From: Crossiella sp. CA-258035
GTDB taxonomy: Bacteria > Actinomycetota > Actinomycetes > Mycobacteriales > Pseudonocardiaceae
DNA: 64,000 bases
Reading direction: 5' to 3'
Assembly (NCBI RefSeq): GCF_030064675.1
Contig: NZ_CP116413.1
Span: forward strand, 4,496,001 to 4,560,000
The position numbers were made by a program, and so were the translations under genes. The first letter of the stretch is position 1, and each line of letters begins with the position of its first letter. The notes under the pieces are model-generated. The model did not search any database and was not told the DNA's origin. It saw only the letters and a program-made list of their open reading frames with translations. Shown here one piece after another: positions 1 through 64,000 of this stretch.

Positions 1-694
1 TGCCGACCTTCCTCTTCAGCGCCTCGGGCGTGTCCTGGGCGACGACGCGGCCCTCGTCGAGGACCAGGACCTGGTCGCACAGTGCGTCCGCTTCCGCCAG
101 GTGGTTCGTCGTGAGGAACACGGTCACACCGTGGTCTTCGCGCAGCCGCTGGATGTGCCGCCAGAGCTGAGCGCGGCTCGGCGGGTCCAGGCCGGCGGTC
201 GGCTCGTCGAGGACGACGAGCCCGGGCCGGTGCACGAACCCCAGCGCGAGCTCGAAGCGTCGGCGCCGGCCGCCGGACAGGTGCGCGGACTGCCGATCCA
301 TGAGTTCCGTGAGGTCGAACATCGCCGCCACCGCGTCCGCACGGGCGGCCGCGTCGGTGCTGGAGAGCCGGTGGAGGCGCGCCTGGAGCACCAGCTCCTG
401 GCGTACGGTCGCGTTCGCGTCAGCGCCGCCCTGCTGGGCTACGAAGCCGATCCGGCGGCGTACGCCCGTGGGGTCGCGCCGCAGGTCGCAGCCCATCACC
501 GTGGCCGTGCCCGCGTCGGGCCGCAGCAGCGTGGCCAGCATGCGCAGGGTGGTGGTCTTGCCGGCTCCGTCGCGCCCGAGGAAGCCGAAGATCTCGCCGG
601 AGGCGACGGTGAAGCTGATGCTCCGGACCGCCTCAACCCGTTGGCCGTCGGCGATGAAGGTGCGTGTCAGCCCCTCGGCCTCGATGGCGCTCAT
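1..694 (-). CDS. ABC transporter ATP-binding protein (DrrA-type), truncated by window edge
   Basis: ATPase of an ABC exporter, likely for self-resistance or export of the product of the adjacent cluster. About 231 codons are in the window; the C-terminus lies beyond base 1. The translation begins MSAIEAEGLTRTF and shows a Walker A (GRDGAGKTT), a degenerate signature LSGGRRRR (usual LSGGQ), Walker B with D-loop LDEPTAGLDP and a switch His in TTNHLAEAD. Order and spacing fit the DrrA/daunorubicin-resistance group. The ATG lies 3 nt after the stop of the PadR gene, so the two are probably translationally coupled. The membrane partner should be encoded to the left. The substrate is unknown. Confidence 0.93.
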   Translation of the reverse strand, partial: MSAIEAEGLTRTFIADGQRVEAVRSISFTVASGEIFGFLGRDGAGKTTTLRMLATLLRPDAGTATVMGCDLRRDPTGVRRRIGFVAQQGGADANATVRQELVLQARLHRLSSTDAAARADAVAAMFDLTELMDRQSAHLSGGRRRRFELALGFVHRPGLVVLDEPTAGLDPPSRAQLWRHIQRLREDHGVTVFLTTNHLAEADALCDQVLVLDEGRVVAQDTPEALKRKVG

Positions 695-697
695 CTC

Positions 698-1243
698 TCA
701 GTCCCGTCTCGAAGTGACTGTCGACCGATGTTCGTCGAGCCAGCGGATCTCCGCCTCGAGCAATATCATCTGGCGCCGGAACAGCGCCGAGTCCAGGCCG
801 TGTATGCGCCCTTCGCTGACCAGTTGGGCCCGTTCGGCGTCGAGCTCGGCGACCGTGGTGGCGAGCAGTTCCCGCCGCCGGGCGAGGAGCTCGTCGAGCG
901 CGACTGGGTCCTGCGCCCTGCCGAACAGCAATGCCACTGCCAGCGAGTCGGGACCGAAGCGCAGCTCACAGATCGCCCTTTCCCGCAGCGCCGACAACTC
1001 CCGGCGCCCATCCCCAGTGATCTCGTAGACCGTGCGTACCGGTCTGCGCCCGACCTGCTGCACCGCGACCGCCCGAACCAGGCCCGTCTCACTGGCCTGC
1101 CGCAGCTCACGGTTGATGGCGCCGGTGCCGACGCCGCCCCATTCCGACACATCGGTGTACTTGGCGATTTTCTTGATCTCATGACCGTGGATCGGGCCCT
1201 GAGACGCGAGCAGCCCCAAGATCATGAGGCGGGTTAGATTCAC
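698..1243 (-). CDS. PadR-family transcriptional regulator
   Basis: A 181-aa protein with an N-terminal winged helix (LTRLMILGLLASQGPIHGHE) and a C-terminal helical region rich in Leu, Glu and Arg, as in PadR/Vinorine-type repressors that dimerise through a coiled coil. PadR proteins commonly control neighbouring drug exporters, and this gene sits directly ahead of an exporter ATPase. The start is GTG at 1243. A TTGCTT-N17-GATACT promoter ends 6 nt before it, so the mRNA may be leaderless. A near-palindrome covers the -10 and the start codon, suggesting autoregulation. The effector is unknown; a cluster intermediate would be typical. Confidence 0.88.
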   Translation of the reverse strand: MNLTRLMILGLLASQGPIHGHEIKKIAKYTDVSEWGGVGTGAINRELRQASETGLVRAVAVQQVGRRPVRTVYEITGDGRRELSALRERAICELRFGPDSLAVALLFGRAQDPVALDELLARRRELLATTVAELDAERAQLVSEGRIHGLDSALFRRQMILLEAEIRWLDEHRSTVTSRRD

Positions 1244-1258
1244 GAATCTAGTATCGTG
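1241..1258. promoter_or_regulatory. Palindromic operator over the padR start codon
   Basis: CACGAATCTAGTATCGTG matches its own reverse complement at 14 of 18 positions (arms CACGA/TCGTG, core CTAG). It overlaps the GTG start of the PadR gene and the minus-strand -10 hexamer GATACT. The -35 TTGCTT lies 17 nt further upstream, inside the end of the methyltransferase gene. This is a plausible autorepression site; binding is inferred. Confidence 0.5.
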
Positions 1259-1261
1259 TCA

Positions 1262-2311
1262 CTACTCTAGCGAAGCAAGTCGTTCGGCGCGAGTCGCTAT
1301 CAGCAGCCGCATGGATGACCCATCCTTGCTGTGGATCTCCGGCGCAGCGAAACCGCTGTCTGCGAGCATGGCGTGGTAGCTGTCGTAGGAGTGCACCTGG
1401 CCTTCGGTGGTGAGCGCGAGCATCACCGTGGAGAACAGGTGGGCGCGCGGGTCCGCGGCCGGGTCGGCCTCGTCCGCCACCGGCGCGACGATCACCAGGC
1501 GCCCGCCCGGCTTGAGCACCGAGTGCAGTCTGCGCAGCAGCTCGCGCACCCGCTCGGACGAGAAGTGGTGCATCACGCCGGCCGCGATCGCGACATCGTA
1601 GGGACCGGCCAGCGGATCGGTGAACATGTCGCCCGGCAGCAGCCTCACCCGGTCCTGCACCGCCAGTTCGCGCGCGTGTTTCTCCGCGTAGGCCACGATG
1701 TTGGGGAAGTCGACGAGCGACACCCGGGCCCGCGGATTGTTGGCGGCGACGGTCAGGCCGTACCAGCCGGGACCGCAGGCCACGTCGAGAACGTCCAGTT
1801 CGGAACGGGTCTGCGCCCACGTCGTGAGCCGCTCCCAGACGAGCTCGGCGAGCGCTGCCGTGTCGCTGCCCATGTAGGCGTTCGCGGCCCACTCCTCGAG
1901 GAACTCGTTTCCGGGCGTCTCGAGGTTGTAGCCCATGACCGTGCCGCCGTGCCGTACTGCCTCGGCGAGTCGCCCGAGCGCCTCCCACTCCGAGTACGGC
2001 GTGGCCAGCTTGACCGCGGTGCCGATGTACTGCCAGTTGTCGCGGCCCGCGATCAGCGGCCCCGCCAGCTCTGCGGGGATCGAGAAGCGGGCGCCGTCGG
2101 TGTCCAGGACGCCCACGGCCGCCAGCGCGTTCAGCAGCACCCGTGTCCCGCGCGGATCCGCCTCGATGCGCGCGGCCAGGGCGTCGGCGTCGAGCGCCTC
2201 GTCACCAAGCCGGTCGAAGACCTGGAGCTCGACCGCCGCGCGGATCACCGCCGCCGTGCGAATTCCCAACAGTGCGGACACCACGTCCTTGCCTGTCATA
2301 TGCGTTCCCAT
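1262..2311 (-). CDS. SAM-dependent O-methyltransferase (small-molecule, dimerising type)
   Basis: A 349-aa class I methyltransferase. The N-terminal third is a winged-helix dimerisation domain (LLGIRTAAVIRAAVELQVFD). The C-terminal Rossmann domain has the SAM motif VLDVACGPGWYGLT and a post-motif acidic residue (VSLVDFPN). This is the architecture of antibiotic O-methyltransferases such as TcmN-C-terminal/DmpM types, so it probably methylates a phenol or sugar hydroxyl of the cluster product. I chose ATG 2311 because GGAAAGG lies 6 nt before it; an in-frame upstream ATG at 2434 lacks such a site, and ATG 2299 is also possible. It is first in the minus-strand run with padR and the ABC gene. 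Confidence 0.85.
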   Translation of the reverse strand: MGTHMTGKDVVSALLGIRTAAVIRAAVELQVFDRLGDEALDADALAARIEADPRGTRVLLNALAAVGVLDTDGARFSIPAELAGPLIAGRDNWQYIGTAVKLATPYSEWEALGRLAEAVRHGGTVMGYNLETPGNEFLEEWAANAYMGSDTAALAELVWERLTTWAQTRSELDVLDVACGPGWYGLTVAANNPRARVSLVDFPNIVAYAEKHARELAVQDRVRLLPGDMFTDPLAGPYDVAIAAGVMHHFSSERVRELLRRLHSVLKPGGRLVIVAPVADEADPAADPRAHLFSTVMLALTTEGQVHSYDSYHAMLADSGFAAPEIHSKDGSSMRLLIATRAERLASLE

Positions 2312-2377
2312 TCGAGGCCTTTCCGGTGTGTCTAGTCGGCCAGTGATCGGGCTCCGGAATGAGCCGCCAAGGTTTTC

Positions 2378-2394
2378 AAGGTCAGCTTGACCTT
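2378..2394. promoter_or_regulatory. Inverted repeat in the divergent methyltransferase/SDR promoter region
   Basis: A perfect 7-bp dyad, AAGGTCA-GCT-TGACCTT, lies in the 188-bp gap between the minus-strand methyltransferase and the plus-strand tailoring operon. Its position between two divergent starts suits a regulator controlling both. The binding protein is unknown. Confidence 0.45.
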
Positions 2395-2499
2395 CGCTCG
2401 ACCGGCATTGAAGTCGCCCGATGACGCGGCTCAAGCAAACCTCGATCCGCGGTCGGCAGGCTCACCGCACGACAGGCGATCGAGCTGACGAGGTGGCGC

Positions 2500-3261
2500 A
2501 TGGCGGACGATCCGGATCTCGGCCTGAACGGCAGGGCCGCGCTGGTCATCGGCGGGTCACGCGGGATCGGCCGGGCGGTCGCGCGCCGGCTGTGCGCCGC
2601 CGGCGCGCACGTGACGGTCGCCTATGGCAGCTCTGGCGAGGATGCGCGCGAGACTGTCGCGGAGCTGAGCGGGCTTTCCGGCTCGATCATCGCGGTGCAG
2701 CAGGACGTGCGCCAGCCCGGGGCGGTACCCACGCTGGTGACTGGGGTGTGTGAGCGGCACGGCCGGCTGGATGTCGTCGTCCACTGCGCCACGGCGGTGC
2801 GCCGGCCGACGGCCGGCGGCCTGGATCCCGGGACCGTCCGCGAGACGCAGTCGATTGTCCTCGATCCGCTGCTGTACGGCGCGGAGGCGATCGTCAAGGC
2901 CATGGCGGGTGGCCCCGGCCGGGTGGTCGTGATGTCCAGCGCCGGAGCGGGCCGGGCCGTGCCCGGCTACGGCAGCCACGGCATCGTCAAGGCGGCGCTG
3001 GAGAGCGCTGTCCGCTATCTCGCCGCCGAGCTCGCTGGGCACGGGATCGCGGTCAACGCGGTGTCCACGGCCAAGGTGGACAAGGGGATCGACGGGCCGG
3101 GCCGCGAGGCGCTGGCCGTCGTGGCCCGCCGGACCCCCGGTGGGCGCGCGACCACACCTGAGGACGTCGCCGGGGTGGTCGCCCTGTTGTGCACGGACGA
3201 CGCGCGCTGGATTCACGGTCAGGTGATCACGGTGGACGGCGGGCTCAGCATCGTCGCCTGA
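2500..3261 (+). CDS. SDR oxidoreductase, FabL/enoyl-reductase-like
   Basis: A 253-aa short-chain dehydrogenase. The cofactor loop is GGSRGIG (residues about 18-24). The usual YxxxK is absent; the sequence reads YGSHGIVK, a Tyr-x6-Lys pair typical of enoyl-ACP reductases of the FabI/FabL group. The C-terminal IHGQVITVDGG also resembles FabL. It could reduce an enone or keto group of the polyketide or act as an enoyl reductase. It opens the plus-strand tailoring operon, followed after 37 nt by the FAD monooxygenase. SDR family is certain; substrate is not. Confidence 0.85.
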   Translation: MADDPDLGLNGRAALVIGGSRGIGRAVARRLCAAGAHVTVAYGSSGEDARETVAELSGLSGSIIAVQQDVRQPGAVPTLVTGVCERHGRLDVVVHCATAVRRPTAGGLDPGTVRETQSIVLDPLLYGAEAIVKAMAGGPGRVVVMSSAGAGRAVPGYGSHGIVKAALESAVRYLAAELAGHGIAVNAVSTAKVDKGIDGPGREALAVVARRTPGGRATTPEDVAGVVALLCTDDARWIHGQVITVDGGLSIVA

Positions 3262-3298
3262 CCGGGAGAACACCCTGCGGAGCATTGCGGAGGCAGAC

Positions 3299-4531
3299 GT
3301 GCACGACATCCGGACCGACTTCTGTGTGGTGGGCGGCGGGCCCGCTGGCCTGACGCTGGCGCTGTTGTTGCTGAGATCCGGCGCTGACGTCGCCGTGGTG
3401 GAGCGCTCGGAGTCACTCGACCGCGAGTACCGCGGCGAGATCCTCCAGCCGGGCGGCCTCGCGGTCCTGGACCAGCTCGGCGTCCTCGACGCGGCCCGGG
3501 CGCGCGGCGCGCACGAGCTGAGTCGTTTCCAGCTGGTGGAGGGTGGCCGAGCGATCCTCGACGTGCGCTACGAGCGGCTGTCCTCGCCGCACAACTACCT
3601 GCTGAGCATTCCGCAGCGCCATCTGCTCGACGAACTGCTGGAGCAGTGCCGGCGGCACGCGGGGTTCGAGTACATCGCTGGCAGCCGCGTGGCCGAGCTG
3701 CTGACCGGAGCAGGCGCGGTCCGCGGCGTCCGGGCTCAAGGGCGGGCCGGTGAGCACGTGGTGCGGGCGCACTGCGTGATCGGGGCGGACGGCCGCTTCT
3801 CGAAGGTCCGCAGGCTCGCGGGTATCCCGCAGCGGCGAATGGACGTCTTCGACATGGACGTGCTGTGGTTCAAGGTTCCGCGCGACGGGCGCCCGCTGCC
3901 GTACGTGCAGATCTTCCGCGGCGGCGGAAACCCCGTGCTGGCCTACCACTCCTACCCGGATCAGCTGCAACTCGGCTGGACCCTGCCGCACGGCGGCTAC
4001 GCCCAGGTGGCCGAGCGCGGCCTCGACCACGTCAAGGAGCAGCTCTGCGCGGTGGTCCCGCAGTTCGCCGACACCATCCGGGAGCATGTCACCGCGCTGA
4101 ACCAGCTCGTCCTGCTGGACGTCTTCGCGGCCTCCGCGCAGACGTGGGTGCGCGACGGGCTGGTCCTCATCGGCGACAGCGCGCACACGCACAGCCCGCT
4201 GGGCGCGCAGGGGATCAACCTGGCCATCCAGGACGCGGCCGTGCTGCACCCCGTGCTCATGGAGTCGCTGCGCCGCGGCGATGCGGGCGCCGGCGTGCTG
4301 GGCCGGTACGAACAGGACCGGCGCCCGGACATCGACATGGTGATGAAGATCCAGCTCGTGCAGAGCAAGGGGATGCTCTCGCAGAGCAGAGTCGCCGCGG
4401 TGATCCGGCCGAAAGCGATGTGGCTCATGCAGAAGACGCCGCTGTTCGACAAGATGACCGCGCGCATCGCCTATGGCCGAACGCCGGTGCGGATCGCGTC
4501 CGAGCTGTTCACCAGCGACGAGAGGGCGTGA
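3299..4531 (+). CDS. FAD-dependent monooxygenase (PHBH/UbiH fold)
   Basis: A 410-aa flavoprotein hydroxylase. The N-terminal dinucleotide motif is VVGGGPAGLTLA (residues 10-21), followed by the DG motif (GADGRFSKVR) and the GD motif GDSAHTHSPLGAQGIN that binds the FAD ribityl chain. Length and motifs are those of class A aromatic hydroxylases, which hydroxylate or rearrange aromatic polyketides using NAD(P)H and O2. The GTG start has GGAGG 6 nt upstream. It overlaps the cyclase gene by 4 nt, so the two are probably co-translated. Confidence 0.92.
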   Translation: MHDIRTDFCVVGGGPAGLTLALLLLRSGADVAVVERSESLDREYRGEILQPGGLAVLDQLGVLDAARARGAHELSRFQLVEGGRAILDVRYERLSSPHNYLLSIPQRHLLDELLEQCRRHAGFEYIAGSRVAELLTGAGAVRGVRAQGRAGEHVVRAHCVIGADGRFSKVRRLAGIPQRRMDVFDMDVLWFKVPRDGRPLPYVQIFRGGGNPVLAYHSYPDQLQLGWTLPHGGYAQVAERGLDHVKEQLCAVVPQFADTIREHVTALNQLVLLDVFAASAQTWVRDGLVLIGDSAHTHSPLGAQGINLAIQDAAVLHPVLMESLRRGDAGAGVLGRYEQDRRPDIDMVMKIQLVQSKGMLSQSRVAAVIRPKAMWLMQKTPLFDKMTARIAYGRTPVRIASELFTSDERA

Positions 4532-5334
4532 GGTCCGCCGTGCGCGTCATCGATCTGTCCACGCCGGTGGACGCGTCCCGGTGGGAGGTCGAGGAGATCA
4601 CCCACAAGATCATCAGTCCGGCTGAGGGCGCCCGGCACATGAGCGAGGAGATGCGCGCGCACTTCGGCATCGACTTCGATCCGTCGGTACTGCCCGGCGG
4701 CGAGCTGCTGTCCATCGACGTGCTGACCTTGACCAGCCACACCGGCACCCACGTCGACGCGCCGTCGCACTACGGGTCCACCGGCACGTACGGACGGCCC
4801 CGGCACATCGACGAGATGCCGCTGGACTGGTTCTACCGGCCGGGCGTCGTGCTGGACCTGACCGGGGTGGAGGGAACCACGGCTGACGCCGCCTACCTGC
4901 AAGAGGAGCTGGACCGGGTGGGCTTCCGGCCGCAGCCGCTCGACATCGTGCTGCTGCGCACCGGCGCCTCGGCCTGGGCCGGCACGCCACGGTACTTCCG
5001 CGAGTTCACCGGGCTCGACGCCTCCGCCACCCAGTTCCTGCTGGACCTGGGCATCCGGGTGATCGGCACGGACGCGTTCAGCCTGGATGCACCGTTCATC
5101 GACATCATCACGCGCTTCCAGCAGACCGGCGACCGGAGCGTGCTCTGGCCAGCGCACTTCGCGGGCAGGGAACGCGAGTACTGCCAAATCGAGCGACTGT
5201 CCAACCTGGACGCGCTGCCCGCGTCGTCCGGCTTCACCGTGGCCTGCTTCCCGGTGAAGATCACCGGCGCCGGCGCCGGGTGGTGCCGCGCGGTCGCGCT
5301 CCTGGACGAGGACCACACGGAAGGATCACCATGA
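4528..5334 (+). CDS. Cyclase-family protein (PF04199, DpsY/kynurenine-formamidase-like)
   Basis: A 268-aa member of the metal-dependent cyclase/formamidase-like family. The hallmark is SHTGTHVDAPSHY (residues about 70-82), which supplies the metal-binding His/Asp of the HxGTHxDxPxH motif; further conserved elements are VIGTDAFSLD and the Glu/Tyr-rich EREYCQIERL. In type II polyketide clusters this family includes DpsY/SnoaM/MtmX-like ring cyclases. GTG 4528 overlaps the preceding stop (GTGA); GTG 4540 (reading VRVIDLS) is an alternative start. The ATGA overlap with the next gene supports one operon. Cyclase activity is inferred. Confidence 0.85.
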   Translation: MRSAVRVIDLSTPVDASRWEVEEITHKIISPAEGARHMSEEMRAHFGIDFDPSVLPGGELLSIDVLTLTSHTGTHVDAPSHYGSTGTYGRPRHIDEMPLDWFYRPGVVLDLTGVEGTTADAAYLQEELDRVGFRPQPLDIVLLRTGASAWAGTPRYFREFTGLDASATQFLLDLGIRVIGTDAFSLDAPFIDIITRFQQTGDRSVLWPAHFAGREREYCQIERLSNLDALPASSGFTVACFPVKITGAGAGWCRAVALLDEDHTEGSP

Positions 5335-5777
5335 CCGTCGCCGCGCTGCCCGGATTCGACCGGATCTACGCCGAGGTACAGCAGTTCTACGCCCACCACA
5401 TGCAGCTGCTCGACTCCGGCGCCGCCGAGGAGTGGGCGCGGACGTTCACCGAGGACTGCGTGGTCTCGCTGCCCACGCTGCCGGAGCCGGTCCGCGGCCG
5501 GTCCCGCCTGGCGGAGGCCGTCGCCCGCGCGGCCGCCGACCGCGTCTCCCGCGGCGAGGTGCAGCGCCACTGGCACGGCATGGTCGCCATGCACCCGGAC
5601 GGCGACGGCACGGTCCGGGTGCGCTGCTACGCGCTGGTGTTCCTCACCCCGCTCGGCGGTGAGCCCCGCCTGCACCGCACCTGCGTGTGCGAGGACGTGC
5701 TGGTAACCGGCCCGAACGGCTGGCAGGTCCGGGAACGGCGGGTGACCCGGGACGACCTGCCCGGGGAAACGCGATGA
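5331..5777 (+). CDS. SnoaL-like / NTF2-fold polyketide tailoring protein
   Basis: A 148-aa single-domain protein of the NTF2-like SnoaL group: an N-terminal helix pair (FYAHHMQLLDSGAAEEWA), then TFTEDCVVSLP and a C-terminal beta sheet ending VRERRVTRDDL. Members cyclise, hydroxylate or isomerise aromatic polyketides (SnoaL, AclR, SnoaL2). GGAAGGA precedes ATG 5331. It overlaps the cyclase gene upstream and the glycosyltransferase downstream by 4 nt each, so it belongs to the central tailoring operon. The reaction cannot be told from sequence. Confidence 0.82.
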   Translation: MTVAALPGFDRIYAEVQQFYAHHMQLLDSGAAEEWARTFTEDCVVSLPTLPEPVRGRSRLAEAVARAAADRVSRGEVQRHWHGMVAMHPDGDGTVRVRCYALVFLTPLGGEPRLHRTCVCEDVLVTGPNGWQVRERRVTRDDLPGETR

Positions 5778-6964
5778 AGGTGCTGTTCACCCTCTCCGGC
5801 TGGCCGACGCACTTCTTCATGATGACGCCGCTGGCCTGGGCGCTGCGGGTGGCGGGCCACGAGGTCCGGATCGCCGCGCCGCCGGGGTGCGTCGGCGCGG
5901 TTGTGGGCGCGGGCCTGCCCGCGGTCGTGGTCGGCGACGACATCGACTTCGTCGCGCTGCAACAGCAGACGCTGGAGCACGAGGCGCCCGGTCACGACCG
6001 GCCCGGCAATCCCGAAGAGCTCGACGAGTTCATGCACCGTGACGGCGCCGCCGAGGTGCTCGGCACCTGGCTCGACGCCACCTTCGCCCGCACCGACGAG
6101 CTGGTGCGCTTCTCCCGCGCGTGGCGGCCCGACCTGGTCGTGACCGACAGCGGCATGTGCGAGGGCGGCATCGTCGCCGCGCACGTCATCGGCGTTCCGG
6201 CCGTGCGCCACCTGGTGACCACCGACATCATGGGCAGCGTCCACGGCGACGAGCTGCTGGAGCAGATGCCCGACTACCGCCGCCGCTTCGAGGCGTACGG
6301 ACTGACCCCGCGCAGTGACCCCGCGCAGCTCACCGTCGACCCGTGCCCGCCCAGCATGCAGCCGCCGCCAAGCCCCAGTCGCCGGCAGATGCGCCACGTG
6401 CCGTACAACGGTCCCGGTGCGCTGCCCGCCTGGGCGCTCGAGGCGCCGGTCCGGCCCCGGGTCGCGGTCAGCTGGGGGACGATGACGGCGCGGACGACCG
6501 GACCATCCCGGTTCGCCGTCCCGCGGGTGCTGGAGGCGCTGAGCGTCCTCGACGTCGAGGTGGTGCTCACCATCGCGCGCGGCCAGCGGGACCTGCTGGG
6601 CGCTCTGCCCGCCAACGTGCGGCTGCTGGAGCACTTCCCACTGCACCAGCTGATGCCGACCACCTCCGTGATGGTCCACCAGGGCGGTGCCTCCAGCGTG
6701 CTGACCGCCGCCGCGCACGGCGTGCCCCAGCTGCACATCCCTTTCCTGTCCCAGCAGATCGACGACAGCGCGGCGCACGTCTCCACCGGCGCCGGGCGGT
6801 CGCTGCACGTCGACGAGGCCGACGTGGAGTCCATCCGGCGTGAGGTCGTCGCGCTGCTGGACGAGCCCGCCCACCGTGCCGCCGCGGCGCGCCTGCGCCG
6901 CGAGATCGATGCTCAGCCCACACCGGTGGAGATCGCCGGCCTACTCACGCAACTCGCGTCGTGA
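5774..6964 (+). CDS. Antibiotic glycosyltransferase, GT1 (EryCIII/DnrS type)
   Basis: A 396-aa GT-B glycosyltransferase. The N-terminal acceptor domain opens MKVLFTLSGWPTHFFMMTPL, typical of actinomycete macrolide and polyketide glycosyltransferases. The C-terminal donor domain carries VMVHQGGASSVLTAAAHGVP, the nucleotide-sugar binding HGG region (one His is Gln here). It should transfer a TDP-deoxysugar to the aglycone or to a first sugar. ATG 5774 overlaps the SnoaL-like stop. Deoxysugar genes follow directly, consistent with use of their product. Confidence 0.92.
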   Translation: MKVLFTLSGWPTHFFMMTPLAWALRVAGHEVRIAAPPGCVGAVVGAGLPAVVVGDDIDFVALQQQTLEHEAPGHDRPGNPEELDEFMHRDGAAEVLGTWLDATFARTDELVRFSRAWRPDLVVTDSGMCEGGIVAAHVIGVPAVRHLVTTDIMGSVHGDELLEQMPDYRRRFEAYGLTPRSDPAQLTVDPCPPSMQPPPSPSRRQMRHVPYNGPGALPAWALEAPVRPRVAVSWGTMTARTTGPSRFAVPRVLEALSVLDVEVVLTIARGQRDLLGALPANVRLLEHFPLHQLMPTTSVMVHQGGASSVLTAAAHGVPQLHIPFLSQQIDDSAAHVSTGAGRSLHVDEADVESIRREVVALLDEPAHRAAAARLRREIDAQPTPVEIAGLLTQLAS

Positions 6965-7009
6965 CGCCCAGCCCCGCTCGGGGCCGCCCCGGCGCGGGAA
7001 AGGATCCGG

Positions 7010-7774
7010 ATGGAGATCATCGGCCGTGGCTACCTCGCCGGCGTGCTCACGCCCATCGCGGACGCCCATCCCGGGGTCGTCGCCGCGGCCTTCGGGGTGT
7101 CGGTGGCGACCGGGGCGTCGGAGTCGGACTTCGCCAGGGATGCCGAGCGCCTCTACGACGTGGGGCGGCGGTGCGCGGAGCAGGGCAAGAAGCTGCTCTT
7201 CTTCTCCACCGCCTCACCCGCCATGTACGCGCTGCCGGGGGAGCCGGGCCGGGAGAGCGGCCCCGTCTGCCCGTCCACCGCGTACGGCCGGCACAAGCTG
7301 GCCATGGAGGCCGTGCTGGCCGCCTCGTCCATCGACTACCTCGCGCTGCGGGTGTCGCACGTGGTCGGTCCCAGGCAACCGGCGCACCAGCTACTGCCCT
7401 CGCTGGTGCGCCAGGTCAGCTCCGGCACGGTGAAGCTGCACCGAGGCGCGCGGCGTGACCTGATCGACGCCGCCGACGTGGTCCACGTCGTGGATCGGCT
7501 GCTCAACCTGGGCGTCAGCCGCGCCGTCGTCAACGTCGCCACCGGCAGGTCGGTGCCGATCGAGGAGGTCGTCGATCACGTCGAGGAACGCCTGGGGATT
7601 GCGGCGACCCGGCAGTACGTCACCACTGTCACGAGCCAGTCCGTCTCCACGGCCGAGCTGCACCGCCTGGTGCCGGAGATCGCGCTGACCACGGTGGACT
7701 ACTTCTACTACCGGCGCGTCCTGGACAGATACCTGCCGGAGTACGTCGCCACGCCGCTGCGGATCCCGGTATGA
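7010..7774 (+). CDS. NDP-hexose 4-ketoreductase (NAD-dependent epimerase/dehydratase family)
   Basis: A 254-aa extended-SDR protein, short for the family (usually 280-330). The cofactor glycines are condensed to MEIIGRGYLAGVL, and the catalytic pair is YGRHK (residues about 90-94). Such short forms act as TDP-4-keto-6-deoxyhexose 4-ketoreductases (EryBIV/DnmV-like), normally the last step of a deoxysugar route. GGAAAGGA lies 7 nt before the ATG. It sits between the glycosyltransferase and the aldo-keto reductase. Family is clear; the stereochemical outcome cannot be predicted. Confidence 0.78.
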   Translation: MEIIGRGYLAGVLTPIADAHPGVVAAAFGVSVATGASESDFARDAERLYDVGRRCAEQGKKLLFFSTASPAMYALPGEPGRESGPVCPSTAYGRHKLAMEAVLAASSIDYLALRVSHVVGPRQPAHQLLPSLVRQVSSGTVKLHRGARRDLIDAADVVHVVDRLLNLGVSRAVVNVATGRSVPIEEVVDHVEERLGIAATRQYVTTVTSQSVSTAELHRLVPEIALTTVDYFYYRRVLDRYLPEYVATPLRIPV

Positions 7775-7858
7775 GGCCGGTGCACCGGCTCTTGAGCCAG
7801 ACTCGAGCCGACCCCACCAGACTGGCGTGCGCAGGCCGACAGCGAGGGGGCGATTCTC

Positions 7859-8881
7859 ATGCAGGCTGAGGCTTCACGCGGAGACGCGCCCGACCCGCTC
7901 TACACCCGGCTCGGCCGCACCGGCCTGAAGGTCAGCCGGCTTGCGCTCGGCACCGTGAACTTCGGCGGGCGGGTGGACGAGCCCGAGACGCACAAGATCA
8001 TGGACCACGCGATGGACCGGGGCATCAACTTCTTGGACACCGCCGACATCTACGGCTGGCGGGTGCGCAAGGGGCACACCGAGGAGTCGATCGGCCGGTG
8101 GCTGGCGGGCAACCCCTCCCGGCGCGATCAGCTGGTGCTGGCCACCAAGGTCGGCAACCCGATGGGCCCGGGGCCGAACGACGAAGGGCTCTCGGCGCGG
8201 CACATCATCGCCGCCTGCGAGGCGTCGCTGCGCCGCATGCGCACCGACTGGATCGACCTCTACCAGATGCACCGGCTGGACCCGGCGGTCGGCTGGGACG
8301 AGGTGTGGCAGGCGATGGAACAGCTGGTGGCACAGGGCAAGATTCGCTACGTCGGGTCGTCGAACTTCGCCGGCTGGAGCATCGCCGCGGCACAGGAGGC
8401 TGCGCGCCGCCGCCACTTCACCGGGCTGGCCTCCGAGCAGTGTGTGTTCAACCTCCCCACCCGGTATCCGGAGCTGGAGATAATCCCGGCCGCGCACGCG
8501 TACGGCGTGGCCATTCTGGTCTGGTCGCCGCTGCACGGCGGCCTGCTGGCCGGCGCGCTGCGCAAACTGGCCGAGGGGACGGCGGTCAAGTCCGCCCAAG
8601 GCCGCGCCCGCGCCGCGCTCAGCCGGCATCGCGGCACCATCGCCGAGTACGAGCGGTTCTGCGACGAGATCGGCCAGCCGCCCGCGGTGGTCGGTCAGGC
8701 CTGGGTCCTGTCGAGGCCGGGCGTGACCGCGGTCGTCATCGGTCCCCGGACAACGCAGCACGTCGACGCGGCGCTCTCCGCGTTGCGGCTCACCCTGCCG
8801 GAGCCGCAGCTCGCCCGGCTGGATGTCCTGTTCCCCCCGGTGGGCCGGGGCGGCCCCGCACCGGAGGCCTGGATCTCGTGA
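7859..8881 (+). CDS. Aldo/keto reductase, NDP-deoxysugar 3-ketoreductase type (EryBII-like)
   Basis: A 340-aa AKR. It shows the NADPH TIM-barrel start (LGRTGLKVSRLALGTVNFGG), the catalytic Asp-Tyr segment NFLDTADIYG, the Lys in VLATKVG and the His in YQMHRLD. In deoxysugar clusters this AKR12-like group reduces the 3-keto intermediate after C-2 deoxygenation (EryBII, AveBVIII). An alternative role is a general C-3 reductase. A GAGGGGG ribosome site precedes ATG 7859. A sugar O-methyltransferase gene follows after 38 nt. Confidence 0.82.
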   Translation: MQAEASRGDAPDPLYTRLGRTGLKVSRLALGTVNFGGRVDEPETHKIMDHAMDRGINFLDTADIYGWRVRKGHTEESIGRWLAGNPSRRDQLVLATKVGNPMGPGPNDEGLSARHIIAACEASLRRMRTDWIDLYQMHRLDPAVGWDEVWQAMEQLVAQGKIRYVGSSNFAGWSIAAAQEAARRRHFTGLASEQCVFNLPTRYPELEIIPAAHAYGVAILVWSPLHGGLLAGALRKLAEGTAVKSAQGRARAALSRHRGTIAEYERFCDEIGQPPAVVGQAWVLSRPGVTAVVIGPRTTQHVDAALSALRLTLPEPQLARLDVLFPPVGRGGPAPEAWIS

Positions 8882-8919
8882 CCGCCCGGGGTCCGTGGAC
8901 GAGAAAGGAAACGAGCCCT

Positions 8920-9693
8920 ATGGGCGACATCGAGTACAGGGACTCCCGGGTGCTGCCGCGGGAGTCGGAGCAGGAGCGGGATGTGCGGACGCGGCTGACC
9001 AAGCTGCTGACCGAGACGCCCATACCGCCGGTCTACTTGATCGACAACCTTCCAGTGTACCTGCGCAGGCACCAGTTGGCCGACCTGCTCGCCATGGACG
9101 CGCTCTACCGCATGCTGCCCGAGGTGCCGGGCGTCATCATGGAGTTCGGCGTCCTGCACGGCCGCCATCTCGCCATCCTCACCGCGCTACGCGCCCTGCA
9201 CGAGCCGTACAACTCGTACCGCCGGATCATCGGGTTCGACACCTTCACCGGGTTTCCCGAGATCTCCGAGATCGACCAGGCGAGTCCGAGTGCCGCGGTC
9301 GGCCGGTTCGCGGTCCCGGACGGCGAGGTAGAGCACCTGCGCGAGGTCCTTGCCGCTCACGAGGCGGGCGATCCCGTATCGCACGTGCAGCGCACCTTCG
9401 TGGTGCAAGGGGACGTGCGTGAGACGCTGCCGCAGTACCTGCGCGACAACCCGGAAACCGTGATCGGGATGGTCTTCTTCGACCTCGATCTCTACGAGCC
9501 CACCCGGGAGGCGCTGCGGGCGATCCGCCCCTGCCTCGCCAAGGGCAGCATCATCGCCTTCGACGAGCTGGGCCATCCTCGGTGGCCGGGCGTGACCGCG
9601 GCGGTCCGCGAAGGTCTCGGGCTGGAGCAGGTGACACTGCGGCAGATTCCCGGCCGGGAACAGCCGGTGGTCTACCTGCGATGGGGCGAGTAG
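8920..9693 (+). CDS. TylF/MycF-type O-methyltransferase, probably sugar-modifying
   Basis: A 257-aa metal-dependent methyltransferase of the macrocin O-methyltransferase superfamily. The SAM site is IMEFGVLHGRHLAIL followed by IIGFDTFTGFP. The metal/catalytic segment FFDLDLYEPT and the downstream FDELGHP are characteristic. Relatives methylate hydroxyls of deoxysugars, but some act on aglycones. ATG 8920 follows AAAGGAAACGAG. It closes the plus-strand sugar gene block. Confidence 0.85.
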   Translation: MGDIEYRDSRVLPRESEQERDVRTRLTKLLTETPIPPVYLIDNLPVYLRRHQLADLLAMDALYRMLPEVPGVIMEFGVLHGRHLAILTALRALHEPYNSYRRIIGFDTFTGFPEISEIDQASPSAAVGRFAVPDGEVEHLREVLAAHEAGDPVSHVQRTFVVQGDVRETLPQYLRDNPETVIGMVFFDLDLYEPTREALRAIRPCLAKGSIIAFDELGHPRWPGVTAAVREGLGLEQVTLRQIPGREQPVVYLRWGE

Positions 9694-9709
9694 CGGTGAT
9701 CGGGCCGAC

Positions 9710-9730
9710 GGCGCGGCGGGTGGCCGCGCC
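9710..9730. terminator. Hairpin between convergent genes
   Basis: GGCGCGGC-N5-GCCGCGCC forms an 8-bp GC stem 17 nt after the methyltransferase stop, in the 147-bp gap between convergent genes. It lacks a U-tract, as is common for actinomycete terminators, and may serve both directions. Confidence 0.5.
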
Positions 9731-9840
9731 GCTGGCGCCCGCGCCCGGTCGGTGTGCTCCCAGGTGAACTCCGGCAGCTCGCGCGCGATCGACAGGACGT
9801 ACTGCCCGTAGCTGGAACCGGGCCGCAGTCGAGGCGGTTG

Positions 9841-11091
9841 CTAGACAGAACTTCGCTGGATGTCGCGTCCCGGTTCCCGGTGGTGGCCTTCCAGCGTCTT
9901 CACCAGGTCGGCCGGAGTGGGCTGCCGGAGCATCTGCGCCCTCAGCTCGCCTGCGGTCCGGCGGTAGGAGTTGTCGGCGAGCAGCTTCTCCAGCGCCGTG
10001 CCCACCGCACCCGCGTTGGCCTCGTGGCCGGGCAGGTGCAGTGCCGCACCGGCGGCCGCCACCCGCGTCGCCGTCGCCGTCTGCTCCGACGCGAAGGTTG
10101 CCATCACCTGCGGCACGCCAGCCCACAACGCGGTCAAGGCGGTGCCGCTACCGCCGTGGTGGACGACAGCGTCGCAGCCCGGCAGCAGCAGCCGCAGGGG
10201 CAAGCGCTCCGCCACCCGGACCGTCGGCGGCACCCTGCCGAGCGCGGCCACGTCCTCGGCGGTCGCGGTCAGCACCACCTCCACGCCGAGGTCGTCGGCG
10301 GCGCGGACAAGTTCGGGCAGCAGATACGACCGCGGGCCCGACGTCGTCGTCAGCGCCGTCGACCAGGTGATGCAGACCCGGGGCCGGTCCGATCGCTCCA
10401 GCAGCCACCCGGGCATCGGCGCGCAGCCGTTGTACGGCACGTACCGCATCGGCAGGCGCTGGGCCGCGATCGGCGGCGCCAGCGCCGGCGGGCAGGGATC
10501 GATCACGGTACGGATCATGTCCAAGCCGAACTCGCGCAGCCCATGGCGGGGAAACGCACCGCTGTGGTCCTCCGGCACGATCGACATGTGCGCCGGCTCG
10601 TGAGTGCCGACCGGCCCCCACAGGCACAGCACGGCCGGAATGCCGAGCAGGCCGGCGATGAGCATCCCCTCCAGGCTCGCCGGATCGTGCAACACGAGGT
10701 CCGGCCGCCACGCGGAGGCGAACGCCACCGCCGCGTCGTACCCGGCCGCGGCCAGCCGGGCGTATGCCGGCGCCTCGCGGTCGCGGTACCCGGCGAGGTC
10801 GAAGTCATCGAGCGAGTTCAGCGGCCCGCCGGTCAGCGGATGCGGTGGCAGCCACGGGTACGGCCACTGCCCGTTCAGCGCCTCCCGGTAGTACTGCAAC
10901 CGCAGCCGCACCGTCACCTCAAGCCCGTTCAGCACCGGTACCGGGATCAGGCCGGCCGCGGACACCGGGGCCACCTGGGACGGCGTGCACACCACGCGGA
11001 CCTCGTGTCCGGCGGCCTGCAACGCCCAGCCGAGCGGCACCATGGCGGCGTAGTGCGTCGGCCATGACGACACCGTGAACAACACCTGCAC
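9841..11091 (-). CDS. Second antibiotic glycosyltransferase, GT1
   Basis: A 416-aa GT-B enzyme. The N-terminus VQVLFTVSSWPTHYAAMVPL is nearly the same signature as the first glycosyltransferase, and the donor domain has DAVVHHGGSGTALTALWAGVP, an intact HHGGxGT motif. GTG 11091 is chosen because AGGGTGG precedes it and the family start aligns; longer in-frame extensions are unlike the family. Two glycosyltransferases imply at least two sugar attachments. The gene is divergent from the 3-dehydrase operon across a 170-bp promoter region. Confidence 0.9.
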   Translation of the reverse strand: MQVLFTVSSWPTHYAAMVPLGWALQAAGHEVRVVCTPSQVAPVSAAGLIPVPVLNGLEVTVRLRLQYYREALNGQWPYPWLPPHPLTGGPLNSLDDFDLAGYRDREAPAYARLAAAGYDAAVAFASAWRPDLVLHDPASLEGMLIAGLLGIPAVLCLWGPVGTHEPAHMSIVPEDHSGAFPRHGLREFGLDMIRTVIDPCPPALAPPIAAQRLPMRYVPYNGCAPMPGWLLERSDRPRVCITWSTALTTTSGPRSYLLPELVRAADDLGVEVVLTATAEDVAALGRVPPTVRVAERLPLRLLLPGCDAVVHHGGSGTALTALWAGVPQVMATFASEQTATATRVAAAGAALHLPGHEANAGAVGTALEKLLADNSYRRTAGELRAQMLRQPTPADLVKTLEGHHREPGRDIQRSSV

Positions 11092-11261
11092 CCGCCCACC
11101 CTGGCAGCCGTGACTCGCGGCCCGGCGGGTCCCAGATCGAGTGAGCCTCGACCTGCCCTCCACCGGCAGGCAGCACGGTTGCCCACGGGAGCGGCCGTCG
11201 CACATCCCGTGTTCCGTGAGCAACGGTGATCGCCGACGCCAGCCTCGAGGAGGGAACCCGC

Positions 11262-12566
11262 ATGACGGACATTCAGGCGCTGATCCTCGACCACGTCCGC
11301 AAGTACCACCGGGAGCGGGACCAGGGGCGCGAGTTCATCCCGGGAGAGACGCCGCTGCCACCGTCCGGCGCGGTACTGGATGAGGACGACCGGGCCGCGC
11401 TGGTCGAAGCGGCCCTGAACCTGCGCATCGCCACCGGTTCGGTGGCCGAGCAGTTCGAGCGCGCGTTCGCCGCTACCGTCGGGCGTCGCAAGGCGCACCT
11501 GACCAACTCCGGCTCGTCGGCCAACCTGTTGGCGCTCACCGCTTTGACCCAGCGAGAGCTCGGCGACCGGCGGCTGCGGCCCGGCGACGAGGTGGTCACC
11601 GTGGCCGCCGGCTTCCCGACCACAGTGCACCCGATCGTGCAGAACGGGCTGATCCCAGTCTTCGTCGACATCGAGCTCGGCACGTACAACACCACGGTGG
11701 ACCGGGTCGCGGCCGCGATAGGGCCACGTACCCGGGCGATCATGATCGCGCATGCGCTGGGCAACCCGTTCCCGGTTGCCGAGATCGCCGACCTCGCGAC
11801 GGAGCACGGCCTGTTCCTGGTGGAAGACAACTGCGACGCGGTCGGCAGCACCTACCGGGGCCGGCCAACCGGCTCGTTCGGCGACATGAGCACCGTCAGC
11901 TTCTACCCGGCGCACCACCTGACGTCCGGCGAAGGCGGCTGCGTGCTGACCGACAACGTCCGACTGTCCAAAGTGGTCGAGTCGCTACGCGACTGGGGAC
12001 GAGACTGCTGGTGCCTGCCCGGGCACAACGACACCTGCCGGCGCCGCTTCAGCCAGCAGTTCGGCACCCTGCCGTTCGGGTACGACCACAAGTACACGTT
12101 CTCCCGGATCGGCTACAACCTGAAGACCACTGACCTGCAGGCCGCCCTGGGTCTGTCGCAGCTGGCCAAGCTGACCGACTTCGGCGCGGCCCGGCGGCGC
12201 AACTGGCAGCGACTGCGGGAGGGCCTCGACGGCGTGCCGGGTCTGCTGCTGCCACGCGCCACTCCGAACAGCGACCCGAGCTGGTTCGGCTTCCTGCTGA
12301 CAGTGCGGCCGGGCGCCCCGTTCAGCCGCACCGCCATCCTCCAGTACTTGGAGTCGCGGCGGATCGGAACCCGGATGTTGTTCTCCGGCAACCTGATCCG
12401 GCAACCGGCCTACCAAGACGTTGCGTACCGCGTCTCCGGGGACCTGACCAACAGCGACATAGTTACCGAGCGGACCTTCTGGATCGGCGTCTATCCAGGC
12501 CTGACCACGGAGATGATCGACTACATGAGCGCGTCGATCCGGGAGTTCGTCTCGGGGCGCCGATGA
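11262..12566 (+). CDS. NDP-4-keto-6-deoxyhexose 3-dehydrase (E1/SpnQ/RfbH type)
   Basis: A 434-aa PLP/PMP enzyme of the DegT fold that removes the C-3 hydroxyl of NDP-4-keto-6-deoxyglucose. Two diagnostic features are visible: the Schiff-base Lys is replaced by His (FYPAHHLTSGEGG), and the [2Fe-2S] ligands follow the E1 spacing C-x57-C-x-C-x7-C exactly (first Cys in EDNCDAV, the others in RDCWCLPGHNDTC). It needs an electron donor such as a ferredoxin or E3 reductase, not seen here. ATG 11262 follows GGAGGGAAC. It overlaps the next SDR by 4 nt. The 3-deoxy product should feed one of the two glycosyltransferases. Confidence 0.93.
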   Translation: MTDIQALILDHVRKYHRERDQGREFIPGETPLPPSGAVLDEDDRAALVEAALNLRIATGSVAEQFERAFAATVGRRKAHLTNSGSSANLLALTALTQRELGDRRLRPGDEVVTVAAGFPTTVHPIVQNGLIPVFVDIELGTYNTTVDRVAAAIGPRTRAIMIAHALGNPFPVAEIADLATEHGLFLVEDNCDAVGSTYRGRPTGSFGDMSTVSFYPAHHLTSGEGGCVLTDNVRLSKVVESLRDWGRDCWCLPGHNDTCRRRFSQQFGTLPFGYDHKYTFSRIGYNLKTTDLQAALGLSQLAKLTDFGAARRRNWQRLREGLDGVPGLLLPRATPNSDPSWFGFLLTVRPGAPFSRTAILQYLESRRIGTRMLFSGNLIRQPAYQDVAYRVSGDLTNSDIVTERTFWIGVYPGLTTEMIDYMSASIREFVSGRR

Positions 12567-13330
12567 GCCGGGGTGGGGCCGGGCGGCGTGCCGCGCTGGT
12601 GACCGGCGCCAGCGCCGGCATCGGCCGCGCGCTCGCCGGTGAGCTGGCCGCGGCGGGGTACACGGTCACCGGCGTAGCCAGAGACGAGGAACGCCTGCGC
12701 GCGGCCGTCGGCGCGCTGGGAGACGGGCACACCGCGCTCACCGCTGACCTGGCGACCGCCCATGGCCGCGCCCGTGTCGTCCAAGCCGTGCGCGACACCC
12801 GTTTCGACGTCCTGGTCAACAACGCCGGCGTGGCGGTGACCGGGCCGTTCGCGGACGTCGACCTGGACACGGCAGTGGGGATGATGGAGCTCAACTGCGT
12901 AGCACCGGTTACGCTCGCCCACGCCTACCTCGCCGCGGCCCGGCCGGGGGACGCGCTGATCAACATCTCGTCCGTGCTCGCCTTCGCCCCGGCGGCCGGG
13001 CTGAGCGTCTACAGCGCTTCCAAGGCCTTCCTCACCTCCTTCTCAGAGTCGCTGTGGCTCGAGCACCGGGCGCGCGGCGTCTACGTCATGAACCTGTGCC
13101 CAGGTATTACCGCGACGGCCTCGCAGGCGTACGACGGTGACGACGTGCCCGCCAGCATGGTGCAGACGCCAGAGCAGGTGGCCGCTACGGCGATCGCCGT
13201 GCTGCACCGCCGCCGCCGTCCCACAGTCGTCTCCGGCCGGCGGAACACCGTGTTCGCCGCGGCGATGCGGCTCCTGCCGCGCCGGATGGTCCTGCGTATG
13301 CTCGGCGCGGCACAGGGCCCGCCGTCCTGA
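12563..13330 (+). CDS. Short-chain dehydrogenase/reductase
   Basis: A 255-aa classical SDR: TGASAGIG cofactor loop (residues 13-20), NNAG, catalytic Ser in ISSVLAFAP and YSASK. The C-terminus is basic (RRRRPTVVSGRR). It overlaps the 3-dehydrase gene (ATGA) and is the last intact gene of the cluster on this side. It may reduce a ketone of the aglycone or a sugar intermediate; classical SDRs rarely act on NDP-sugars, so the aglycone is more likely. Confidence 0.85.
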   Translation: MSRGGAGRRAALVTGASAGIGRALAGELAAAGYTVTGVARDEERLRAAVGALGDGHTALTADLATAHGRARVVQAVRDTRFDVLVNNAGVAVTGPFADVDLDTAVGMMELNCVAPVTLAHAYLAAARPGDALINISSVLAFAPAAGLSVYSASKAFLTSFSESLWLEHRARGVYVMNLCPGITATASQAYDGDDVPASMVQTPEQVAATAIAVLHRRRRPTVVSGRRNTVFAAAMRLLPRRMVLRMLGAAQGPPS

Positions 13331-13626
13331 GCCGAGGTGAATCATAGAAGCGATTCCCGAGAAAACGATGCGCTACACGGGCATGGCACTGCGCCTGCCG
13401 GTCCAGAGCGGCACCTGTACGGATACGTGGCCAGCCGAGGAAGACATCACCGGTGCGGTTGGACTCCGCGCCGTTTTGTCGGCCTGCCCCGTTTACCCTG
13501 AGAACCGCCTGTGGTTGACAAGCAGTGACAAGAAGCGATCGATGCCTGATCGTGCCCGTGCAGCTCACGTGGGCGCTGAGGGCCGTGTCGGCGTCCTCGA
13601 TTGAGCGTCGACCAGAAACGGCAACG

Positions 13627-14007
13627 TCAGATATCAGAACTGTCGGAATGCCTGCTGGTCCGGCCGCTGCTTGAGCCGTGCGGTGCTGACGGTCGGCCGG
13701 GCTGGCCGCAGGGGAACAGCCACCGGGACGGCGCGGTGGAACCGATGGTGGCATGGCCCTTGCGGATGGCGACGACAGTGCGGGCCACGGTGTCGATGGG
13801 GCCGGGCAGGTGGACGGGTGCCCGACCGACGCCGATGCGGACGTACGGGTCGTCGTCGAGGTGGAAGGCGCCTGCGGCCACCACCGGTGCGGGAAGTTCC
13901 TCGGACCGGTGCGCCACGTGCGGTGACCCTCCGCTAATTCGTCCACTGTGGACAGTGTGGCGGCGGTGGATGTCGACGTCGGGCATCGGGCGGTCCCGGG
14001 CGCACAA
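13627..14007 (-). pseudogene. Fragment of a XerD-like tyrosine recombinase
   Basis: The minus-strand reading contains VRIGVGRAPVHLPGPIDTV followed by VVAIRKGHATIGSTAPSRWL and FPCGQPGRPSAP. This resembles the conserved block ahead of the catalytic region in actinomycete site-specific integrases (…RRGHATIG…WLFPGGQPGRPIS). After GRPSAP the frame breaks; the neighbouring frame continues with STARLKQRPDQQAFRQF, then stops. The catalytic Arg/His/Tyr parts are missing. It is a decayed recombinase at the cluster border. Confidence 0.55.
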
Positions 14008-14044
14008 AGTGATGACAACCCATTCCGCGCAGCAGGATCGAAAG

Positions 14045-14620
14045 TCCCTGGCACGAAGTGCTGGCCCGGCTGGGCTGCGCCGCCGTGCCGGTGGTGGATG
14101 AGGACGGCCGGTTGGTCGGCGTCCTCAGTGAGGCCGACGTGCTGCGCTGCCGCCTGGACGGCGAGCCGCCGCCCCGCCGGGACCGCAGGGTGGCCGAGGC
14201 GATGACCACCGAGGTCGTGGTCACCGCACCGGGCGCCGAGCTCACCGAGGTGGCCCGCACGTTGGTCGAGGGCCGGCTCCGCAGCCTGCCGGTGCTCAAC
14301 GGCAGGGTCGTGGTCGGGGTGATCAGCCGCCGCGACCTGATCCGGGCGCTGGTGCGCGCCGACGCGGTGATCGCCGAGGAGGTCCGGCACCGGCTCGCCG
14401 ACCTGCCCGGCGCGCTGTGGAACTGGCGGTTGGAGGTAGCCGACGGCGTGGTGACCCTGGACGAGCGGAGCGCGGGCGCCACCGGCCCGTGCGTGGAGTC
14501 CGGACAGGCCCGCATGGTCGTGGTCGGTTCCCGCGGCCGTGGCCGGTCCGCCGGAATGGTGCTCGGCTCCACCAGCCAGTCGCTGCTCTGCCGCCGTCGT
14601 CCATCCACTGAGGACAGTCC
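14045..14620 (+). pseudogene. Truncated CBS-CBS-BON protein fused to a universal-stress-protein tail
   Basis: One open frame joins pieces of two families. The first part is a CBS pair (AAVPVVDEDGRLVGVLSEAD, then VAEAMTTEVVVTAPGAELTE and LPVLNGRVVVGVISRRDLI). It continues into the start of a BON domain (VIAEEVRHRLADLPG…VADGVVTLDE), cut short, and then jumps to the ATP-loop end of a UspA domain (MVVVGSRGRGRSAGMVLGST). The N-terminus of the first CBS lacks a start, and the Usp end runs out of frame after SQSLL. This looks like an in-frame deletion scar between two stress genes. Confidence 0.6.
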
Positions 14621-14639
14621 ACAATGGAGTGCCTCTCCG

Positions 14640-14870
14640 CTCGCGGCGCCGTTGCCCGGCTGGCGCTGCGGCGGCGGCACGCGCCCGAGCGTGCCGCGCT
14701 GGGTTCGGCCACGTACGCGGAACTGACCACGGTGTCAGCGGACCAGCCGCGACTCGGTCGTCGGCACCGTGGAGGTGCCCGCCGAATGGCGGACGCCCGA
14801 TGGCGCCCGGCGTACCGGAACCGTGCCTGCACCCCACGGAAGGGATGACGAGGCAGTGGCGTTCTGTCCA
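14640..14870 (+). pseudogene. Remnant of an Rv1733c-like membrane protein
   Basis: Two frames together give LALRRRHAPERAALGSATY, AELTTVSADQPRLG and then VPAEWRTPDGARRTGTVPAP. The last part resembles the extracytoplasmic loop of actinobacterial Rv1733c-family proteins, which in mycobacteria belong to the dormancy (DosR) regulon together with CBS and Usp proteins. There is no intact frame. This is family resemblance from memory, moderate at best. Confidence 0.4.
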
Positions 14871-15295
14871 ACGCCGACCAGGTCGTCGTGGTGTTCCCCG
14901 GTCCGGACGCGCACCCGAAGCGCCCGGCCCGGTGACCTCGGCGGCCAGCAGCGCCGCGGCCACCGCCTCACCGGTGACCAGGCCGGCTGTCGGCCGGTCA
15001 AGCTCGGAGGTGGTGAGCGCGAGCAGCGTCTCGGCGCCGCGGAGGTCTGCCAGCCGTGCCGCGGCTCCGGCGATGGCGCCCGAGCGGCCAGGTCAACCGC
15101 GTTGAGCAGCGCGGTCGTGCGCAGCATCTGGCTGGTCATCATGCGCTCCGTGGTGGCCCTGCGTGGGTGGCGGCGCTGCCACGCTGCCAAGCCCCCGGGA
15201 GACCGCGCGCAGGCTCACCCGCGCCGGGGGAGGACCGCGATCGGAGTCCACTGAATCCTGGTCGGAGTCGGCACGGTGATCAGGAGACGAGGGTC
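14871..15295. other. No recognisable gene
   Basis: 425 bp of high-GC sequence with only short open frames lacking a recognisable motif; probably the tail of the decayed zone. Confidence 0.4.
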
Positions 15296-15490
15296 ATGAA
15301 CCGAACCAGGCGCAGGTTTCCGCTCAGGATCCTGCTTCCCGGCCTGTTGTTCCTGGCCGTGTTGTGCGGGGCGCGCGGTCAGGACGACACCGATGTGGCG
15401 CGGCTGGCCCCCGTGGTGCTGGTGCTGCCCGCAGGGGTGCCCAGAATGCTGGTTCCGTTGCTCTGGTTCTTGCTGGGCGAGCGTCGGTGA
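15296..15490 (+). CDS. Small hypothetical membrane protein
   Basis: A 64-aa frame starting MNRTRRRFPLRILLPGLLFL. It has a basic N-terminus, a first hydrophobic stretch (ILLPGLLFLAVLCGA) and a second (VVLVLPAGVPRMLVPLLWFLL). GGAGACGAGGG precedes the ATG. It resembles small actinomycete proteins with two transmembrane helices but I recognise no family. It lies 87 nt ahead of the LuxR-family regulator. Confidence 0.45.
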   Translation: MNRTRRRFPLRILLPGLLFLAVLCGARGQDDTDVARLAPVVLVLPAGVPRMLVPLLWFLLGERR

Positions 15491-15576
15491 CCGCGGCCAA
15501 TCGGTGCAGGGCAAGGGAATCACCGGTTTGGCGCAGTCGCCGACCAGCCTCGGGGACTTCCTGGAGAAAGGTGACC

Positions 15577-18090
15577 ATGACTAGCAGTGCGCAGGTGGCG
15601 GAGACCGAGCCGGGGGCGCGGATACCGGTGCTGGCCCCTCCGGTGCTCCGCCGGGAGCGGCTGGAGTCCATAGTGGACAAACATCTGCGGCCGGATGCCC
15701 CGCCGGTGTTGCTGGTGTGCGCCCCCGCGGGGACCGGGAAGACCACGCTGCTCGCCTCCTGGGCTGGGCGGCGGGTCCAGGAGGCCGGGACGCCCGTGGT
15801 GCGCTGGGCCACCATCACCGCGCGGGACAACGAACCACAGGTGCTGGCCGCCACCATCGACGCAGCGCTGAGCGGCCGTTCGGGCAGCGAACCGGCTCCG
15901 GTCTGCCTGGTGCTGGACGAGGTGCACGAACTGCTGGCGCCGCAGGCTTCGCGCGAGCTGGAGCGCTGGTTGCGCGGGCTGCCCGCGGGCCTGCGGGTGG
16001 TGCTGCTGGCCCGTTTCCCGCCTCCGCTCGGGCTGGCCCGGCTGAGGGTGGAGGGCCGGTTGCGCGAGATCGGCATGGCCGAGCTGGCTTTTACGGCCGA
16101 GGAGGGTGCCGCGCTGCTCACCGCCGCCGGGCAGGCGCCCACCTCGGGTGAGCTGGACCGGCTGATGCGGCACACCGAAGGCTGGGCGGCTGGGCTGCGG
16201 CTGGCCGCGATCGCCCGCACCGGCGAACCGGACTCGGCCGACCGGGTGCTCGCTGACTACCTGCGCAACGAGGTCCTCGCCACCGAAACCGCCCTCGTGC
16301 GGCAGTTGCTGACCGCGGTGTCGGTGTGCGAGGCGTTCACCGTCGAACTGGCCACCGCGCTGAGCGGACTGGAGCAGACCGGGCACCTGGTGGACCAGCT
16401 CCACCGCGTCCGCGGGCTGCTGCGCCAACCGGACGGCGCGGGCCACTGGTACCGCTGTCACCCGTTGCTGCGCCACCACCTGCACGCCGAACTGACCCGG
16501 ACGCGCCCGGAACAGGCTCTGGAGCTGCACCGGCGGGCCGCGGACTGGTTCCTGGCCGCGGGCGCCCGGATGCTCGCCCTGGAACACGCCGTGGCCGGAC
16601 GGCGGGTGGACCTGGCGGCCCGGCTGGTCGCCGAGGTCGGCGTGGCGGAGCTGCTGGCCGGGCGAGCCGAGGCGCTGGCCTCGGTGCTGACCAGGTTGCC
16701 CGAGCACGTGCTCGCCCGTCCGTCGGTGGCCCTGGTGGTCGCGGCGACCGCGCTGGCCGGCGGGGACACCGCCGCGGCCGAGGAGGCGCTGCGCCGGATC
16801 GGTCACTCCGGATTGCCGTTGCGCTCGCCCCGGCTGCGCGTGCTCAGCGCGGCGGTCCTGTTGTGGCGCGGCTACGCCACTGGAGCGGGTGCGAGCGCCG
16901 AACTGGTCGACATCGCCGCGGCGGACAGCGGTTGCCCGGAGGTCGACCTGCTCGTGCTGCTGGTCAGGGCCGGCTGGGCGCTGCGGCAGGGCGACCTGCT
17001 CGCGGCCCGGTCCGCGCTGGAGCGGGCGCACCGGCTGGCCGCGGCCGGGGAACGACGGGGCGGCCTGCTGCACGTGCTGGCCCAGCAGGCGATCGTGGCC
17101 GCGGTCGAGGGCGAGCTGGCCACCGCGCGGACGCTGGCCGGCGGCGCGGTCCGCCTCGCCGAGGAGCAGCAGTGGACCACCTCCGCGATCTGCGGCGCGG
17201 CGCGCCTGGTGCTCGCCGCCGAGGCGCAGCTACGGCTGGACACCGACACCGTCCGCGCGCACCTCACCGCCGCCGCCCCGGCCTGTGCCGGCGATTCGTT
17301 GCCGCGCTTGGCCATGGGCAGCTTGACCGCGGTGCTGCGCTTCGACACCGGCGCGGACCCGCACCGGGCACTGCTCGACCTGTGCGCGCTGTGGGCCGAC
17401 CACGACTGGCGAGAACTCTGCCCGCCCTGGCTGGCGGCGTGGTTCAGCCCGATGGCGGTGCGGATGGCGCTCCAGGTCGGCGAGCTGGACCGGGCCAGGC
17501 AGATCGCCGAGCACGGCACCCGGCTGCTGGGCTCCCGCGCCGAAGCCGGGTTGCTGCGCGCGATCATGCAGGCCCACCGCGGCAGGCTCAACCAGGCCCG
17601 GCGGTCGCTGGCCCCCGTGCTGGCCGGTCGCCAGCCCCCCGCGGCCGGGCACAACCTGGTGGAGGCCTGGCTGCTGGAAGCCGTGCTCGCCGACCGGATG
17701 CGCGCCGACCGGCACGCGCACCGGGCGCTGTGCCAGGCACTGGCCCTGGCCGGGCCCGGGGAACTGCTGCGGCCGTTCCGCAGCGCCGGTGCGCCGATCA
17801 GGGACCTGCTCGCCCGCAACCTCGGCCGCTACGGCCGGCTGGAACACTTCGCCGCCGCCGCGGCCGCGGCACCCGCGATCGAGCGGGCCGCGGTGACCGC
17901 CACGCTCACCAGCCGCGAGCTGGACCTGCTGGCCGAGTTGCCCTCGATGCGCACCGCCGAGGAGATCGCCGCCTCGCTCTACGTCTCGGTCAACACGGTC
18001 AAGACCCACCTGCGTGGCATCTACCGCAAGCTCGGCGTCAACCAGCGGCGGGACGCGGTGGTCGCGGCCCGCCGCTGCGGCCTGCTCTGA
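15577..18090 (+). CDS. MalT/LAL-type LuxR-family transcriptional regulator
   Basis: An 837-aa regulator with an N-terminal P-loop ATPase (APAGTGKTTLL, residues about 49-59; Walker B LVLDEVHEL), a long alpha-helical sensor repeat region and a C-terminal LuxR DNA-binding domain (LTSRELDLLAELPSMRTAEE…VSVNTVKTHLRGIYRKLGV). This is the MalT-like architecture, in which ATP and an inducer drive oligomerisation and promoter activation. ATG 15577 follows GGAGAAAGG. It is probably co-transcribed with the next two genes (30-nt gap, then an overlap). Target and inducer are unknown. Confidence 0.88.
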   Translation: MTSSAQVAETEPGARIPVLAPPVLRRERLESIVDKHLRPDAPPVLLVCAPAGTGKTTLLASWAGRRVQEAGTPVVRWATITARDNEPQVLAATIDAALSGRSGSEPAPVCLVLDEVHELLAPQASRELERWLRGLPAGLRVVLLARFPPPLGLARLRVEGRLREIGMAELAFTAEEGAALLTAAGQAPTSGELDRLMRHTEGWAAGLRLAAIARTGEPDSADRVLADYLRNEVLATETALVRQLLTAVSVCEAFTVELATALSGLEQTGHLVDQLHRVRGLLRQPDGAGHWYRCHPLLRHHLHAELTRTRPEQALELHRRAADWFLAAGARMLALEHAVAGRRVDLAARLVAEVGVAELLAGRAEALASVLTRLPEHVLARPSVALVVAATALAGGDTAAAEEALRRIGHSGLPLRSPRLRVLSAAVLLWRGYATGAGASAELVDIAAADSGCPEVDLLVLLVRAGWALRQGDLLAARSALERAHRLAAAGERRGGLLHVLAQQAIVAAVEGELATARTLAGGAVRLAEEQQWTTSAICGAARLVLAAEAQLRLDTDTVRAHLTAAAPACAGDSLPRLAMGSLTAVLRFDTGADPHRALLDLCALWADHDWRELCPPWLAAWFSPMAVRMALQVGELDRARQIAEHGTRLLGSRAEAGLLRAIMQAHRGRLNQARRSLAPVLAGRQPPAAGHNLVEAWLLEAVLADRMRADRHAHRALCQALALAGPGELLRPFRSAGAPIRDLLARNLGRYGRLEHFAAAAAAAPAIERAAVTATLTSRELDLLAELPSMRTAEEIAASLYVSVNTVKTHLRGIYRKLGVNQRRDAVVAARRCGLL

Positions 18091-18120
18091 CCTTCGAACC
18101 ACTTCCCGGGAGCAGAAACG

Positions 18121-19701
18121 ATGACAATTCCCCGTCAGCGCCGCGTTGTCCGTGTCCTTCCGCCCAGCCAGCAGCATCCGCCCGAGGTGATCGCGGCCGG
18201 CTCCGGCCGGGCCTGGGTGCTGCGGGATCCCGGAGGCGGCTGCTCCTGCCTCGCCGTCGAAGGCGACACCGGCCTGGTCCTGGTCAACAGCGGCGTCGAC
18301 GTCGCGCAGGGCCGGGCCATCGCGGCGACGCTGCCGCTGCTGTCGGCGAAACCGGTGTGCGCGGTGGTCTACCCGCGGTCGGCCATGCGGCACTGCCTGG
18401 GCACCGCCGCGATCGTGCCCCCGGCCGAGGTCAGCACCGGGGCGGTCGTGGTCGCGGGCCTGCCGGCCTGGGGCACGGAGGGGCTGACCGCCGCCTGGCC
18501 ACCACCGGCCGAGCCACTTGATCCCGGGCTCCCGCCGGTGCCGCCCAACCTCTTGGCACGCGGCGAACGTGGGCTCCGGGTGGGCGGCATCCACCTGCGG
18601 CTGCTCCCGGTCGACGAGCAGGCACTGGCGGTGCACCTGCCCGAGCACCGGCTGGTCTTCCTCGGTGAGCCCGGCCCGGAACCACTGCGCTGGGTCGCGG
18701 CGGTCGATGTGCTGCTCTCCGCGCGGATCGAGCACGTGCTGGGCACGCACCTCCCGCTGCTCTCCGGTGCCACGCGGGCCGAGGAGATGCTCACCCTGTG
18801 GCGGGACTCCGTGCAGCACCGGCACGACCAGGCGGTGCGCCGGAAGCTCGACGGCGCCCGGCCCGAGGACGCCGCCACGTCACTGCTGGACCTGGCTGAG
18901 TTCCCGGCCCTGCGGACCTGGCTGGGCCCGGCCCGGTCCACCTGCCAGGACGGACCTGTGCGCACGACCGCCGCGGCGGCCACCTCGGCCCGCCCGGCCC
19001 CGCGAATCGCGCGTGCCCAACGGGTTCTCCTGCTCGCCGGCGGCCGTGACCCGGTGCTGGCCGAGGCCGTCCGGCGTCTGGATGCCGCAGATCCGCAGGG
19101 GGCGGCGGAACTGGCCGCCGACCTGGTGCTGCTCGACCCGGCCGACGCCGAGGCCAGGAAGGTCTGGGGAGCGGCGCTGTGCGACCTGGCCGACGCCGAA
19201 GCCGATCCGGGGTGGCAACGGCGCTACCGCACCGCCGCGACCACCCTCGACGAGACCACCGACCCGACCGCGGCACCCCGCGAGATCGCGCGGCGACTAC
19301 GCGGCCGTCCGCCCGGCGCACTGCTGGAACTGCTGCGCTACCGCCTGGATCCCGCCCGAGTCACCGGCGGCCGGACCCGGCTGCGCTGCCGGATCACCGA
19401 CACCGCCGAGCACTTCGAGCTGGAACTGCGCAACAAGGTGCTGCTGGTGCGCAGATCACCCCCGGTCCGCCCGGCGGACGCCACCGTGGTGCTCGGCTCG
19501 GCCGCACTCGCGGAGTACGTGGCCGGCGCGGCCGACCTGCCAGACCTGCTGGTCCGGCACGAGGTGACCGTCGACGGCCGCCCCGAGGCCGCGGCCGCCT
19601 TCTTCGCCGCCTTCGACCGGGAGATCCGCGTGCCGGCTGACCCGGCCGCGGAACTGCCCGGTCCGAGGCGGGAACGAGACCGGCCGTGCGCGCCGCGCTG
19701 A
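18121..19701 (+). CDS. Alkylsulfatase-like protein with a dead metallo-beta-lactamase domain
   Basis: A 526-aa protein that follows the SdsA1/BDS1 layout: an MBL-fold N-terminal domain (GLVLVNSGVDVAQG), a helical dimerisation domain (LAEAVRRLDAADPQGAAELA, LLDPADAEARKVWGAAL) and a C-terminal SCP2-like domain (LRCRITDTAEHFELELRNKV). The zinc motif THxHxDH that should follow AVVY is replaced by AVVYPRSAMRHCLG, and the later PSHG-type motif by GTHLPLL. Metal binding is therefore almost certainly lost. It may serve as a regulatory or lipid-binding pseudoenzyme for the flanking regulators. Its stop lies inside the next gene. Confidence 0.7.
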   Translation: MTIPRQRRVVRVLPPSQQHPPEVIAAGSGRAWVLRDPGGGCSCLAVEGDTGLVLVNSGVDVAQGRAIAATLPLLSAKPVCAVVYPRSAMRHCLGTAAIVPPAEVSTGAVVVAGLPAWGTEGLTAAWPPPAEPLDPGLPPVPPNLLARGERGLRVGGIHLRLLPVDEQALAVHLPEHRLVFLGEPGPEPLRWVAAVDVLLSARIEHVLGTHLPLLSGATRAEEMLTLWRDSVQHRHDQAVRRKLDGARPEDAATSLLDLAEFPALRTWLGPARSTCQDGPVRTTAAAATSARPAPRIARAQRVLLLAGGRDPVLAEAVRRLDAADPQGAAELAADLVLLDPADAEARKVWGAALCDLADAEADPGWQRRYRTAATTLDETTDPTAAPREIARRLRGRPPGALLELLRYRLDPARVTGGRTRLRCRITDTAEHFELELRNKVLLVRRSPPVRPADATVVLGSAALAEYVAGAADLPDLLVRHEVTVDGRPEAAAAFFAAFDREIRVPADPAAELPGPRRERDRPCAPR

Positions 19702-20423
19702 CCGCTCCGCTCAACGCCGCCCTGACCGTCCTGGACGCGGAACTGCCGGACCTGCTCGGCTCGGCGGTGACCCTCCTGCGGCCGCACGGAGGTGGCGAGC
19801 AGCCCCGGCTGCTGGCCGCGCGCGGGATCGGGGCGGTGATGGACGAGCTCCAAGCCGGGCAGCAGGGCGGACCCGTGCCGGAGGCGGCCCGCTCGGGCAA
19901 GCCGGTGCTCAGCCCGGACCTGTGGGCCGACGAACGCTGGCTCCCACTGCGGCTGACCCGAGCCTGCTCGGCCTTCCCGCAGCACAGCCGCACACTGGGC
20001 GTCCTGATCGGGGTGGTCGCGATGCCCTGCCTGACCGACCACCGCAACCTCGTGGTCCTGTCGGTCTACCTGCGCCGCGTGCCGGACCCGGCGTTGCTGG
20101 CCGTGCTCGCCCGCTACGAGCGGCTGGTCACGGCCACCGTCGCGGTGATCTCCACCATGACGGGCACCGCACCAGGCTGCCGATGGGTGCTGGACGCGCT
20201 GACCGCACGCCTGGCCCTGGACCGGGCGACCGGGATCGTGATGGCGCTGTGCCGCAGCGGCCCGGCCGAAGCCGAGGCCCTGATCCGCGACGTGGCCGAC
20301 CGCGCCGGGCTGAAGCCGGCCGAACTGTCCGGGCAGCTCATCGGGCACGTGGCGGAGCGGACCGGCGACCAGGTCGCCGCGGAGCTGTGGTCCGCCCTGC
20401 TCCAGGAACACCGACCCGGCTGA
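19686..20423 (+). CDS. GAF-ANTAR RNA-binding regulator
   Basis: A 245-aa protein beginning at GTG 19686, 16 nt inside the preceding gene. The first 150 residues resemble a GAF sensor (LGVLIGVVAMPCLTDHRNLV). The C-terminal 65 residues form a helical ANTAR-like module (LALDRATGIVMALCRSGPAE followed by ALIRDVADRAGLKPAEL). ANTAR proteins act as transcription antiterminators by binding paired hairpins in leader RNA. The overlap implies translation coupled to the alkylsulfatase-like protein. No output-domain kinase is visible. Confidence 0.75.
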   Translation: MRAALTAPLNAALTVLDAELPDLLGSAVTLLRPHGGGEQPRLLAARGIGAVMDELQAGQQGGPVPEAARSGKPVLSPDLWADERWLPLRLTRACSAFPQHSRTLGVLIGVVAMPCLTDHRNLVVLSVYLRRVPDPALLAVLARYERLVTATVAVISTMTGTAPGCRWVLDALTARLALDRATGIVMALCRSGPAEAEALIRDVADRAGLKPAELSGQLIGHVAERTGDQVAAELWSALLQEHRPG

Positions 20424-20494
20424 CCACGGACCTCCGCCCCGCCCGGCGAGGGGCTCCGGCTCTGCTCACCCAGCGCGCCCGCGCCGTGGACCGT

Positions 20495-20526
20495 GGTCTG
20501 GTGGTCTGGTGGTCTGGTGGTCTGGT
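20495..20526. repeat. Tandem repeat (GGTCTGGT)x4
   Basis: Four perfect copies of the 8-bp unit GGTCTGGT lie between convergent genes, ending at the stop of the amidase gene. Such a tract can change length by slippage and shift the amidase C-terminus. Confidence 0.85.
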
Positions 20527-21944
20527 CAGGCTCGCGGTTGCGGGCGCGGATCGATGGGGGTGAGCGGTCCGGTGCTGGCCTCGATCGCTGCCGCGGCGTC
20601 CAGGCAGAGGTCTTCGCGGAAACGCGGTCCGATGATCTGCACCGCCTGCGGCAGTCCGCCCTCGATGCCGACGGGGACGGTGACGGCGGGCAGGCCCAGA
20701 AGGTTGACGGTCACACTGATGCGGATGCGGTCCGGCCAGTCCGCCTGCCAGCGCGGGTCGAGGTCGGCTCCGGTCTCGAATGCCGGCCGGGTGCAGACCG
20801 GCGCGAGGATCAGCGGAGCCTGTCGCATCCAGGTGTGCCAGGCCCGTGCGATGGCTGCCCGCTCCATCATCGGATCGAAGGCAGGGGTGCCCGCGGCCGC
20901 GGTCCAGGCGGGTTCGAACGTCTCCCAGAAGCGGGCGAACTCACCCGGAGCGACTGTGGCCACCGGAGGTTGGTGCTCGTGCACTCGGCCCCAGGCGGAC
21001 ATGATCTGGTGGTAGATCTCGCTGGCTCGCCCGAGCATGGGGGGCTGGCGCTCCTCGACGAGGTAGCCGGAGCCGGCGAGCACGCCCGCCGCCTTGCGCA
21101 GCGCGGCGGCCACCACTGGGTCAACCCGGCCTCCGGGGTCGGTGACGACCGAGACCCGCACCGGTGCCGGGGCAGCAGGACCTGCCAGTGGCACCGGTGC
21201 GTGCCACGGGTCGCCGCCTGATCGGCCGCACATGTGCGCGAACGCCAGCCGCAGGTCCGCCACGTGCCGGGCGAGCGGTCCGTGCACGGCCAGCAGTTGG
21301 AATGCGAACGGCGCCGGCTGTGGTTGCCCATGGCTGCCGCTGTGGGACACCCGGCCCAGGGATGGCTTCAGCGCTGCCACCCCACAGCAGGCCGCGGGCC
21401 AGCGCAGCGACCCGGCGCCGTCGTTGCCCAGGCCCAGCGGTGTCATGCCAGAGGCGACCGCGGCGGCGTCGCCGCCGCTGGAACCGCCGGGAGTGTGCCG
21501 GGCCGACCACGGGTTGCGGGTGGCTCCCCGGAGGGTGTTGGCGGTGTGCCAGCGCATCCCGAACTCGGGCATGTTGGTCCGGCCGACCGGAATCGCGCCC
21601 GCGGCGCGGAGCTCCCCGACAGGTGTCGCGTCGCCATGGGCTACCGCGTCCCGCAGTCCGGCGATGCCGAGGGTCGTCGCAGAGCCGGCCACATCGATGT
21701 TCTCCTTGACCGTCATCGGGACACCGCACAACGGCCCCGTCGGCTCACCCCGTCGCACCGCGGCGTCGGCCGCGTCCGCGGCCCGCAGCGCCGACTCGGT
21801 CAGTACCAGGGTGACCGCGTTGAGCACCGGGTTGACCTGGTCGATCCGCTCAAGGTGCGCGCGGGTGACCTCACGTGCGGATGCCTCTCGGGCCTGGATC
21901 AGCCGGGCCAGCTCACGTGCGCTCAACGCCCACAGTTGCGTCAC
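20526..21944 (-). CDS. Amidase-signature-family hydrolase
   Basis: A 472-aa amidase. The Ser-cisSer-Lys triad regions are visible: Lys in PMTVKENIDV, Ser in HTPGGSSGGDAAAVASG and the nucleophile region GNDGAGSLRWPAACCG (family consensus GsDxGGSIRxPA). The GTG start has GGGGAG upstream. It hydrolyses an amide or ester and resembles the GatA-like secondary-metabolite and catabolic amidases rather than true GatA, since no gatB/C is near. It is convergent with the ANTAR gene. Substrate unknown. Confidence 0.88.
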   Translation of the reverse strand: MTQLWALSARELARLIQAREASAREVTRAHLERIDQVNPVLNAVTLVLTESALRAADAADAAVRRGEPTGPLCGVPMTVKENIDVAGSATTLGIAGLRDAVAHGDATPVGELRAAGAIPVGRTNMPEFGMRWHTANTLRGATRNPWSARHTPGGSSGGDAAAVASGMTPLGLGNDGAGSLRWPAACCGVAALKPSLGRVSHSGSHGQPQPAPFAFQLLAVHGPLARHVADLRLAFAHMCGRSGGDPWHAPVPLAGPAAPAPVRVSVVTDPGGRVDPVVAAALRKAAGVLAGSGYLVEERQPPMLGRASEIYHQIMSAWGRVHEHQPPVATVAPGEFARFWETFEPAWTAAAGTPAFDPMMERAAIARAWHTWMRQAPLILAPVCTRPAFETGADLDPRWQADWPDRIRISVTVNLLGLPAVTVPVGIEGGLPQAVQIIGPRFREDLCLDAAAAIEASTGPLTPIDPRPQPRA

Positions 21945-22282
21945 CGCATTTCTCCCCTGCTTGGAATCGGTGGAGTAGCGGTGGGAAAACTAGGGCGAGA
22001 AACCGGGAAGAAACAGTCTTGTCTTCTGGGCCGGCGTCAGCCGCCCGCGAAGCCGGACCAGGGCAGATTGGTCGACGCGGAGGTGGTCGGCGGCGGTCCG
22101 GTGAGGCCAGGCGGCCTCGACGGCGCCAGCCACTCTCGGCCGCCCGGGACCGCCCGGACCGAGGCAAGGCCAGCCGCTGGGGCACGGCCAAGACGCCGAG
22201 CCGTCGATTCCGGTTGCCGGACCCGGTGACCGCCTCGTAGCGTCGGAGCCCCACAGGAGCACGACATTGCTCGGGACAGGCG
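21945..22282. promoter_or_regulatory. Divergent intergenic region amidase/STAND gene
   Basis: 338 bp between two divergent starts. I see no intact small gene; it should contain promoters for both neighbours, but no clear -35/-10 pair stands out in the GC-rich sequence. Confidence 0.4.
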
Positions 22283-24544
22283 ATGACCGTCCACCAGCAA
22301 GGCGACGAGGGCGCCGACAGCGGCGATGCCCGAGTGCCCCCAGGCCGTCAACTGCCTACGGCGGGGGAGTACGTCGACGTGCAGAACACGGTGGTCGCGG
22401 CGGTGCTCCCCGGCGTCGTGACGCAGGCCCACACGATCAACACCGTCAACATCCACCACCATCCTCCTGCCGAAGCGGTGCGGCCGGTGCCACGGCAGCT
22501 GCCCGCCACCTTGCCGGGGTTCGTCGGCCGCACCGCCGAGCTCGCCGCGCTCACCAGCGCCCTGGAGCAGCAGGCAGACGGCGGGACGGTGACGATCGCG
22601 GCCTTGACCGGTGCGGGCGGTATCGGCAAGACCTGCCTGGCTCTGCACTGGGCTCACCAGCACGCCCACCGCTTCCCCGACGGACAGCTGTTCGTGGACC
22701 TGCGCGGCTTCTCCCCACCAGGACAACCGATGCCCCCGGAAGCAGCGGTGCGCGGGTTTCTCGACGCACTTGGGGCCGATCCCGCCCGCATGCCCAGAGA
22801 CCTGCACGCCCAGGCCGCCCTCTACCGCAGCCTGGTGGCCGGTAAGCGAGTGCTGATCGTGCTGGACAACGCGGCCACGCTCGACCAGCTCAGGCCGCTG
22901 CTGCCCGGGACTTTCGGCTGCATGGTGGTGGTGACGAGCCGACTGCGCCTCACCGGGCTGGTCACCACCCACGGCGCCCACCCGATCCAGCCCGAGGTCC
23001 TCACCCCGGCCGAGGCGCACCACCTGCTCGCCACCCGCCTCGGGGCTGACCGGGTCCGCGCCGAACCGGACGCGGTGACCGGCCTGCTCGCCGCCTGCGG
23101 CGGGTTTCCTCTGGCCCTGGCCATCGTGGCCGGCCGCGCCCGCAGCTTCCCGCGCACACCGCTGGCGACCCTGGCCGCTGAGCTGCGCACTGCCGTCAGC
23201 GGGCTTGACGCCTTCGACAACATCGACCCGGCCACCAGCCTGCCCGCCGTCCTGTCCTGGTCCTACCGGGCACTGACTGCCTGGCAACGCGAGGCGTTCG
23301 GTTTGCTGGGCATCGCTCCAGGACCCGACATCGGCCTTGCTGCCGTGGCCAGCCTCACCGCCCAGCCGCCGGCACCCGCGCGACGGGTGTTGCGCGAACT
23401 GGAGGAGGTGTCCCTGCTCGAGCACGACGGACACGGCCGCTGGCGGATGCACGACCTCATCCGCGCCGACGCCACCGCCGCGGCCGAGCGAGATCTCACC
23501 GACGAGATCCGCGCAGCGGCGCTGCGCCGGGTGGTCGACTCCTACCTGCACACCGCCCACGCCGCCGACCGCCTGCTCAACCCCCACCGCCAGCCCACCA
23601 CGCCGGCCCCGGCCGCGGCCGGCAGCCACTGCCACGATCTCACCGACCACGCCGCGGCGCTGGCGTGGTTCGACGCCGAGCACACCAACCTGCTGGCCGC
23701 CCAGCGCGCGGCCGCCGACCACGGGTGGCACCGGGCCGTGGCGGACCTGGCGTGGACGCTGGTCAGCTACCACGACCGGCGGGGACACCTGCAGGACCGC
23801 ATCACCGCCTGGCAGGCGGTGCTGGCGATCCCGGCGCCGGTGCCCGCGGCGATGCGCATCCGCGCGCACCGGCACCTCGGGCGCGCCTACGCTGACCTGG
23901 GGCGTCCCGACGCGGCGATCGAACAGCTGCGCCGGGGCCTGGTCCTGGCGCAGGACTGCGGTGACCGCACCCAGGTGGCCCATTGCCACCGGGATCTAGG
24001 TTCGGCCTGGGGATCCCGGGGAGACAACCGCAAGGCATTGGCGTACGCCACCCAGGCGCTGGCGTTGTTCCGGGCACTCGGGTCACCGGTGTGGGAGGCC
24101 AATGCGCTGCACCAGGCGGCCCGGTACGCCGTCCACCTGGGCGAGCACGACACCGCCCGTGCCCACGGCCAGGCCGCCCTCGCCTTGCACCGCCGCCACG
24201 GCAATCCCGCCGGCACGGCGGCCGCGCTGGAAAGCCTCGGCGTGCTTGAGCACGTCAGCGGAAACCACGACCGGGCGGTTGAGCACTACGAGCAGGCCTT
24301 GGCGCTGCGCCGCGAACTCGGCGACAGCTACCGTTGCGCTGGCACTCTCGACCAGCTCGGTCAGTCCCTCGCCGCCCTGGGCAGGCACGAGCGGGCCCGT
24401 GCGGTGTGGCGGGAGGCGCTGGAGCTGTACCGGGAGCAGAACCGCGGCGGCGACAGCGAACGGGTGCAGCAGCGCCTGGACAACCTCGGCGCGTGCGATG
24501 ACAGCGGCGGTCATCCGACCCTGGATGAGGGAACCGTCCCGTAG
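22283..24544 (+). CDS. STAND NTPase with TPR repeats (AfsR-like without DNA-binding domain)
   Basis: A 753-aa signal-transduction ATPase. Residues 1-70 are a low-complexity head with YVDVQNTVVAAVLPGVVTQA and HTINTVNIHHHPP. The NB-ARC-like ATPase follows (GAGGIGKTCLAL, about residues 111-122; RVLIVLDNA; VVVTSRLRL; GFPLALAIV), then a winged-helix-like region (MHDLIRADA) and at least five TPR units (HLGRAYADLGRPDAAIEQLR and similar). There is no SARP DNA-binding domain, unlike AfsR. The head peptide resembles short beta-prone segments seen ahead of other actinomycete STAND proteins, possibly an adaptor motif. It may act in regulation or cell-suicide defence. Confidence 0.82.
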   Translation: MTVHQQGDEGADSGDARVPPGRQLPTAGEYVDVQNTVVAAVLPGVVTQAHTINTVNIHHHPPAEAVRPVPRQLPATLPGFVGRTAELAALTSALEQQADGGTVTIAALTGAGGIGKTCLALHWAHQHAHRFPDGQLFVDLRGFSPPGQPMPPEAAVRGFLDALGADPARMPRDLHAQAALYRSLVAGKRVLIVLDNAATLDQLRPLLPGTFGCMVVVTSRLRLTGLVTTHGAHPIQPEVLTPAEAHHLLATRLGADRVRAEPDAVTGLLAACGGFPLALAIVAGRARSFPRTPLATLAAELRTAVSGLDAFDNIDPATSLPAVLSWSYRALTAWQREAFGLLGIAPGPDIGLAAVASLTAQPPAPARRVLRELEEVSLLEHDGHGRWRMHDLIRADATAAAERDLTDEIRAAALRRVVDSYLHTAHAADRLLNPHRQPTTPAPAAAGSHCHDLTDHAAALAWFDAEHTNLLAAQRAAADHGWHRAVADLAWTLVSYHDRRGHLQDRITAWQAVLAIPAPVPAAMRIRAHRHLGRAYADLGRPDAAIEQLRRGLVLAQDCGDRTQVAHCHRDLGSAWGSRGDNRKALAYATQALALFRALGSPVWEANALHQAARYAVHLGEHDTARAHGQAALALHRRHGNPAGTAAALESLGVLEHVSGNHDRAVEHYEQALALRRELGDSYRCAGTLDQLGQSLAALGRHERARAVWREALELYREQNRGGDSERVQQRLDNLGACDDSGGHPTLDEGTVP

Positions 24545-24990
24545 GTGCTTCCGCAGCTGCCGAACGGGTCCGCGCCGGCGGGGACGTAGATGTGCCCGAC
24601 GGACTCGATATCCGTGGGGCAAAGGAGTGTCCGAGACCGAGTTGAACCACCTCCCCAACCTGATGTACGCCACTGACCTGCAGCTTCCTTGTGTCAGCGC
24701 CGCAGGTACCGACTCGAGGAACTCGTCCCGGAAACCTCGCCACATCACCGAACAGCAGCATTCGTCACGGCGAGGTGATAGCTACCGCGCAACGCGGTCA
24801 GCGCGTCATGGTTGCCGCGCCGACCGCGTGCTCGACGTGCATCCGCAGCTCCACCTCACTCACCAGGCACGTGCCGATCACCGCGACACAGGCCGGCCCG
24901 ACTACAACCGCACGGAGCTCACTTCCAGCGCCGCGGCCGACCGGTCACAGCCGACCGGATTCGTGTGCCACCCCGCAAGCGAGTTGGTGA
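24545..24990. other. Intergenic region with an att-like repeat
   Basis: 446 bp without a recognisable intact gene. It contains the 31-bp segment at 24607-24637 that recurs at 49192-49222 (see that entry). Confidence 0.4.
24607..24637 (+). repeat. Left copy of a 31-bp direct repeat (possible attachment site)
   Basis: GATATCCGTGGGGCAAAG continues into GAGTGTCCGAGAC and matches 49192-49222 at 28 of 31 positions in direct orientation. The right copy lies 16 bp after a serine recombinase gene. The reverse complement GTCTCGGACACTCC recalls the 3' end of a tRNA acceptor stem, a frequent integration target. Confidence 0.45.
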
Positions 24991-26142
24991 TCAACTCAGG
25001 AGCAGTTTCGCGGCCACCGTCGCCCCGTCGGCCCGCACCGTGCCGGCCACGGCCCGCGCCCGCGCCCGGGTCTCCCGCGCCAGGGCGGTGGTCAGCGCGG
25101 CGGACAGAGAGTCCACGGTCGGCGTCGGACCGTCGTGGGCCGCACCGATGCCCAGCTCGGCCACCCGCGCGGCGAACAGCGGCTGGTCCGCGATCTGCGG
25201 CACCACCACCTGCGGCGCGCCCGCGTGGGTCGCGGTCGTCGTGGTGCCGGCGCCACCGTGGTGCACGACCGCGGCCACCCGGCGGAACAGCGCCTGCTGG
25301 TTGACCTCGCCGACGACGAAGCAGTCGTCGCGGTCATCGATCGGGACCAGGTCCGCCCAGCCGCGGGCCAGGACCACGCGGCGGCCCACCGCCCGGATCG
25401 CCTCGATGGTCACCCGGCCGATGTCCTTCGGGACGTAGGAGGCCATGCTGCCGAAGCCCGCGTACACCGGTGCTTCGCCGGCGGCCAGGAAGGCCTCGAG
25501 GTCGTCCTGGAGCGGGCGGTCATCCGGCAGGATCCACGCTCCGGTCTGCACGACGTCAAGATCCGTGAGGCCCTCCGGCGGACACAGCACCGGGTCCGCC
25601 GCCAGCCACGGCCGCTCGGTGAAGATGTGGTCGCGGACGTTGTCCACCGGCGGGAGGCCGATCTCGGCCCGGTGGCGGTTGAGCGGCTCGCGGTACAACG
25701 CGTTCGCCCGCTCGGCGCCGGCGTCCGGCTCCCCGGTGCCCCGACGTGGCGGCAGGCCGTAGGTCTGGAGGCAGGCGAAGACGTAGCGCAGGCCCAGTTT
25801 CTCGGCCACATCCCGCGCGCCGGCCGGCATCAGGCCGGTCGCCAGCAGCGCGTCACACCCCTCGGCGGCCGCCATGAGCGTGTCGAACCGCGCCGCGACC
25901 AGTTCGGCAGCGAACCGCCGCGCGTCGTCGGGGGTCGGTGGCTTCGCGCCGCCGACCAGCGAGCGCACCGACGAGCCGAGCGGCACGTGCGGCACGCCCA
26001 CCCGCGCCAGCAGCGCCGCGAAGTCCTCATCCGGCGGCGCGACCACCCGTACCTCCGCGCCCAGGCCCCGCAACGCCACCGCGAGCCCCACCACCGGTTC
26101 GACGTCCCCACGCGATCCCACGGTGGTCAGCACTACCCGCAT
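24991..26142 (-). CDS. Glycopeptide-type glycosyltransferase (GtfA/B/E-like, GT1)
   Basis: A 383-aa GT-B enzyme. The start MRVVLTTVGSRGDVEPVVGL is the hallmark of vancomycin-type glycosyltransferases and fungal/bacterial sterol-type relatives. The donor site reads VAAVVHHGGAGTTTTATHAG followed by APQVVVPQIADQPLFA. ATG 26142 is chosen because AAGAGGA lies 7 nt upstream. Neighbours show no glycopeptide or macrolide genes, so it is an orphan. It could inactivate or decorate a lipid or drug, or be left from a lost cluster. The gene upstream is debris. Confidence 0.88.
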   Translation of the reverse strand: MRVVLTTVGSRGDVEPVVGLAVALRGLGAEVRVVAPPDEDFAALLARVGVPHVPLGSSVRSLVGGAKPPTPDDARRFAAELVAARFDTLMAAAEGCDALLATGLMPAGARDVAEKLGLRYVFACLQTYGLPPRRGTGEPDAGAERANALYREPLNRHRAEIGLPPVDNVRDHIFTERPWLAADPVLCPPEGLTDLDVVQTGAWILPDDRPLQDDLEAFLAAGEAPVYAGFGSMASYVPKDIGRVTIEAIRAVGRRVVLARGWADLVPIDDRDDCFVVGEVNQQALFRRVAAVVHHGGAGTTTTATHAGAPQVVVPQIADQPLFAARVAELGIGAAHDGPTPTVDSLSAALTTALARETRARARAVAGTVRADGATVAAKLLLS

Positions 26143-26269
26143 TTCGATCCTCTTTTCCCAGGTCACGGCTCCAAGCCGGGCAAGTCTGAAGCACGGCCCG
26201 GGTCTTGTGGCAAGCCCCCCGGTGCGCTATACGTTGAAGGGGGCAGGGAGCGCGGACTCGGCCAGAGCA

Positions 26270-26480
26270 GGCGCATGGCGTAGCGCATGAGGCCGCTGTA
26301 GCCCACCGACGTGATCCACACCCGCAGTCCCGACCTCGGCGCCTCGATCATCTTGCCGTCGCCGATGCAGAGGGCCACGCCCATGCACCTTCGCCAGGAA
26401 AGCACGACAATTCCCGCCCCGCTCGCCCTGCCCGGGCTGGGCGGCCACCCAGCGGCACGCCTGCTCGACTGACTTTGGCA
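26270..26480 (-). pseudogene. C-terminal fragment of an NlpC/P60 peptidase
   Basis: Two frames give PKSVEQACRWVAAQPGQGE and then GVALCIGDGKMIEAPRSGLR followed by ITSVGYSGLMRYAM. The second part matches the C-terminal half of NlpC/P60 domains (GxxIGDGKMIxAPxxGxxVxV), including the region after the catalytic His. The Cys half is missing and there is at least one frameshift. Confidence 0.5.
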
Positions 26481-26860
26481 CCGGGTGCTGTGAGTCCCCG
26501 GTTCACGATACGTCGAGGACGCCGGCGGCCACCTGACGGAGCGCGGCGGCCAGCCGCTCGCCCTCGCCCTGTGCCAGCAGGCGCAGGGTCGGTTCGGTGT
26601 TCAGCCCGGCGAGCAGGAGATCGACGACCACCTCGGCGTCCAGTTCCGGGATGTGCCTCGGCGAGCAGTGCGCTGATGTGCCTGTGCCAGGACCGGTAGA
26701 CGGGGTGCTCCTCGCCGTGCGGGCGCGGGGCGGCGGTGACGACCTGGCCGAGCGCGGCGAGCAGGCCCCTGTTGCGGCCGACGACCTCGAACACGGCGGT
26801 CAGGAACGCGAGCAGCCGCCCACCAGAGCCGCCGCGGAGTGGGCTTCATGGAGGACAACG
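26480..26860 (-). pseudogene. C-terminal fragment of a TetR-family regulator
   Basis: GRLLAFLTAVFEVVGRNRGL leads into LAALGQVVTAAPRPHGEEHP and YRSWHRHISALLAEAHP. The frame then shifts to EVVVDLLLAGLNTEPTLRLL followed by AQGEGERLAAALRQVAAG. Reassembled, this is the helical ligand-binding C-terminus of a TetR-type repressor. No HTH domain remains upstream. At least one frameshift breaks it. Confidence 0.45.
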
Positions 26861-27660
26861 GTCGCCTGCGGGGTCCGCGGGCGAGGGATCTGTTCCGGTG
26901 TCGGTGTCGGTGGGGAGAAGTGCGCGGTGGTGGGCTGGTTGATCAGCGCCCCGGTGCGGGCGCGAGCTGTTGTCGGTGCGGTCAACGCCTGGCGCACCCG
27001 CCACGACCCGCTCTGCCCGGAGCAGGAGTAACACCCGCCAGCCGCAGCCCGGCGTGGGCGAGAACTCGCCTCCGCCCGGCGGCGCACCGGCCCCCAGGTA
27101 GCGGCACCAGTCGGCAAGCCCGGCGCGCAGTACCGGATCTCATCGGGGTGCCACCGCTGCGCGCTTGGGGTGGGCGGCCCAGAGGTAGCGCATGGCCGTG
27201 CTCACCGGCACGCCGAAGATCCTGCACCGCGAGAGGCAACGATCACGCCACGGCATCCCCACGGGCGTAACCCACGGGGCTGTTCGACCGAATGCCAGAG
27301 TACGGATGTGAGTCTCCGCAGGCAGCAGCCCGCGTCGGTCATGGCTCCCTGACCCAGCAGGAGGACGGTGATCTCCGGACAGAACGGACCCCCATGCGCA
27401 GGACACCTCAGGACCGCGTCCTCCTCTGAGTAGAAATAAACCTCCACCCGCCATGTGTGCGTAAATTGTCACCGCACGCATAGCATTCCGTTGTGCCTTG
27501 ACCAGATCGCCGAGACGCGCCAAAAATTTTGTTCTTCCGCAATGAGTTTTCGTGGCGTATGGTCTAATGTGGAACATCAACAGCTACCGGTTCCGTCATA
27601 GTCGGAACGTATTCTCGACCGTGTGCCGGAACGGTGGATGAATATATGAAGGAGAGAGTC
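26861..27660. other. Gene-poor stretch
   Basis: About 800 bp. Short minus-strand frames show no family I recognise. The last 200 bp before the secreted-protein gene are clearly AT-richer than the surroundings and probably hold its promoter. Confidence 0.4.
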
Positions 27661-27906
27661 ATGGCTAAGATGATGATCAAAACTGGTTTCGTGGGCGTGG
27701 CAGCCGCAGCCCTGCTGACCGTGGGCGGCACTTCGGCGCTCGCCGACCCGATCGCCGAAGTTGACGCGAGTCTCCTAGGTGTGAATGTCGCAGCCAATGG
27801 CCAGCTGAGCGACGCCGAGGTCTCCCTGGTCGCCGGAGCCGATACTGGCCTCGGCACCGTCGATGCCCGTGGCAACGTCGACGTCAACCGCCTCCTCGGC
27901 CGTTGA
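27661..27906 (+). CDS. Small secreted protein of unknown function
   Basis: An 81-aa protein with a classical signal peptide: MAKMMIKTGFVGVAAAALL, then TVGGTSALA with a likely cut after ALA (residue 28). The mature part is about 53 aa, acidic, has no Cys, and has a repeating V-D/N-V rhythm (DPIAEVDASLLGVNVAANG … GNVDVNRLLGR). GGAGAGAG precedes ATG 27661; upstream in-frame ATGs are less likely. A strong hairpin follows, so this is a monocistronic unit. Codon use is less GC3-biased at the start. I do not recognise the family. Confidence 0.7.
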   Translation: MAKMMIKTGFVGVAAAALLTVGGTSALADPIAEVDASLLGVNVAANGQLSDAEVSLVAGADTGLGTVDARGNVDVNRLLGR

Positions 27907-27950
27907 CAGATCACCGTGGCCTGATCGTCACCGGTGACGCTGACGTGGAG

Positions 27951-27989
27951 GGGGGTGCTGTCGGGGTACCCATTTCCGACAGCGCCCCC
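27951..27989 (+). terminator. Rho-independent-like hairpin after the secreted protein
   Basis: GGGGGTGCTGTCGG pairs with CCGACAGCGCCCCC (14 bp, one G-T) around an 11-nt loop, 44 nt after the stop codon. Confidence 0.75.
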
Positions 27990-28635
27990 TCGGCAGGGAA
28001 CCTCGGTTCGCGACCACAGGAAAGCCGCACATGCACGGCAGAAGCCAGGTCTCGATGACCTCACTCGGTTCATGCTGCGGGATGTGAGAACTGTGCTTCC
28101 GTCAATTCCTGCCTAAATGGCGGCATGCCCGAAGGTCGCCGCAGTGCAGTCCTGGCGGGCCACCAGAACGAGAGCCCTGCACCCAAGCGGTTATCCGTCG
28201 AATCGCCGGGTCGCCGAACGGCACGACAAGGAGCGCGCCACTCGGCACGGCCGGTTTGTACTTTGGCTGGCGCTTCGTGGTGCCGTGTTCGTTGGCCAGT
28301 TCGAGCATGGACAGGAAGTCGCGATCACTGATCTCATCGCAGCCGCAAGCACGCTGGATGAACTGCCGTTCCTCGCACAGTCCGCAGTAGCCGACGGATT
28401 CTGCAAACCCGTGGTGACGGGATCAAGCAGACCGAGGTAGGCAGCGCGGACCGAGCGCGTAGTCGCGGACAACAGCGCGCCCAGCTTCTCTGCATGTGTC
28501 AAGGACGCTGAAGCCATGCCCGGAGACGTCGATTCTGGTGCCAAGTAGGCAGCGAGATGACCGGGTAGACTTTCCGCAGGTCAGGCCAGCATCATGATTC
28601 GCATGAACACCTGCCTTGTGCAGGGATGTGACATT
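27990..28635. other. No recognisable gene
   Basis: About 650 bp; short frames on both strands show no known motif. It abuts the CRISPR A flank. Confidence 0.35.
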
Positions 28636-28644
28636 CTTGTGTCC

Positions 28645-29053
28645 GAGGGGGAACTTGAACCCGGCAGCACGTGAAATCTCCCAAATATTGGGGAATCACG
28701 CAGTCAGGATACCTCTTCATGCTGCGGGCGCGCGATGGCGGCCACCGCCCTCCGTGGGTGGCGACCGACTCCTTCTGTAAGTCGTATGTTGCTGGTTGAA
28801 CGTGTCGACGGCGGACGGTGGTCGGCAAATCCGGGCGTTCGCCGAGCGACGGGTGCTTGTGGCGGCGGCGCTGGTGGTGCACGTCGCCGGTGAGCCCCAG
28901 CCTGTTACGGCCTTCGTGGCGAAGCCAGGCGACCGCGAGTGGTGCGTGAGGTCGGCGGCGCTGTTTCCGGGGAAGGCTCGCGCTCCTGCACTTCCTGGAG
29001 TGCGCGGAACGTTGGTGACGGCGAATGCCGCCACGTCGTCGTCCCTGCCATGG
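28645..29053. repeat. Array A trailer flank, duplicated at 49211-49618
   Basis: Begins ACTTGAACCCGGCAGC and contains AAATCTCCCAAATATTGGGG, AATCACGCAGTCAGGATACC and GGGCGTTCGCCGAGCGACGG. It ends TGCCATGGAGGACC at the first degenerate repeat. The same blocks occur in the same order in the flank of array B with scattered substitutions and small indels. The two flanks derive from one ancestral locus. Confidence 0.8.
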
Positions 29054-29442
29054 AGGACCGCCCGCGCGGGGACGAACTGCACGACTGGCGAGCAACCTGG
29101 CGCGTGGTCAGGGCCACCCCGCCTGCGCGGGGACGACCGGCCGCGGTTCCGGATCGCCGCGGCGATCGGTGGACCACCCCTGCCTGCGCGGGGACGACCC
29201 GACTGCCGACCAGTACTTCCTGACCAAGTCCGGACCAGCCCCGCCTGCGCGGGGACGACGCGGTGGCCGAGCAGAGCCAGCTCACCGATCGGGGACCACC
29301 CCCGCCTGCGCGGGGACGACTGCCCGTAAAGGTGAGCTGCGAGCTCCTTGGGGGGACCACCCCCGCCTGCGCGGGGACGACCGGGCTAGTTCACTGGTCT
29401 GGGGCCGCGAGCAGGGACCACCCCCGCCTGCGCGGGGACGAC
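29054..29442 (-). CRISPR. CRISPR array A (type I-E repeat family), 7 repeats
   Basis: Repeats of 28 nt, on the minus strand starting GTCGTCCCCGCGC and ending GGCGGGGGTGGTCC, at 29054 (degenerate, 22 nt), 29111, 29171, 29232, 29293, 29354 and 29415. The period is 61 bp with 33-nt spacers. The leader is on the right (29443 on), so crRNAs read leftward. Two trailer-end spacers are shared with array B; one spacer between them (29138-29170) and three leader-side ones are unique. Cas proteins must act from the main locus. Frames across the array encoding PRAGG-type peptides are artefacts. Confidence 0.97.
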
Positions 29443-29510
29443 ACTTTCTGACCTGCGGCTCTGTGGGTGCTGGAGCGGTTTCTCATTCACTTTCGGCAGG
29501 CTGTGGTTCA
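29443..29510 (-). promoter_or_regulatory. Leader of array A
   Basis: Closely matches the array B leader (ACTT.CTGACCTGCGG.TCTGTGGGTGCTGGAGCGGTTT), including the AT-richer ATTCACTTTC segment. It should support transcription and spacer integration. Confidence 0.65.
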
Positions 29511-29700
29511 TCTTCGTCCGAAGCGTCGGCGTTTGCTGGCATCGTTCCACCCCGGTCTACCGACCACCCCGTCTGGGTGGCCGCCCGCGTTTCGGGGGTG
29601 GGGCGGAGCATCAGGTTGATGCCCTCGAGGTCCACCGGGACCCAGTTGTGCTCGGCGCTTCCGGACCGGTTTCGCGCGGTGAAACTGGGAACGGCCCGGT
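29483..29700 (-). pseudogene. Truncated cas2e
   Basis: The minus-strand frame has EHNWVPVDLEGINLMLRPTP and ATQTG, nearly identical to the C-terminal part of the intact Cas2 at 51232-51591. The N-terminal two thirds are missing and replaced by unrelated sequence containing a lone CRISPR repeat. The C-terminal tail is read in a different frame from the intact gene because of an indel. Confidence 0.8.
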
Positions 29701-29728
29701 CGCCGAGCCCGGCGCGACCACCTTGGCG

Positions 29729-29756
29729 GGACCAGCCCCGCCTGCGCGGGGACGAC
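29729..29756 (-). repeat. Isolated CRISPR repeat
   Basis: A single 28-nt repeat (variant GGACCAGCCCC… on the plus strand) 287 bp to the right of array A, between the cas2 remnant and the methylase fragment. It marks a recombination junction rather than an active array. Confidence 0.9.
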
Positions 29757-29904
29757 GCGATCTGCTCTGGCAGGACCGTCATCTGTTGCTCGTCGCGGCC
29801 GTTGACCAGCCGCAGGCCCCACGTGGTTGATCCTGGCCGAGCCGCACCCGGCTACCGAAGCCCGGCCGCAGCTTCGCAGGACTGTGAAACGTCGGAAGAA
29901 GGCA

Positions 29905-30180
29905 CCGCGCCGGAGACCAACTGGGCCGAGTACGCCCCGGCCGTGCACCGCTGGGAAGCCGTAGTCGGGCGCCGAACCCCAGACCCCACCCAGCTCGGCA
30001 AACCCGTGCTATCGCCAGCCTTCGTCGAACACCTCATGGGCCTGCCACCCGGCTGGGTCGCCGACCTCGACCTGCCCCGCACCGCCCAGTTGCGCGCCCT
30101 GGGCAACGGCGTGGTGCCCCAGCAGGTCGCCTACGCACTCACCGCCCTCCTGGCCGACTTCGCCGCACTCACCCGGGGCG
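29905..30180 (+). pseudogene. C-terminal fragment of a phage-type DNA cytosine methylase
   Basis: YAPAVHRWEAVVGRRTPDP is followed by SPAFVEHLMGLPPGWVADL and LRALGNGVVPQQVAYALTAL. This is the conserved end of actinophage/actinomycete C5-type DNA methylases (MGLPxGWV … ALGNGVVPxQ). The catalytic PC motif and the start are absent; the frame simply continues out of the CRISPR array. Confidence 0.65.
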
Positions 30181-30486
30181 AGCACCGCGGGTGCACAGCG
30201 AAGGCGGTGCGGGCGGCATGCCCAGGCGCACCGAGTTCCCAGGTTCCGGCCCAGCGCTGCGACTGCTGTCACTTCGCGTGGAGGAGAAACGATCAGCCAA
30301 GCAACCAGCGGAACTGACCGCTGCTTCCGAGCTCCTCAACCGCCCGTTCGACCGATCCTCGGTCAGTTCCCGGACCGTGATGACGTTTTTCTCGTAGAGC
30401 CTGACCGCCCTGGCGCTCGATCGGGCGGCCGCGACCCGCGAGGGGTGCTGGGGCGGATGGCGGCGCGTCAGTGATTCAACGCCTGC
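30181..30486. other. No recognisable gene
   Basis: About 300 bp between the methylase fragment and the merB-like stop; nothing recognised. Confidence 0.4.
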
Positions 30487-31536
30487 TCATGTCGGGCCAA
30501 GCGAGGGATGGCTGCTCGGTGCGTGCTGGTCGAGCAGTGCGCCAAAGATCTGGCGGCCCAAATGTTCGGCGGTGGTGGTGTCGAGGAGTTCGCCGGGGGT
30601 GCTGGGGTGCTTGCTCATCCAGAGGTGGGCAGTGGCTGGGGTGGTGAAGGCGTTGATGTCGTCGCAGCAGCAGTCAGCTGACGGTCCAGTGCCGGTGGCC
30701 GCGCTGGAGAACACGACCGCGGTGGCGGGTTCCCAGTTGTAGCGTCCGTTGTGGACGGTTATGACAACCCGATCACCGGTGACCGGGTCGATGGAGGTGA
30801 TGGTCGCGTCCGTGCCGAGCATCGCCGGCATGCCGAGGGCGTCGATGGCGCACATGGCTGACACCGTCAGGCCGGTGGCGAGCCGGACGTGGTGGCGGGT
30901 CGGGACCGAGGAGAACGGGTAGGCGATCCTGATCGCTCCTGCCGGGTCAAGACGGATCACGTCCGCGTCGTGCAAGCGCGTCAGAACTGAGTCCGCAGTG
31001 GCGCCTTCGGATGCCGCGACCGGCTGGAGCTGTTCCCGGGACGGGGGCCGGCCGGTGGCGGCGAACGCCCGCAGGATCGCCTGGTGCACCGCGTACGCGG
31101 CCGGGTCGTCAGGTGCGGTGCGGGCACGCCACACCCGCAGGTCCTCCGCTGAGGAGATGACGTTCCCGGCCAAGTCGCAGCAGTCCGACGATCCCGGCAT
31201 CGCCGGGCCGTGGGCGGACCGCGGCGGGGGAGTGCTCAGCGGGCCGAGGGCGGCGCGGAGCTGCGACGGTGTCGGCGTGCCCGTCGGGCTTCCCTGTTCG
31301 TCGCGGTAGATCCGGCACGACACGTTGGGTGTCTGGCCGGGTTCGGCGAAGGGGTCGGCACCGTCGACGAGCAGGGTCGGCGAGCCGTTCATGCCGGTCT
31401 GTGCGGCCTGCTCGGCGGTGTCGACCACCTCGATGGTGACGGTGACGTCCTCGCGGCCGGAGAGCACCTCGGCCAGCCGCTGCCGGAGCGGAGCGAGGTT
31501 CGGGCAGTCCGGGACGGCCAGGATCCGTAGTTTCAC
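30487..31536 (-). CDS. Alkylmercury-lyase-like protein with N-terminal thioredoxin-like domain
   Basis: A 349-aa protein. Residues 1-100 form a thioredoxin-like domain (VKLRILAVPDCPN, Cys 11 only, then NGSPTLLVDG). Residues 130-330 resemble MerB: a winged-helix part, then SAMCAIDALG with Cys229 and Asp232 at the MerB catalytic Cys/Asp positions, and DCCCDDIN (Cys289-291) where MerB has its second Cys. It should cleave carbon-mercury bonds and deliver Hg(II). The GTG start overlaps the merR stop (GTGA). No merA is nearby, so reduction of Hg(II) must occur elsewhere, or the thioredoxin part handles the metal. Confidence 0.82.
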   Translation of the reverse strand: MKLRILAVPDCPNLAPLRQRLAEVLSGREDVTVTIEVVDTAEQAAQTGMNGSPTLLVDGADPFAEPGQTPNVSCRIYRDEQGSPTGTPTPSQLRAALGPLSTPPPRSAHGPAMPGSSDCCDLAGNVISSAEDLRVWRARTAPDDPAAYAVHQAILRAFAATGRPPSREQLQPVAASEGATADSVLTRLHDADVIRLDPAGAIRIAYPFSSVPTRHHVRLATGLTVSAMCAIDALGMPAMLGTDATITSIDPVTGDRVVITVHNGRYNWEPATAVVFSSAATGTGPSADCCCDDINAFTTPATAHLWMSKHPSTPGELLDTTTAEHLGRQIFGALLDQHAPSSHPSLGPT

Positions 31537-31940
31537 GACGATTCTCCGGTCTGCTCGTGCAGGGTGTGCAGCAGGGTGCAGCCACGGTCGTTGCGCGGTA
31601 GGTCGCAACGGTCCACCAACTCGCTCAGGGAGTTCCGCATCCGGATCAGGTCCGTGACCCGGTCCTCGATGTCGGCCAACCGGGCCGCTGCCAGCGTCCG
31701 CGCGGCATCGCAGGACGTCGGCCCGCCGTCGGCCAGGTGCAGCATCTCCTCGGTCTCGTCCAAGGTGAACCCGAGCGCCTGGGCACGTTTGATGAACCGC
31801 AGCCGCAACAAGGCCTCGGCAGGGTACTCGCGATAGCCCGACGTCGACCGCGCCGGCGGGGCCAACAGGCCCCGGCGCTCGTAGTACCGCAGCGTTTGCG
31901 GATTCACCCCGGCCTGCTGGGCCAGTTCACCGGTGCGCAC
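31533..31940 (-). CDS. merR: MerR, mercury-responsive regulator
   Basis: A 135-aa MerR-family activator: N-terminal HTH (MRTGELAQQAGVNPQTLRYY) and a coiled-coil dimer helix. The three Hg ligands are Cys77, Cys112 and Cys121; spacings of 35 and 9 equal those of the classical MerR (82/117/126). Metal specificity is therefore well supported. GTG 31940 is chosen because the family start aligns and the promoter ends 7 nt before it, giving a leaderless mRNA. It forms an operon with the merB-like gene. Confidence 0.9.
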   Translation of the reverse strand: MRTGELAQQAGVNPQTLRYYERRGLLAPPARSTSGYREYPAEALLRLRFIKRAQALGFTLDETEEMLHLADGGPTSCDAARTLAAARLADIEDRVTDLIRMRNSLSELVDRCDLPRNDRGCTLLHTLHEQTGESS

Positions 31941-31946
31941 GAGGTC

Positions 31947-31977
31947 AGCATGAACCCTGTACCCGGGTACAAGGCAA
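31947..31977 (-). promoter_or_regulatory. MerR-type promoter with 19-bp spacer and operator dyad
   Basis: On the minus strand: -35 TTGCCT (31977-31972), a 19-bp spacer and -10 CATGCT (31952-31947). The dyad CCCTGTACCCGGGTACAAGG (31955-31974) fills the overlong spacer, which MerR proteins untwist for activation. Transcription would start at or next to the merR GTG. Confidence 0.8.
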
Positions 31978-32201
31978 GAGCCCGTGGCATCCGGCACTGA
32001 CCGGTGCCGTGCCGATCTGCGTGATCCTCTTGACGAGGAGGCATTCGCCCGCCTGCTGATACCGATCGGGATCCATGGCGAGCGGCAGCCGCGTCATGAG
32101 TTGCGGTGTGTGGTCACAGACCGATCTGGAGTTGCACTACCTGTGGTAACGAGACCAGTCTGTGCTCCTCGTCCATTGTGGTCGGTCGTAGCGTGCCGTG
32201 G

Positions 32202-33479
32202 ATGACAGCCCTCTGGACCCGGATTCACGCCCAGCTCAGCCTCCCACCGTCCGAGCTGACCTACGAGATGGTGCGGGAAGCCGTGGCACAGAAGGTTTGT
32301 GCCACTGACGATCTGCGCTGGATACCATCGATGCCATCGCCCGGCAGCGAAGACGGGCACGACTTCGGCACCGCCGTCGCGGCGCTGGCCAACGCCGAGG
32401 GCGGGATCGTCGTTGTCGGGGTGACCGACGTGGACGGTGCCGCTGAGAAGATCATCCCCGTTCCGGTTGACCTTGCGCCGCAACGCGAACTACGTGCGCT
32501 GGCCGCCTCCTGCGTCAGGCCCCTGGTCGACGGGATGGTCATCGCGCCGTTGGCCGCGGGCACTGGCGAGGGTGGTGTGCTGGTTGTCGCCGTGCCGGGC
32601 AGTGTGGACGCGCCGCATGTCGTCGGGGAGTTGTCCGCGTTGGGGGCACCGTACTTTGCCGGAGCGGACCTCCGATGGATGAGCGAGCACCAGCTCGCCC
32701 AGGCCTACCGCAACCGCTTTCGCGCCGCGGCGGACCAACGGGACGCCATCGCCGAACTTACCGCCCGCGCGGATGCGCTGATCGAGCCGGCGGAGCGCAC
32801 ATGGCTGGTGGTGACGGCCGTTCCTGCCAGGAACGGGAAAGCCGCATCACCGCCTCTACCGCGCGCGGAGGTCGCAGCGGTGCTGGAGGCTGGCCTGAAG
32901 CTGGGGCACGAGGCGTACCCGATACGAGGCGACCGCTTCGACGTCCTGAGGTTGTTGTCCTCAGACGCCATCCGCAATCCGAGAACCGGCCTGCGATGCT
33001 GGGTGGTCCGGTCGAACCACTACGCCGAACCACTCGAGCGTGACGACCTGGTTCATGTTGAGCTGCACCAAGACGGCTCCGTGCTCATGGCGGTCGCGGT
33101 CGACAAGTTGGTGCTCCGCGAGGAACAGGCCGCTGTGGGCAGGCGTGTTCCGGTCAAGGCGGTCGAGGCTGTTGTCATGGAGGCGGTGGCGGTCGCGTCG
33201 GCGTACAGCCGCAATCGTGGGCGCACGAGCTTGCTCCGCACGCGGGTGGAGTTCCGCACCGCCGAGACGGATGTTGCCCTGCTGGCGGTGGACAGCATCG
33301 GGTACATGTCGAACTTCATGCAGGTGGTGCCGGGCTCCCGGGCGGTACGCCGGCCGGTGGCCGTCGAGGCGGAGCTCGACCCGATCGGCGAGGTCGACTC
33401 GCTGCGCGGGTTCGCAGGCCGGCTCGCCCAGGACATCCTGCACCAGTTCGGCGTCGAGCGGTGCGCGCTCCTGGGCTGA
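32202..33479 (+). CDS. AlbA_2/Schlafen-type ATP-binding-domain protein
   Basis: A 425-aa protein. The segment HDFGTAVAALANAEGGIVVV ending GVTD (residues about 50-75) is the AlbA_2 (Schlafen/divergent AAA-4) core, N-A-x-GG-hhhhGV. The C-terminal half (residues 200-425) has no motif I can name but is well-structured alpha/beta. AlbA_2 proteins occur as regulators and in defence loci. ATG 32202 is the first start consistent with the domain; earlier in-frame ATGs encode Cys-rich non-family sequence. It is divergent from merR. Confidence 0.65.
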   Translation: MTALWTRIHAQLSLPPSELTYEMVREAVAQKVCATDDLRWIPSMPSPGSEDGHDFGTAVAALANAEGGIVVVGVTDVDGAAEKIIPVPVDLAPQRELRALAASCVRPLVDGMVIAPLAAGTGEGGVLVVAVPGSVDAPHVVGELSALGAPYFAGADLRWMSEHQLAQAYRNRFRAAADQRDAIAELTARADALIEPAERTWLVVTAVPARNGKAASPPLPRAEVAAVLEAGLKLGHEAYPIRGDRFDVLRLLSSDAIRNPRTGLRCWVVRSNHYAEPLERDDLVHVELHQDGSVLMAVAVDKLVLREEQAAVGRRVPVKAVEAVVMEAVAVASAYSRNRGRTSLLRTRVEFRTAETDVALLAVDSIGYMSNFMQVVPGSRAVRRPVAVEAELDPIGEVDSLRGFAGRLAQDILHQFGVERCALLG

Positions 33480-33483
33480 CCGC

Positions 33484-34308
33484 TCAACCGGTGAGGAACC
33501 GCACCAAGGTCGCGTTCAGCTCGGCCGCGGAGTCGAACATGCCGTTGGCGTGCCCCACCCCGGCCAGCACCACGAACTGCGCCCCGGTGATCGCCCGCGC
33601 CGCCTCCCGCGCGCTGGCGGGCGGAAAAGCGAGATCGTGCTCGAAGGCCACGATCAGGCACCGGGTGCCGATCTGGTGCCACAACCCGGTGCGGTCGGTC
33701 TCCAGCAGCCAGTCCTGGCAGGCGGCGTGCTGGCCGAGCAGGCCGGGACCGTGCCAGTGCGGCTGGGCCGAGAGCAGGGTGTTCCACTTCTCGACGGTGT
33801 CGTCCTCGTTCTGCAGGGCCACCGACGGCAGGCTGTGGGTGAGGTTGTCGAGGATGTACACACTGTCCGGGATGGTCACGCCGGTGGTCATCAGGTCGCG
33901 CCAGGCGCGCATGCGAGCCCGGGAGTAGGCGGTGGCCGGACCGGCGCTGCCGATCAGGGTGACGCTGGTGAGCAGCTCCGGCCGGGTGCCCGCGAGGTGT
34001 TCGGCGACGAAGCCGCCCTGGGAAAGCCCGACGACGTGCACCGGGCCGAGGTCCAGGTGCTTCAGCAGCTCGGCCACGTCGTCGGCCAGCTCCGGCACGG
34101 TGTATGGCCCCGGCGGGGCGTCGGACTGGCCCACGCCGCGGCCGTCGACGGTGATCGGCTGGAAACCGGCCTCGATGAGGGCGGGGACCTGGGCGATCTG
34201 CCAGGCGAAGCCCGGCATTCCTGTGCCGCCGAGCAGCAGCACTGGTTCGCCCTGGTCACCGTGCACGTCGTAGGCGAGCCGGATCCCGTTCACCTCGGCG
34301 AACAACAT
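33484..34308 (-). CDS. Alpha/beta-fold hydrolase
   Basis: A 274-aa hydrolase: oxyanion segment LLLGGTGMPGFAW, nucleophile elbow GLSQGGF, acid in IVAFEHDLAFP and catalytic His in AGVGHANG. The second residue of GTGMPG suggests an esterase or haloperoxidase-type member. ATG 34308 follows GGGAGGC. It is divergent from the DUF3105 operon, sharing the region with a BlaI-like operator. Substrate unknown. Confidence 0.85.
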   Translation of the reverse strand: MLFAEVNGIRLAYDVHGDQGEPVLLLGGTGMPGFAWQIAQVPALIEAGFQPITVDGRGVGQSDAPPGPYTVPELADDVAELLKHLDLGPVHVVGLSQGGFVAEHLAGTRPELLTSVTLIGSAGPATAYSRARMRAWRDLMTTGVTIPDSVYILDNLTHSLPSVALQNEDDTVEKWNTLLSAQPHWHGPGLLGQHAACQDWLLETDRTGLWHQIGTRCLIVAFEHDLAFPPASAREAARAITGAQFVVLAGVGHANGMFDSAAELNATLVRFLTG

Positions 34309-34358
34309 GTGCTGCCTCCCTGGTCGGCTGGCCGTGTCCTCACACGATCCCCACAATG

Positions 34359-34381
34359 AACTCCTATCCTGCGTAGGAGTT
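34359..34381. promoter_or_regulatory. BlaI-like operator, site 1
   Basis: AACTCCTA-N7-TAGGAGTT, a perfect 8-bp inverted repeat, lies between the hydrolase and DUF3105 genes. The same half-site and spacing recur at 37296-37318 upstream of blaI, so both are probably bound by that repressor. Confidence 0.65.
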
Positions 34382-34414
34382 GTTGCGGTCAGGTCGCGAA
34401 CGGGATGTGAGGCT

Positions 34415-35221
34415 ATGTCGAAACCCAAGGGCAGCGGTCGAGGTTCGGCGACGTCACGTGGTCGCCGCAGCAGGCCGGTGGTCATCCAGCGGCGTCCGGT
34501 GCCCTGGGGCACCGTCGCGGCCGTGCTGGCGGTGCTGGTCTTCGCTGGTGGCGTGTTCGGCTACGCCTGGATCCAGTCCGCCGATCAGGCGGCCAAGGAC
34601 GAGGCGCTGGCGCAGTGGACACCGTCGGAGACCAACAAGGACCCCTCGGCCCAGATCGCCGGGGTGCAGCGGCAGGAGTACAAGGGCGGCAAGCACGTCG
34701 AGGCGACCCAGCGGGTGGCCTACGAGCAGACCCCGCCCGCGGGCGGCGCGCACGACGGGTTCTGGGCGGCCTGCAACGGCGTGGTCTACCCCAAGCCGGT
34801 GCGCTCGGAGAACTTCGTGCACTCCCTGGAGCACGGCGCGGTCTGGATCACCTACAACCCCGAGCAGATCAAGGGCGACCAGCTGGAGAAGCTGAGCGCC
34901 CGCGTGCAGGGTCAGCAGTACCTGGCCCTCTCGCCGTTCCCCGGCTTGGACAAGCCGGTTTCGTTGCAGTCCTGGGGGCATCAGCTCAAGGTGGACAGCG
35001 TTGAGGACGAGCGGATCGAGCAGTTCATCCGCTCGCTGCGGCGCAACCAGTACACCCACCCGGAGAACGGCGCCTCCTGCGACACCATGGGCGCCGGACG
35101 CTTCGACCCGGACAACCCGCCGCCCTTCGATCCGGCCCCGCCCGGTCCGGGTGCGGTCGCGGCCCGGGAGCCCGCCGAGGGAGAACAGCCCGATCCGCCC
35201 ACGACCTCGGCCGGCAGGTGA
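34415..35221 (+). CDS. DUF3105 membrane-anchored protein
   Basis: A 268-aa protein with a basic N-terminus, one transmembrane helix (VAAVLAVLVFAGGVFGYAWI) and an extracellular DUF3105 domain with PPAGGAHDGFW, CNGVVY and NFVHSLEHGAVWITY; the conserved His and Cys could bind metal. The C-terminus is Pro-rich. It overlaps the DUF305 gene (GTGA), an arrangement common in actinobacteria and linked to copper or metal handling by context only. The promoter contains the BlaI-like site. Confidence 0.85.
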   Translation: MSKPKGSGRGSATSRGRRSRPVVIQRRPVPWGTVAAVLAVLVFAGGVFGYAWIQSADQAAKDEALAQWTPSETNKDPSAQIAGVQRQEYKGGKHVEATQRVAYEQTPPAGGAHDGFWAACNGVVYPKPVRSENFVHSLEHGAVWITYNPEQIKGDQLEKLSARVQGQQYLALSPFPGLDKPVSLQSWGHQLKVDSVEDERIEQFIRSLRRNQYTHPENGASCDTMGAGRFDPDNPPPFDPAPPGPGAVAAREPAEGEQPDPPTTSAGR

Positions 35222-35898
35222 GCGTGTCAGAGGACCTTCGACCCGGCCGTGGCCTGCGCATCGGGCTGGGTGTCGCGCTGTTGCTGGCCGTGGCGTTGCT
35301 GGTGGGTGCGGGGGTACTGCTGTCGCGTCCCGGTGGCGCCTCGGTGCCGGTGCCGGCGGCCGACTCGGTGGATGTCGGCTTCGCCCAGGACATGAGCGTG
35401 CACCACCAGCAGGCGGCGGAGATGGCCGCGATCGCACGGCAGCGCAGTCCGGAGGAGACCGTGCGGCAACTCGCCTTCGATATCGAGACCAGCCAGCTCA
35501 CCCAGATCGGGCGCATGTCGGGCTGGCTGAGCCTGTGGAACCAACCGGAGCTGCCGCCAGGGTCGCTCATGCGCTGGATGGCCAGCGGCGCCGGCCACGG
35601 CCAGCACGGCACATCCAACGCCACCGGCACCACCCGGATGCCGGGGATGGCCACCGCGGAAGAACTGCGGCGCCTGCGGTCGGCCACCGGCCGCGAGTTC
35701 GACGTGCTCTTCCTCCAGTTGATGATCCGCCACCACCAGGGTGGCGCGCCGATGCTGGAGGAGGGCGCCGAACGGGCGGGCACGGCGCAGGTGCGCAACC
35801 TGGCGCAGCAGATGCTGACGTCTCAGACAGCGGAGGTCGAGACCATGGTGAAGATGCTGGCCACGCGCGGCGGCCAGCCACTGCCGGCGCCGGTGTGA
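35218..35898 (+). CDS. DUF305 family protein
   Basis: A 226-aa protein: one N-terminal transmembrane anchor (LGVALLLAVALLVGAGVLL), then a ferritin-like helical DUF305 domain with the twin motifs DMSVHHQQAAEMA and LMIRHHQGGAPML. The paired His residues and the Met/His-rich linker (GHGQHG, TRMPGM) suggest metal binding in the periplasm-like space. It is co-translated with DUF3105. A copper role is inferred. Confidence 0.88.
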   Translation: MSVSEDLRPGRGLRIGLGVALLLAVALLVGAGVLLSRPGGASVPVPAADSVDVGFAQDMSVHHQQAAEMAAIARQRSPEETVRQLAFDIETSQLTQIGRMSGWLSLWNQPELPPGSLMRWMASGAGHGQHGTSNATGTTRMPGMATAEELRRLRSATGREFDVLFLQLMIRHHQGGAPMLEEGAERAGTAQVRNLAQQMLTSQTAEVETMVKMLATRGGQPLPAPV

Positions 35899-35953
35899 CG
35901 GTCAGGAGCTGTCGCAGCGAGGTTGCTGACCAGCGGCGGCCACAACCGGCGCT

Positions 35954-36901
35954 TCAGTGCGGGCCCACCATCAACGAGACCACGCAGGGCTCCAAACCCA
36001 GCTCCGCCAACCACATCACCACGGCATACCCGGCGGCCAGCGCCGCCACCGGCAGCACCGGCAGCCACCGGCGCGGCCGGCCGCATTCGCCGGTCAGCCG
36101 GGCGGCCCGGACGGCCAGCTCGTTGCCAGGAGCGGGATTCGGCGTGGCATCGAGTCCGCCGTGCCGGAACCGGCCGAGCGCGTCCAGGACCACCCCGGCA
36201 CCGAACCGGCGGGCGGCGACGGCGTCGGCATCCAGTTCGACCAGCAGGGCGATCTCGGTGACCGCGGTGCGGAACAGCGGCACGAACGGGAAAGCCTTGC
36301 GCAGTGCGGTGAACACCGCGAGGTAGCGGTGGTGGCCGCGACGGCGGTGCGCTTCCTCGTGCGCCAGCACGGCGTGCAGCTGGCGCTGGGGGAGCGCCTG
36401 GACCAGCCCGGTGGTCAGGACCGTGGGACCGGCTCGTCCGGCCAGGCTGAAAGCCAGCGGGCTGCCGTGTGGCACCGTGACGACCTCGCCCGCGCCGGCC
36501 AGCGGGGAGGACAACAGGGCCAGTGCGTCCCGGTGGCGGTCCTCGGCCCGGCGGAGCCGTCGACGGTGGCGCAGGCCGATGGTGCCCAGGCGCAGGGCCA
36601 GCAGGAGCGCGAGCACGGAGGCGACCCCGTGCAACAGCACCTCGGGTGCGACCAGACCGGCCTCCCGCAGTGCCTGCCAGCAGCGGTGCACCGCCTGCGC
36701 CCAGTCGCTGGAACCGGTCACCTCGGGCGCGAGCGCCAAAGCCGCGCCCGCTGGCACCCCGGCCAGCACCACCACCGCTGCCAGCACCCAGCACGCCACG
36801 GTTGCCAGCGGCGGCACGCTGTGGCGCAAGAGGCGCAGCACCGGAGAGGCCGTCCAGCCGACGCCGAGCGCGAAGAGGATCAGCAGCAGTCCGAGGGTCA
36901 C
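35954..36901 (-). CDS. M56-family membrane metallopeptidase (BlaR1-like)
   Basis: A 315-aa protein with four or five hydrophobic helices and the zinc motif HAVLAHEEAHRRRGHH (HExxH), followed by ELDADAVA with the third-ligand Glu. There is no penicillin-binding sensor domain, as in most actinobacterial copies. It should cleave or inactivate the BlaI repressor on an envelope signal. The GTG start overlaps the blaI stop. Confidence 0.88.
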   Translation of the reverse strand: MTLGLLLILFALGVGWTASPVLRLLRHSVPPLATVACWVLAAVVVLAGVPAGAALALAPEVTGSSDWAQAVHRCWQALREAGLVAPEVLLHGVASVLALLLALRLGTIGLRHRRRLRRAEDRHRDALALLSSPLAGAGEVVTVPHGSPLAFSLAGRAGPTVLTTGLVQALPQRQLHAVLAHEEAHRRRGHHRYLAVFTALRKAFPFVPLFRTAVTEIALLVELDADAVAARRFGAGVVLDALGRFRHGGLDATPNPAPGNELAVRAARLTGECGRPRRWLPVLPVAALAAGYAVVMWLAELGLEPCVVSLMVGPH

Positions 36902-37260
36902 CGTCGCGGGCCCTCGTCATCGAGCGCGCCGCGCAGCACCTTCGACTCCTCGGCCGAGACCGAGCGTGCGAAGTGCAGCAGCACCGCCCCGGAGTCCGGC
37001 GACTCGTCGAGCAGTTCGCGCAACAGCTGGGCGGTGCGCTCCTCCCGGCTCTCCGTGGCTTGGTAGCGGAAGGCGCGGCCGTCCTTGACCCGGGTGAGGA
37101 AACCCTTGCGGTGCAACTTGTCCAGCACGGTCTGCACCGTGGTGTAGGCGAGCTGGCGCTCCGGCCGCAGCGCCTCCAGCACCTCCCGCACGTTCACCGG
37201 CGTACCCGCCGACCACACGGTGTCCATCACCGCCGACTCCAGTTCACCCAGCCCACGCAC
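36898..37260 (-). CDS. BlaI/MecI/CopY-family repressor
   Basis: A 120-aa winged-helix repressor: LGELESAVMDTVWSAGTPVN, recognition region LAYTTVQTVLDKLHRKGFL and wing KDGRAFRYQA. GTG 37260 fits the family start. It is paired with the M56 peptidase. Operator-like dyads of the same design lie 36 nt upstream of its start and ahead of the DUF3105-DUF305 operon, implying a small regulon that also includes the P60 gene. Confidence 0.92.
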   Translation of the reverse strand: MRGLGELESAVMDTVWSAGTPVNVREVLEALRPERQLAYTTVQTVLDKLHRKGFLTRVKDGRAFRYQATESREERTAQLLRELLDESPDSGAVLLHFARSVSAEESKVLRGALDDEGPRR

Positions 37261-37295
37261 GGCGCCAGTGTCGCACGGCACACCGGGCTTGCCTG

Positions 37296-37318
37296 AACTC
37301 CTATGTACGATAGTAGTG
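37296..37318. promoter_or_regulatory. BlaI-like operator, site 2
   Basis: AACTCCTA-N7-TAGTAGTG in the divergent blaI/P60 region. The left half-site is identical to site 1, the right half retains TAG.AGT, and the 7-bp spacing is the same. It reaches the first base of a candidate GTG start of the P60 gene. Confidence 0.65.
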
Positions 37319-38364
37319 TGCGCCGGGTGTCCCTCAACCCCCACCGACGAACCATCCGGATGGCCATCCTCGCCTCCGTGTGCGCGCTGGCCGCCACCGT
37401 CCCCTCACCCGCGATCGGCGACCCGGAGCCCCCGGCGAACGCCTCGCAGGCCCTGGTGAAGCTCACCGAGCTGAACCGCGAGGCGGTCAAGCTGGCCGAG
37501 CAGTGGCACGAGGCCAAGGACCAGCTCGACGCGCGCGGCAAGGACCGCGAGGCCGCACAGGCCCAGCTCACCGAGACCCAGCAGGCCGCCGCGGAGGCCG
37601 CGGCCGGGATTGAGAAGTTCCGCACCCGGGTGGACGAGTTCGCCTCGGCCTCCTTCCAGGGTGCTCAGCTCAGCCCGGTGGCCGCGCTGCTGACCAGCCG
37701 CTCACCCCAGGACTTCCTGGACAGCATGCTGATCCTGGAGACCCTCTCCGGCCAGCAGCGCGACGCGCTGGAGGGCCTGCGCGCCGCGCAGCAACAGGCC
37801 CAGGCCGCACAGGCGCGCGCCGAAGAGGCGCGGTCGAAGGCGGGCAAGGCCGAGCAGGAGGCCGGTGCGCTGGCCGGTGAGCTGGAGCGCCGCAAATCTG
37901 AGATGGACCGCAAGGTCACCGAGGCCAAGGCCCAGCTGGACCGGCTCTCGGCCGGCGACCGCGGCCGTCTCACCGGCGGCGGCCAGACCAACTACACCGT
38001 CAACGACGTCCCCAGCGGGATGGCCCAGCAGGCGATGCAGAAGGCGCTGACCCGCCAGGGCAAGCCGTATGTCTGGGGCGCGACCGGCCCGGACACCTTC
38101 GACTGCTCCGGCCTGCTGTACTGGTCCTTCAAGCAGATCGGCGTCACCCTGCCCCGCTCCAGCAAGGACCAGGCCCGCGTCGGCACCGCGGTCTCCCGCG
38201 ACCAGCTGCGCCCCGGCGACTTCGTCGCCTTCTACTCCCCGGTCGGGCACATCGGCATCTACGTCGGCAACGGCAAGATGGTGCATGCTCCGCAGGGCGG
38301 CGACGTGGTCAAGGTCTCGCCGGTGAACTGGAAGGACGTGACCGCCACCCGCAGGCTCGGCTGA
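37318..38364 (+). CDS. Secreted NlpC/P60 peptidoglycan endopeptidase (RipA/RipC-like)
   Basis: A 348-aa wall hydrolase: signal peptide (MAILASVCALAATVPSPAIG), an about 190-residue coiled coil (LTELNREAVKLAEQWHEAKD and following), then NlpC/P60 with the catalytic Cys in DTFDCSGLLYW, His in SPVGHIGIYVG and third polar residue in MVHAPQGG. The coiled coil usually autoinhibits or recruits to the FtsEX-like complex. GTG 37318 or 37327 are likely starts; ATG 37303 lies inside the operator. Control by BlaI would link wall damage sensing to a wall hydrolase. Confidence 0.9.
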   Translation: MRRVSLNPHRRTIRMAILASVCALAATVPSPAIGDPEPPANASQALVKLTELNREAVKLAEQWHEAKDQLDARGKDREAAQAQLTETQQAAAEAAAGIEKFRTRVDEFASASFQGAQLSPVAALLTSRSPQDFLDSMLILETLSGQQRDALEGLRAAQQQAQAAQARAEEARSKAGKAEQEAGALAGELERRKSEMDRKVTEAKAQLDRLSAGDRGRLTGGGQTNYTVNDVPSGMAQQAMQKALTRQGKPYVWGATGPDTFDCSGLLYWSFKQIGVTLPRSSKDQARVGTAVSRDQLRPGDFVAFYSPVGHIGIYVGNGKMVHAPQGGDVVKVSPVNWKDVTATRRLG

Positions 38365-39042
38365 CCCGGCAACAAACCTGTAGTTTCCGCGCCGAATTAG
38401 GCATTTCCGAGCCCTCGGCGCAGCGACGCTGTCCGCGCACACGTTCTGCAGGTGCCGTATGGACGGGCGCGGTCGTGTGCGTAGCAACCGGTGCATCGCT
38501 GCCGCGCCAGTATCAGGCCCCAGCCCATACAACCTTGGCAGGTGTCGGCAGCCTTTGCGGTCGACGAGCGCTTCATGCTGGCGGTAGCGATCGACCGTCA
38601 CGTCGTCGCGGCGTCACCGTCGGCTGTGTCACGTTGGCGTTGCCTGTCGCCGCCCGTCGCCCGGTGTCGCGTGTGGACAGTGCGAAGGCGTTCGGCTCCG
38701 GTGTCATGATCTCTTCGAGGCCGCAGTCCGGCACCGCGCAGAGGACGCCTGGCGCAAACCTTCCCGCCGAAGACCAGTTACGGGACAACCTTCAGGTGAC
38801 CGTTTCTGTTCGCATACTGGTCTGCCGCGACCGGGGTCGGCACGTGGGATACGAGTCGCGGTTGGAGTTGATGGGGTTGCTGTTCGTCGGTACGGACCCG
38901 GCCGTGGCGTGTATTGTGGCACGCCCCTTTCGGATGGTCGTCGAGATCAAAGCAAGCAGCGCTAACAGTTTGTCCCCAACTGAGCGCTTGTCGTCGGTAC
39001 GGGACCGCCTGGCCGGAGGCCGGCTGGGGTTGGGACCGCGGT
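38365..39042. other. Gene-free stretch
   Basis: 678 bp downstream of the P60 gene. A plus-strand open frame crosses it but has no family motif and atypical composition; I treat it as non-coding or decayed. Confidence 0.4.
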
Positions 39043-39831
39043 TCATTGGTGTGGGATGGGAATGCCCGCGGCGCGCAGTTTGGCCTCGACGAGCGCGTTC
39101 AGCCGTGTCCAGGCCGGTGCGTGATCTTCGAGGTGGTGGTTGATCAACCCGTATCGGGTGGCGGCGTCGGGCTCGGGCTGGTAGGCCGTCGGCGTCGCCA
39201 GCAGTTCGCGGTTGGCCAGCAGGTTGTCGGCCAGCGCGGACGCCAGCTCGTCGATCCGAGGGTCGTTCGGATCCCAGGACCGCGCGTTCCAGCCTCGTTT
39301 GGTCAGGTCGGCGAGCTCGGGATCGTCGAATCGGTGTTCGAGCTGGGTCAGGAAGATGTCGTACAACTCCGGCGACAGGGTCCTGGCCAGCACCAGGGCT
39401 TCCCGTTGGCTGGCCACGTAGTCGGGGTCGAATCCGAGATCGGTGAAGCGGTCCAGGATCGTCCGTGCACGGTCGGGAAGCAGGAGCCGGTCGCCGTCGG
39501 CGAGCTGTCGCAGCGTGTCGCGCCGGGCGATCAGGTCGGCGATCCGCTCATTGAGGCGCCGTTCGACGTCGGTGAGTGCGGCGGCGAACTGCTCGGCGTC
39601 GGCACCGAGCAGCGGCCCGACTTCGGCCAGTGGTACCCCGGCGGCGGCCAGGGTCCGGACCTGGACCAGTCGCAGCAGGTCGGCCGATCCGTACCGTCGG
39701 TAGCCAGAGTTGTCGCGTTGTGGTTCGTCGAGCAGTCCGTGCTGGTGGTAGTGCCGCAGGGTCTTCACCGTGACCCCGGCGAATGCCGCCGCCTGGCCGA
39801 TGGTGACGCCGCGGGCCGTCGTCTCCGTCAT
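39043..39831 (-). CDS. MerR-family transcriptional regulator (TipA-like size)
   Basis: A 262-aa regulator. The N-terminal HTH is VTIGQAAAFAGVTVKTLRHY followed by HQHGLLDEP and RRYGSADLLRLVQVRTLAAA. The C-terminal 150 residues are helical, without the metal-site Cys residues of metal sensors, and resemble the effector domains of drug-sensing MerR proteins. ATG 39831 fits. A truncated hydrolase start lies directly upstream on the same strand. Confidence 0.88.
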   Translation of the reverse strand: MTETTARGVTIGQAAAFAGVTVKTLRHYHQHGLLDEPQRDNSGYRRYGSADLLRLVQVRTLAAAGVPLAEVGPLLGADAEQFAAALTDVERRLNERIADLIARRDTLRQLADGDRLLLPDRARTILDRFTDLGFDPDYVASQREALVLARTLSPELYDIFLTQLEHRFDDPELADLTKRGWNARSWDPNDPRIDELASALADNLLANRELLATPTAYQPEPDAATRYGLINHHLEDHAPAWTRLNALVEAKLRAAGIPIPHQ

Positions 39832-39835
39832 CTGC

Positions 39836-39991
39836 TCAGCCGCCCTCCTGGTTGCGGGCGGCGGTGATCTCGTGCACCACGTCGGCGACGGTCCGAGATC
39901 CGCGCCGGGAGGCGGTCATGGTCAGCGCGGTGTCGTGGACCGGCACCATGCTCACCCAGGTCGAGGTGACCGCGTTGGTCGAGGGAGCCAT
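39836..39991 (-). pseudogene. Short ORF, likely N-terminal stub of an alpha/beta hydrolase
   Basis: A 51-codon frame MAPSTNAVTSTWVSMVPVHD, then TALTMTASRRGSRTVADVVH. The start resembles alpha/beta hydrolases often paired with MerR regulators (VPVxDTALAVTDTGG). After TMT the similarity ends, and the frame closes just before the merR-like start. Either a deletion remnant or a small peptide gene. Confidence 0.35.
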
Positions 39992-40363
39992 GCGAGGAGT
40001 GTGAAGCCTGACCCGAGGTCAAGGTCAACCCGCCCTACCCCTCCCGCCGGTCGGTCACGGCGGGTTGGTTCAGGGCATGGCGGTCCTGGGCCACCGCGGT
40101 CGCCCCCGCTCGTCCCGCGGACCGCGACCTCCTCACGGATGGCGCGGCCGAGGCTGGACCTGCTTTGCACCACCCGACACCACCGTCGCGAGTCACGAGG
40201 CACACACTGCGGCCGAGCAGGCAAACCCCTTGGTCGACGCCCCCGGAATGGTCGACTGGTCTTACCTGCTCGGCCGGGTCCCGTCGTGCGTCACCTGAGG
40301 CACGACGGGAAAGGTGTCCGGACCAGAGGGCTCAGGCCGCGTCGACCGAGCCTGCTGGGCCCG
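39992..40363. other. No recognisable gene
   Basis: About 370 bp; nothing beyond short frames. Confidence 0.4.
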
Positions 40364-41653
40364 TCAGCCCGCGGCCTGCCCGCCGCAGAACACCGCCTTG
40401 AGGAGCTTGTCCAGCGCCTTCGGGTATTGCTCTACCAGATCGATTTCGGTGTTTCCGCCGGTCAACGAGGCGATCAGGGTCTTGCTCCCGTCGGGCGTGC
40501 TGTACATCAGCACCCCGTAGCCGATGGTGTTGCCGTTGTGGAGATAGAGAGTGCCGCCGCACGGGCCAGTGCCCTGCACAACCCCCAGGCCGAAGCCGCT
40601 CTTCGGGTGTGGCCTGCGCATCTCGGCCAGCAGCGGGGCCGGCAGGAGCTTGCCGCTCATCAGCGCGGAGAAGAACGCCTGGAGATCCTGGGTGGTCGAG
40701 ATCATGTCACCGGCGGCGAACACCAAAGAGGGGTTCTGGCGGGTGACGTCGACCGTCTTCGGTTGGCCGGCGTCCTGGTAGTGGTAGTAGCCGTGGGAGT
40801 GCGGCCCGGAGATCCCCGTCCGGGTGCCCGGCACCTCGGTGCCCGACAGCCCGAGCGGCCGTGGCTGCTGAGGGGCCCCGGCCGGCGATCGCAGGATCCG
40901 CCGCTGCATCTCCTCGGCGTAGGAGCGGCCGGTGACGTTCTCGATCAGCAGTGCGGCCAGCACGTAGTTGGTGTTGGAGTAGTTCCAGTCGTCCCCCGGC
41001 GTGAACAGTGGCCCCCTAGCCAACGCGAACCGCACCAGCTCCTCGGGCTGGTAGGTGTGGAACCGGTTGTCCACCCATTCCTGGCCCGTCGAGGGCAGCC
41101 CCGGCATAGGCTTCCCCTTGTAGTAGTCGCCGGTGTAATTGAACAGCCCGCTGGTGTGCTGCAGCAGCATCCGTACCGTGATCCCCTCGTCCAGCTTGAA
41201 CTGCGGCAGGTACCCGGCCACCGGGGCGTCCAGTCCGACCTTGCCCTCGGCTACCAGTTGCAGTACCACGGTCGCGACGAAGGTCTTGGTGTTGCTCCCG
41301 ATCCGGAACCGCCCGTTCGTCGGCGGTTCCGCGGTCTCGCCCAGCTTGCGCACCCCTGCGCTGCCCACCCACTCGCCCCGCTGATCACGCACGCGCAACT
41401 GCATCCCGGCGATACCGGCATCGACGAACGTCTGCATCGCCTCCCGCAGCTCCGGGCGACCCTGCTCGGCAGCCGCTTCCGGCACCGCCGCGTTGCCCGG
41501 AGCGGCCATCCCGGGCGTAGCCGCCCCGAACAGCAGCGAGACAACCAGCGCCGGTACCGCCGCTCGCCGCACGACCCGCGGCATCCGCACCCTCTTCTGG
41601 AACCCGCCGACCGAGGCAGCCAGCCACGCCGTGGAAGTGATGTTGTTCCTCAT
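40364..41653 (-). CDS. Secreted serine hydrolase (class C beta-lactamase / D,D-carboxypeptidase family)
   Basis: A 429-aa protein of the beta-lactamase-related family. It has a signal sequence (VPALVVSLLFGAATPGMAA), the SxxK active site (RIGSNTKTF), YxN (NYSNTNY) and a C-terminal HNG motif (LHNGNTIGY). Relatives are D-alanyl-D-alanine carboxypeptidases or esterases. ATG 41653 has GGAGG 8 nt upstream; ATG 41584 (MPRVVRRAAVP) also has AGAGGG and gives a more usual signal peptide. It stands alone between MerR and the CopC gene. Confidence 0.88.
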   Translation of the reverse strand: MRNNITSTAWLAASVGGFQKRVRMPRVVRRAAVPALVVSLLFGAATPGMAAPGNAAVPEAAAEQGRPELREAMQTFVDAGIAGMQLRVRDQRGEWVGSAGVRKLGETAEPPTNGRFRIGSNTKTFVATVVLQLVAEGKVGLDAPVAGYLPQFKLDEGITVRMLLQHTSGLFNYTGDYYKGKPMPGLPSTGQEWVDNRFHTYQPEELVRFALARGPLFTPGDDWNYSNTNYVLAALLIENVTGRSYAEEMQRRILRSPAGAPQQPRPLGLSGTEVPGTRTGISGPHSHGYYHYQDAGQPKTVDVTRQNPSLVFAAGDMISTTQDLQAFFSALMSGKLLPAPLLAEMRRPHPKSGFGLGVVQGTGPCGGTLYLHNGNTIGYGVLMYSTPDGSKTLIASLTGGNTEIDLVEQYPKALDKLLKAVFCGGQAAG

Positions 41654-41845
41654 GCGGCCAGCCTCCAGCCCGCCCTAGGGGCGGGGTCAACACCTTCGGC
41701 CGCAGTACCCGAAACGTGCACAACTGTTCAACATCCGGCCCTGCCGCTGACCGGATGCCGCTGACCGGAAGAGCACCGCGACGCACGCTCATTCCGCAGA
41801 CCGGGTCACGCCACGCAGGACAGCGAGTGCTCAAGTAGCGCGTCC

Positions 41846-42439
41846 ATGAACGAACCCGGTGCACGAGGCGTCCGTCGCGGCCTGACCCTGCTGCTCGCCA
41901 CGGCCGTTCTGGCGCTGGCCACGGCGCCGGGCGCGTGGGCGCACGACCAGCTGGTGGGGCCCACGCCGAAGGACAAGTCCACTGTGGACAAGCCGTTGAC
42001 CGAGGTGCGGTTTCAGTTCTCCGCCAAGGTCAACCCGTCCTTCGGCGTGGCCACCGTGACCGAGCCGGACGGCAACCGGTGGGAGTCCGGGGAGATCAAG
42101 ACCGCCGGGACCACCCTCATCGTCCCGCTGCGGCCGGTCACCAAGGCTGGTGGCTACACGGTGGGCTACCGGGTCGTCTCCTCCGACGGCCACCCCATCA
42201 CCGGCAAGATCGCATTCGAGGTCCTGCCGGCCGCGCTGGCGGCCACCGAGCCCCCAGTCACATCCAGTGCCGCGGCTTCCTCGGCGTCCAGTTCCACTCC
42301 AGTGCCGAGTTCCACGCCCGCGGCCGCGCCCGCCGAGGACGGCGACACCGGCTGGATCACCTGGCTGGTGCTGGGCGCGGTCGTGCTGGCCGCGACGGTC
42401 GCGGCGGCGTTCGTGCTGCGGCGCGTTCGCCGCCCGTAG
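41846..42439 (+). CDS. CopC-like copper-binding protein
   Basis: A 197-aa exported protein: signal peptide ending APGAWA, so His (AHDQLVGPTP) becomes the mature N-terminus, as in CopC's type-2-like copper site. The second part of the site is SSDGHPITG. A Ser/Thr/Pro linker leads to a C-terminal transmembrane helix (ITWLVLGAVVLAATVAAAFV) and a basic tail, so it is anchored outside the membrane. No CopD partner is adjacent. It likely stores or passes Cu(II). Confidence 0.9.
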   Translation: MNEPGARGVRRGLTLLLATAVLALATAPGAWAHDQLVGPTPKDKSTVDKPLTEVRFQFSAKVNPSFGVATVTEPDGNRWESGEIKTAGTTLIVPLRPVTKAGGYTVGYRVVSSDGHPITGKIAFEVLPAALAATEPPVTSSAAASSASSSTPVPSSTPAAAPAEDGDTGWITWLVLGAVVLAATVAAAFVLRRVRRP

Positions 42440-42450
42440 ACCTGCCGGGC

Positions 42451-43068
42451 TCAGCCGAAGCGGCCCACACGCGGCAGGAAGCGGCCGACGCGCCTGCCGT
42501 AGTCCACATAGGACTTGCCGTGGACGCGCTTGAGGTGTGGTTCCTCCACGATCCGGACCTGGAGCTGGATCGCGGTCACCAGCGCGGCCAAGGCGAGCAG
42601 GGCGATCACGTTGGGCGCCAGCAGGGTCAGCCCCGCGGCGGTGGCGGTCATCGCGGTGAAGATCGGGTTGCGGGCGAGTCGGAACGGCCCGCCGGTGACC
42701 AGTTCGGTGCGCTCGTCGCGGTCGACCCCGACCCGCCAGGACGCCCCCATGGCTCCCTGTGCTGCCAGCGTCGCCACGATCCCCGCCACGGCAACCACCC
42801 CGCCCACGACGCTGCCGACGACTCCGCCGAAGAGCGCGAGCGGCGCCATCAACCCCCACAGCTGTGCCAGCGGTGCGACCAGGCCGAGCAGGACGGCCAC
42901 CACGAACAGCACGCCGCCCCACCATTCCGCCGAGCCTGGGCGGCCGCTCACCCCGTGGAAACCGGCCGATCCGGTCCGCCTGCGGTGCAACACCGCCCGC
43001 ACACCGAAGGCAGCGCCCACAAACCCCAGGTACAGCAGCAAACCCACCGCCGCCGTCGCTCTGTCCAC
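42451..43068 (-). CDS. Isoprenylcysteine methyltransferase-like membrane protein
   Basis: A 205-aa polytopic protein of the ICMT/phospholipid methyltransferase group: four to five hydrophobic helices, SWRVGVDRDERTELVTGGPF, then RLARNPIFTAM (the RNP motif of the SAM-binding half) and EEPHLKRVHGKSYVDYGRRV. The GTG start follows GGGAGG. It is convergent with copC and downstream of the cadD-like gene. Members methylate small thiols, quinols or lipids; its substrate is unknown. Confidence 0.82.
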   Translation of the reverse strand: MDRATAAVGLLLYLGFVGAAFGVRAVLHRRRTGSAGFHGVSGRPGSAEWWGGVLFVVAVLLGLVAPLAQLWGLMAPLALFGGVVGSVVGGVVAVAGIVATLAAQGAMGASWRVGVDRDERTELVTGGPFRLARNPIFTAMTATAAGLTLLAPNVIALLALAALVTAIQLQVRIVEEPHLKRVHGKSYVDYGRRVGRFLPRVGRFG

Positions 43069-43106
43069 AACGAACCTCCCAGTCGCCCAGGCCAGCAAAT
43101 CAACAC

Positions 43107-43122
43107 ATAGTGAGATGACTAT
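43107..43122. promoter_or_regulatory. AT-rich dyad upstream of the ICMT-like gene
   Basis: ATAGT-GAGATG-ACTAT followed by ATATATAGC forms an unusually AT-rich spot in the 92-bp gap. It could be a promoter (-10 TATATA on the minus strand) with an ArsR-type site. Confidence 0.35.
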
Positions 43123-43160
43123 ATATAGCAGGCGAGGGTTCGGGCAGGCACGGCTCGGTC

Positions 43161-43757
43161 CTACCGGCCGAAGGCTCCGCCCTGGATGAGGATGAGCAGG
43201 CCGATGCCGATCAGGACGACCGGCAGCAGGATGTGTCCCCAGCGCGACAGCGCCTTGGCGATGGCGGGGCGGGTGGCGAAGTACCGACCGGCAGCCACCC
43301 ACACCGCGACCAGGGCCAGGAACACGATCACGTGCACACTCATGCCGCCGATGCCCGCGGTGGCGAAGACGGGCACGTAGACGCCGATGTTGTCGCCGCC
43401 GTTGGCGAGGGTGACCGCGGCTACCTCCAGGACCTTCGGTCCGCTGTCCCTGCCGCCCTGCACCTCGTCGGAGTCGTGGCGGTGCCGCCACGCCTGGACC
43501 GCGGCTTTGACGCCGAGCGCGAGCGGGAGCAGCCCGAGGTAGGGCACGACGGTGTCCGGCAGGAAGGTGGCGCCGAATGCCGCGGCCACGGCGCCGGCGA
43601 GGATGGCCGCGAAGCCGAGGTACTGGCCGGCGGTGATGGCGCGGGTCGTCCCCCGGCGCCCGGCTCCCTGGGCGAAGAACAGGGCCATGATCAGGATGTC
43701 GTCGATGTTGGTGACGGCGAACAGGACCGCCGCCTGACCGATGAGGCCCAGGTTCAC
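43161..43757 (-). CDS. CadD-like cadmium/heavy-metal efflux permease
   Basis: A 198-aa polytopic protein: NLGLIGQAAVLFAVTNIDDI at the N-terminus (conserved NxDD) and the mid-protein LANGGDNIGVYVPVFA (GGDN) are the twin acidic motifs of the CadD/LysE-superfamily exporters. Six helices are predicted by eye. GTG 43757 follows GGAGG. It is divergent from the ArsR-P-type ATPase operon, with a paired operator between. Together these export Cd/Pb/Zn. Confidence 0.88.
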   Translation of the reverse strand: MNLGLIGQAAVLFAVTNIDDILIMALFFAQGAGRRGTTRAITAGQYLGFAAILAGAVAAAFGATFLPDTVVPYLGLLPLALGVKAAVQAWRHRHDSDEVQGGRDSGPKVLEVAAVTLANGGDNIGVYVPVFATAGIGGMSVHVIVFLALVAVWVAAGRYFATRPAIAKALSRWGHILLPVVLIGIGLLILIQGGAFGR

Positions 43758-43949
43758 GGCCGACCCGCCTCCTCGACGGCGGACTGCTCCCGGCCGCGGT
43801 GGTCGGCGGCGCCAGGGCAGGTGTGAGGGTGGTGGCGTTGCGGGTGCACCGCGACATTGTGTCGATCTTCCTGGTGGCTCGGTGCGGTGCTTGGTCGGAG
43901 GGGTGCTCGGCACCGCGTGCGCAGAGGTGTCACACCGTGAGACCAACGC

Positions 43950-44010
43950 CCTAACAAATGTTGAGATGTTTGATCCGGAAGTCTGTCGGCTCATATCAAC
44001 GGCTGTTAGG
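43950..44010. promoter_or_regulatory. Paired inverted operator between cadD-like and arsR genes
   Basis: CCTAACAAATGTTGA (43950-43964) and TCAACGGCTGTTAGG (43996-44010) are inverted copies matching at 12 of 15 positions, 31 bp apart, and the right copy ends 8 nt before the arsR start. Consistent with binding of the ArsR/CadC-type repressor to control both directions. Confidence 0.65.
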
Positions 44011-44018
44011 TTGTCGAT

Positions 44019-44408
44019 GTGAGCGCTGCACGTGATGACGACTGTGACCTGCTGTGTCTGGACCTGCCGCACGCGGAGGAGATCCGGGCCGGGCTGCCCG
44101 AGCTGCCCGCGGTGGAGCCGGCCGCCGCGGCCGCGCGGGCGCTGGGGGATCCGACCCGGCTGACCATGGCCGCCGCGCTGTACTCCGGCGGCGAGCTGTG
44201 CGTGTGCGACCTGTCCTGGGTGGTCGGGCAGGCACAGAACCTGACCTCGCACCACCTGCGGCAGCTCAAGTACGCCGGGATGGTCGCCTCCCGCCGGGAC
44301 GGCCGCCTGGTCATGTACGCCCTCACCGAGCGCGGCCGCCTGCTGGTCAGCGCGGTGCTCGGCGAGCAGGCCACCCCCGCCGTCGTGCCGATCCCGGTGG
44401 AGGGCTGA
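44019..44408 (+). CDS. ArsR/SmtB-family metal sensor (CadC-type)
   Basis: A 129-aa winged-helix repressor. Cys9 and Cys13 in the N-terminal arm plus Cys61 and Cys63 in GELCVCDLSWV form the alpha3N metal site known from CadC (Cd/Pb/Zn). The recognition helix is NLTSHHLRQLKYAGMV. Metal binding should release DNA and induce the P-type ATPase 3 nt downstream and the divergent exporter. The start is GTG 44019. Confidence 0.9.
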   Translation: MSAARDDDCDLLCLDLPHAEEIRAGLPELPAVEPAAAAARALGDPTRLTMAAALYSGGELCVCDLSWVVGQAQNLTSHHLRQLKYAGMVASRRDGRLVMYALTERGRLLVSAVLGEQATPAVVPIPVEG

Positions 44409-44411
44409 ACG

Positions 44412-46418
44412 GTGTCCGACGCGTGCTGCGGACCCCAGGAATCGGCGCCCGCACCGGCAGGTAGCGGTGTCGAGCCGGACCACGGCCCCACCCGGTTGTG
44501 GCAGGTCCGTGAACTCCAGTTGGCTGCCTTGGCTGCGGTCCTGCTGGCCACCGGCTGGCTGATCGGGGACAACCTGATCGGCACCGGGCTGGAGCTGGCC
44601 TCGGCCGTGGCCGGCGCCGCCACGTTCGTCCCCGGCGCGGTGCGCAACCTGCTGCGCGGCCGGATCGGCGTCGGCACCCTGATGACCATCGCCGCGATCG
44701 GCGCGGTCGCGCTCGGCCAGATCACCGAGGCCGCCCTGCTCGGCGTGCTGTTCTCCATCGCCGAGGGCCTGGAGCACTACGCCATCGTCCGGACCCGCCG
44801 CGGCCTGCGCGCCCTGCTCGCTCTCGTGCCGCCGACCGCCTCGGTGCTGCGCGAGGGCACGGAGATCCAGGTGGCGCCGGACGAGCTCGTGCTCGGCGAC
44901 CGGATGCTGCTGCGGCCCGGCGCCCGCGCGGCCACCGACGGGGTGATCCGTGCCGGGCGCACCAGCCTGGACCTCTCCGCGATCACCGGCGAGTCGGTGC
45001 CGGTGGAGGCCGGACTGGGCGATGTGGTGCACGCCGGGGCCATCAATGGCGGCGGTGCCATCGAAGTGGAGGTCACCGCCCTGGCTGCGGACTCCTCGCT
45101 GGCCCGGATCGTGCACATCGTCGAGCAGGCCCAGGACCGCAAGGGCAGCGGGCAGCGGCTGGCCGACCGCATCGCCCGGCCACTGGTGCCCGCGATCATG
45201 ATCCTGGCCGCGCTGATCGCCGGGCTCGGCGCGCTGCTGGGCGACCCGTTGGTCTGGTTGGAACGGGCGCTGGTGGTCCTGGTCGCGGCCTCGCCGTGCG
45301 CGCTGGCCATCTCCATCCCGCTCACCGTGGTCGCCGCGGTCGGCGCGGCCAGCCGCCAGGGCGCGCTGGTCAAGGGCGGGGCCGCGCTGGAGGAACTGGG
45401 CCGCATCGGCGTGGTCGCGCTCGACAAGACCGGCACCCTCACCCGCAACGCTCCACGCGTAGTGGACGTGTGCCCCGCCGGCAATGCCACCCGCGAGGAG
45501 GTGCTGGCCGCGGCGGCCGCGCTGGAGGCCCGCAGCGAACACCCGCTGGCCCGCGCGATCCTGGCCGCCGCCGCCACCGTGCCCGCCGCCACCGACGTCA
45601 CCGCGGTTCCCGGCCACGGCCTGCACGGTGTGCTCGACGGCACGGCCCTGCGCTTGGGCAAGCCCGGCTGGATCACCGTCGGCCCGCTGCACGCCGAGGT
45701 CGAGCGACTCCAGGAAGCCGGAGCCACCGTCGTGCTCATCGAACGCGACGGCGACCTGCTCGGTGCGATCGCCGTGCGCGACGAGCTCCGTCCGGAAGCC
45801 CCTGAGGTCATCGCCCAACTGCGCGAGCTCGGGGTCGAGGTCGCCATGTTCACCGGCGACAACGCCCGCACCGCGACCGCCCTGGCCGCCGAGGCCGGGA
45901 TCAGCACCGTGCGCGCCGACCTGCGGCCCGAGGACAAGGCCGCTCTGGTGGAACGGCTGCGCGGTGGCCGCCGTATCGCCATGGTCGGCGACGGCGTCAA
46001 CGACGCCCCCGCGCTGGCCACCGCCGAGGTCGGCATCGCCATGGGCGCCATGGGCACCGACGTGGCCATCGAGACCGCTGACGTCGCGCTGATGGGGGAG
46101 GACCTACGGCACCTCCCGCAACTGCTCGCCCACGCCCGGCACGCCCGGCGGGTCATGCTGCAGAACGTCGGGCTGTCCCTAGCCATCATCGGGGTGTTGA
46201 TTCCGTTGGCCGCCTTCGGTGTCCTCGGTCTGGCGGCCGTGGTGTTCGTGCACGAGCTGGCCGAGGTGCTGGTCATCCTCAACGCCATCCGCGCCGCGCG
46301 CACGAAGCCGCTGCCCGGCGTCACCGCCGCCGTCGCGGCCACGCCGGCGGCGCTGTCTCTGGCAGTGGCCGGTGGCGGGAACCAGCAGGGCGGCTCGGGT
46401 TGCTGCGAGGTGTGCTGA
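44412..46418 (+). CDS. Cd/Zn/Pb-type heavy-metal P1B-ATPase (CadA/ZntA-like)
   Basis: A 668-aa pump: TGES (about residue 192), the metal-channel motif SPCAL (293), phosphorylation loop DKTGT (337), SEHPLA (376) and GDGVNDAP (525). SPC points to Zn/Cd/Pb or Cu transport; the neighbouring CadC-like sensor favours Cd/Zn/Pb. There is no N-terminal HMA domain; instead DACCGP at the N-terminus and GCCEVC at the C-terminus offer short Cys-rich metal hooks. The GTG start lies 3 nt after arsR. Confidence 0.93.
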   Translation: MSDACCGPQESAPAPAGSGVEPDHGPTRLWQVRELQLAALAAVLLATGWLIGDNLIGTGLELASAVAGAATFVPGAVRNLLRGRIGVGTLMTIAAIGAVALGQITEAALLGVLFSIAEGLEHYAIVRTRRGLRALLALVPPTASVLREGTEIQVAPDELVLGDRMLLRPGARAATDGVIRAGRTSLDLSAITGESVPVEAGLGDVVHAGAINGGGAIEVEVTALAADSSLARIVHIVEQAQDRKGSGQRLADRIARPLVPAIMILAALIAGLGALLGDPLVWLERALVVLVAASPCALAISIPLTVVAAVGAASRQGALVKGGAALEELGRIGVVALDKTGTLTRNAPRVVDVCPAGNATREEVLAAAAALEARSEHPLARAILAAAATVPAATDVTAVPGHGLHGVLDGTALRLGKPGWITVGPLHAEVERLQEAGATVVLIERDGDLLGAIAVRDELRPEAPEVIAQLRELGVEVAMFTGDNARTATALAAEAGISTVRADLRPEDKAALVERLRGGRRIAMVGDGVNDAPALATAEVGIAMGAMGTDVAIETADVALMGEDLRHLPQLLAHARHARRVMLQNVGLSLAIIGVLIPLAAFGVLGLAAVVFVHELAEVLVILNAIRAARTKPLPGVTAAVAATPAALSLAVAGGGNQQGGSGCCEVC

Positions 46419-46472
46419 GCCCGGATGCGGTCCATCAGGCTCACCAGCGTGCACGACAGGCGAAGGGGCGTG

Positions 46473-46859
46473 ATGTTCACGCGAGCGAGACTCGCGCGCG
46501 CCATCGCCGTCCTCGGCGTGCTGGTGGGCCTGGTCCTCATGCAGGACACCGCCTGCGCCGAGGACACCCACTCTCCCGGCTGCCACTCCCTGTACTCCGT
46601 GGCGGTGCTGGTGGCCGACGACTGCGCCGCCGAGGCGCCGGGCTCGACGCTCTTCGCACCCCTGCACGGACCGGACGACCACACCGAGCTGCTCGGCGCC
46701 TGCCTGACGATGCTGGTGGCCGTGTTGCTCGCGCTGGCCGCCGCGTCCGGTCCGCGCGCGCTGAAGACGACGCCGGCCCGCCCATGGACTCCACGCTCGA
46801 TCGCACGGCGCCACCGCCCGGCACCCAGTCTCGCCCTGCTCTGCGTGCTGCGCACGTAG
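46473..46859 (+). CDS. Small His/Cys-containing membrane protein (DUF6153-like)
   Basis: A 128-aa protein with a hydrophobic N-terminal helix (AIAVLGVLVGLVLMQ), an extracytoplasmic loop with CHSLYSVAVLVADDC and HGPDDHTE, then a second helix (ACLTMLVAVLLALAAA) and a basic C-terminus. This layout resembles actinobacterial DUF6153 proteins, often found in metal-resistance regions. ATG 46473 is preferred because it gives a clean basic-hydrophobic start. It follows the pump gene by 54 nt and is probably in its operon. Confidence 0.55.
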   Translation: MFTRARLARAIAVLGVLVGLVLMQDTACAEDTHSPGCHSLYSVAVLVADDCAAEAPGSTLFAPLHGPDDHTELLGACLTMLVAVLLALAAASGPRALKTTPARPWTPRSIARRHRPAPSLALLCVLRT

Positions 46860-46955
46860 GCCGACCCGCCCGCACCCCGCCACGAGGTCCCGACGACCCC
46901 GTGCGCCCGCGCGTATTCGCCCTCGTCCGCAAGCAGCCAGACCCAAGGGACACCC

Positions 46956-47504
46956 ATGACCGCCAACACCAGGATCTCGCTCAACATCATCGCGGTCGCC
47001 GCCGCGGTGATCGCCGCCCTGTTCCTGCTCAACCGCCCGGACACCCCGGCTCCCGCCGCCCAGCCCGGTCCGCAGGGCAGGCCGCCCACCATGCCCGCCG
47101 AGGTGCTCGTCCGCCCGGACAGCCACAAACTCTCCACCGCCCCCGACGGCAAGGTCACCGTCGTGGAGTTCCTCGACCTGGAGTGCGAGGCCTGCCGCGC
47201 GGCCTTGCCCGGCGTGGAGCGGCTGCGCGCGGAGCCGGACAGCCGGAGGGACGAGGTGGACGCGATCATCCTGGCCACCGACTACCGGCCTGATGTGGCT
47301 TACCTGGAGCCGCTGGGAGCGGTTGACGGGGATGGGCGCCCGCGGCACCGTGCGGGGGTCTCGACGGTGCATCCGGGGCTGGGGTTCGTGGGGCTGGAGC
47401 TTCAGTGGAGTCGCGCTTCGGTGAGCCTGCACGGTGTGGGGGCCCATGCGGGCTTCGTCGTCAGCCGCCTGGTCCGCCGCGGAGCCGTTGTTCGTCAAGC
47501 CTGA
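46956..47504 (+). pseudogene. Chimera: truncated DsbA-like thioredoxin joined to a flavoprotein tail
   Basis: A 182-codon frame with two unrelated halves. Residues 1-90 are a membrane-anchored DsbA-like protein (helix IIAVAAAVIAALFLL; VTVVEFLDLECEACRAAL with CxxC-type ECEAC). Residues 93-182 read VDAIILATDYRPDVAYLEPL and then VSTVHPGLGFVGLELQWSRA, the C-terminal end of an ArsO/CzcO-type FAD monooxygenase (ATGYRPD motif). The join at PDSRRDEVDA is in frame. Neither half is complete, so it is probably a deletion scar, although a stable fusion cannot be excluded. Confidence 0.65.
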
Positions 47505-47657
47505 AACTCTCGCCCGGCCAGGACGACACGTCCTAGCCGAGGCGGGCATGCGGAGGAGCCTGGCGATTCGGCTGGTCCGTCCAGGTAGCGCTGGAACCTC
47601 TGACGTCATACAGGGTGACTGGCCATTGTCTCGGCCCAGGGCAGGGAAGGAGCCGGG

Positions 47658-49175
47658 ATGACCGCGTGGACTGGTGCGGACTTTGCGGGGGCGGTTGCCG
47701 CTCGTCGCCGCGGATCTGCCGGCCCGACCAGCGGGGCGACCCGCAGCGTGCGTTTCGCGTTCTACGGCCGGATGTCGACGACGGAGTTCCAGGATGCGCA
47801 GACATCGCGCGCGTGGCAGCGGGCCGTGTCGGATGAGCTGGTTGAAGGCGCTGGTGAGGTCGTGGCAGAGTTCTTCGACGAAGGCCGGTCGCGGCGGTGG
47901 TCGTGGTGGGACAGGCCAGCGGCGGCGGCGTTGCTGACGGCCGCGGAGCGTCCGGATCGTGAGTTCGACGCGGTCGTGGTGGGGGAGTACGAGCGTGCCT
48001 TCGAGGGTGATCAGTTCCGGCCCGTGCTGGGCCGGTTGACCGAGTTGGGTGTGCAGGTGTGGTTGCCCGAGGCCGGTGGCCCGGTGGAGCTGGACAGCCC
48101 TGTGCACCAGGCTCTGATGGTGCTGCTGGGCGCTCAGGCCCGCCGCGAGGTCGTGCGAGCCCGGCAGCGGGTGGTGGCAGCTATGAGGGCGCAGACCCGG
48201 TTGCAGGGCCGCTTTCTCGGCGGTCGCCCGCCGTATGGGTACCGGCTGGCCGACGCCGGGCCGCACCCGAAGGCCATCCACGCGCGGTGGGGCCGGCGAG
48301 TGCACGTGCTGGAACCAGATCCGGTGACCGCGCCGTGGGTGCGGTGGATGTTCGTCCAGCGTGCAGCCGGGCGGTCGGTGGCTTCGCTGGCGAGGGAGTT
48401 GAACGAGCGTGGGGTGCCGTGTCCGTCGCGTGTGGACCGGGCGCGGAACCGCCATCGCTCAGGGAAGCGGTGGATTGTGCGGACGGTGGCCGAGATTCTG
48501 GACAACCCGCGGTACACCGGCCGCCAGGTATGGAACCGGCAGGGCAGCAAAGGCCACGGCGCTGGTGGACGGGCTGGTGGCAGGGGCTCGGGGAAGGTGA
48601 GCGCCAATCCTGTCTGGGAGTGGGAGGTCTCCGAGCGCCTGGCCCACGTCCCGCTGGTGGATGAAGCGGCGTTCGTTGCCATTCAAGGGATCCGGGCTGC
48701 GAGGTCCACAAAGGACGGAGATCGGCGGGAGTACGAGTTGGCCGGACTGGTGGTGTGCGGAGTGTGTGATCGCCGGTTGGATGCGCACTGGGTTCACGAC
48801 CGGCCCGGGTACCGATGTCGCCACGGCTACACCAGCGGAACACCGCGGCCGGTCGGTGTTGCGGGCAACGTCTATGTCCGCGAGGACCGCCTTGTCGAGG
48901 CGCTACCTCGCCTGCTCGGGGCCTCCGAGCCAGCGGCGGCTCCGGTGAATGCTGCCGAAGACATTCGCCGTCGCGGGCTGGAGATCGTGTGCAGGGGTCA
49001 GCGTTGGCATCTCAGACCGGCAGCGAAACCAGTGGTGGTCGATCCGTCGACCGGACTCAGGCAAGCGGCACTTGAGCTGGACTGGATTCTCAGCGGCGTC
49101 GAGGCAGGCAGTTTCGGGCCAGCGGCGATCGAAGGCCAGGGGTCACCAGAGCAACAGGAAGTCGTCGCGCTGTAG
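47658..49175 (+). CDS. Large serine recombinase (integrase-like)
   Basis: A 505-aa recombinase. The resolvase domain starts late, with FAFYGRMSTTEFQDAQTS (nucleophile Ser40) and the Arg motif VVRARQRVVAAMRAQ. The recombinase domain has RFLGGRPPYGYRL and RSVASLARELNERGVPCPSR followed by ILDNPRYTGRQVW. A zinc-ribbon (VCGVCDRRL…YRCRHG) follows. The coiled coil after the zinc domain is short. It should integrate or excise an element. An att-like 31-bp repeat begins 16 bp after its stop. Confidence 0.88.
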   Translation: MTAWTGADFAGAVAARRRGSAGPTSGATRSVRFAFYGRMSTTEFQDAQTSRAWQRAVSDELVEGAGEVVAEFFDEGRSRRWSWWDRPAAAALLTAAERPDREFDAVVVGEYERAFEGDQFRPVLGRLTELGVQVWLPEAGGPVELDSPVHQALMVLLGAQARREVVRARQRVVAAMRAQTRLQGRFLGGRPPYGYRLADAGPHPKAIHARWGRRVHVLEPDPVTAPWVRWMFVQRAAGRSVASLARELNERGVPCPSRVDRARNRHRSGKRWIVRTVAEILDNPRYTGRQVWNRQGSKGHGAGGRAGGRGSGKVSANPVWEWEVSERLAHVPLVDEAAFVAIQGIRAARSTKDGDRREYELAGLVVCGVCDRRLDAHWVHDRPGYRCRHGYTSGTPRPVGVAGNVYVREDRLVEALPRLLGASEPAAAPVNAAEDIRRRGLEIVCRGQRWHLRPAAKPVVVDPSTGLRQAALELDWILSGVEAGSFGPAAIEGQGSPEQQEVVAL

Positions 49176-49191
49176 AACCCCTACGGACTTT

Positions 49192-49222
49192 GAGATCCGT
49201 GGGGTAATGGAGTGTCCGAGAC
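49192..49222 (+). repeat. Right copy of the 31-bp direct repeat (possible attachment site)
   Basis: GAGATCCGTGGGGTAATG continues into GAGTGTCCGAGAC; 28 of 31 bases equal 24607-24637. Read on the minus strand, this and the following bases give CCGGGTTCAAGTCTCGG plus ACACTCCA, which folds like a tRNA T-arm with acceptor 3' strand. No complete tRNA is present. Confidence 0.45.
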
Positions 49223-49618
49223 TTGAACCCGGCAGCGCGAGAAATCTCCCAAATAGTGGGGAATCACGCAGTCAGGATACCTCTTTGCGCTGCGAGGGCG
49301 CGACGGCGGCCACCGCCCCTCAGGTGGTGACCGTCTGCTCCTGTAGGTCGTGTGTCGCCGCGCGAACGTGTCGAAGCCGGGTGGGCGGTCGGTGAATCCG
49401 GGCGTTCGCCGAGCGACGGGTGCTTGGGCGGTGGCGCTGGCGGTGCACTTCGCGGTGAGTCCCAGCCCACTACGGCTTCAGTGGCAAAACCGGGCGACCG
49501 CGAGTGGTGCGTAAGGTCTGTCGCGCTGCTTCCAGGGAAAGCTCGAGCTCCTGCACTTCCCGGAGTGCGCGGAACGTTGGTGCCGGCGAATGCCGCCACG
49601 TTGTCGTTCCTGCCATGG
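49211..49618. repeat. Array B trailer flank, duplicated at 28645-29053
   Basis: Homologous to the array A flank (shared blocks AATCACGCAGTCAGGATACC, GGGCGTTCGCCGAGCGACGG, GTGCGCGGAACGTTGGTG). No gene is recognisable in either copy. Confidence 0.8.
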
Positions 49619-51166
49619 AGGACCGCCCGCGCGGGGACGAACTGCACGACTGGCGAGCAACCTGGCGCGTCGTCAGGGCCACCCCGCCTGCGCGGGGACG
49701 ACCCGACTGCCGACCAGTACTTCCTGACCAAGTCCGGACCAGCCCCGCCTGCGCGGGGACGAAATGCCGTGCCCGGCGGCGTGGTCGGAACGCGCCGGAC
49801 CACCCTCGCCTGCGCGGGGACGACAACCGGGCGCCGCACATCATCACGGCTGACCCGGGACCATCCCCGCCTGCGCGGGGACGACGGCAACAACCAACCG
49901 GCCGGCCAGCGCGGCGTGGGACCAGCCCCGCCTGCGCGGGGACGACGCGCGGTGCGGCGACGGCCCCGTGACCGACCTGGGACCACCCCGCCTGCGCGGG
50001 GACGACGACAGCAAGAACCCGGACGGGCCGAAGCTGGTGGGACCACCCCCGCTTGCGTGGGGACGACACTGACCCTGATCACCTACGGCCACCTCGCCCG
50101 GGACCACCCCCGCCTGCGCGGGGACGACTACGAGCGCGAGCAGGAAGCCGACTTCACCACCGGACCACCCCCGCCTGCGCGGGGACGACGCCAAGCGTAG
50201 GCGCGGCTCAGCACCGGGATGAGGACCATCCCCGCCTGCGCGGGGGCGACGGAGTACCGCAAGGCAGGTGAGCGGTGATGCGGGGACCATCCCCGCCTGC
50301 GCGGGGACGACAGCCCGGACGGCTCGACGTCCGGGCATCAGCTGGGGACCATCCCCGCCTGCGCGGGGACGACGGAGACTGAGGTCAACCCGGAAGGGTT
50401 CGCGGAGGACCATCCCCGCCTGCGCGGGGACGACAGCCGGGGCTCGATCCGGTTGCGCCCGGCCTCCGGACCATCCCCGCCTGCACGGGGACGACATACA
50501 CCAGCGCGGCGCACAGCGCCGCGTCGGCGGACCATACCCGCCTGCGCGGGGACGACCCACTCGGCAGGCCCGGCGGGGAGTGTGGTGTGGGACCATCCCC
50601 GCCTGCGCGGGGACGACCTGCCGGGAATGACGACGTACCCGGCGTAGGACGGACCATCCCCGCCTGCGCGGGGACGACGCGTCGAGCATGGCCCGGATGC
50701 GGTGTTGCCCGGGACCATCCCCGCCTGCGCGGGGACGACTCCAGAAAGGACCGTTCCGTGTCGCGCTCGTCCGGACCATCCCCGCCTGCGCGGGGACGAC
50801 GCTGCGGAGAAGACGGCGCGGGAGCAGGAGGAGGGACCATCCCCGCCTGCGCGGGGACGACATTGACCCGAAGTACCGCGAGCTGCGCCAGGCCGGACCA
50901 TCCCCGCCTGCGCGGGGACGACGGTGGGGTGCATGTGGTGTGGCACCCCATGGCCGGACCATCCCCGCCTGCGCGGGGACGACCTGAAGTGCACCAGCGA
51001 CGAGGTACTGCGGTGGGGACCATCCCCGCCTGCGCGGGGACGACGGCAAACCGATCGCCAGGGTGAACTCCTGCGGGGGACCATCCCCGCCTGCGCGGGG
51101 ACGACGGCAAACCGATCGCCAGGGTGAACTCCTGCGGGGGACCATCCCCGCCTGCGCGGGGACGAC
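49619..51166 (-). CRISPR. CRISPR array B, main type I-E array, 26 repeats
   Basis: 26 repeats of 28 nt (minus-strand start GTCGTCCCCGCGC, end GGCGGGGATGGTCC) every 61 bp; the left-most (49619) is degenerate and two others are 27 nt. The leader adjoins 51167, next to cas2, so the array is transcribed leftward and the left end is oldest. Older repeats end GGGTGGTCC, the younger ones (from 50223 to the right) GGATGGTCC. The two newest complete spacers, at 51045-51077 and 51106-51138, are identical. The two trailer-end spacers are shared with array A. Long antisense frames of PRAGGDGP-type repeats are artefacts. Confidence 0.98.
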
Positions 51167-51231
51167 ACTTCCTGACCTGCGGTTCTGTGGGTGCTGGAGC
51201 GGTTTTTCATTCACTTTCGTCGGGCTGTGGT
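51167..51231 (-). promoter_or_regulatory. Leader of array B
   Basis: 65 bp between cas2 and the first repeat, containing GAAAGTGAATGAAAAACCG and CACCCACAGAACCGC on the minus strand, richer in A than the surroundings. It continues into the 3' end of cas2. It matches the array A leader. Confidence 0.75.
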
Positions 51232-51591
51232 TCATCGTCGTCCGAAGCGGCGGCGTTTGCTGGCATCGCTCCACCTCGGTCTACCGGCCACCCCCGTCTG
51301 CGTAGCCGGCCCTGTTCCTGGAGCGGGGCGGAGCATCAGGTTGATGCCCTCGAAGTCCACCGGGACCCAGTTGTGCTCGTGGACTGTGAACGCCAGCCCC
51401 TGCTCGTTGTCAGCCTGGTGCACCATGATCGCCCGCCCGGTGCGCACCATCTCCACCACCCGCACCCACAACAGCTCACGCACCCGCCTGGTGGTGCGCC
51501 CGACAAAGACCCCCGGCGAGATCTCCAGCAGCCACCGCGTCAAGTGCCCGCGCAACCCGACCGGGCAAGCCGCGACCACGATCACCGTCAC
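51232..51591 (-). CDS. cas2: CRISPR-associated endoribonuclease Cas2 (type I-E)
   Basis: A 119-aa Cas2e: MTVIVVAACPVGLRGHLTRW followed by LLEISPGVFVGRTTRRVREL, then NWVPVDFEGINLMLRP near the C-terminus. It is the structural core of the Cas1-Cas2 integrase that inserts spacers at the leader. The ATG overlaps the cas1 stop. The last 20 residues (basic, SDASKRRRFGRR) differ in frame from the truncated copy near array A. Confidence 0.96.
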   Translation of the reverse strand: MTVIVVAACPVGLRGHLTRWLLEISPGVFVGRTTRRVRELLWVRVVEMVRTGRAIMVHQADNEQGLAFTVHEHNWVPVDFEGINLMLRPAPGTGPATQTGVAGRPRWSDASKRRRFGRR

Positions 51592-52559
51592 AACTCCTCC
51601 CCATAGGCCACCCCGCCGGGCACGACGCGGCCGTTGTCGTCCCAGAGCATCACCACGTCCCCACCGGCGAAGGCCGCATCGTCGAGGGCCTCCGGTCCGT
51701 ACTCCACCAGCTCCTCCTCCGGGGTCAGCAGCGTCTTGATGTCGCGCACGCAGGACTCCAGGAACGCCCCGCCGCGCATCCGGTCCCGGATCGCGCGGCG
51801 GGTGGCCGAGCCGATGTCAGCGACCTCGGCGGCGGCGATGTCGAAGGCCACCGGGATGCTGACCGCGGCTTTGTAGAGGTCGGCGATGTCGTAGACGAAG
51901 GACTTGACGTGTCCGGTGTGGACGAACCCGAGCCCGGGGGAACAGCCCAGGGCCACGATCACCGCGTGCACCACCCCGTAGAGGCTGGTGTGCGCTGCGG
52001 AGAGTGCCTGGTTGACCGGGGTGCCTGCCTGGAAGTCAGCCGGGTCGTAGTCGCGGCGCTGCCAGTCGATCCCGACCCGGGCGGCATGCTCGCGGTAGGC
52101 CCGCCGGACGCGGGCGCCTTCCCGGCCACGCAGCTGCTGCATGGTCAGCCCGCTGGTGTCCTCGCCGGGGAAGCGCATCGCATACATCGCGCGGGCGACC
52201 TTCAACCGGGAGGTCCGGTTGGACACCAGCGCCGCTTGGGCCTGCAGCAGGCTGGTGGAGCGGGCCAGGGTGCGGCCGTGGGCGTCGTAGCGCACCCCGT
52301 GCTCGCCCACCCACACCGCCGTGGACCCGCTTTCCCCGAGCAGCACCATGGCTTGCTGGCTCACCGTGGTACCGGGGCCCAGCAGCAGCGCGCCAAGGGT
52401 GGCCGCCGGGATGTGCACGGTGCCGCGGGCATCGGTGGCGGTGATCGCGTTGTCCTCCCGGTGCACCACGCAGTGCTCCAGGTACAGAAACGACAGCCGG
52501 TCCTGGGCGCGGTGCAGCTGGGAAAGCGGGACCGGCTTGGCACCGGGGAGGTCAGCCAC
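51588..52559 (-). CDS. cas1: CRISPR integrase Cas1 (type I-E)
   Basis: A 323-aa Cas1e. Metal-binding catalytic residues are visible: Glu in LRGREGARVRRAY, His in FVHTGHVKSFVYD and Asp in the same segment (YDIADLYK). The N-terminal beta domain begins LSFLYLEHCVVHRE. GTG 52559 overlaps the end of cas6e by 8 nt. With Cas2 it adds spacers to array B and possibly array A. Confidence 0.97.
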   Translation of the reverse strand: MADLPGAKPVPLSQLHRAQDRLSFLYLEHCVVHREDNAITATDARGTVHIPAATLGALLLGPGTTVSQQAMVLLGESGSTAVWVGEHGVRYDAHGRTLARSTSLLQAQAALVSNRTSRLKVARAMYAMRFPGEDTSGLTMQQLRGREGARVRRAYREHAARVGIDWQRRDYDPADFQAGTPVNQALSAAHTSLYGVVHAVIVALGCSPGLGFVHTGHVKSFVYDIADLYKAAVSIPVAFDIAAAEVADIGSATRRAIRDRMRGGAFLESCVRDIKTLLTPEEELVEYGPEALDDAAFAGGDVVMLWDDNGRVVPGGVAYGEEL

Positions 52560-53220
52560 GGCGCAGCGGGGCCAGGGTGAGCAGGCCGCAGCCATAGCCC
52601 TTGGCCGGGCCGATGCCGCCGATCAGGCTCGCCCGCAACCGATCGGGATCGGTGACCTCCAGCCGGCCCTCGAACACCACAGTGGACAGCGAGACCGTGG
52701 CGGACTTGCGGTCGAAACGCACCACCTCCCGTCCGCGGACGGCCACGTCTGGCTCCTTGTGCTCCCCGGCGGGGATGGTGAAGCCGAACTTCTCGGTGCG
52801 GGTGAGCAGCCAGTCAGTTTGCTGGGCGACGGTGACGTGGTGGAACCGTTGGGACCGCTGGGCATCGGGGGCTTTGCGGCTGCTGTGCACGGGGTTGGCC
52901 TTGAGCCGGAAGCCCCACACCTGCCCGGTGGCCAGGCGGGTGAGCACGGGCTGGTACTCGCGGGTGTCCCAGCCGGTGGTCGTCGGCCAGCCCGCCTGCT
53001 CGACCAGGTGGGTCAGATCGGGACGAGTCGGGCTGACGACATAGAGCTGGACCTGGTGCTCGCTCTGATCCAACCTCCACAGCACCCGGCCTTCCGCAAC
53101 GGCAGGAGTGCTCTGGGGTGGGAATGCGGCTTGGACGGCACCGTGGAGTTTGTGCGGGGAGGCCAGTAGCGCGCGGGCGCCGCGGCGGGCGGGGTTGAGG
53201 GCGCAGCGGGTGAAATACAT
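52552..53220 (-). CDS. cas6e: crRNA endoribonuclease Cas6e (CasE)
   Basis: A 222-aa RAMP protein with two ferredoxin-like folds: MYFTRCALNPARRGARALLA, then SPHKLHGAV with the candidate catalytic His, and the C-terminal G-loop GIGPAKGYGCGLLTLAPL. It cuts 3' of the repeat stem, leaving a 5' handle ending GGTCC. The ATGA overlap with cas5e shows co-translation. Confidence 0.95.
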   Translation of the reverse strand: MYFTRCALNPARRGARALLASPHKLHGAVQAAFPPQSTPAVAEGRVLWRLDQSEHQVQLYVVSPTRPDLTHLVEQAGWPTTTGWDTREYQPVLTRLATGQVWGFRLKANPVHSSRKAPDAQRSQRFHHVTVAQQTDWLLTRTEKFGFTIPAGEHKEPDVAVRGREVVRFDRKSATVSLSTVVFEGRLEVTDPDRLRASLIGGIGPAKGYGCGLLTLAPLRRG

Positions 53221-53954
53221 CAGATCGGTTCCTCGAAGACGGCCATCGGATCATGCCCGCCCCCGGCGAACGCGGCCGCGGGGATGGGCGTGGGGGAGCG
53301 GTGCAGCGGGTTGGGGACGGTGACCTGGGAGCTCAGCACGGTGCGCCAGTCGTACTGGCGGTGCCGGGGATCGAAGCTGACCGGCTCGTCGCGCACCAGC
53401 TCGGCGCGGGGTTCGGTGGCCGGGCAGTCGGCCACGGTGTCCAAGGTGACCATCGGGGCACGGTGCTGCTTCTGCACCCACGGTGAGGCCAGCCACGGCG
53501 CTTCGGCCAGCACCTGGGCAAGGTCGCCGTCGTGCATCCCGTGCAGCAGCACCCCGGCGGGCGGGCAGGACCGGCGTCCCAGGTACAGCGGGAACGCCGG
53601 TGCCCGCAACGCCTGCTCCACGGTTTCCAGAAGTTGGTCCGGGCCGTGCACGGCCACGGCGAAGACCGCGTCGGCGAGGTAGAAGCGGTAGGACAGCGGC
53701 ATGGAGATCTGCCCGTCCCGGCTGCGGGCGGTCTGGAAGTCCCGCTCCAGCCGGCCGGGTTGTTCGATGCGGACCCCGATGCGCAGATCCAGCAGCTCTT
53801 CCAGGGGGTCGGTGCGGCGGCGGCCGGTGGCGGCGGCCAGCAGCCCGAGCACGCCGCTGCGGCTGGGGGCGCGGTCGGTGTTGCGGCGGGTGAAGCGGCT
53901 GCTGGTGCCCCAGGACTGCAACGGCGCGGCCAGCCGCAGCAGCAGGCAGCTCAC
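53220..53954 (-). CDS. cas5e: Cascade subunit Cas5e (CasD)
   Basis: A 244-aa Cas5 RAMP: LLLRLAAPLQSWGTSSRFTR is the family N-terminus, followed by RRNTDRAPSRSGVLGLLAAA. It binds the 5' handle of the crRNA. The start is GTG 53954, overlapping the cas7e stop (GTGA). Confidence 0.95.
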   Translation of the reverse strand: MSCLLLRLAAPLQSWGTSSRFTRRNTDRAPSRSGVLGLLAAATGRRRTDPLEELLDLRIGVRIEQPGRLERDFQTARSRDGQISMPLSYRFYLADAVFAVAVHGPDQLLETVEQALRAPAFPLYLGRRSCPPAGVLLHGMHDGDLAQVLAEAPWLASPWVQKQHRAPMVTLDTVADCPATEPRAELVRDEPVSFDPRHRQYDWRTVLSSQVTVPNPLHRSPTPIPAAAFAGGGHDPMAVFEEPI

Positions 53955-55090
53955 GAGGAGGCCGCCAGCCGCTGCCCGAGCAGTTCGCCGACCGCGCGGA
54001 CGGCGGGGTCGAAGGTGGTGTGGGTGGCCAGCTCGGCCAGCGGCGCGATCTTCTTCTCCCCGATGCCGAAAGTCCACGCTGCGACGGGGGTTTCGTCGAA
54101 GGCGGTGTGGAGTTCGCGGGCGTGCTCGGCCAGCTTGCCGATCGCGGCGTGCACCCGGCCGTGCTCGGCGTTGTCCTCGACGACTTCCTCAAACGCGCCG
54201 ACGAGGTTGATCGGCTGGCGTTGGCGGACGATCAGTAGCACGGCATCGGGCAGGGTGCGGTTGGCGAAGGTGTTCTGCTTGCCCGAGGGCATGCTGGTGA
54301 TGAACGCCCGGGTGAAGGCCTCGGCCGCGCGCACCGCGGCGGTGGCATCACCGAGGTTGTCGCACAGGGCGTCGAGGTCGAGGGCGGCGTAGCGGTAGAG
54401 GGTGGAGGAGTTGAACTCCACCGTGCCGATCATCCCCGCCCCGGCGTCTTCGTCGTCGTTGTTCTTCTTGCTGTCATCCACCGCGGTGAAGTAGTCGTAC
54501 TCGTTGTCCACCGCGTGCACGCTCAGGGCGTGGGCGACCTGGACGGCGGCCTCGACGTTGAGGTCGGTGGCCGAGGCGACCATCCGCCCGAACAGCGCGA
54601 TGTCCACCGAGTGCTCGCGGTCGGCGCGGGCCTTGGCCTCCTGCTTGTTGATGCTCACCTTCCCGTCGCCGGCCTCGGTGGCGGCGGTGACGGCCAGCTC
54701 GGCGAGGGACTCGATCTGGCGGTGGCTGAGGAAGAGCAGAAATTCCGACTCCGGTGCCGCCCCGTCCTTGCGGGCGGCCTTGGTCTTGATGCCGATCGCG
54801 GTGAGCACTTCACCTGCGAGGTCTGCGGCCCGCTCGGCCAGTGCGGGTGCTTGCCGGGTGATCTCGGTGGCGAGGACCTCCACGACCTGCCGGGTGCGCA
54901 TGCCCAGCTCGGAGCGATCCAGGTGCGCGGGGAAGGCCTCGCGGGTGGCGCGTTTCCACGCCTGGCTGGAGACCCGGGCGCGGCGACGGCCGCCGTAGAC
55001 GGCGGTCTTGGGGCTGCCGGTGTCGTCACGGTTGATGTTGCTCGGCGGCACGCTCTGGATGATGTGCACGTCGAGAATGGTGCGTGGCAT
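53951..55090 (-). CDS. cas7e: Cascade backbone subunit Cas7e (CasC/Cse4)
   Basis: A 379-aa backbone protein: ILDVHIIQSVPPSNINRDDT, VYGGRRRARVSSQAWKRATR and the C-terminal TLPDAVLLIVRQRQPINLVG. Six copies coat the crRNA in Cascade. ATG start, 19 nt after cse2. Confidence 0.97.
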   Translation of the reverse strand: MPRTILDVHIIQSVPPSNINRDDTGSPKTAVYGGRRRARVSSQAWKRATREAFPAHLDRSELGMRTRQVVEVLATEITRQAPALAERAADLAGEVLTAIGIKTKAARKDGAAPESEFLLFLSHRQIESLAELAVTAATEAGDGKVSINKQEAKARADREHSVDIALFGRMVASATDLNVEAAVQVAHALSVHAVDNEYDYFTAVDDSKKNNDDEDAGAGMIGTVEFNSSTLYRYAALDLDALCDNLGDATAAVRAAEAFTRAFITSMPSGKQNTFANRTLPDAVLLIVRQRQPINLVGAFEEVVEDNAEHGRVHAAIGKLAEHARELHTAFDETPVAAWTFGIGEKKIAPLAELATHTTFDPAVRAVGELLGQRLAASS

Positions 55091-55109
55091 AGGGATTGTC
55101 CCCTTGGTC

Positions 55110-55763
55110 TCAGGCGGTGGGCTTGTCCACCGCGGTCTCGGTCGGCTCGGTGGCGGTGGCGGTGGTGGCCGTGGTGTGGGTGCGGTAGAAGTCCCGGCCC
55201 CACCGCAGGCGCACGCCGGCGGCGCCGCCGGGGCGTTGCCAGCGCAGCAGGTCCTCGGCCAGCTGCCCGTAGTCCACGGGGATGTCCTGGCCGCGCAGCA
55301 GTTGCACGAGCCCGCGCAGGTGGTGCACCAACTCGCTATAGCTGTCGGAGGTGCCCAAGGTGAGGAAACGGCGCAGCACCGGTGCGGGCGGGTCGGTCGG
55401 CTCTTGGGGGTGCAGCCGCCGTACCGCCGCTCCCAGGCCGTGACCGCGCTGGTGCATCCGCTTGCCGCGGGACTGCTGATGGGTGGCGTAGAGGGTCAGC
55501 GCGGTGTGCGCGGCGATCTCTCCAGGCGTGGGTTTCTCGCCGGGGTTGGGGCCGGTGAAGACGGGGGAGAGGGTGTAGCGGTGGATGTCGGCCACGCTGC
55601 CAGCGGGTGTGCCGACCGCCCGGCGCAGCCGGGCCAGGGCGGCGACCTCGGCGGAGTGGTTGGCCAGCACCCCCTGCTGCAGGCTCCGGATGCGACGGTC
55701 GACCTCCGCGCCGACCGCGCCCAGCTCGGGAGTGACTGTGGGGGTGGTGGTGTGGGTGGTCAT
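55110..55763 (-). CDS. cse2: Cascade small subunit Cse2 (CasB, Cas11e)
   Basis: A 217-aa helical protein; characteristic parts are LARLRRAVGTPAG near residue 45, TLYATHQQSRGKRMHQRGHG, and LLRGQDIPVDYGQLAEDLLR with WGRDFY at the end. It stabilises the displaced strand in the R-loop. ATG 55763 overlaps the cas8e stop. The Thr-rich tail is unusual. Confidence 0.93.
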   Translation of the reverse strand: MTTHTTTPTVTPELGAVGAEVDRRIRSLQQGVLANHSAEVAALARLRRAVGTPAGSVADIHRYTLSPVFTGPNPGEKPTPGEIAAHTALTLYATHQQSRGKRMHQRGHGLGAAVRRLHPQEPTDPPAPVLRRFLTLGTSDSYSELVHHLRGLVQLLRGQDIPVDYGQLAEDLLRWQRPGGAAGVRLRWGRDFYRTHTTATTATATEPTETAVDKPTA

Positions 55764-57394
55764 GAGGCCACCTCGATGGTTTGGGCCGCCAGCGGCAGGG
55801 CGGTGTGGAGGTCGCGCCGGAATCGCTTGTCGGCCAACGGTGTGTTCATCAGGCGCGCATCGACGGTGCGGCCGCGCCACGCCGTCATCGGCGCCCGCGC
55901 CAGCAAATCCGCGGCCACCGCCTGCGCGCACTGGCGTGCTTGACGCTGCCAGGCCTGGTGGGCGGCCATGGGATCGGTGGTGGCGTCCAGGTCACGCAGC
56001 CACGCGCGGAACAGCGGGTCCAGCGCGGCGAAAACCTGTTCCCGGGCGCGGGTGACGGGTCCGTCGCGTTCGTCGCGGCCGCACCCGGCCGCGGCGGCGA
56101 GGTTGCCCGCCAAGCGTCCCACCGCTTTCGCGGTCTCCTCCGCGGCCTGCACGCAGGCCACCGCGGTGGCGGCCAGGTCGGTGGCCTCGCGGTGCAGCAG
56201 GATGGCGTGCAGGGGGAGTTGGTCGTCGAGGATGTCCTCGGTGGTGGAGCTTTGGGCGCCGTAAGTCATGCCGATGGTGTGCAGCCGCACCGGCAGATCC
56301 GGGTCGATCTCGTTGCCCAGCCGGGCGATCCACTCCAGCACCTGCGGAGTCAACGCCGCGGCCGCATCCTGGCCTTGGGGTCGTTGGGCGGCGGGCAGCA
56401 GCGATGCCAGGCCGCGCCAGACCGCCCGGTCCGGCAGGTGCTCCCGCGGCATGTACACCAGGGGCAGGCCGTGTTTTTTCTCCTGCGGGGTGCTGCGCCG
56501 CCAGGCGGTGTGCGGCTCGTGGTGGTGCTTGTTTTGCGGGGTCAGGCGCTCGCCGTTGCAGATGAGCACGCCGGTGACCGCGGAGGTGGTGTAGGAGAGC
56601 AGGATCCGGCGGCTTTGCCAGGTGTAGAGGTCCACCCGCCCGCACGGTGCCCGCCCGCCGTCGAGTTCTTCCCCGACTCCGACCGGGTCGCGTTCCCACG
56701 CCGGCAGGTCGGTTTCCGGGGTGGCGGTGAGGCCGTGCTGGTCGTAGGCGATGAGGTTGAGCAGCAACGTCTCCCGCAACGTCGCACCCTCGGGAATCAC
56801 GCCACCGAGGTGGCCGGACCAGGCGGTGCCGATCGGGTAGCCCTTGCCGCCCTTGACCCGCTTGTCCCCGACCGCGCCGGACTTGATCCCGGAGGGGTCG
56901 AAGGCCTGGCAGTGCACCAGCCACCGCGCCGCCTCGGCGAAGGACAACGACAGGATCGCACCGAGCCGGTTGGTGAAGAACGGGTGGCCGTTGGGCACAT
57001 CGGCGATGAGCTTGCCCAGCTCGGAGACCTCGCCCTTGGCGGTGTGCAACCCGGCGACCTGGAAGAACGGGGCCTGCGGGGAGAGCAGATCGAACCGGTC
57101 GCGGTGCTGGTGCAGATATTCACCGATCTGCTGGGCGGGTAGTTCGGGCTGCTGCCACAGCTGTTCCCAGGCGTCAAGGTCGCGCGGACCGTCGACAGCG
57201 CGGTGCAAGACCGCCAGCAGCAGCCTGGTGAGGGCGAAGACCTGGGTGGGAACATCGCCGAGTACCGCGGCGAGCTCGTGGGCACGCCTGAATACCTCGG
57301 TCAGGGACAGCTCTTCCCGTTGCCCGGTGTTGGTGCGCACGGAAAGCCAGGGTTCGTCGATCAGGTTGTATGACAACGGGTTAGACCCGTTCAT
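55760..57394 (-). CDS. cas8e: Cascade large subunit Cas8e (Cse1, CasA)
   Basis: A 544-aa large subunit: SYNLIDEPWLSVRTNTGQRE, LLAVLHRAVDGPRDLDAWEQ, RFDLLSPQAPFFQVAGL and the PAM-reading region GHPFFTNR…GGKGYPIGTAWSGHLGG. It recognises the PAM and recruits Cas3. It is downstream of the mini-CRISPR and the small membrane protein, so its transcription likely depends on the promoter at 57897-57925. Confidence 0.96.
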   Translation of the reverse strand: MNGSNPLSYNLIDEPWLSVRTNTGQREELSLTEVFRRAHELAAVLGDVPTQVFALTRLLLAVLHRAVDGPRDLDAWEQLWQQPELPAQQIGEYLHQHRDRFDLLSPQAPFFQVAGLHTAKGEVSELGKLIADVPNGHPFFTNRLGAILSLSFAEAARWLVHCQAFDPSGIKSGAVGDKRVKGGKGYPIGTAWSGHLGGVIPEGATLRETLLLNLIAYDQHGLTATPETDLPAWERDPVGVGEELDGGRAPCGRVDLYTWQSRRILLSYTTSAVTGVLICNGERLTPQNKHHHEPHTAWRRSTPQEKKHGLPLVYMPREHLPDRAVWRGLASLLPAAQRPQGQDAAAALTPQVLEWIARLGNEIDPDLPVRLHTIGMTYGAQSSTTEDILDDQLPLHAILLHREATDLAATAVACVQAAEETAKAVGRLAGNLAAAAGCGRDERDGPVTRAREQVFAALDPLFRAWLRDLDATTDPMAAHQAWQRQARQCAQAVAADLLARAPMTAWRGRTVDARLMNTPLADKRFRRDLHTALPLAAQTIEVAS

Positions 57395-57414
57395 GGGTGC
57401 ATCCTTTGGCTGTC

Positions 57415-57660
57415 CTACTCGGGCTTTTGTCGAAGCAACCTGTCTAGTTGTTTGGTCAACTCAATGACCGTGATGACGAATGCGCTTAGTCCGGCACCCG
57501 TAGTGGCCAGAAAGCGGCCGGTGGGGCTGAGGGTCCCCTCAAAACCCACCCAGGTTGCTGCGGCTGCCACGCCCGCGACAAGTAGAGAGCAGGGCACCGT
57601 GACGATCAAAACAATCAGCCAGTGTGTCAGAAACTGCTGTTCATTCGGACTTCGTGGCAT
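57415..57660 (-). CDS. 81-aa two-helix membrane protein inside the cas operon
   Basis: MPRSPNEQQFLTHWLIVLIV continues TVPCSLLVAGVAAAA; a second helix is FLATTGAGLSAFVITVIEL, followed by a short basic tail (TKQLDRLLRQKPE). AGAAGG lies 10 nt before ATG 57660. It sits 20 nt ahead of cas8e and behind the mini-CRISPR, so it is co-transcribed with Cascade. No known Cas family fits. Possible roles are an abortive or toxin-like membrane effector or a chance insertion. Confidence 0.6.
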   Translation of the reverse strand: MPRSPNEQQFLTHWLIVLIVTVPCSLLVAGVAAAATWVGFEGTLSPTGRFLATTGAGLSAFVITVIELTKQLDRLLRQKPE

Positions 57661-57777
57661 CTCGGATTGCCTTCTCTGGCCGCGACCTCCCTGCTCGTAT
57701 AATCGCTGATTGCGGGAGTGTCGTCTGTTGATAGAGCTGAAGGTCGGTCGAGGCTGCCCCGCTTGCACTCCAGGGAA

Positions 57778-57866
57778 CTTGGCACCCCGCATTAGCGGGG
57801 ACAACACAACAAGGTCACGTGCTGGTCCTCAATGCACCTGGATCAACTTCGCCGGGCGAAGACAAC
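57778..57866 (-). ncRNA. Degenerate mini-CRISPR (CreR/CreA-like guide RNA candidate)
   Basis: On the minus strand, GTTGTCTTCGCCCGGCGAAG leads into TTGATCC (repeat-like 1, 57866-57840), then a 34-nt pseudo-spacer (57839-57806), then GTTGTCCCCGCTAATGCGGG ending GTGCC (repeat-like 2 from 57805). Both keep the type I-E repeat layout: GTYGT, a 6-bp stem, then a 7-nt handle. The first stem has changed compensatorily (CTTCGC/GCGAAG instead of CCCCGC/GCGGGG). The repeat starts are exactly 61 bp apart, the array period. The pseudo-spacer seed GGTGCATTGAGGACCAG matches the promoter at 57900-57916. Cas6e could process it into a guide that represses the Cascade operon. Confidence 0.75.
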
Positions 57867-57896
57867 GAGTTGGCGTGACGTTTTCGACCTGTCGCC

Positions 57897-57925
57897 ATAC
57901 TGGTCCTCAAAGCACCCTTCGTCAA
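57897..57925 (-). promoter_or_regulatory. Cascade-operon promoter with embedded pseudo-protospacer
   Basis: Minus strand: -35 TTGACG (57925-57920), 17-bp spacer, -10 CAGTAT (57902-57897). AAG at 57919-57917 directly precedes GGTGCTTTGAGGACCAG (57916-57900), which equals the mini-CRISPR pseudo-spacer except at position 6. AAG is a canonical type I-E PAM, and position 6 is one of the flipped-out bases that Cascade does not read. A bound Cascade would cover the -10 and start site. Confidence 0.7.
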
Positions 57926-58005
57926 GTTGGCTCGCGACTTCTATGTGTATATCCCCGTCAGGAGTTTAGTTGTTTGAGGAACTAGTTGAAGCTGCTCAAG
58001 CATTT

Positions 58006-60795
58006 TTACGGATCATGCCGCTTGTGGATCAATCCTCGTCGCGGATCGTAGTTCAGGGTGAAGGCGGGCTCGCCGTGCCGCAGCACGGCCGTGCGGTGCT
58101 CGTCGAGGACAAGCACCAGCTGCCCTTTGAGCAGCGGGGCGAGCTGGAAGCTGGGGATGTAGTTGGACTCCACAGCGGTGATCACCGCGTCGAGGACACC
58201 GGGATGGCTCAGCGCCAAGGGCAGTCGCAGCGAGCACGCCGCGATCACCGCCGCCTGCTGCGGTGGCACCGCCAGGTCAGTGGGAACAGGTTCACCGCCG
58301 CCGCGAGCGATCCATGCCGGGGTCAGCAGGCCACCGGCGGAATCGCGTTGCACGACAAGAACTTCCAGGGACTCGGCGCCGTCACGAACCTGCGCCAGAC
58401 CGGTGTGATCATCGTCGGCGTCACCGACACCGGCCCGCACCCACCCGATCAGCGAGGTGCCCGTGGGCGGGCCGAGCCGGAAGTCCTGCGCCGCCTCCAC
58501 GCGGCGAACCTCAGTCACCGCGGCCTGTTCGGCGGCAGCGAGCATGTGCTCCTGCCAGGCAGCCGGGCCCAGTGGCTGTTCGCCGTAGGCCTGCTGCACC
58601 AGCGGGGAGATGTCGCGAGGCAGCATGATCTCCGGCCTACCGGTCAGCAGTGCGGCGGCGCGCAGCAAGGTGTACTCGCCGTAGACCCGCCGGGACCCCG
58701 CCACCGCCCGCACTGGTGCGGCGCTCCAGTCGAGCACCCCGGTCAGCGCGCAACGCGCCTGCCGCAACGGGGCAGGCCGATCGCGGGGGTGACGGTGCAG
58801 CCGGCCCAGGCGTTGCAACACCAGGTCCATCGGCGCCAGGTCGGTGACCATGAGGTCGAAGTCCACGTCCAGGGACTGCTCCACCACCTGCGAGGCCACC
58901 ACGATGTGCCGAAGCGGACGGTCACCGTCGGGGCCGAAGCGGTGCAGCAGGCCCTGGTCGATGCGGGCGCGGTCGCAGGCCAGGAACCGGGAGTGGTTGA
59001 TCGTGACCTGCTCGGCGCCGAACTCCTCCTCCAAACGCTGCGCGGTCTCCTGCACCCGGGCGACGGTGTTGCGCACCACCACCGCGCACCCGCCCTGGGC
59101 CAGGTGCTCACGCAGGTAGGCCACCAGCGTGTCCAGGTCATCCTCAAGATGATCCAGGGCCACGGTGTTGTCGCCGCCGTCGGCGGGCACGGTGAGCGGG
59201 GGCAGACCGCCGGAGCTGGCCAGCAGCGGATAGCCCATGTCGGTGGCTGCCGCGGGGTGGCTCTGGTTGTCATAGGCAGCCAGCAACTGCGCCCGCCGGG
59301 AGGTGGGCAAAGTAGCTGACAGCAGGACCACCGGAACCCGGTAGGCGCCCAGCCATTCCAGCACTCGGAGCAGGTACTGCGACATGAACACGTCGTAGGC
59401 GTGCACCTCATCGATGATCACGACCTTGCCCGCCAGCCCCAGGTGCCGCAGCATCAAGTGCCTGCTTTTCAACCCGGCGAACAGGATCTGGTCGATCGTG
59501 CCCACCACGAAGCAGGCCAGCACACCCTTCTTGCGGCCGCGCAGCCACTGGTGCGCCACCAGCGCGCCGCCGTCGTGCTCCTCGCCGATGCTGGCGAAGT
59601 ACCCGGCCCGCACCAGCCCGGCGAACTCCTCGTTCGAGCTGGCCTTGCCGTGGGCCAGCGTCACGCTCACCCTGCTGCCGGTGCGAGGCAGGCGCTCCAG
59701 CCAGGCCCGCACCCGGGAGAACATCGCATCGGTGCTTGCCTGGGTCGGCAACGCCACGAAACAGCCCCCCGCACCGGAGCGGGCGGCCAGAACCTCCGCA
59801 GCCAGCAACGCCGCCTCGGTCTTGCCGTTGCCCATCGGCGCCTCAATGATCAGCAACCCGGGTTGTTGCTGTCTGCGGGCCAGCTCGACAGCGGCCACCT
59901 GCACCCGGCGCGCCGGAGTGTTCGGGCGGTCGAATCGCTGCTGGAACAACAACTCCGCGCTCGTGCTGGCCAGCTCCGCAGTCCACGGCGCGGGCAGGTC
60001 CAACTTCTGCCACGCGTGCTCCAGCCGCACCACGGTGTCCAGACAGCGGGGCGGCTCGTGGGCGCGCAGCAACGGGAACAGCTCGGCGTTGGAGGCGATC
60101 CAGTCGGCCACGATCACCAGACCGGTCAGCAACACCTGGCTGGGCACGCTCAGCCGCACCTCCCGCCACCGGGTCCAGTCGATGCCCGCATCGGCCCGTT
60201 CCAGGAAGTGCTCCCGTGCCTGCTGCCACACCCCGGTACCGCGCAGTTCCGGGTGCTGGCGCACGAGCTGCAGTTGGCTGTCCTCGGGCGGCACACCGTG
60301 GTGACTGCCCACGATCGCGGCCAGCTGGGCGGCGATGCCCCGCCGGGGAAGGTCATGCCGGCCTGCCAGCCACTCCTGAACCGCGGCATGTCCCACCAAG
60401 GCGTGGGTGAGCGCGCCGCGTTGGGGGTGGTGGGCCAGCGCGGGGGAGGCGTTGAGGCCCGTATCGCGCATGCGGTCGGCCAGGGCGGGGACCTGGACCG
60501 CGAAGGCTGGGCTGGTTTTGCCGACATCGTGGGCACGGGCCAGCCAGTCCAGCAGCGCCCGCACATCCTCGGCACCGCACTGCGTATCGCGTGCCACGGT
60601 GTCGAGGATCTGGTGGGGTACCCAGCTTTCCGCCAGGCGGCGGGCTACCGCGCCGGTGTCGTCGAGGTGCTGGTGCAGGGGCAGCCAGTGGGTGAGCGCG
60701 CCGTGTTCGTCGCGCACTGATTTGGCCCACACCGCGGGCCATTGGAGCTCGGCAGGTGGTGGCGGGTCGTTGGTGGGCAGGAGGGTGGGGGACAC
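58006..60795 (-). CDS. cas3: CRISPR nuclease-helicase Cas3 (type I-E)
   Basis: A 929-aa HD nuclease plus superfamily 2 helicase. HD domain: HQHLDDTG and LARAHDVGKTSPAF (about residues 83-96), later GSHHGVPP. Helicase: PMGNGKTEAALLAAE (about 319-333), IIDEVHAYD (DEVH, about 458-466), LLSATLPTSR, and motif VI QRLGRLHRH. It degrades DNA marked by Cascade. The next cas gene lies 346 nt downstream across the mini-CRISPR, so Cas3 and Cascade are separately controlled. Confidence 0.97.
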   Translation of the reverse strand: MSPTLLPTNDPPPPAELQWPAVWAKSVRDEHGALTHWLPLHQHLDDTGAVARRLAESWVPHQILDTVARDTQCGAEDVRALLDWLARAHDVGKTSPAFAVQVPALADRMRDTGLNASPALAHHPQRGALTHALVGHAAVQEWLAGRHDLPRRGIAAQLAAIVGSHHGVPPEDSQLQLVRQHPELRGTGVWQQAREHFLERADAGIDWTRWREVRLSVPSQVLLTGLVIVADWIASNAELFPLLRAHEPPRCLDTVVRLEHAWQKLDLPAPWTAELASTSAELLFQQRFDRPNTPARRVQVAAVELARRQQQPGLLIIEAPMGNGKTEAALLAAEVLAARSGAGGCFVALPTQASTDAMFSRVRAWLERLPRTGSRVSVTLAHGKASSNEEFAGLVRAGYFASIGEEHDGGALVAHQWLRGRKKGVLACFVVGTIDQILFAGLKSRHLMLRHLGLAGKVVIIDEVHAYDVFMSQYLLRVLEWLGAYRVPVVLLSATLPTSRRAQLLAAYDNQSHPAAATDMGYPLLASSGGLPPLTVPADGGDNTVALDHLEDDLDTLVAYLREHLAQGGCAVVVRNTVARVQETAQRLEEEFGAEQVTINHSRFLACDRARIDQGLLHRFGPDGDRPLRHIVVASQVVEQSLDVDFDLMVTDLAPMDLVLQRLGRLHRHPRDRPAPLRQARCALTGVLDWSAAPVRAVAGSRRVYGEYTLLRAAALLTGRPEIMLPRDISPLVQQAYGEQPLGPAAWQEHMLAAAEQAAVTEVRRVEAAQDFRLGPPTGTSLIGWVRAGVGDADDDHTGLAQVRDGAESLEVLVVQRDSAGGLLTPAWIARGGGEPVPTDLAVPPQQAAVIAACSLRLPLALSHPGVLDAVITAVESNYIPSFQLAPLLKGQLVLVLDEHRTAVLRHGEPAFTLNYDPRRGLIHKRHDP

Positions 60796-61029
60796 GCCGG
60801 TGTGTAGGTGGAATGCGGTGCCTCGTTAGCCGTCTCGATACCGATTCCCACGATGGGGTTGCTACCGAAGGGTTTTCCTGCGCTGGCTTGTGTCGTGGCG
60901 GTAACGCGCGTGCTGAAGACGGTCCAGCGGTCGATGACCGCGGGCGCTCTGTGTATTCGCTGCAAAGGTGACAGGTCGCTGTATCCAGAGTGAACGGGCT
61001 TCCGGCTCGAAGGAACGGTCTCTGGTTGG

Positions 61030-61710
61030 GGTCGAGCCCCGCATGCGCGGGGACGACGCCGGGTCCTCATGGATCGGCCGGCCGGAGTCGGGACCACCCC
61101 CGCCTGCGCGGGGACGACGCGCTACCCGGCAACGCCCGGCTGGCTGAGCAGGGACCACCCCCGCCTGCGCGGGGACGACGGCAACTACCGCATGTCCGGG
61201 CTGGTCGGCGCGGGACCACCCCCGCCTGCGCGGGGACGACCCTCGCCGGGCGTGCGGCGCTTACGGCGAGCCAGGACCACCCCCGCCTGCGCGGGGACGA
61301 CCGGTCGAGGTGGACCAGCCGCCCGGGGCAGGACGGACCACCCCGCCTGCGCGGGGACGACACACAACGGGACCGATCTCGTCCATCAATCCTCGGACCA
61401 CCCCCGCCTGCGCGGGGACGACCGACTGCGGAACCCGGGATATCCGGCGAGATAGGGACCACCCCGCCTGCGCGGGGACGACTTCGGGACCGGTGGGACG
61501 CTGTCTCAGCTGATTGGACCACCCCCGCCTGCGCGGGGACGACTGGATGGCCAGCGCCGTCCGGCCCGCGCTGCGCGGACCACCCCCGCCTGCGCGGGGA
61601 CGACATGTTCAACCCGACCGTTCTCGCGGCAAAGGCGGACCACCCCCGCCTGCGCGGGGACGACCCGGCTATGGCTCTGCGCAGCCTGCATTCCACGGGA
61701 CCACCCGGGT
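61030..61710 (-). CRISPR. CRISPR array C, 11 repeats, leader end truncated
   Basis: Repeats at 61030 (degenerate), 61091, 61152, 61213, 61274, 61335, 61395, 61456, 61516, 61577 and 61637, period 60-61 bp, with a partial twelfth at 61698. Repeats carry the older GGGTGGTCC end; three-nucleotide variants and 27-nt forms occur. Orientation is as in arrays A and B. The degenerate repeat is on the left (trailer) end, while the right end breaks off inside a repeat, so the leader seems lost. No spacer is shared with arrays A or B by eye. Confidence 0.96.
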
Positions 61711-61969
61711 GTGTCCGGCCGTTGCCGCCGGAGACGTCGTCGGCTCCGCGGGGCCCGCGGAGGCCTTGGTGCCGGCCACGCCCACCGACAGGATCGCAGT
61801 CAGCGCGGCCTGGCCCCGCTGCGGATGTACTGACCAGCATCTTCTGGCGCCGCGGACAGCAGCTGAACCTTGGTGGCCCGGGTCCTCGAGGAGCGGGGGC
61901 ACCGGGCTGCCCCGGTGCGGCGGCCGTTCGGCGGCACCAAGGTCAACTCCTGTGGCCGCACCGGCCCGG

Positions 61970-62596
61970 TTACCCGCCCAGCCGCGCGGTGGCGACGTCG
62001 GTCCACTCGTAGGCCTTGTGGTCGCGGTTCAGGTCGATCAGCGAGACCGCGGAGATGCTCACCGTCGCGGTGTGCCCGCCGTGGGTGGCCAGCGCCCGCG
62101 CCACCGGCTCGGCCGGTCCAGCGGTGTTGGAGTAGCCCAGCGAGACGTGCGCGCGGAATCCTTCCTCAGGCTCGGGCACGTTGTCCTGGCCCCACACGTC
62201 GCCGATAGCCGCGCGGATCTCCAGCCGTAGCTTGGCGAGCGAGTGCAGCGGGAGCGCTGGCATCTGGACTCCCTCGGGGTCGACCTGGGCCGGGCCGAGG
62301 GTGGCGGTGATCGGCTCCAGTTCGGCGCAGCGCCGTTGGGCCGCGGCCACGATCCGGTCGACGTCGTCCCTGGCCACCTCGTCGGTGAACCCGATGCCCT
62401 GCAACGTCAGGTGCAACCACCGCACCGGGATGGGATCCAGCACCGGCAGCAGGGCCAGCACCGGCTCGTAGTCGGCGACGAGCCGCTGCGCGTCCGGCTG
62501 GTCGGCGAAGGTCACGTGCCAGGTGTAGAAGGAGCGGCCAACTCGCCAACCGGGTCGCCACCACCAGTGGTCGCGCATCGGCTCCAGTTCGGACAC
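61970..62596 (-). CDS. 2H-phosphoesterase / 2'-5' RNA ligase-family protein
   Basis: A 208-aa LigT-like protein with the two HxT/S motifs in VRWLHLTLQGIGF and GFRAHVSLGYSN, the hallmark of 2H phosphoesterases acting on 2'-5' or cyclic phosphodiester bonds. The C-terminal strand ISAVSLIDLNRDHKAYEW is typical. GTG 62596 follows GGGAGGCGAG. It is 16 nt behind the TPR-type gene, probably co-transcribed, and 260 bp from array C; a link with RNA or nucleotide signalling in defence is only suggestive. Confidence 0.85.
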   Translation of the reverse strand: MSELEPMRDHWWWRPGWRVGRSFYTWHVTFADQPDAQRLVADYEPVLALLPVLDPIPVRWLHLTLQGIGFTDEVARDDVDRIVAAAQRRCAELEPITATLGPAQVDPEGVQMPALPLHSLAKLRLEIRAAIGDVWGQDNVPEPEEGFRAHVSLGYSNTAGPAEPVARALATHGGHTATVSISAVSLIDLNRDHKAYEWTDVATARLGG

Positions 62597-62612
62597 CTGC
62601 TCGCCTCCCGGG

Positions 62613-63608
62613 CTATGTGGTCAGTTCCTTGATCACCGTCTCACGGCGGAAGTCGACGATGGAACCCCGCACCCGGCCGGCCACCGCCCCGGGCATGCCG
62701 GTCACCATCTCGTCGACCTCCCGCACGCGGTGCAGCAGCGGATGGATGCGGTGTTCGGGCGCGGTCTCCAGCACCGGGGCGAGCGAGTTCTCCGCATTGC
62801 CGATGTCTCCGAGCACCAGGTGCGCCTTGACCTGCTGAAGCCGCATCATGCGCTCCGAACCGCGGTTGCGCAGGTGGTCCGGCGCGGCCTCGAACGCGGC
62901 CACCGCCCGGTCGGCCTGCTCCAGCGCCCGCGGCGCCTGCCCGAGCGCCAACTCGGCGTCCGACCACAGCGATCCGGCGCGATCCACGGAGCAGGTGAAC
63001 GGACCGTCCAGCTCGTTCTCAACACGCTCGGCCCCGTTGGCGGCAAGCTCGGCCTGGCGCAACGCGACGAGGGCACCGTTCTGGTCCCCGGCTCGTGCGA
63101 GATCCATCGCGAGCGCGCTCGACAGGTACAGGCGCGCCGTGCCGATCCCGGCGTACCGCAGGCCCTCGGCGGCGTGTCCGGCCGCACCGAGGTAGTCCCG
63201 CTGCCAGAAGGCCGTGGTGTGGCGCGTGGCCGCCACCCAGGCGCGCAGCGGGTTGTAGTCGGCGCGATCAGCGCACACCCAGGCCACCCGGGCGTGGGTC
63301 TCGGCCGCGCCGAGCTGGCCCAGGTCGACCGACATCCAGGCCAGCATGGTCAGCGACCAGCCCGCGGCGGCATACAACTCTTGGCTCTGCTGCGGGGTCT
63401 GGTGGCCATCGAGCAGGGTGAACGCCCGGTCGCGCAACGCCTTCGTGCGGGCGAACAACGGCAGGGTCGGTTCCTTGAGGTAGGCCCGCGCTACCTGCCG
63501 CACGTCGGAGTGCAACTCCTGGATGGTGAACTCGCCGACGTTGGTGGATTCCGCCCAGGACAGGAACCGCACGGACTCGTCGGCCGCGCTCATCAGCACC
63601 TCCTCCAC
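62613..63608 (-). CDS. TPR-rich regulator C-terminal part lacking its HTH
   Basis: A 331-aa all-helical protein: SAADESVRFLSWAESTNVGE, then LHSDVRQVARAYLKEPTLPL and FARTKALRDRAFTLLDGHQT. This matches the long C-terminal domain of actinomycete XRE-type regulators, which normally carry an N-terminal HTH. The frame is open upstream to about 63788 but encodes no HTH (…GLLGAATDADLGFRPSRRR). GTG 63608 or ATG 63593 are possible starts. So it is either a truncated regulator or a stand-alone sensor. Confidence 0.65.
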   Translation of the reverse strand: MEEVLMSAADESVRFLSWAESTNVGEFTIQELHSDVRQVARAYLKEPTLPLFARTKALRDRAFTLLDGHQTPQQSQELYAAAGWSLTMLAWMSVDLGQLGAAETHARVAWVCADRADYNPLRAWVAATRHTTAFWQRDYLGAAGHAAEGLRYAGIGTARLYLSSALAMDLARAGDQNGALVALRQAELAANGAERVENELDGPFTCSVDRAGSLWSDAELALGQAPRALEQADRAVAAFEAAPDHLRNRGSERMMRLQQVKAHLVLGDIGNAENSLAPVLETAPEHRIHPLLHRVREVDEMVTGMPGAVAGRVRGSIVDFRRETVIKELTT

Positions 63609-63809
63609 CAGCTGCGGGCCGGCGTGCTGGCAGGCGGGCGAGGTGCAGGACCGCGTTCGCCGGCGACTGGGCCGGAACCCGAGGTCGGCGTCCGTGGCCG
63701 CGCCCAGCAGTCCGGCGCCTCCAGCGACCCGCCGTGACGTGCCCCGTTGTCCGGCTCGCGCGGACCTGACTCCGTTGGCCCAGTTGGTTACTTACCGTGA
63801 TCAGCCGGC

Positions 63810-63834
63810 GGGGCGCGGCAAAATGCCGCGCCCC
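63810..63834. terminator. Strong GC hairpin
   Basis: GGGGCGCGGCA-AAA-TGCCGCGCCCC, an 11-bp perfect stem with a 3-nt loop, between the partial right-edge frame and the TPR gene. A likely transcription terminator, possibly for both strands. Confidence 0.7.
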
Positions 63835-63896
63835 TCAACAGCACGACGGCCAAGGCCGCCGAAGAAAAGATATGGGCCCAACGGCCCATACCACCA

Positions 63897-64000
63897 TCAA
63901 CCTGGTGGTCGCGCCGCAGCAGGTAGGAGCTGGTCGGGGACGCTGTGCTCGGGGTTCATGCCGAGATAGTTCCGCACGTCACCTCGGCGGTGGCACCGGC
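63897..64000 (-). CDS. Possible C-terminus of a gene entering from the right
   Basis: An open minus-strand frame ends HRRGDVRNYLGMNPEHSVPD, then QLLPAAARPPG and stop at 63897. It is directly followed by the strong hairpin, as expected for a gene end. Too short to name. Confidence 0.25.
   Translation of the reverse strand, partial: RCHRRGDVRNYLGMNPEHSVPDQLLPAAARPPG

Follow-up and report, generated by a model that had tools for sequence, protein, structure and literature searches.

The gap between cas3 and cas8e in the type I-E locus of Crossiella sp. CA-258035 contains a mini-CRISPR that resembles CreR in its anatomy, with a pseudo-spacer set between two degenerate repeats within the cas locus, and that is very probably a CreR-type regulatory element which heads the Cascade operon and would autorepress its own promoter. 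A preliminary description of the window (the whole stretch of 64,000 nt analysed here) had proposed that Cascade levels are set by feedback through such a guide, and both the co-variation of guide and target in related loci and the fit of the PAM argue for that reading.

The minus strand of the window carries a complete type I-E set with CRISPR arrays on both sides, arranged as follows in the order of transcription.

61020-61664, minus strand: second CRISPR array, upstream of cas3.
58006-60795, minus strand: cas3, with Cas3 domains, upstream of the mini-CRISPR unit.
57415-57660, minus strand: gene for an 81-aa membrane protein with a two-helix model, 20 nt before cas8e.
55760-57394, minus strand: cas8e (cse1), the first downstream Cascade gene (PF09481, E 4.7e-120; TIGR02547).
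51232-55931, minus strand: cse2, cas7, cas5e, cas6e, cas1e and cas2e, type I-E genes.
49623-51170, minus strand: CRISPR array with repeat GTCGTCCCCGCGCAGGCGGGGATGGTCC, crRNA sense minus as judged from the form of the repeat.

The minus strand is presumably the crRNA sense, an assignment made from what we take to be the usual form of type I-E repeats. The cas3-cas8e gap is 611 nt long and has a GC content of 0.56, versus ~0.70 in the cas genes. In the sense of transcription it contains the target, a degenerate repeat, the pseudo-spacer, a second degenerate repeat and the 81-aa gene, which lies between the mini-CRISPR and cas8e and had no place in the preliminary description. No Rfam family matched the window when it was scanned at gathering thresholds. 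The elements of the unit and of the region that it appears to address are these.

57920-57925, minus strand: putative -35 hexamer TTGACG, 5/6 to consensus.
57917-57919, minus strand: PAM AAG adjoining the target, read from the sequence.
57900-57916, minus strand: target (protospacer) of the guide, 16/17 match, between the putative -35 and -10 hexamers and overlapping the -10.
57897-57902, minus strand: putative -10 hexamer CAGTAT, weak, 3/6 to consensus.
57839-57866, minus strand: psiR1, first degenerate repeat, stem compensatorily changed, 8-nt handle TTGATCCA at 57846-57839.
57806-57838, minus strand: psiS, pseudo-spacer of canonical length, its first 17 nt matching the target in the putative promoter.
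57778-57805, minus strand: psiR2, second degenerate repeat, stem at 57800-57785, 61 nt from psiR1.

The two hairpins that had been described are present on the minus strand as CTTCGC-CCG-GCGAAG (57861-57847) and CCCCGC-TAAT-GCGGGG (57800-57785), and their stems begin exactly 61 nt from each other, which is the period usual in the window's true arrays. The first hairpin has T-A at two places where the array stem has C-G, the compensatory change noted previously, and the handle (57846-57839) compares with ATGGTCC+N in the array repeat. A single-strand RNA fold of the unit is not stronger than that of shuffled sequences (z -0.49). The pseudo-spacer sequence GGTGCATTGAGGACCAG (57838-57822) and the target GGTGCTTTGAGGACCAG (57916-57900) agree at 16 of 17 positions, with the sole mismatch at position 6 and AAG at 57919-57917, exactly as first reported, and the match is lost past position 17. 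When 1500 gaps of 611 nt were simulated by a first-order Markov model, the best direct 17-mer identity never exceeded 15, a value reached in 21 simulations, and 16 was never seen. The complementarity is partial, covers a seed of positions 1-5 and 7-11, adjoins a PAM and lies in the region upstream of cas genes, as in CreR. An ordinary CRISPR array was considered and rejected, given that the repeats are degenerate and that the 9.17-Mb genome has a single copy of the seed-plus-PAM pattern AANGGTGCNTTGAG, located at the unit's own target. The target may lie in a cas promoter: it is upstream of cas8e and between TTGACG and CAGTAT, but the boxes are weak and a sigma-70 scan of 57380-58020 returned no promoter-like site, the TTGACG hexamer included.

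A DNA search for the element in 390 genomes of the source's family found its own copy only, and related loci were therefore located through their gene neighbourhood. Relatives of cas8e were assembled from an initial 21 loci plus the loci of further genomes, the weakest matches being left out, and their upstream regions were fetched; regions upstream of cas3 come from Pseudonocardiaceae only, with other families represented there only through the initial 21-locus set. A detector based on hairpins called numerous false pairs and overlooked the stem of L002, so a handle rule took its place, consisting of the handle xT(G/C)xxCCx, the PAM AAx and ten seed positions, 1-5 and 7-11. The 142 loci with a known cas3 end, after removal of duplicates, have a cas3-cas8e spacing of <120 nt in 93 cases and more in 49, among which L026 and L057 are probably mis-called overlaps (spacing -15 and -38). 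Dropped before this count were five loci in which cas8e was not placed (L088, L090, L093, L096, L182) and thirteen without a cas3 end (L005, L027, L028, L051, L069, L094, L102, L123, L124, L141, L162, L163, L169); nine of these thirteen were viewed by eye and seven entered the 113-region test described below, and none reached at least 9/10.

The rule was formed on the first 17 complete gaps (the truncated L005 being left out), 11 of which score 10/10, and when applied unchanged to 32 further gaps, some of them relatives of the first 17 though with changed guides, it found 10/10 in nine, giving 20/49 in total. In a swap control on the 49 gaps, 3 of 2352 pairs reached 10/10, two of them between the sister loci L086 and L087. 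The best score is 9/10 in nine gaps, some by chance, and 20 of the 49, including the probable mis-calls L026 and L057, have no match of at least 9/10. All ten gaps of another I-E clade (L181 and L183-L191), at ~320-540 nt, are without a guide by this rule. Where cas3 and cas8e overlap, the unit may sit upstream of cas3. Fifty-nine such regions were tried, two without a recognised cas3, and 6 of the remaining 57 have a match at 10/10 (swapped pairs, 11/3192), with the target on the opposite strand in two of the six (L008 and L234); 42 of the 57 gave nothing. A further test required the target to lie on the guide's strand, 40-150 nt upstream of it. In this test, 113 regions (57 from upstream of cas3, the 49 gaps and seven with an unknown cas3 end, L005, L069, L102, L141, L162, L163 and L169) yielded 24 at 10/10, 12 at 9/10, one of which is an array-repeat artefact, and three at 8; swapped guides gave 1 at 10/10 and 9 at 9/10 in 4480 trials. 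This geometry was derived from the first 17 gaps, which are included, and 21 of the 35 regions kept lie outside them; not every one of the 35 pairs is independent, as some are sister loci. The strict rule undercounts, as L231 and L171 score 8/10 with 5/5 at positions 13-17, and L155 has, by eye, a 10/10 core beside GAC. Guide matches in L006 and U_L247 were rejected as array repeats, that in L193 looks like chance and that in L158 is ambiguous. The L006 locus, from Actinophytocola xinjiangensis (L006 5250-6000), has a cas3-cas8e gap containing a near-perfect array of four repeats, with no guide that matches a promoter. Two genomes of the same genus with a close cas8e (G001, G002) have overlapping cas3 and cas8e genes with neither gap nor unit, suggesting that the element is gained or lost readily, and a draft genome of the same species as the window genome (G004) gave no cas8e match, so the type I-E locus may vary within the species.

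Identity between guide and target over the 35 pairs is 94-100% at positions 1-5, 23% at position 6, 100% at 7-8, 80% at 9, 94-100% at 10-11 and 17% at 12, followed by 80, 69, 60, 69 and 54% at 13-17, 20% at 18, 40 and 46% at 19-20 and 17-37% at 21-32; in the choice of pairs, positions 6 and 12-17 served only to break ties and 18-32 were not used. In the 24 pairs at 10/10 alone, positions 13-17 match in 17, 15, 12, 13 and 11 pairs, and position 18 in 5. Cascade leaves every sixth base unread when it reads a target, and the background identity at positions 6, 12 and 18 is, to judge from these alignments, the footprint of a Cascade that reads in six-base steps. An excerpt of PMC8501985 gives the same rule for CreA, in which positions 1-5 and 7-11 are used and 6 and 12 are free.

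The proposal that AAG is the PAM fits the related loci. AAN adjoins all 35 kept targets, in which AA is set by the rule and the third base, left free, is C in 20, G in 10, T in 5 and A in 0, and 5′-AAN-3′ is the motif used by the Streptomyces avermitilis type I-E system according to an excerpt of the review PMC12231136. Two array queries against phages returned no protospacer usable for PAM derivation. The phage matches included a stretch of Streptomyces phage Piccadilly (OL455886.1, ~34.6-34.9 kb; L249 660-970) with five type I-E-like repeats at a ~61-nt period and no annotated genes, which the window's array matched in 16 phage records from one host; this is a phage-borne mini-CRISPR that possibly serves as an RNA anti-CRISPR or as an array against rivals.

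The preliminary description named as a check that pseudo-spacer and target should co-vary across related actinomycetes, and they do: in addition to the 24 of 113 regions at 10/10 and the footprint, guide and target change together at positions 1, 3 and 11 between L156 and L157, at positions 8 and 10 between L021 and L139, and at position 10 among L084, L086 and L172. Homologues that keep the hairpins and lose the seed match, the opposite outcome, are also on record, to the extent that part of the gaps was read by eye: 35 regions keep the match, but L154 retains the hairpins and guide with a target that lacks one base and so is out of register, and L126 and L217 retain a repeat-like hairpin with no matched guide.

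The order of elements suggests that a single promoter would drive a leader with psiR1-psiS-psiR2, followed by the gene for the small membrane protein and by cas8e with the other Cascade genes. Cas6e would be expected to cut both hairpins and so release a crRNA-like RNA, and Cascade loaded with this guide would recognise AAG and 17 nt in the putative promoter, with positions 6 and 12 unread, and block transcription. Since the match ends at position 17, no recruitment of Cas3 is expected, and the chromosome should escape cleavage. As the guide, the membrane protein and Cascade would all come from the blocked promoter, the loop would be closed and negative, and expression should rise when crRNAs are abundant or when an anti-CRISPR takes Cascade away. 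Assignment to CreR is well supported, at the level of the class and from the anatomy that the window's unit shows, with repression the function that this class membership would predict. The same transcript probably also carries the membrane-protein gene, and the output of the unit may therefore exceed Cas feedback.

The length of the guide falls into two classes. Measured from the guide start, the second stem begins at 25-27 nt in 18 regions and at 37-40 nt in 15; the remaining two of the 35 (L082 and L091) show the short distance, and no region has a distance of 28-36 nt. The window's guide has the canonical length; in the window's arrays, 10 of 14 exact repeats give 37 nt. The classes differ by ~12 nt; one Cas7 step spans six bases, and 12 nt correspond to two Cas7 steps. 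By eye, the gaps of L082 and L091 contain a transposase-like ORF between the guide region and cas8e, with the 10/10 pair kept. Orientation varies with family. All 12 Micromonosporaceae guides run against cas8e, with the target between the guide and cas8e, and these units are, on sequence grounds, plain CreR. The 20 Pseudonocardiaceae guides divide into ten in cas sense and ten antisense. A cas-sense unit between cas3 and cas8e is present in the window, in L053 and, by a relaxed score, in L067.

The gene that follows the guide in the window raises a further possibility. The model of its product has two helices, residues 5-39 and 46-78 (mean pLDDT 79.4), and ORFs with two hydrophobic segments are found downstream of psiR2, on the strand of the guide, in the window, L002, L067, L069 and, by eye, L053. 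A profile built from these five seeds gave 15 matches in 14 of 386 family genomes, made up of four seeds, five directly upstream of cas3 (G240, G066, G149, G162, G072) and six elsewhere or doubtful; nine of the 15 are beside type I-E genes, four of these nine being the seeds themselves. Iteration on the fetched upstream regions, which carries a risk of drift, added loci to give 17 with the protein: the window, L002, L003, L005 (a remnant), L020, L053, L067, L069, L211, L213, L214, L217, L222, L224, L226, L228 and L231. Doubtful candidates in L223, L232 and L234 were left out. By eye, L002, L053, L067, L069, L211, L213, L214 and L224 have a GC-rich inverted repeat after psiR2 and before the membrane-protein gene, perhaps a terminator or attenuator that separates guide from protein output; it is not evident, by eye, in the window.

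These observations make it plausible, if somewhat short of probable, that the unit is a CrePA-like guarded toxin-antitoxin, with the guide as antitoxin and the small membrane protein as candidate toxin. Cascade with its guide would shut the promoter, loss of Cascade, for example to an anti-CRISPR, would free the protein and halt the cell, and Cas feedback would be secondary or additional. Consistent with this, a guide is present in 13 of the 17 protein loci, 11 by the 9/10 rule of the 113-region test, which left the strand of the guide relative to the protein free, and the other two (L231 and L067) through relaxed scores of 13 and 12 counted on the protein's strand only (null maximum 12, reached in 2 of 1500). 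All 11 guides are on the strand of the protein and upstream of it, and L002 keeps this order though its unit runs against cas8e. All ten cas-sense Pseudonocardiaceae guides are accompanied by the protein, and one of the ten antisense guides by a weak candidate (L223). The gene has a GC content of 0.57 versus the ~0.70 of the cas genes, and its product belongs to no recognised family: none reached cut-off in Pfam or NCBIfam, PHROGs and PADLOC gave no convincing match, and tblastn against plasmids gave none. Several observations point the other way. The family is weakly conserved, with 19-25% identity to the window's protein, and the count becomes 9 of 11 when it is limited to loci scoring <1e-4 in the first profile round, that is, without L003, L005, L222, L226 and L228, which were weak in that round, and L020, placed by eye. 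L005, L069, L217 and L222 carry the protein (a remnant in L005) with no significant guide, even by the relaxed score. There is no profile match at the 12 Micromonosporaceae guide loci, the cas-sense guide of L007 (Glycomyces) is also without the protein, and the two-segment ORF in L095 is unrelated and is not on the strand of its guide. As the gene ends 20 nt before cas8e in the window, the cas genes probably share its promoter. A composite of the two readings is a tentative option which we hold at rather less than even: a type I-E guarded membrane toxin in which one autorepressed promoter drives guide, protein and, here, Cascade, with guide lengths tuned to Cas7 steps.

Two other explanations were weighed against the CreR assignment. 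The two direct repeats might be protein-binding sites or a regulatory duplication at the DNA level, as guide and target are close together and share a strand in every one of the 20 gap matches at 10/10, scored with strand free, even if L008 and L234 have them on opposite strands upstream of cas3 and the 113-region test imposed a single strand; but the sequence differs from clade to clade under PAM and handle constraints, the period of six is specific to reading by Cascade and a binding site has no reason to lie directly after a repeat hairpin, and we regard this as very improbable. That the unit is what remains of an ordinary array after decay, now without function and with a self match that arose by chance or was acquired once, which would accord with the degenerate repeats and with the same-genus genomes that have no unit, is equally hard to credit, because a dead remnant would not co-vary and yet 35 regions keep the seed-target match while their sequences change, with identity at background at 6, 12 and 18.

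Autorepression by CreR has been described for type I-E (PMC13131331, excerpt), and the mechanism proposed here is therefore not new in kind. As excerpted, PMC13131331, PMC12737573 and PMC12948488 describe CreR of types I-B, I-E and V-A as a mini-CRISPR RNA partly complementary to a cas promoter that uses its own effector as repressor. The window shares these features and differs in that its guide is in the leader of the transcript that is putatively repressed, with a membrane-protein gene between guide and cas8e. CreTA, in which the CreA guide is paired with the RNA toxin CreT, a small tRNA-sequestering RNA that has rare codons and a strong ribosome site (e.g. in the type I-B system of Halobacterium hubeiense), differs in that the partner in the window is a protein gene in a type I-E system; by eye, no CreT-like RNA was recognised between promoter and guide. 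In CrePA, as proposed for the window, a crRNA-like guide controls the promoter of a protein gene, but CreP is typically a KilA-N protein that acts on FtsZ (PMC12737573, excerpt), whereas the window has an 81-aa membrane protein with no known domain; a KilA-N identity was rejected, with no match above threshold in Pfam, PHROGs, NCBIfam or PADLOC. The scaRNA of Francisella novicida, used by Cas9, is likewise a degenerate-repeat RNA that represses transcription through a short match, with a type II effector and with a lipoprotein operon rather than cas genes as target (PMC9458426, excerpt). Among the titles listed in a search of the open-licence literature, none concerns CreR in actinomycetes or a guide-linked membrane protein, and the word CreR is absent from the actinomycete CRISPR review PMC12231136. 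Neither the two pseudo-spacer lengths ~12 nt apart nor the guide-linked membrane-protein gene was seen in the open-licence papers searched.

The 35 pairs, which are not all independent, provide broad comparative evidence that type I-E systems of actinomycetes use Cascade to repress promoters, and the every-sixth-base signature measures the functional match as ~17 nt. They also supply many natural test cases, two separate classes of guide length, and a family of linked proteins that is relevant to the question, raised in an excerpt of a 2025 review (PMC12737573), of whether CrePA-like systems exist in other CRISPR types and act on other cellular targets. The small membrane protein is possibly a fail-safe against viruses that disable CRISPR. 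If the composite reading is correct, an anti-CRISPR would at once raise the Cas supply and release a membrane-damaging protein, and relatives with short guides would have natural regulatory Cascades with two fewer Cas7 subunits. More speculatively, cas expression held down by such guides might contribute to the weak native type I-E activity in these hosts.
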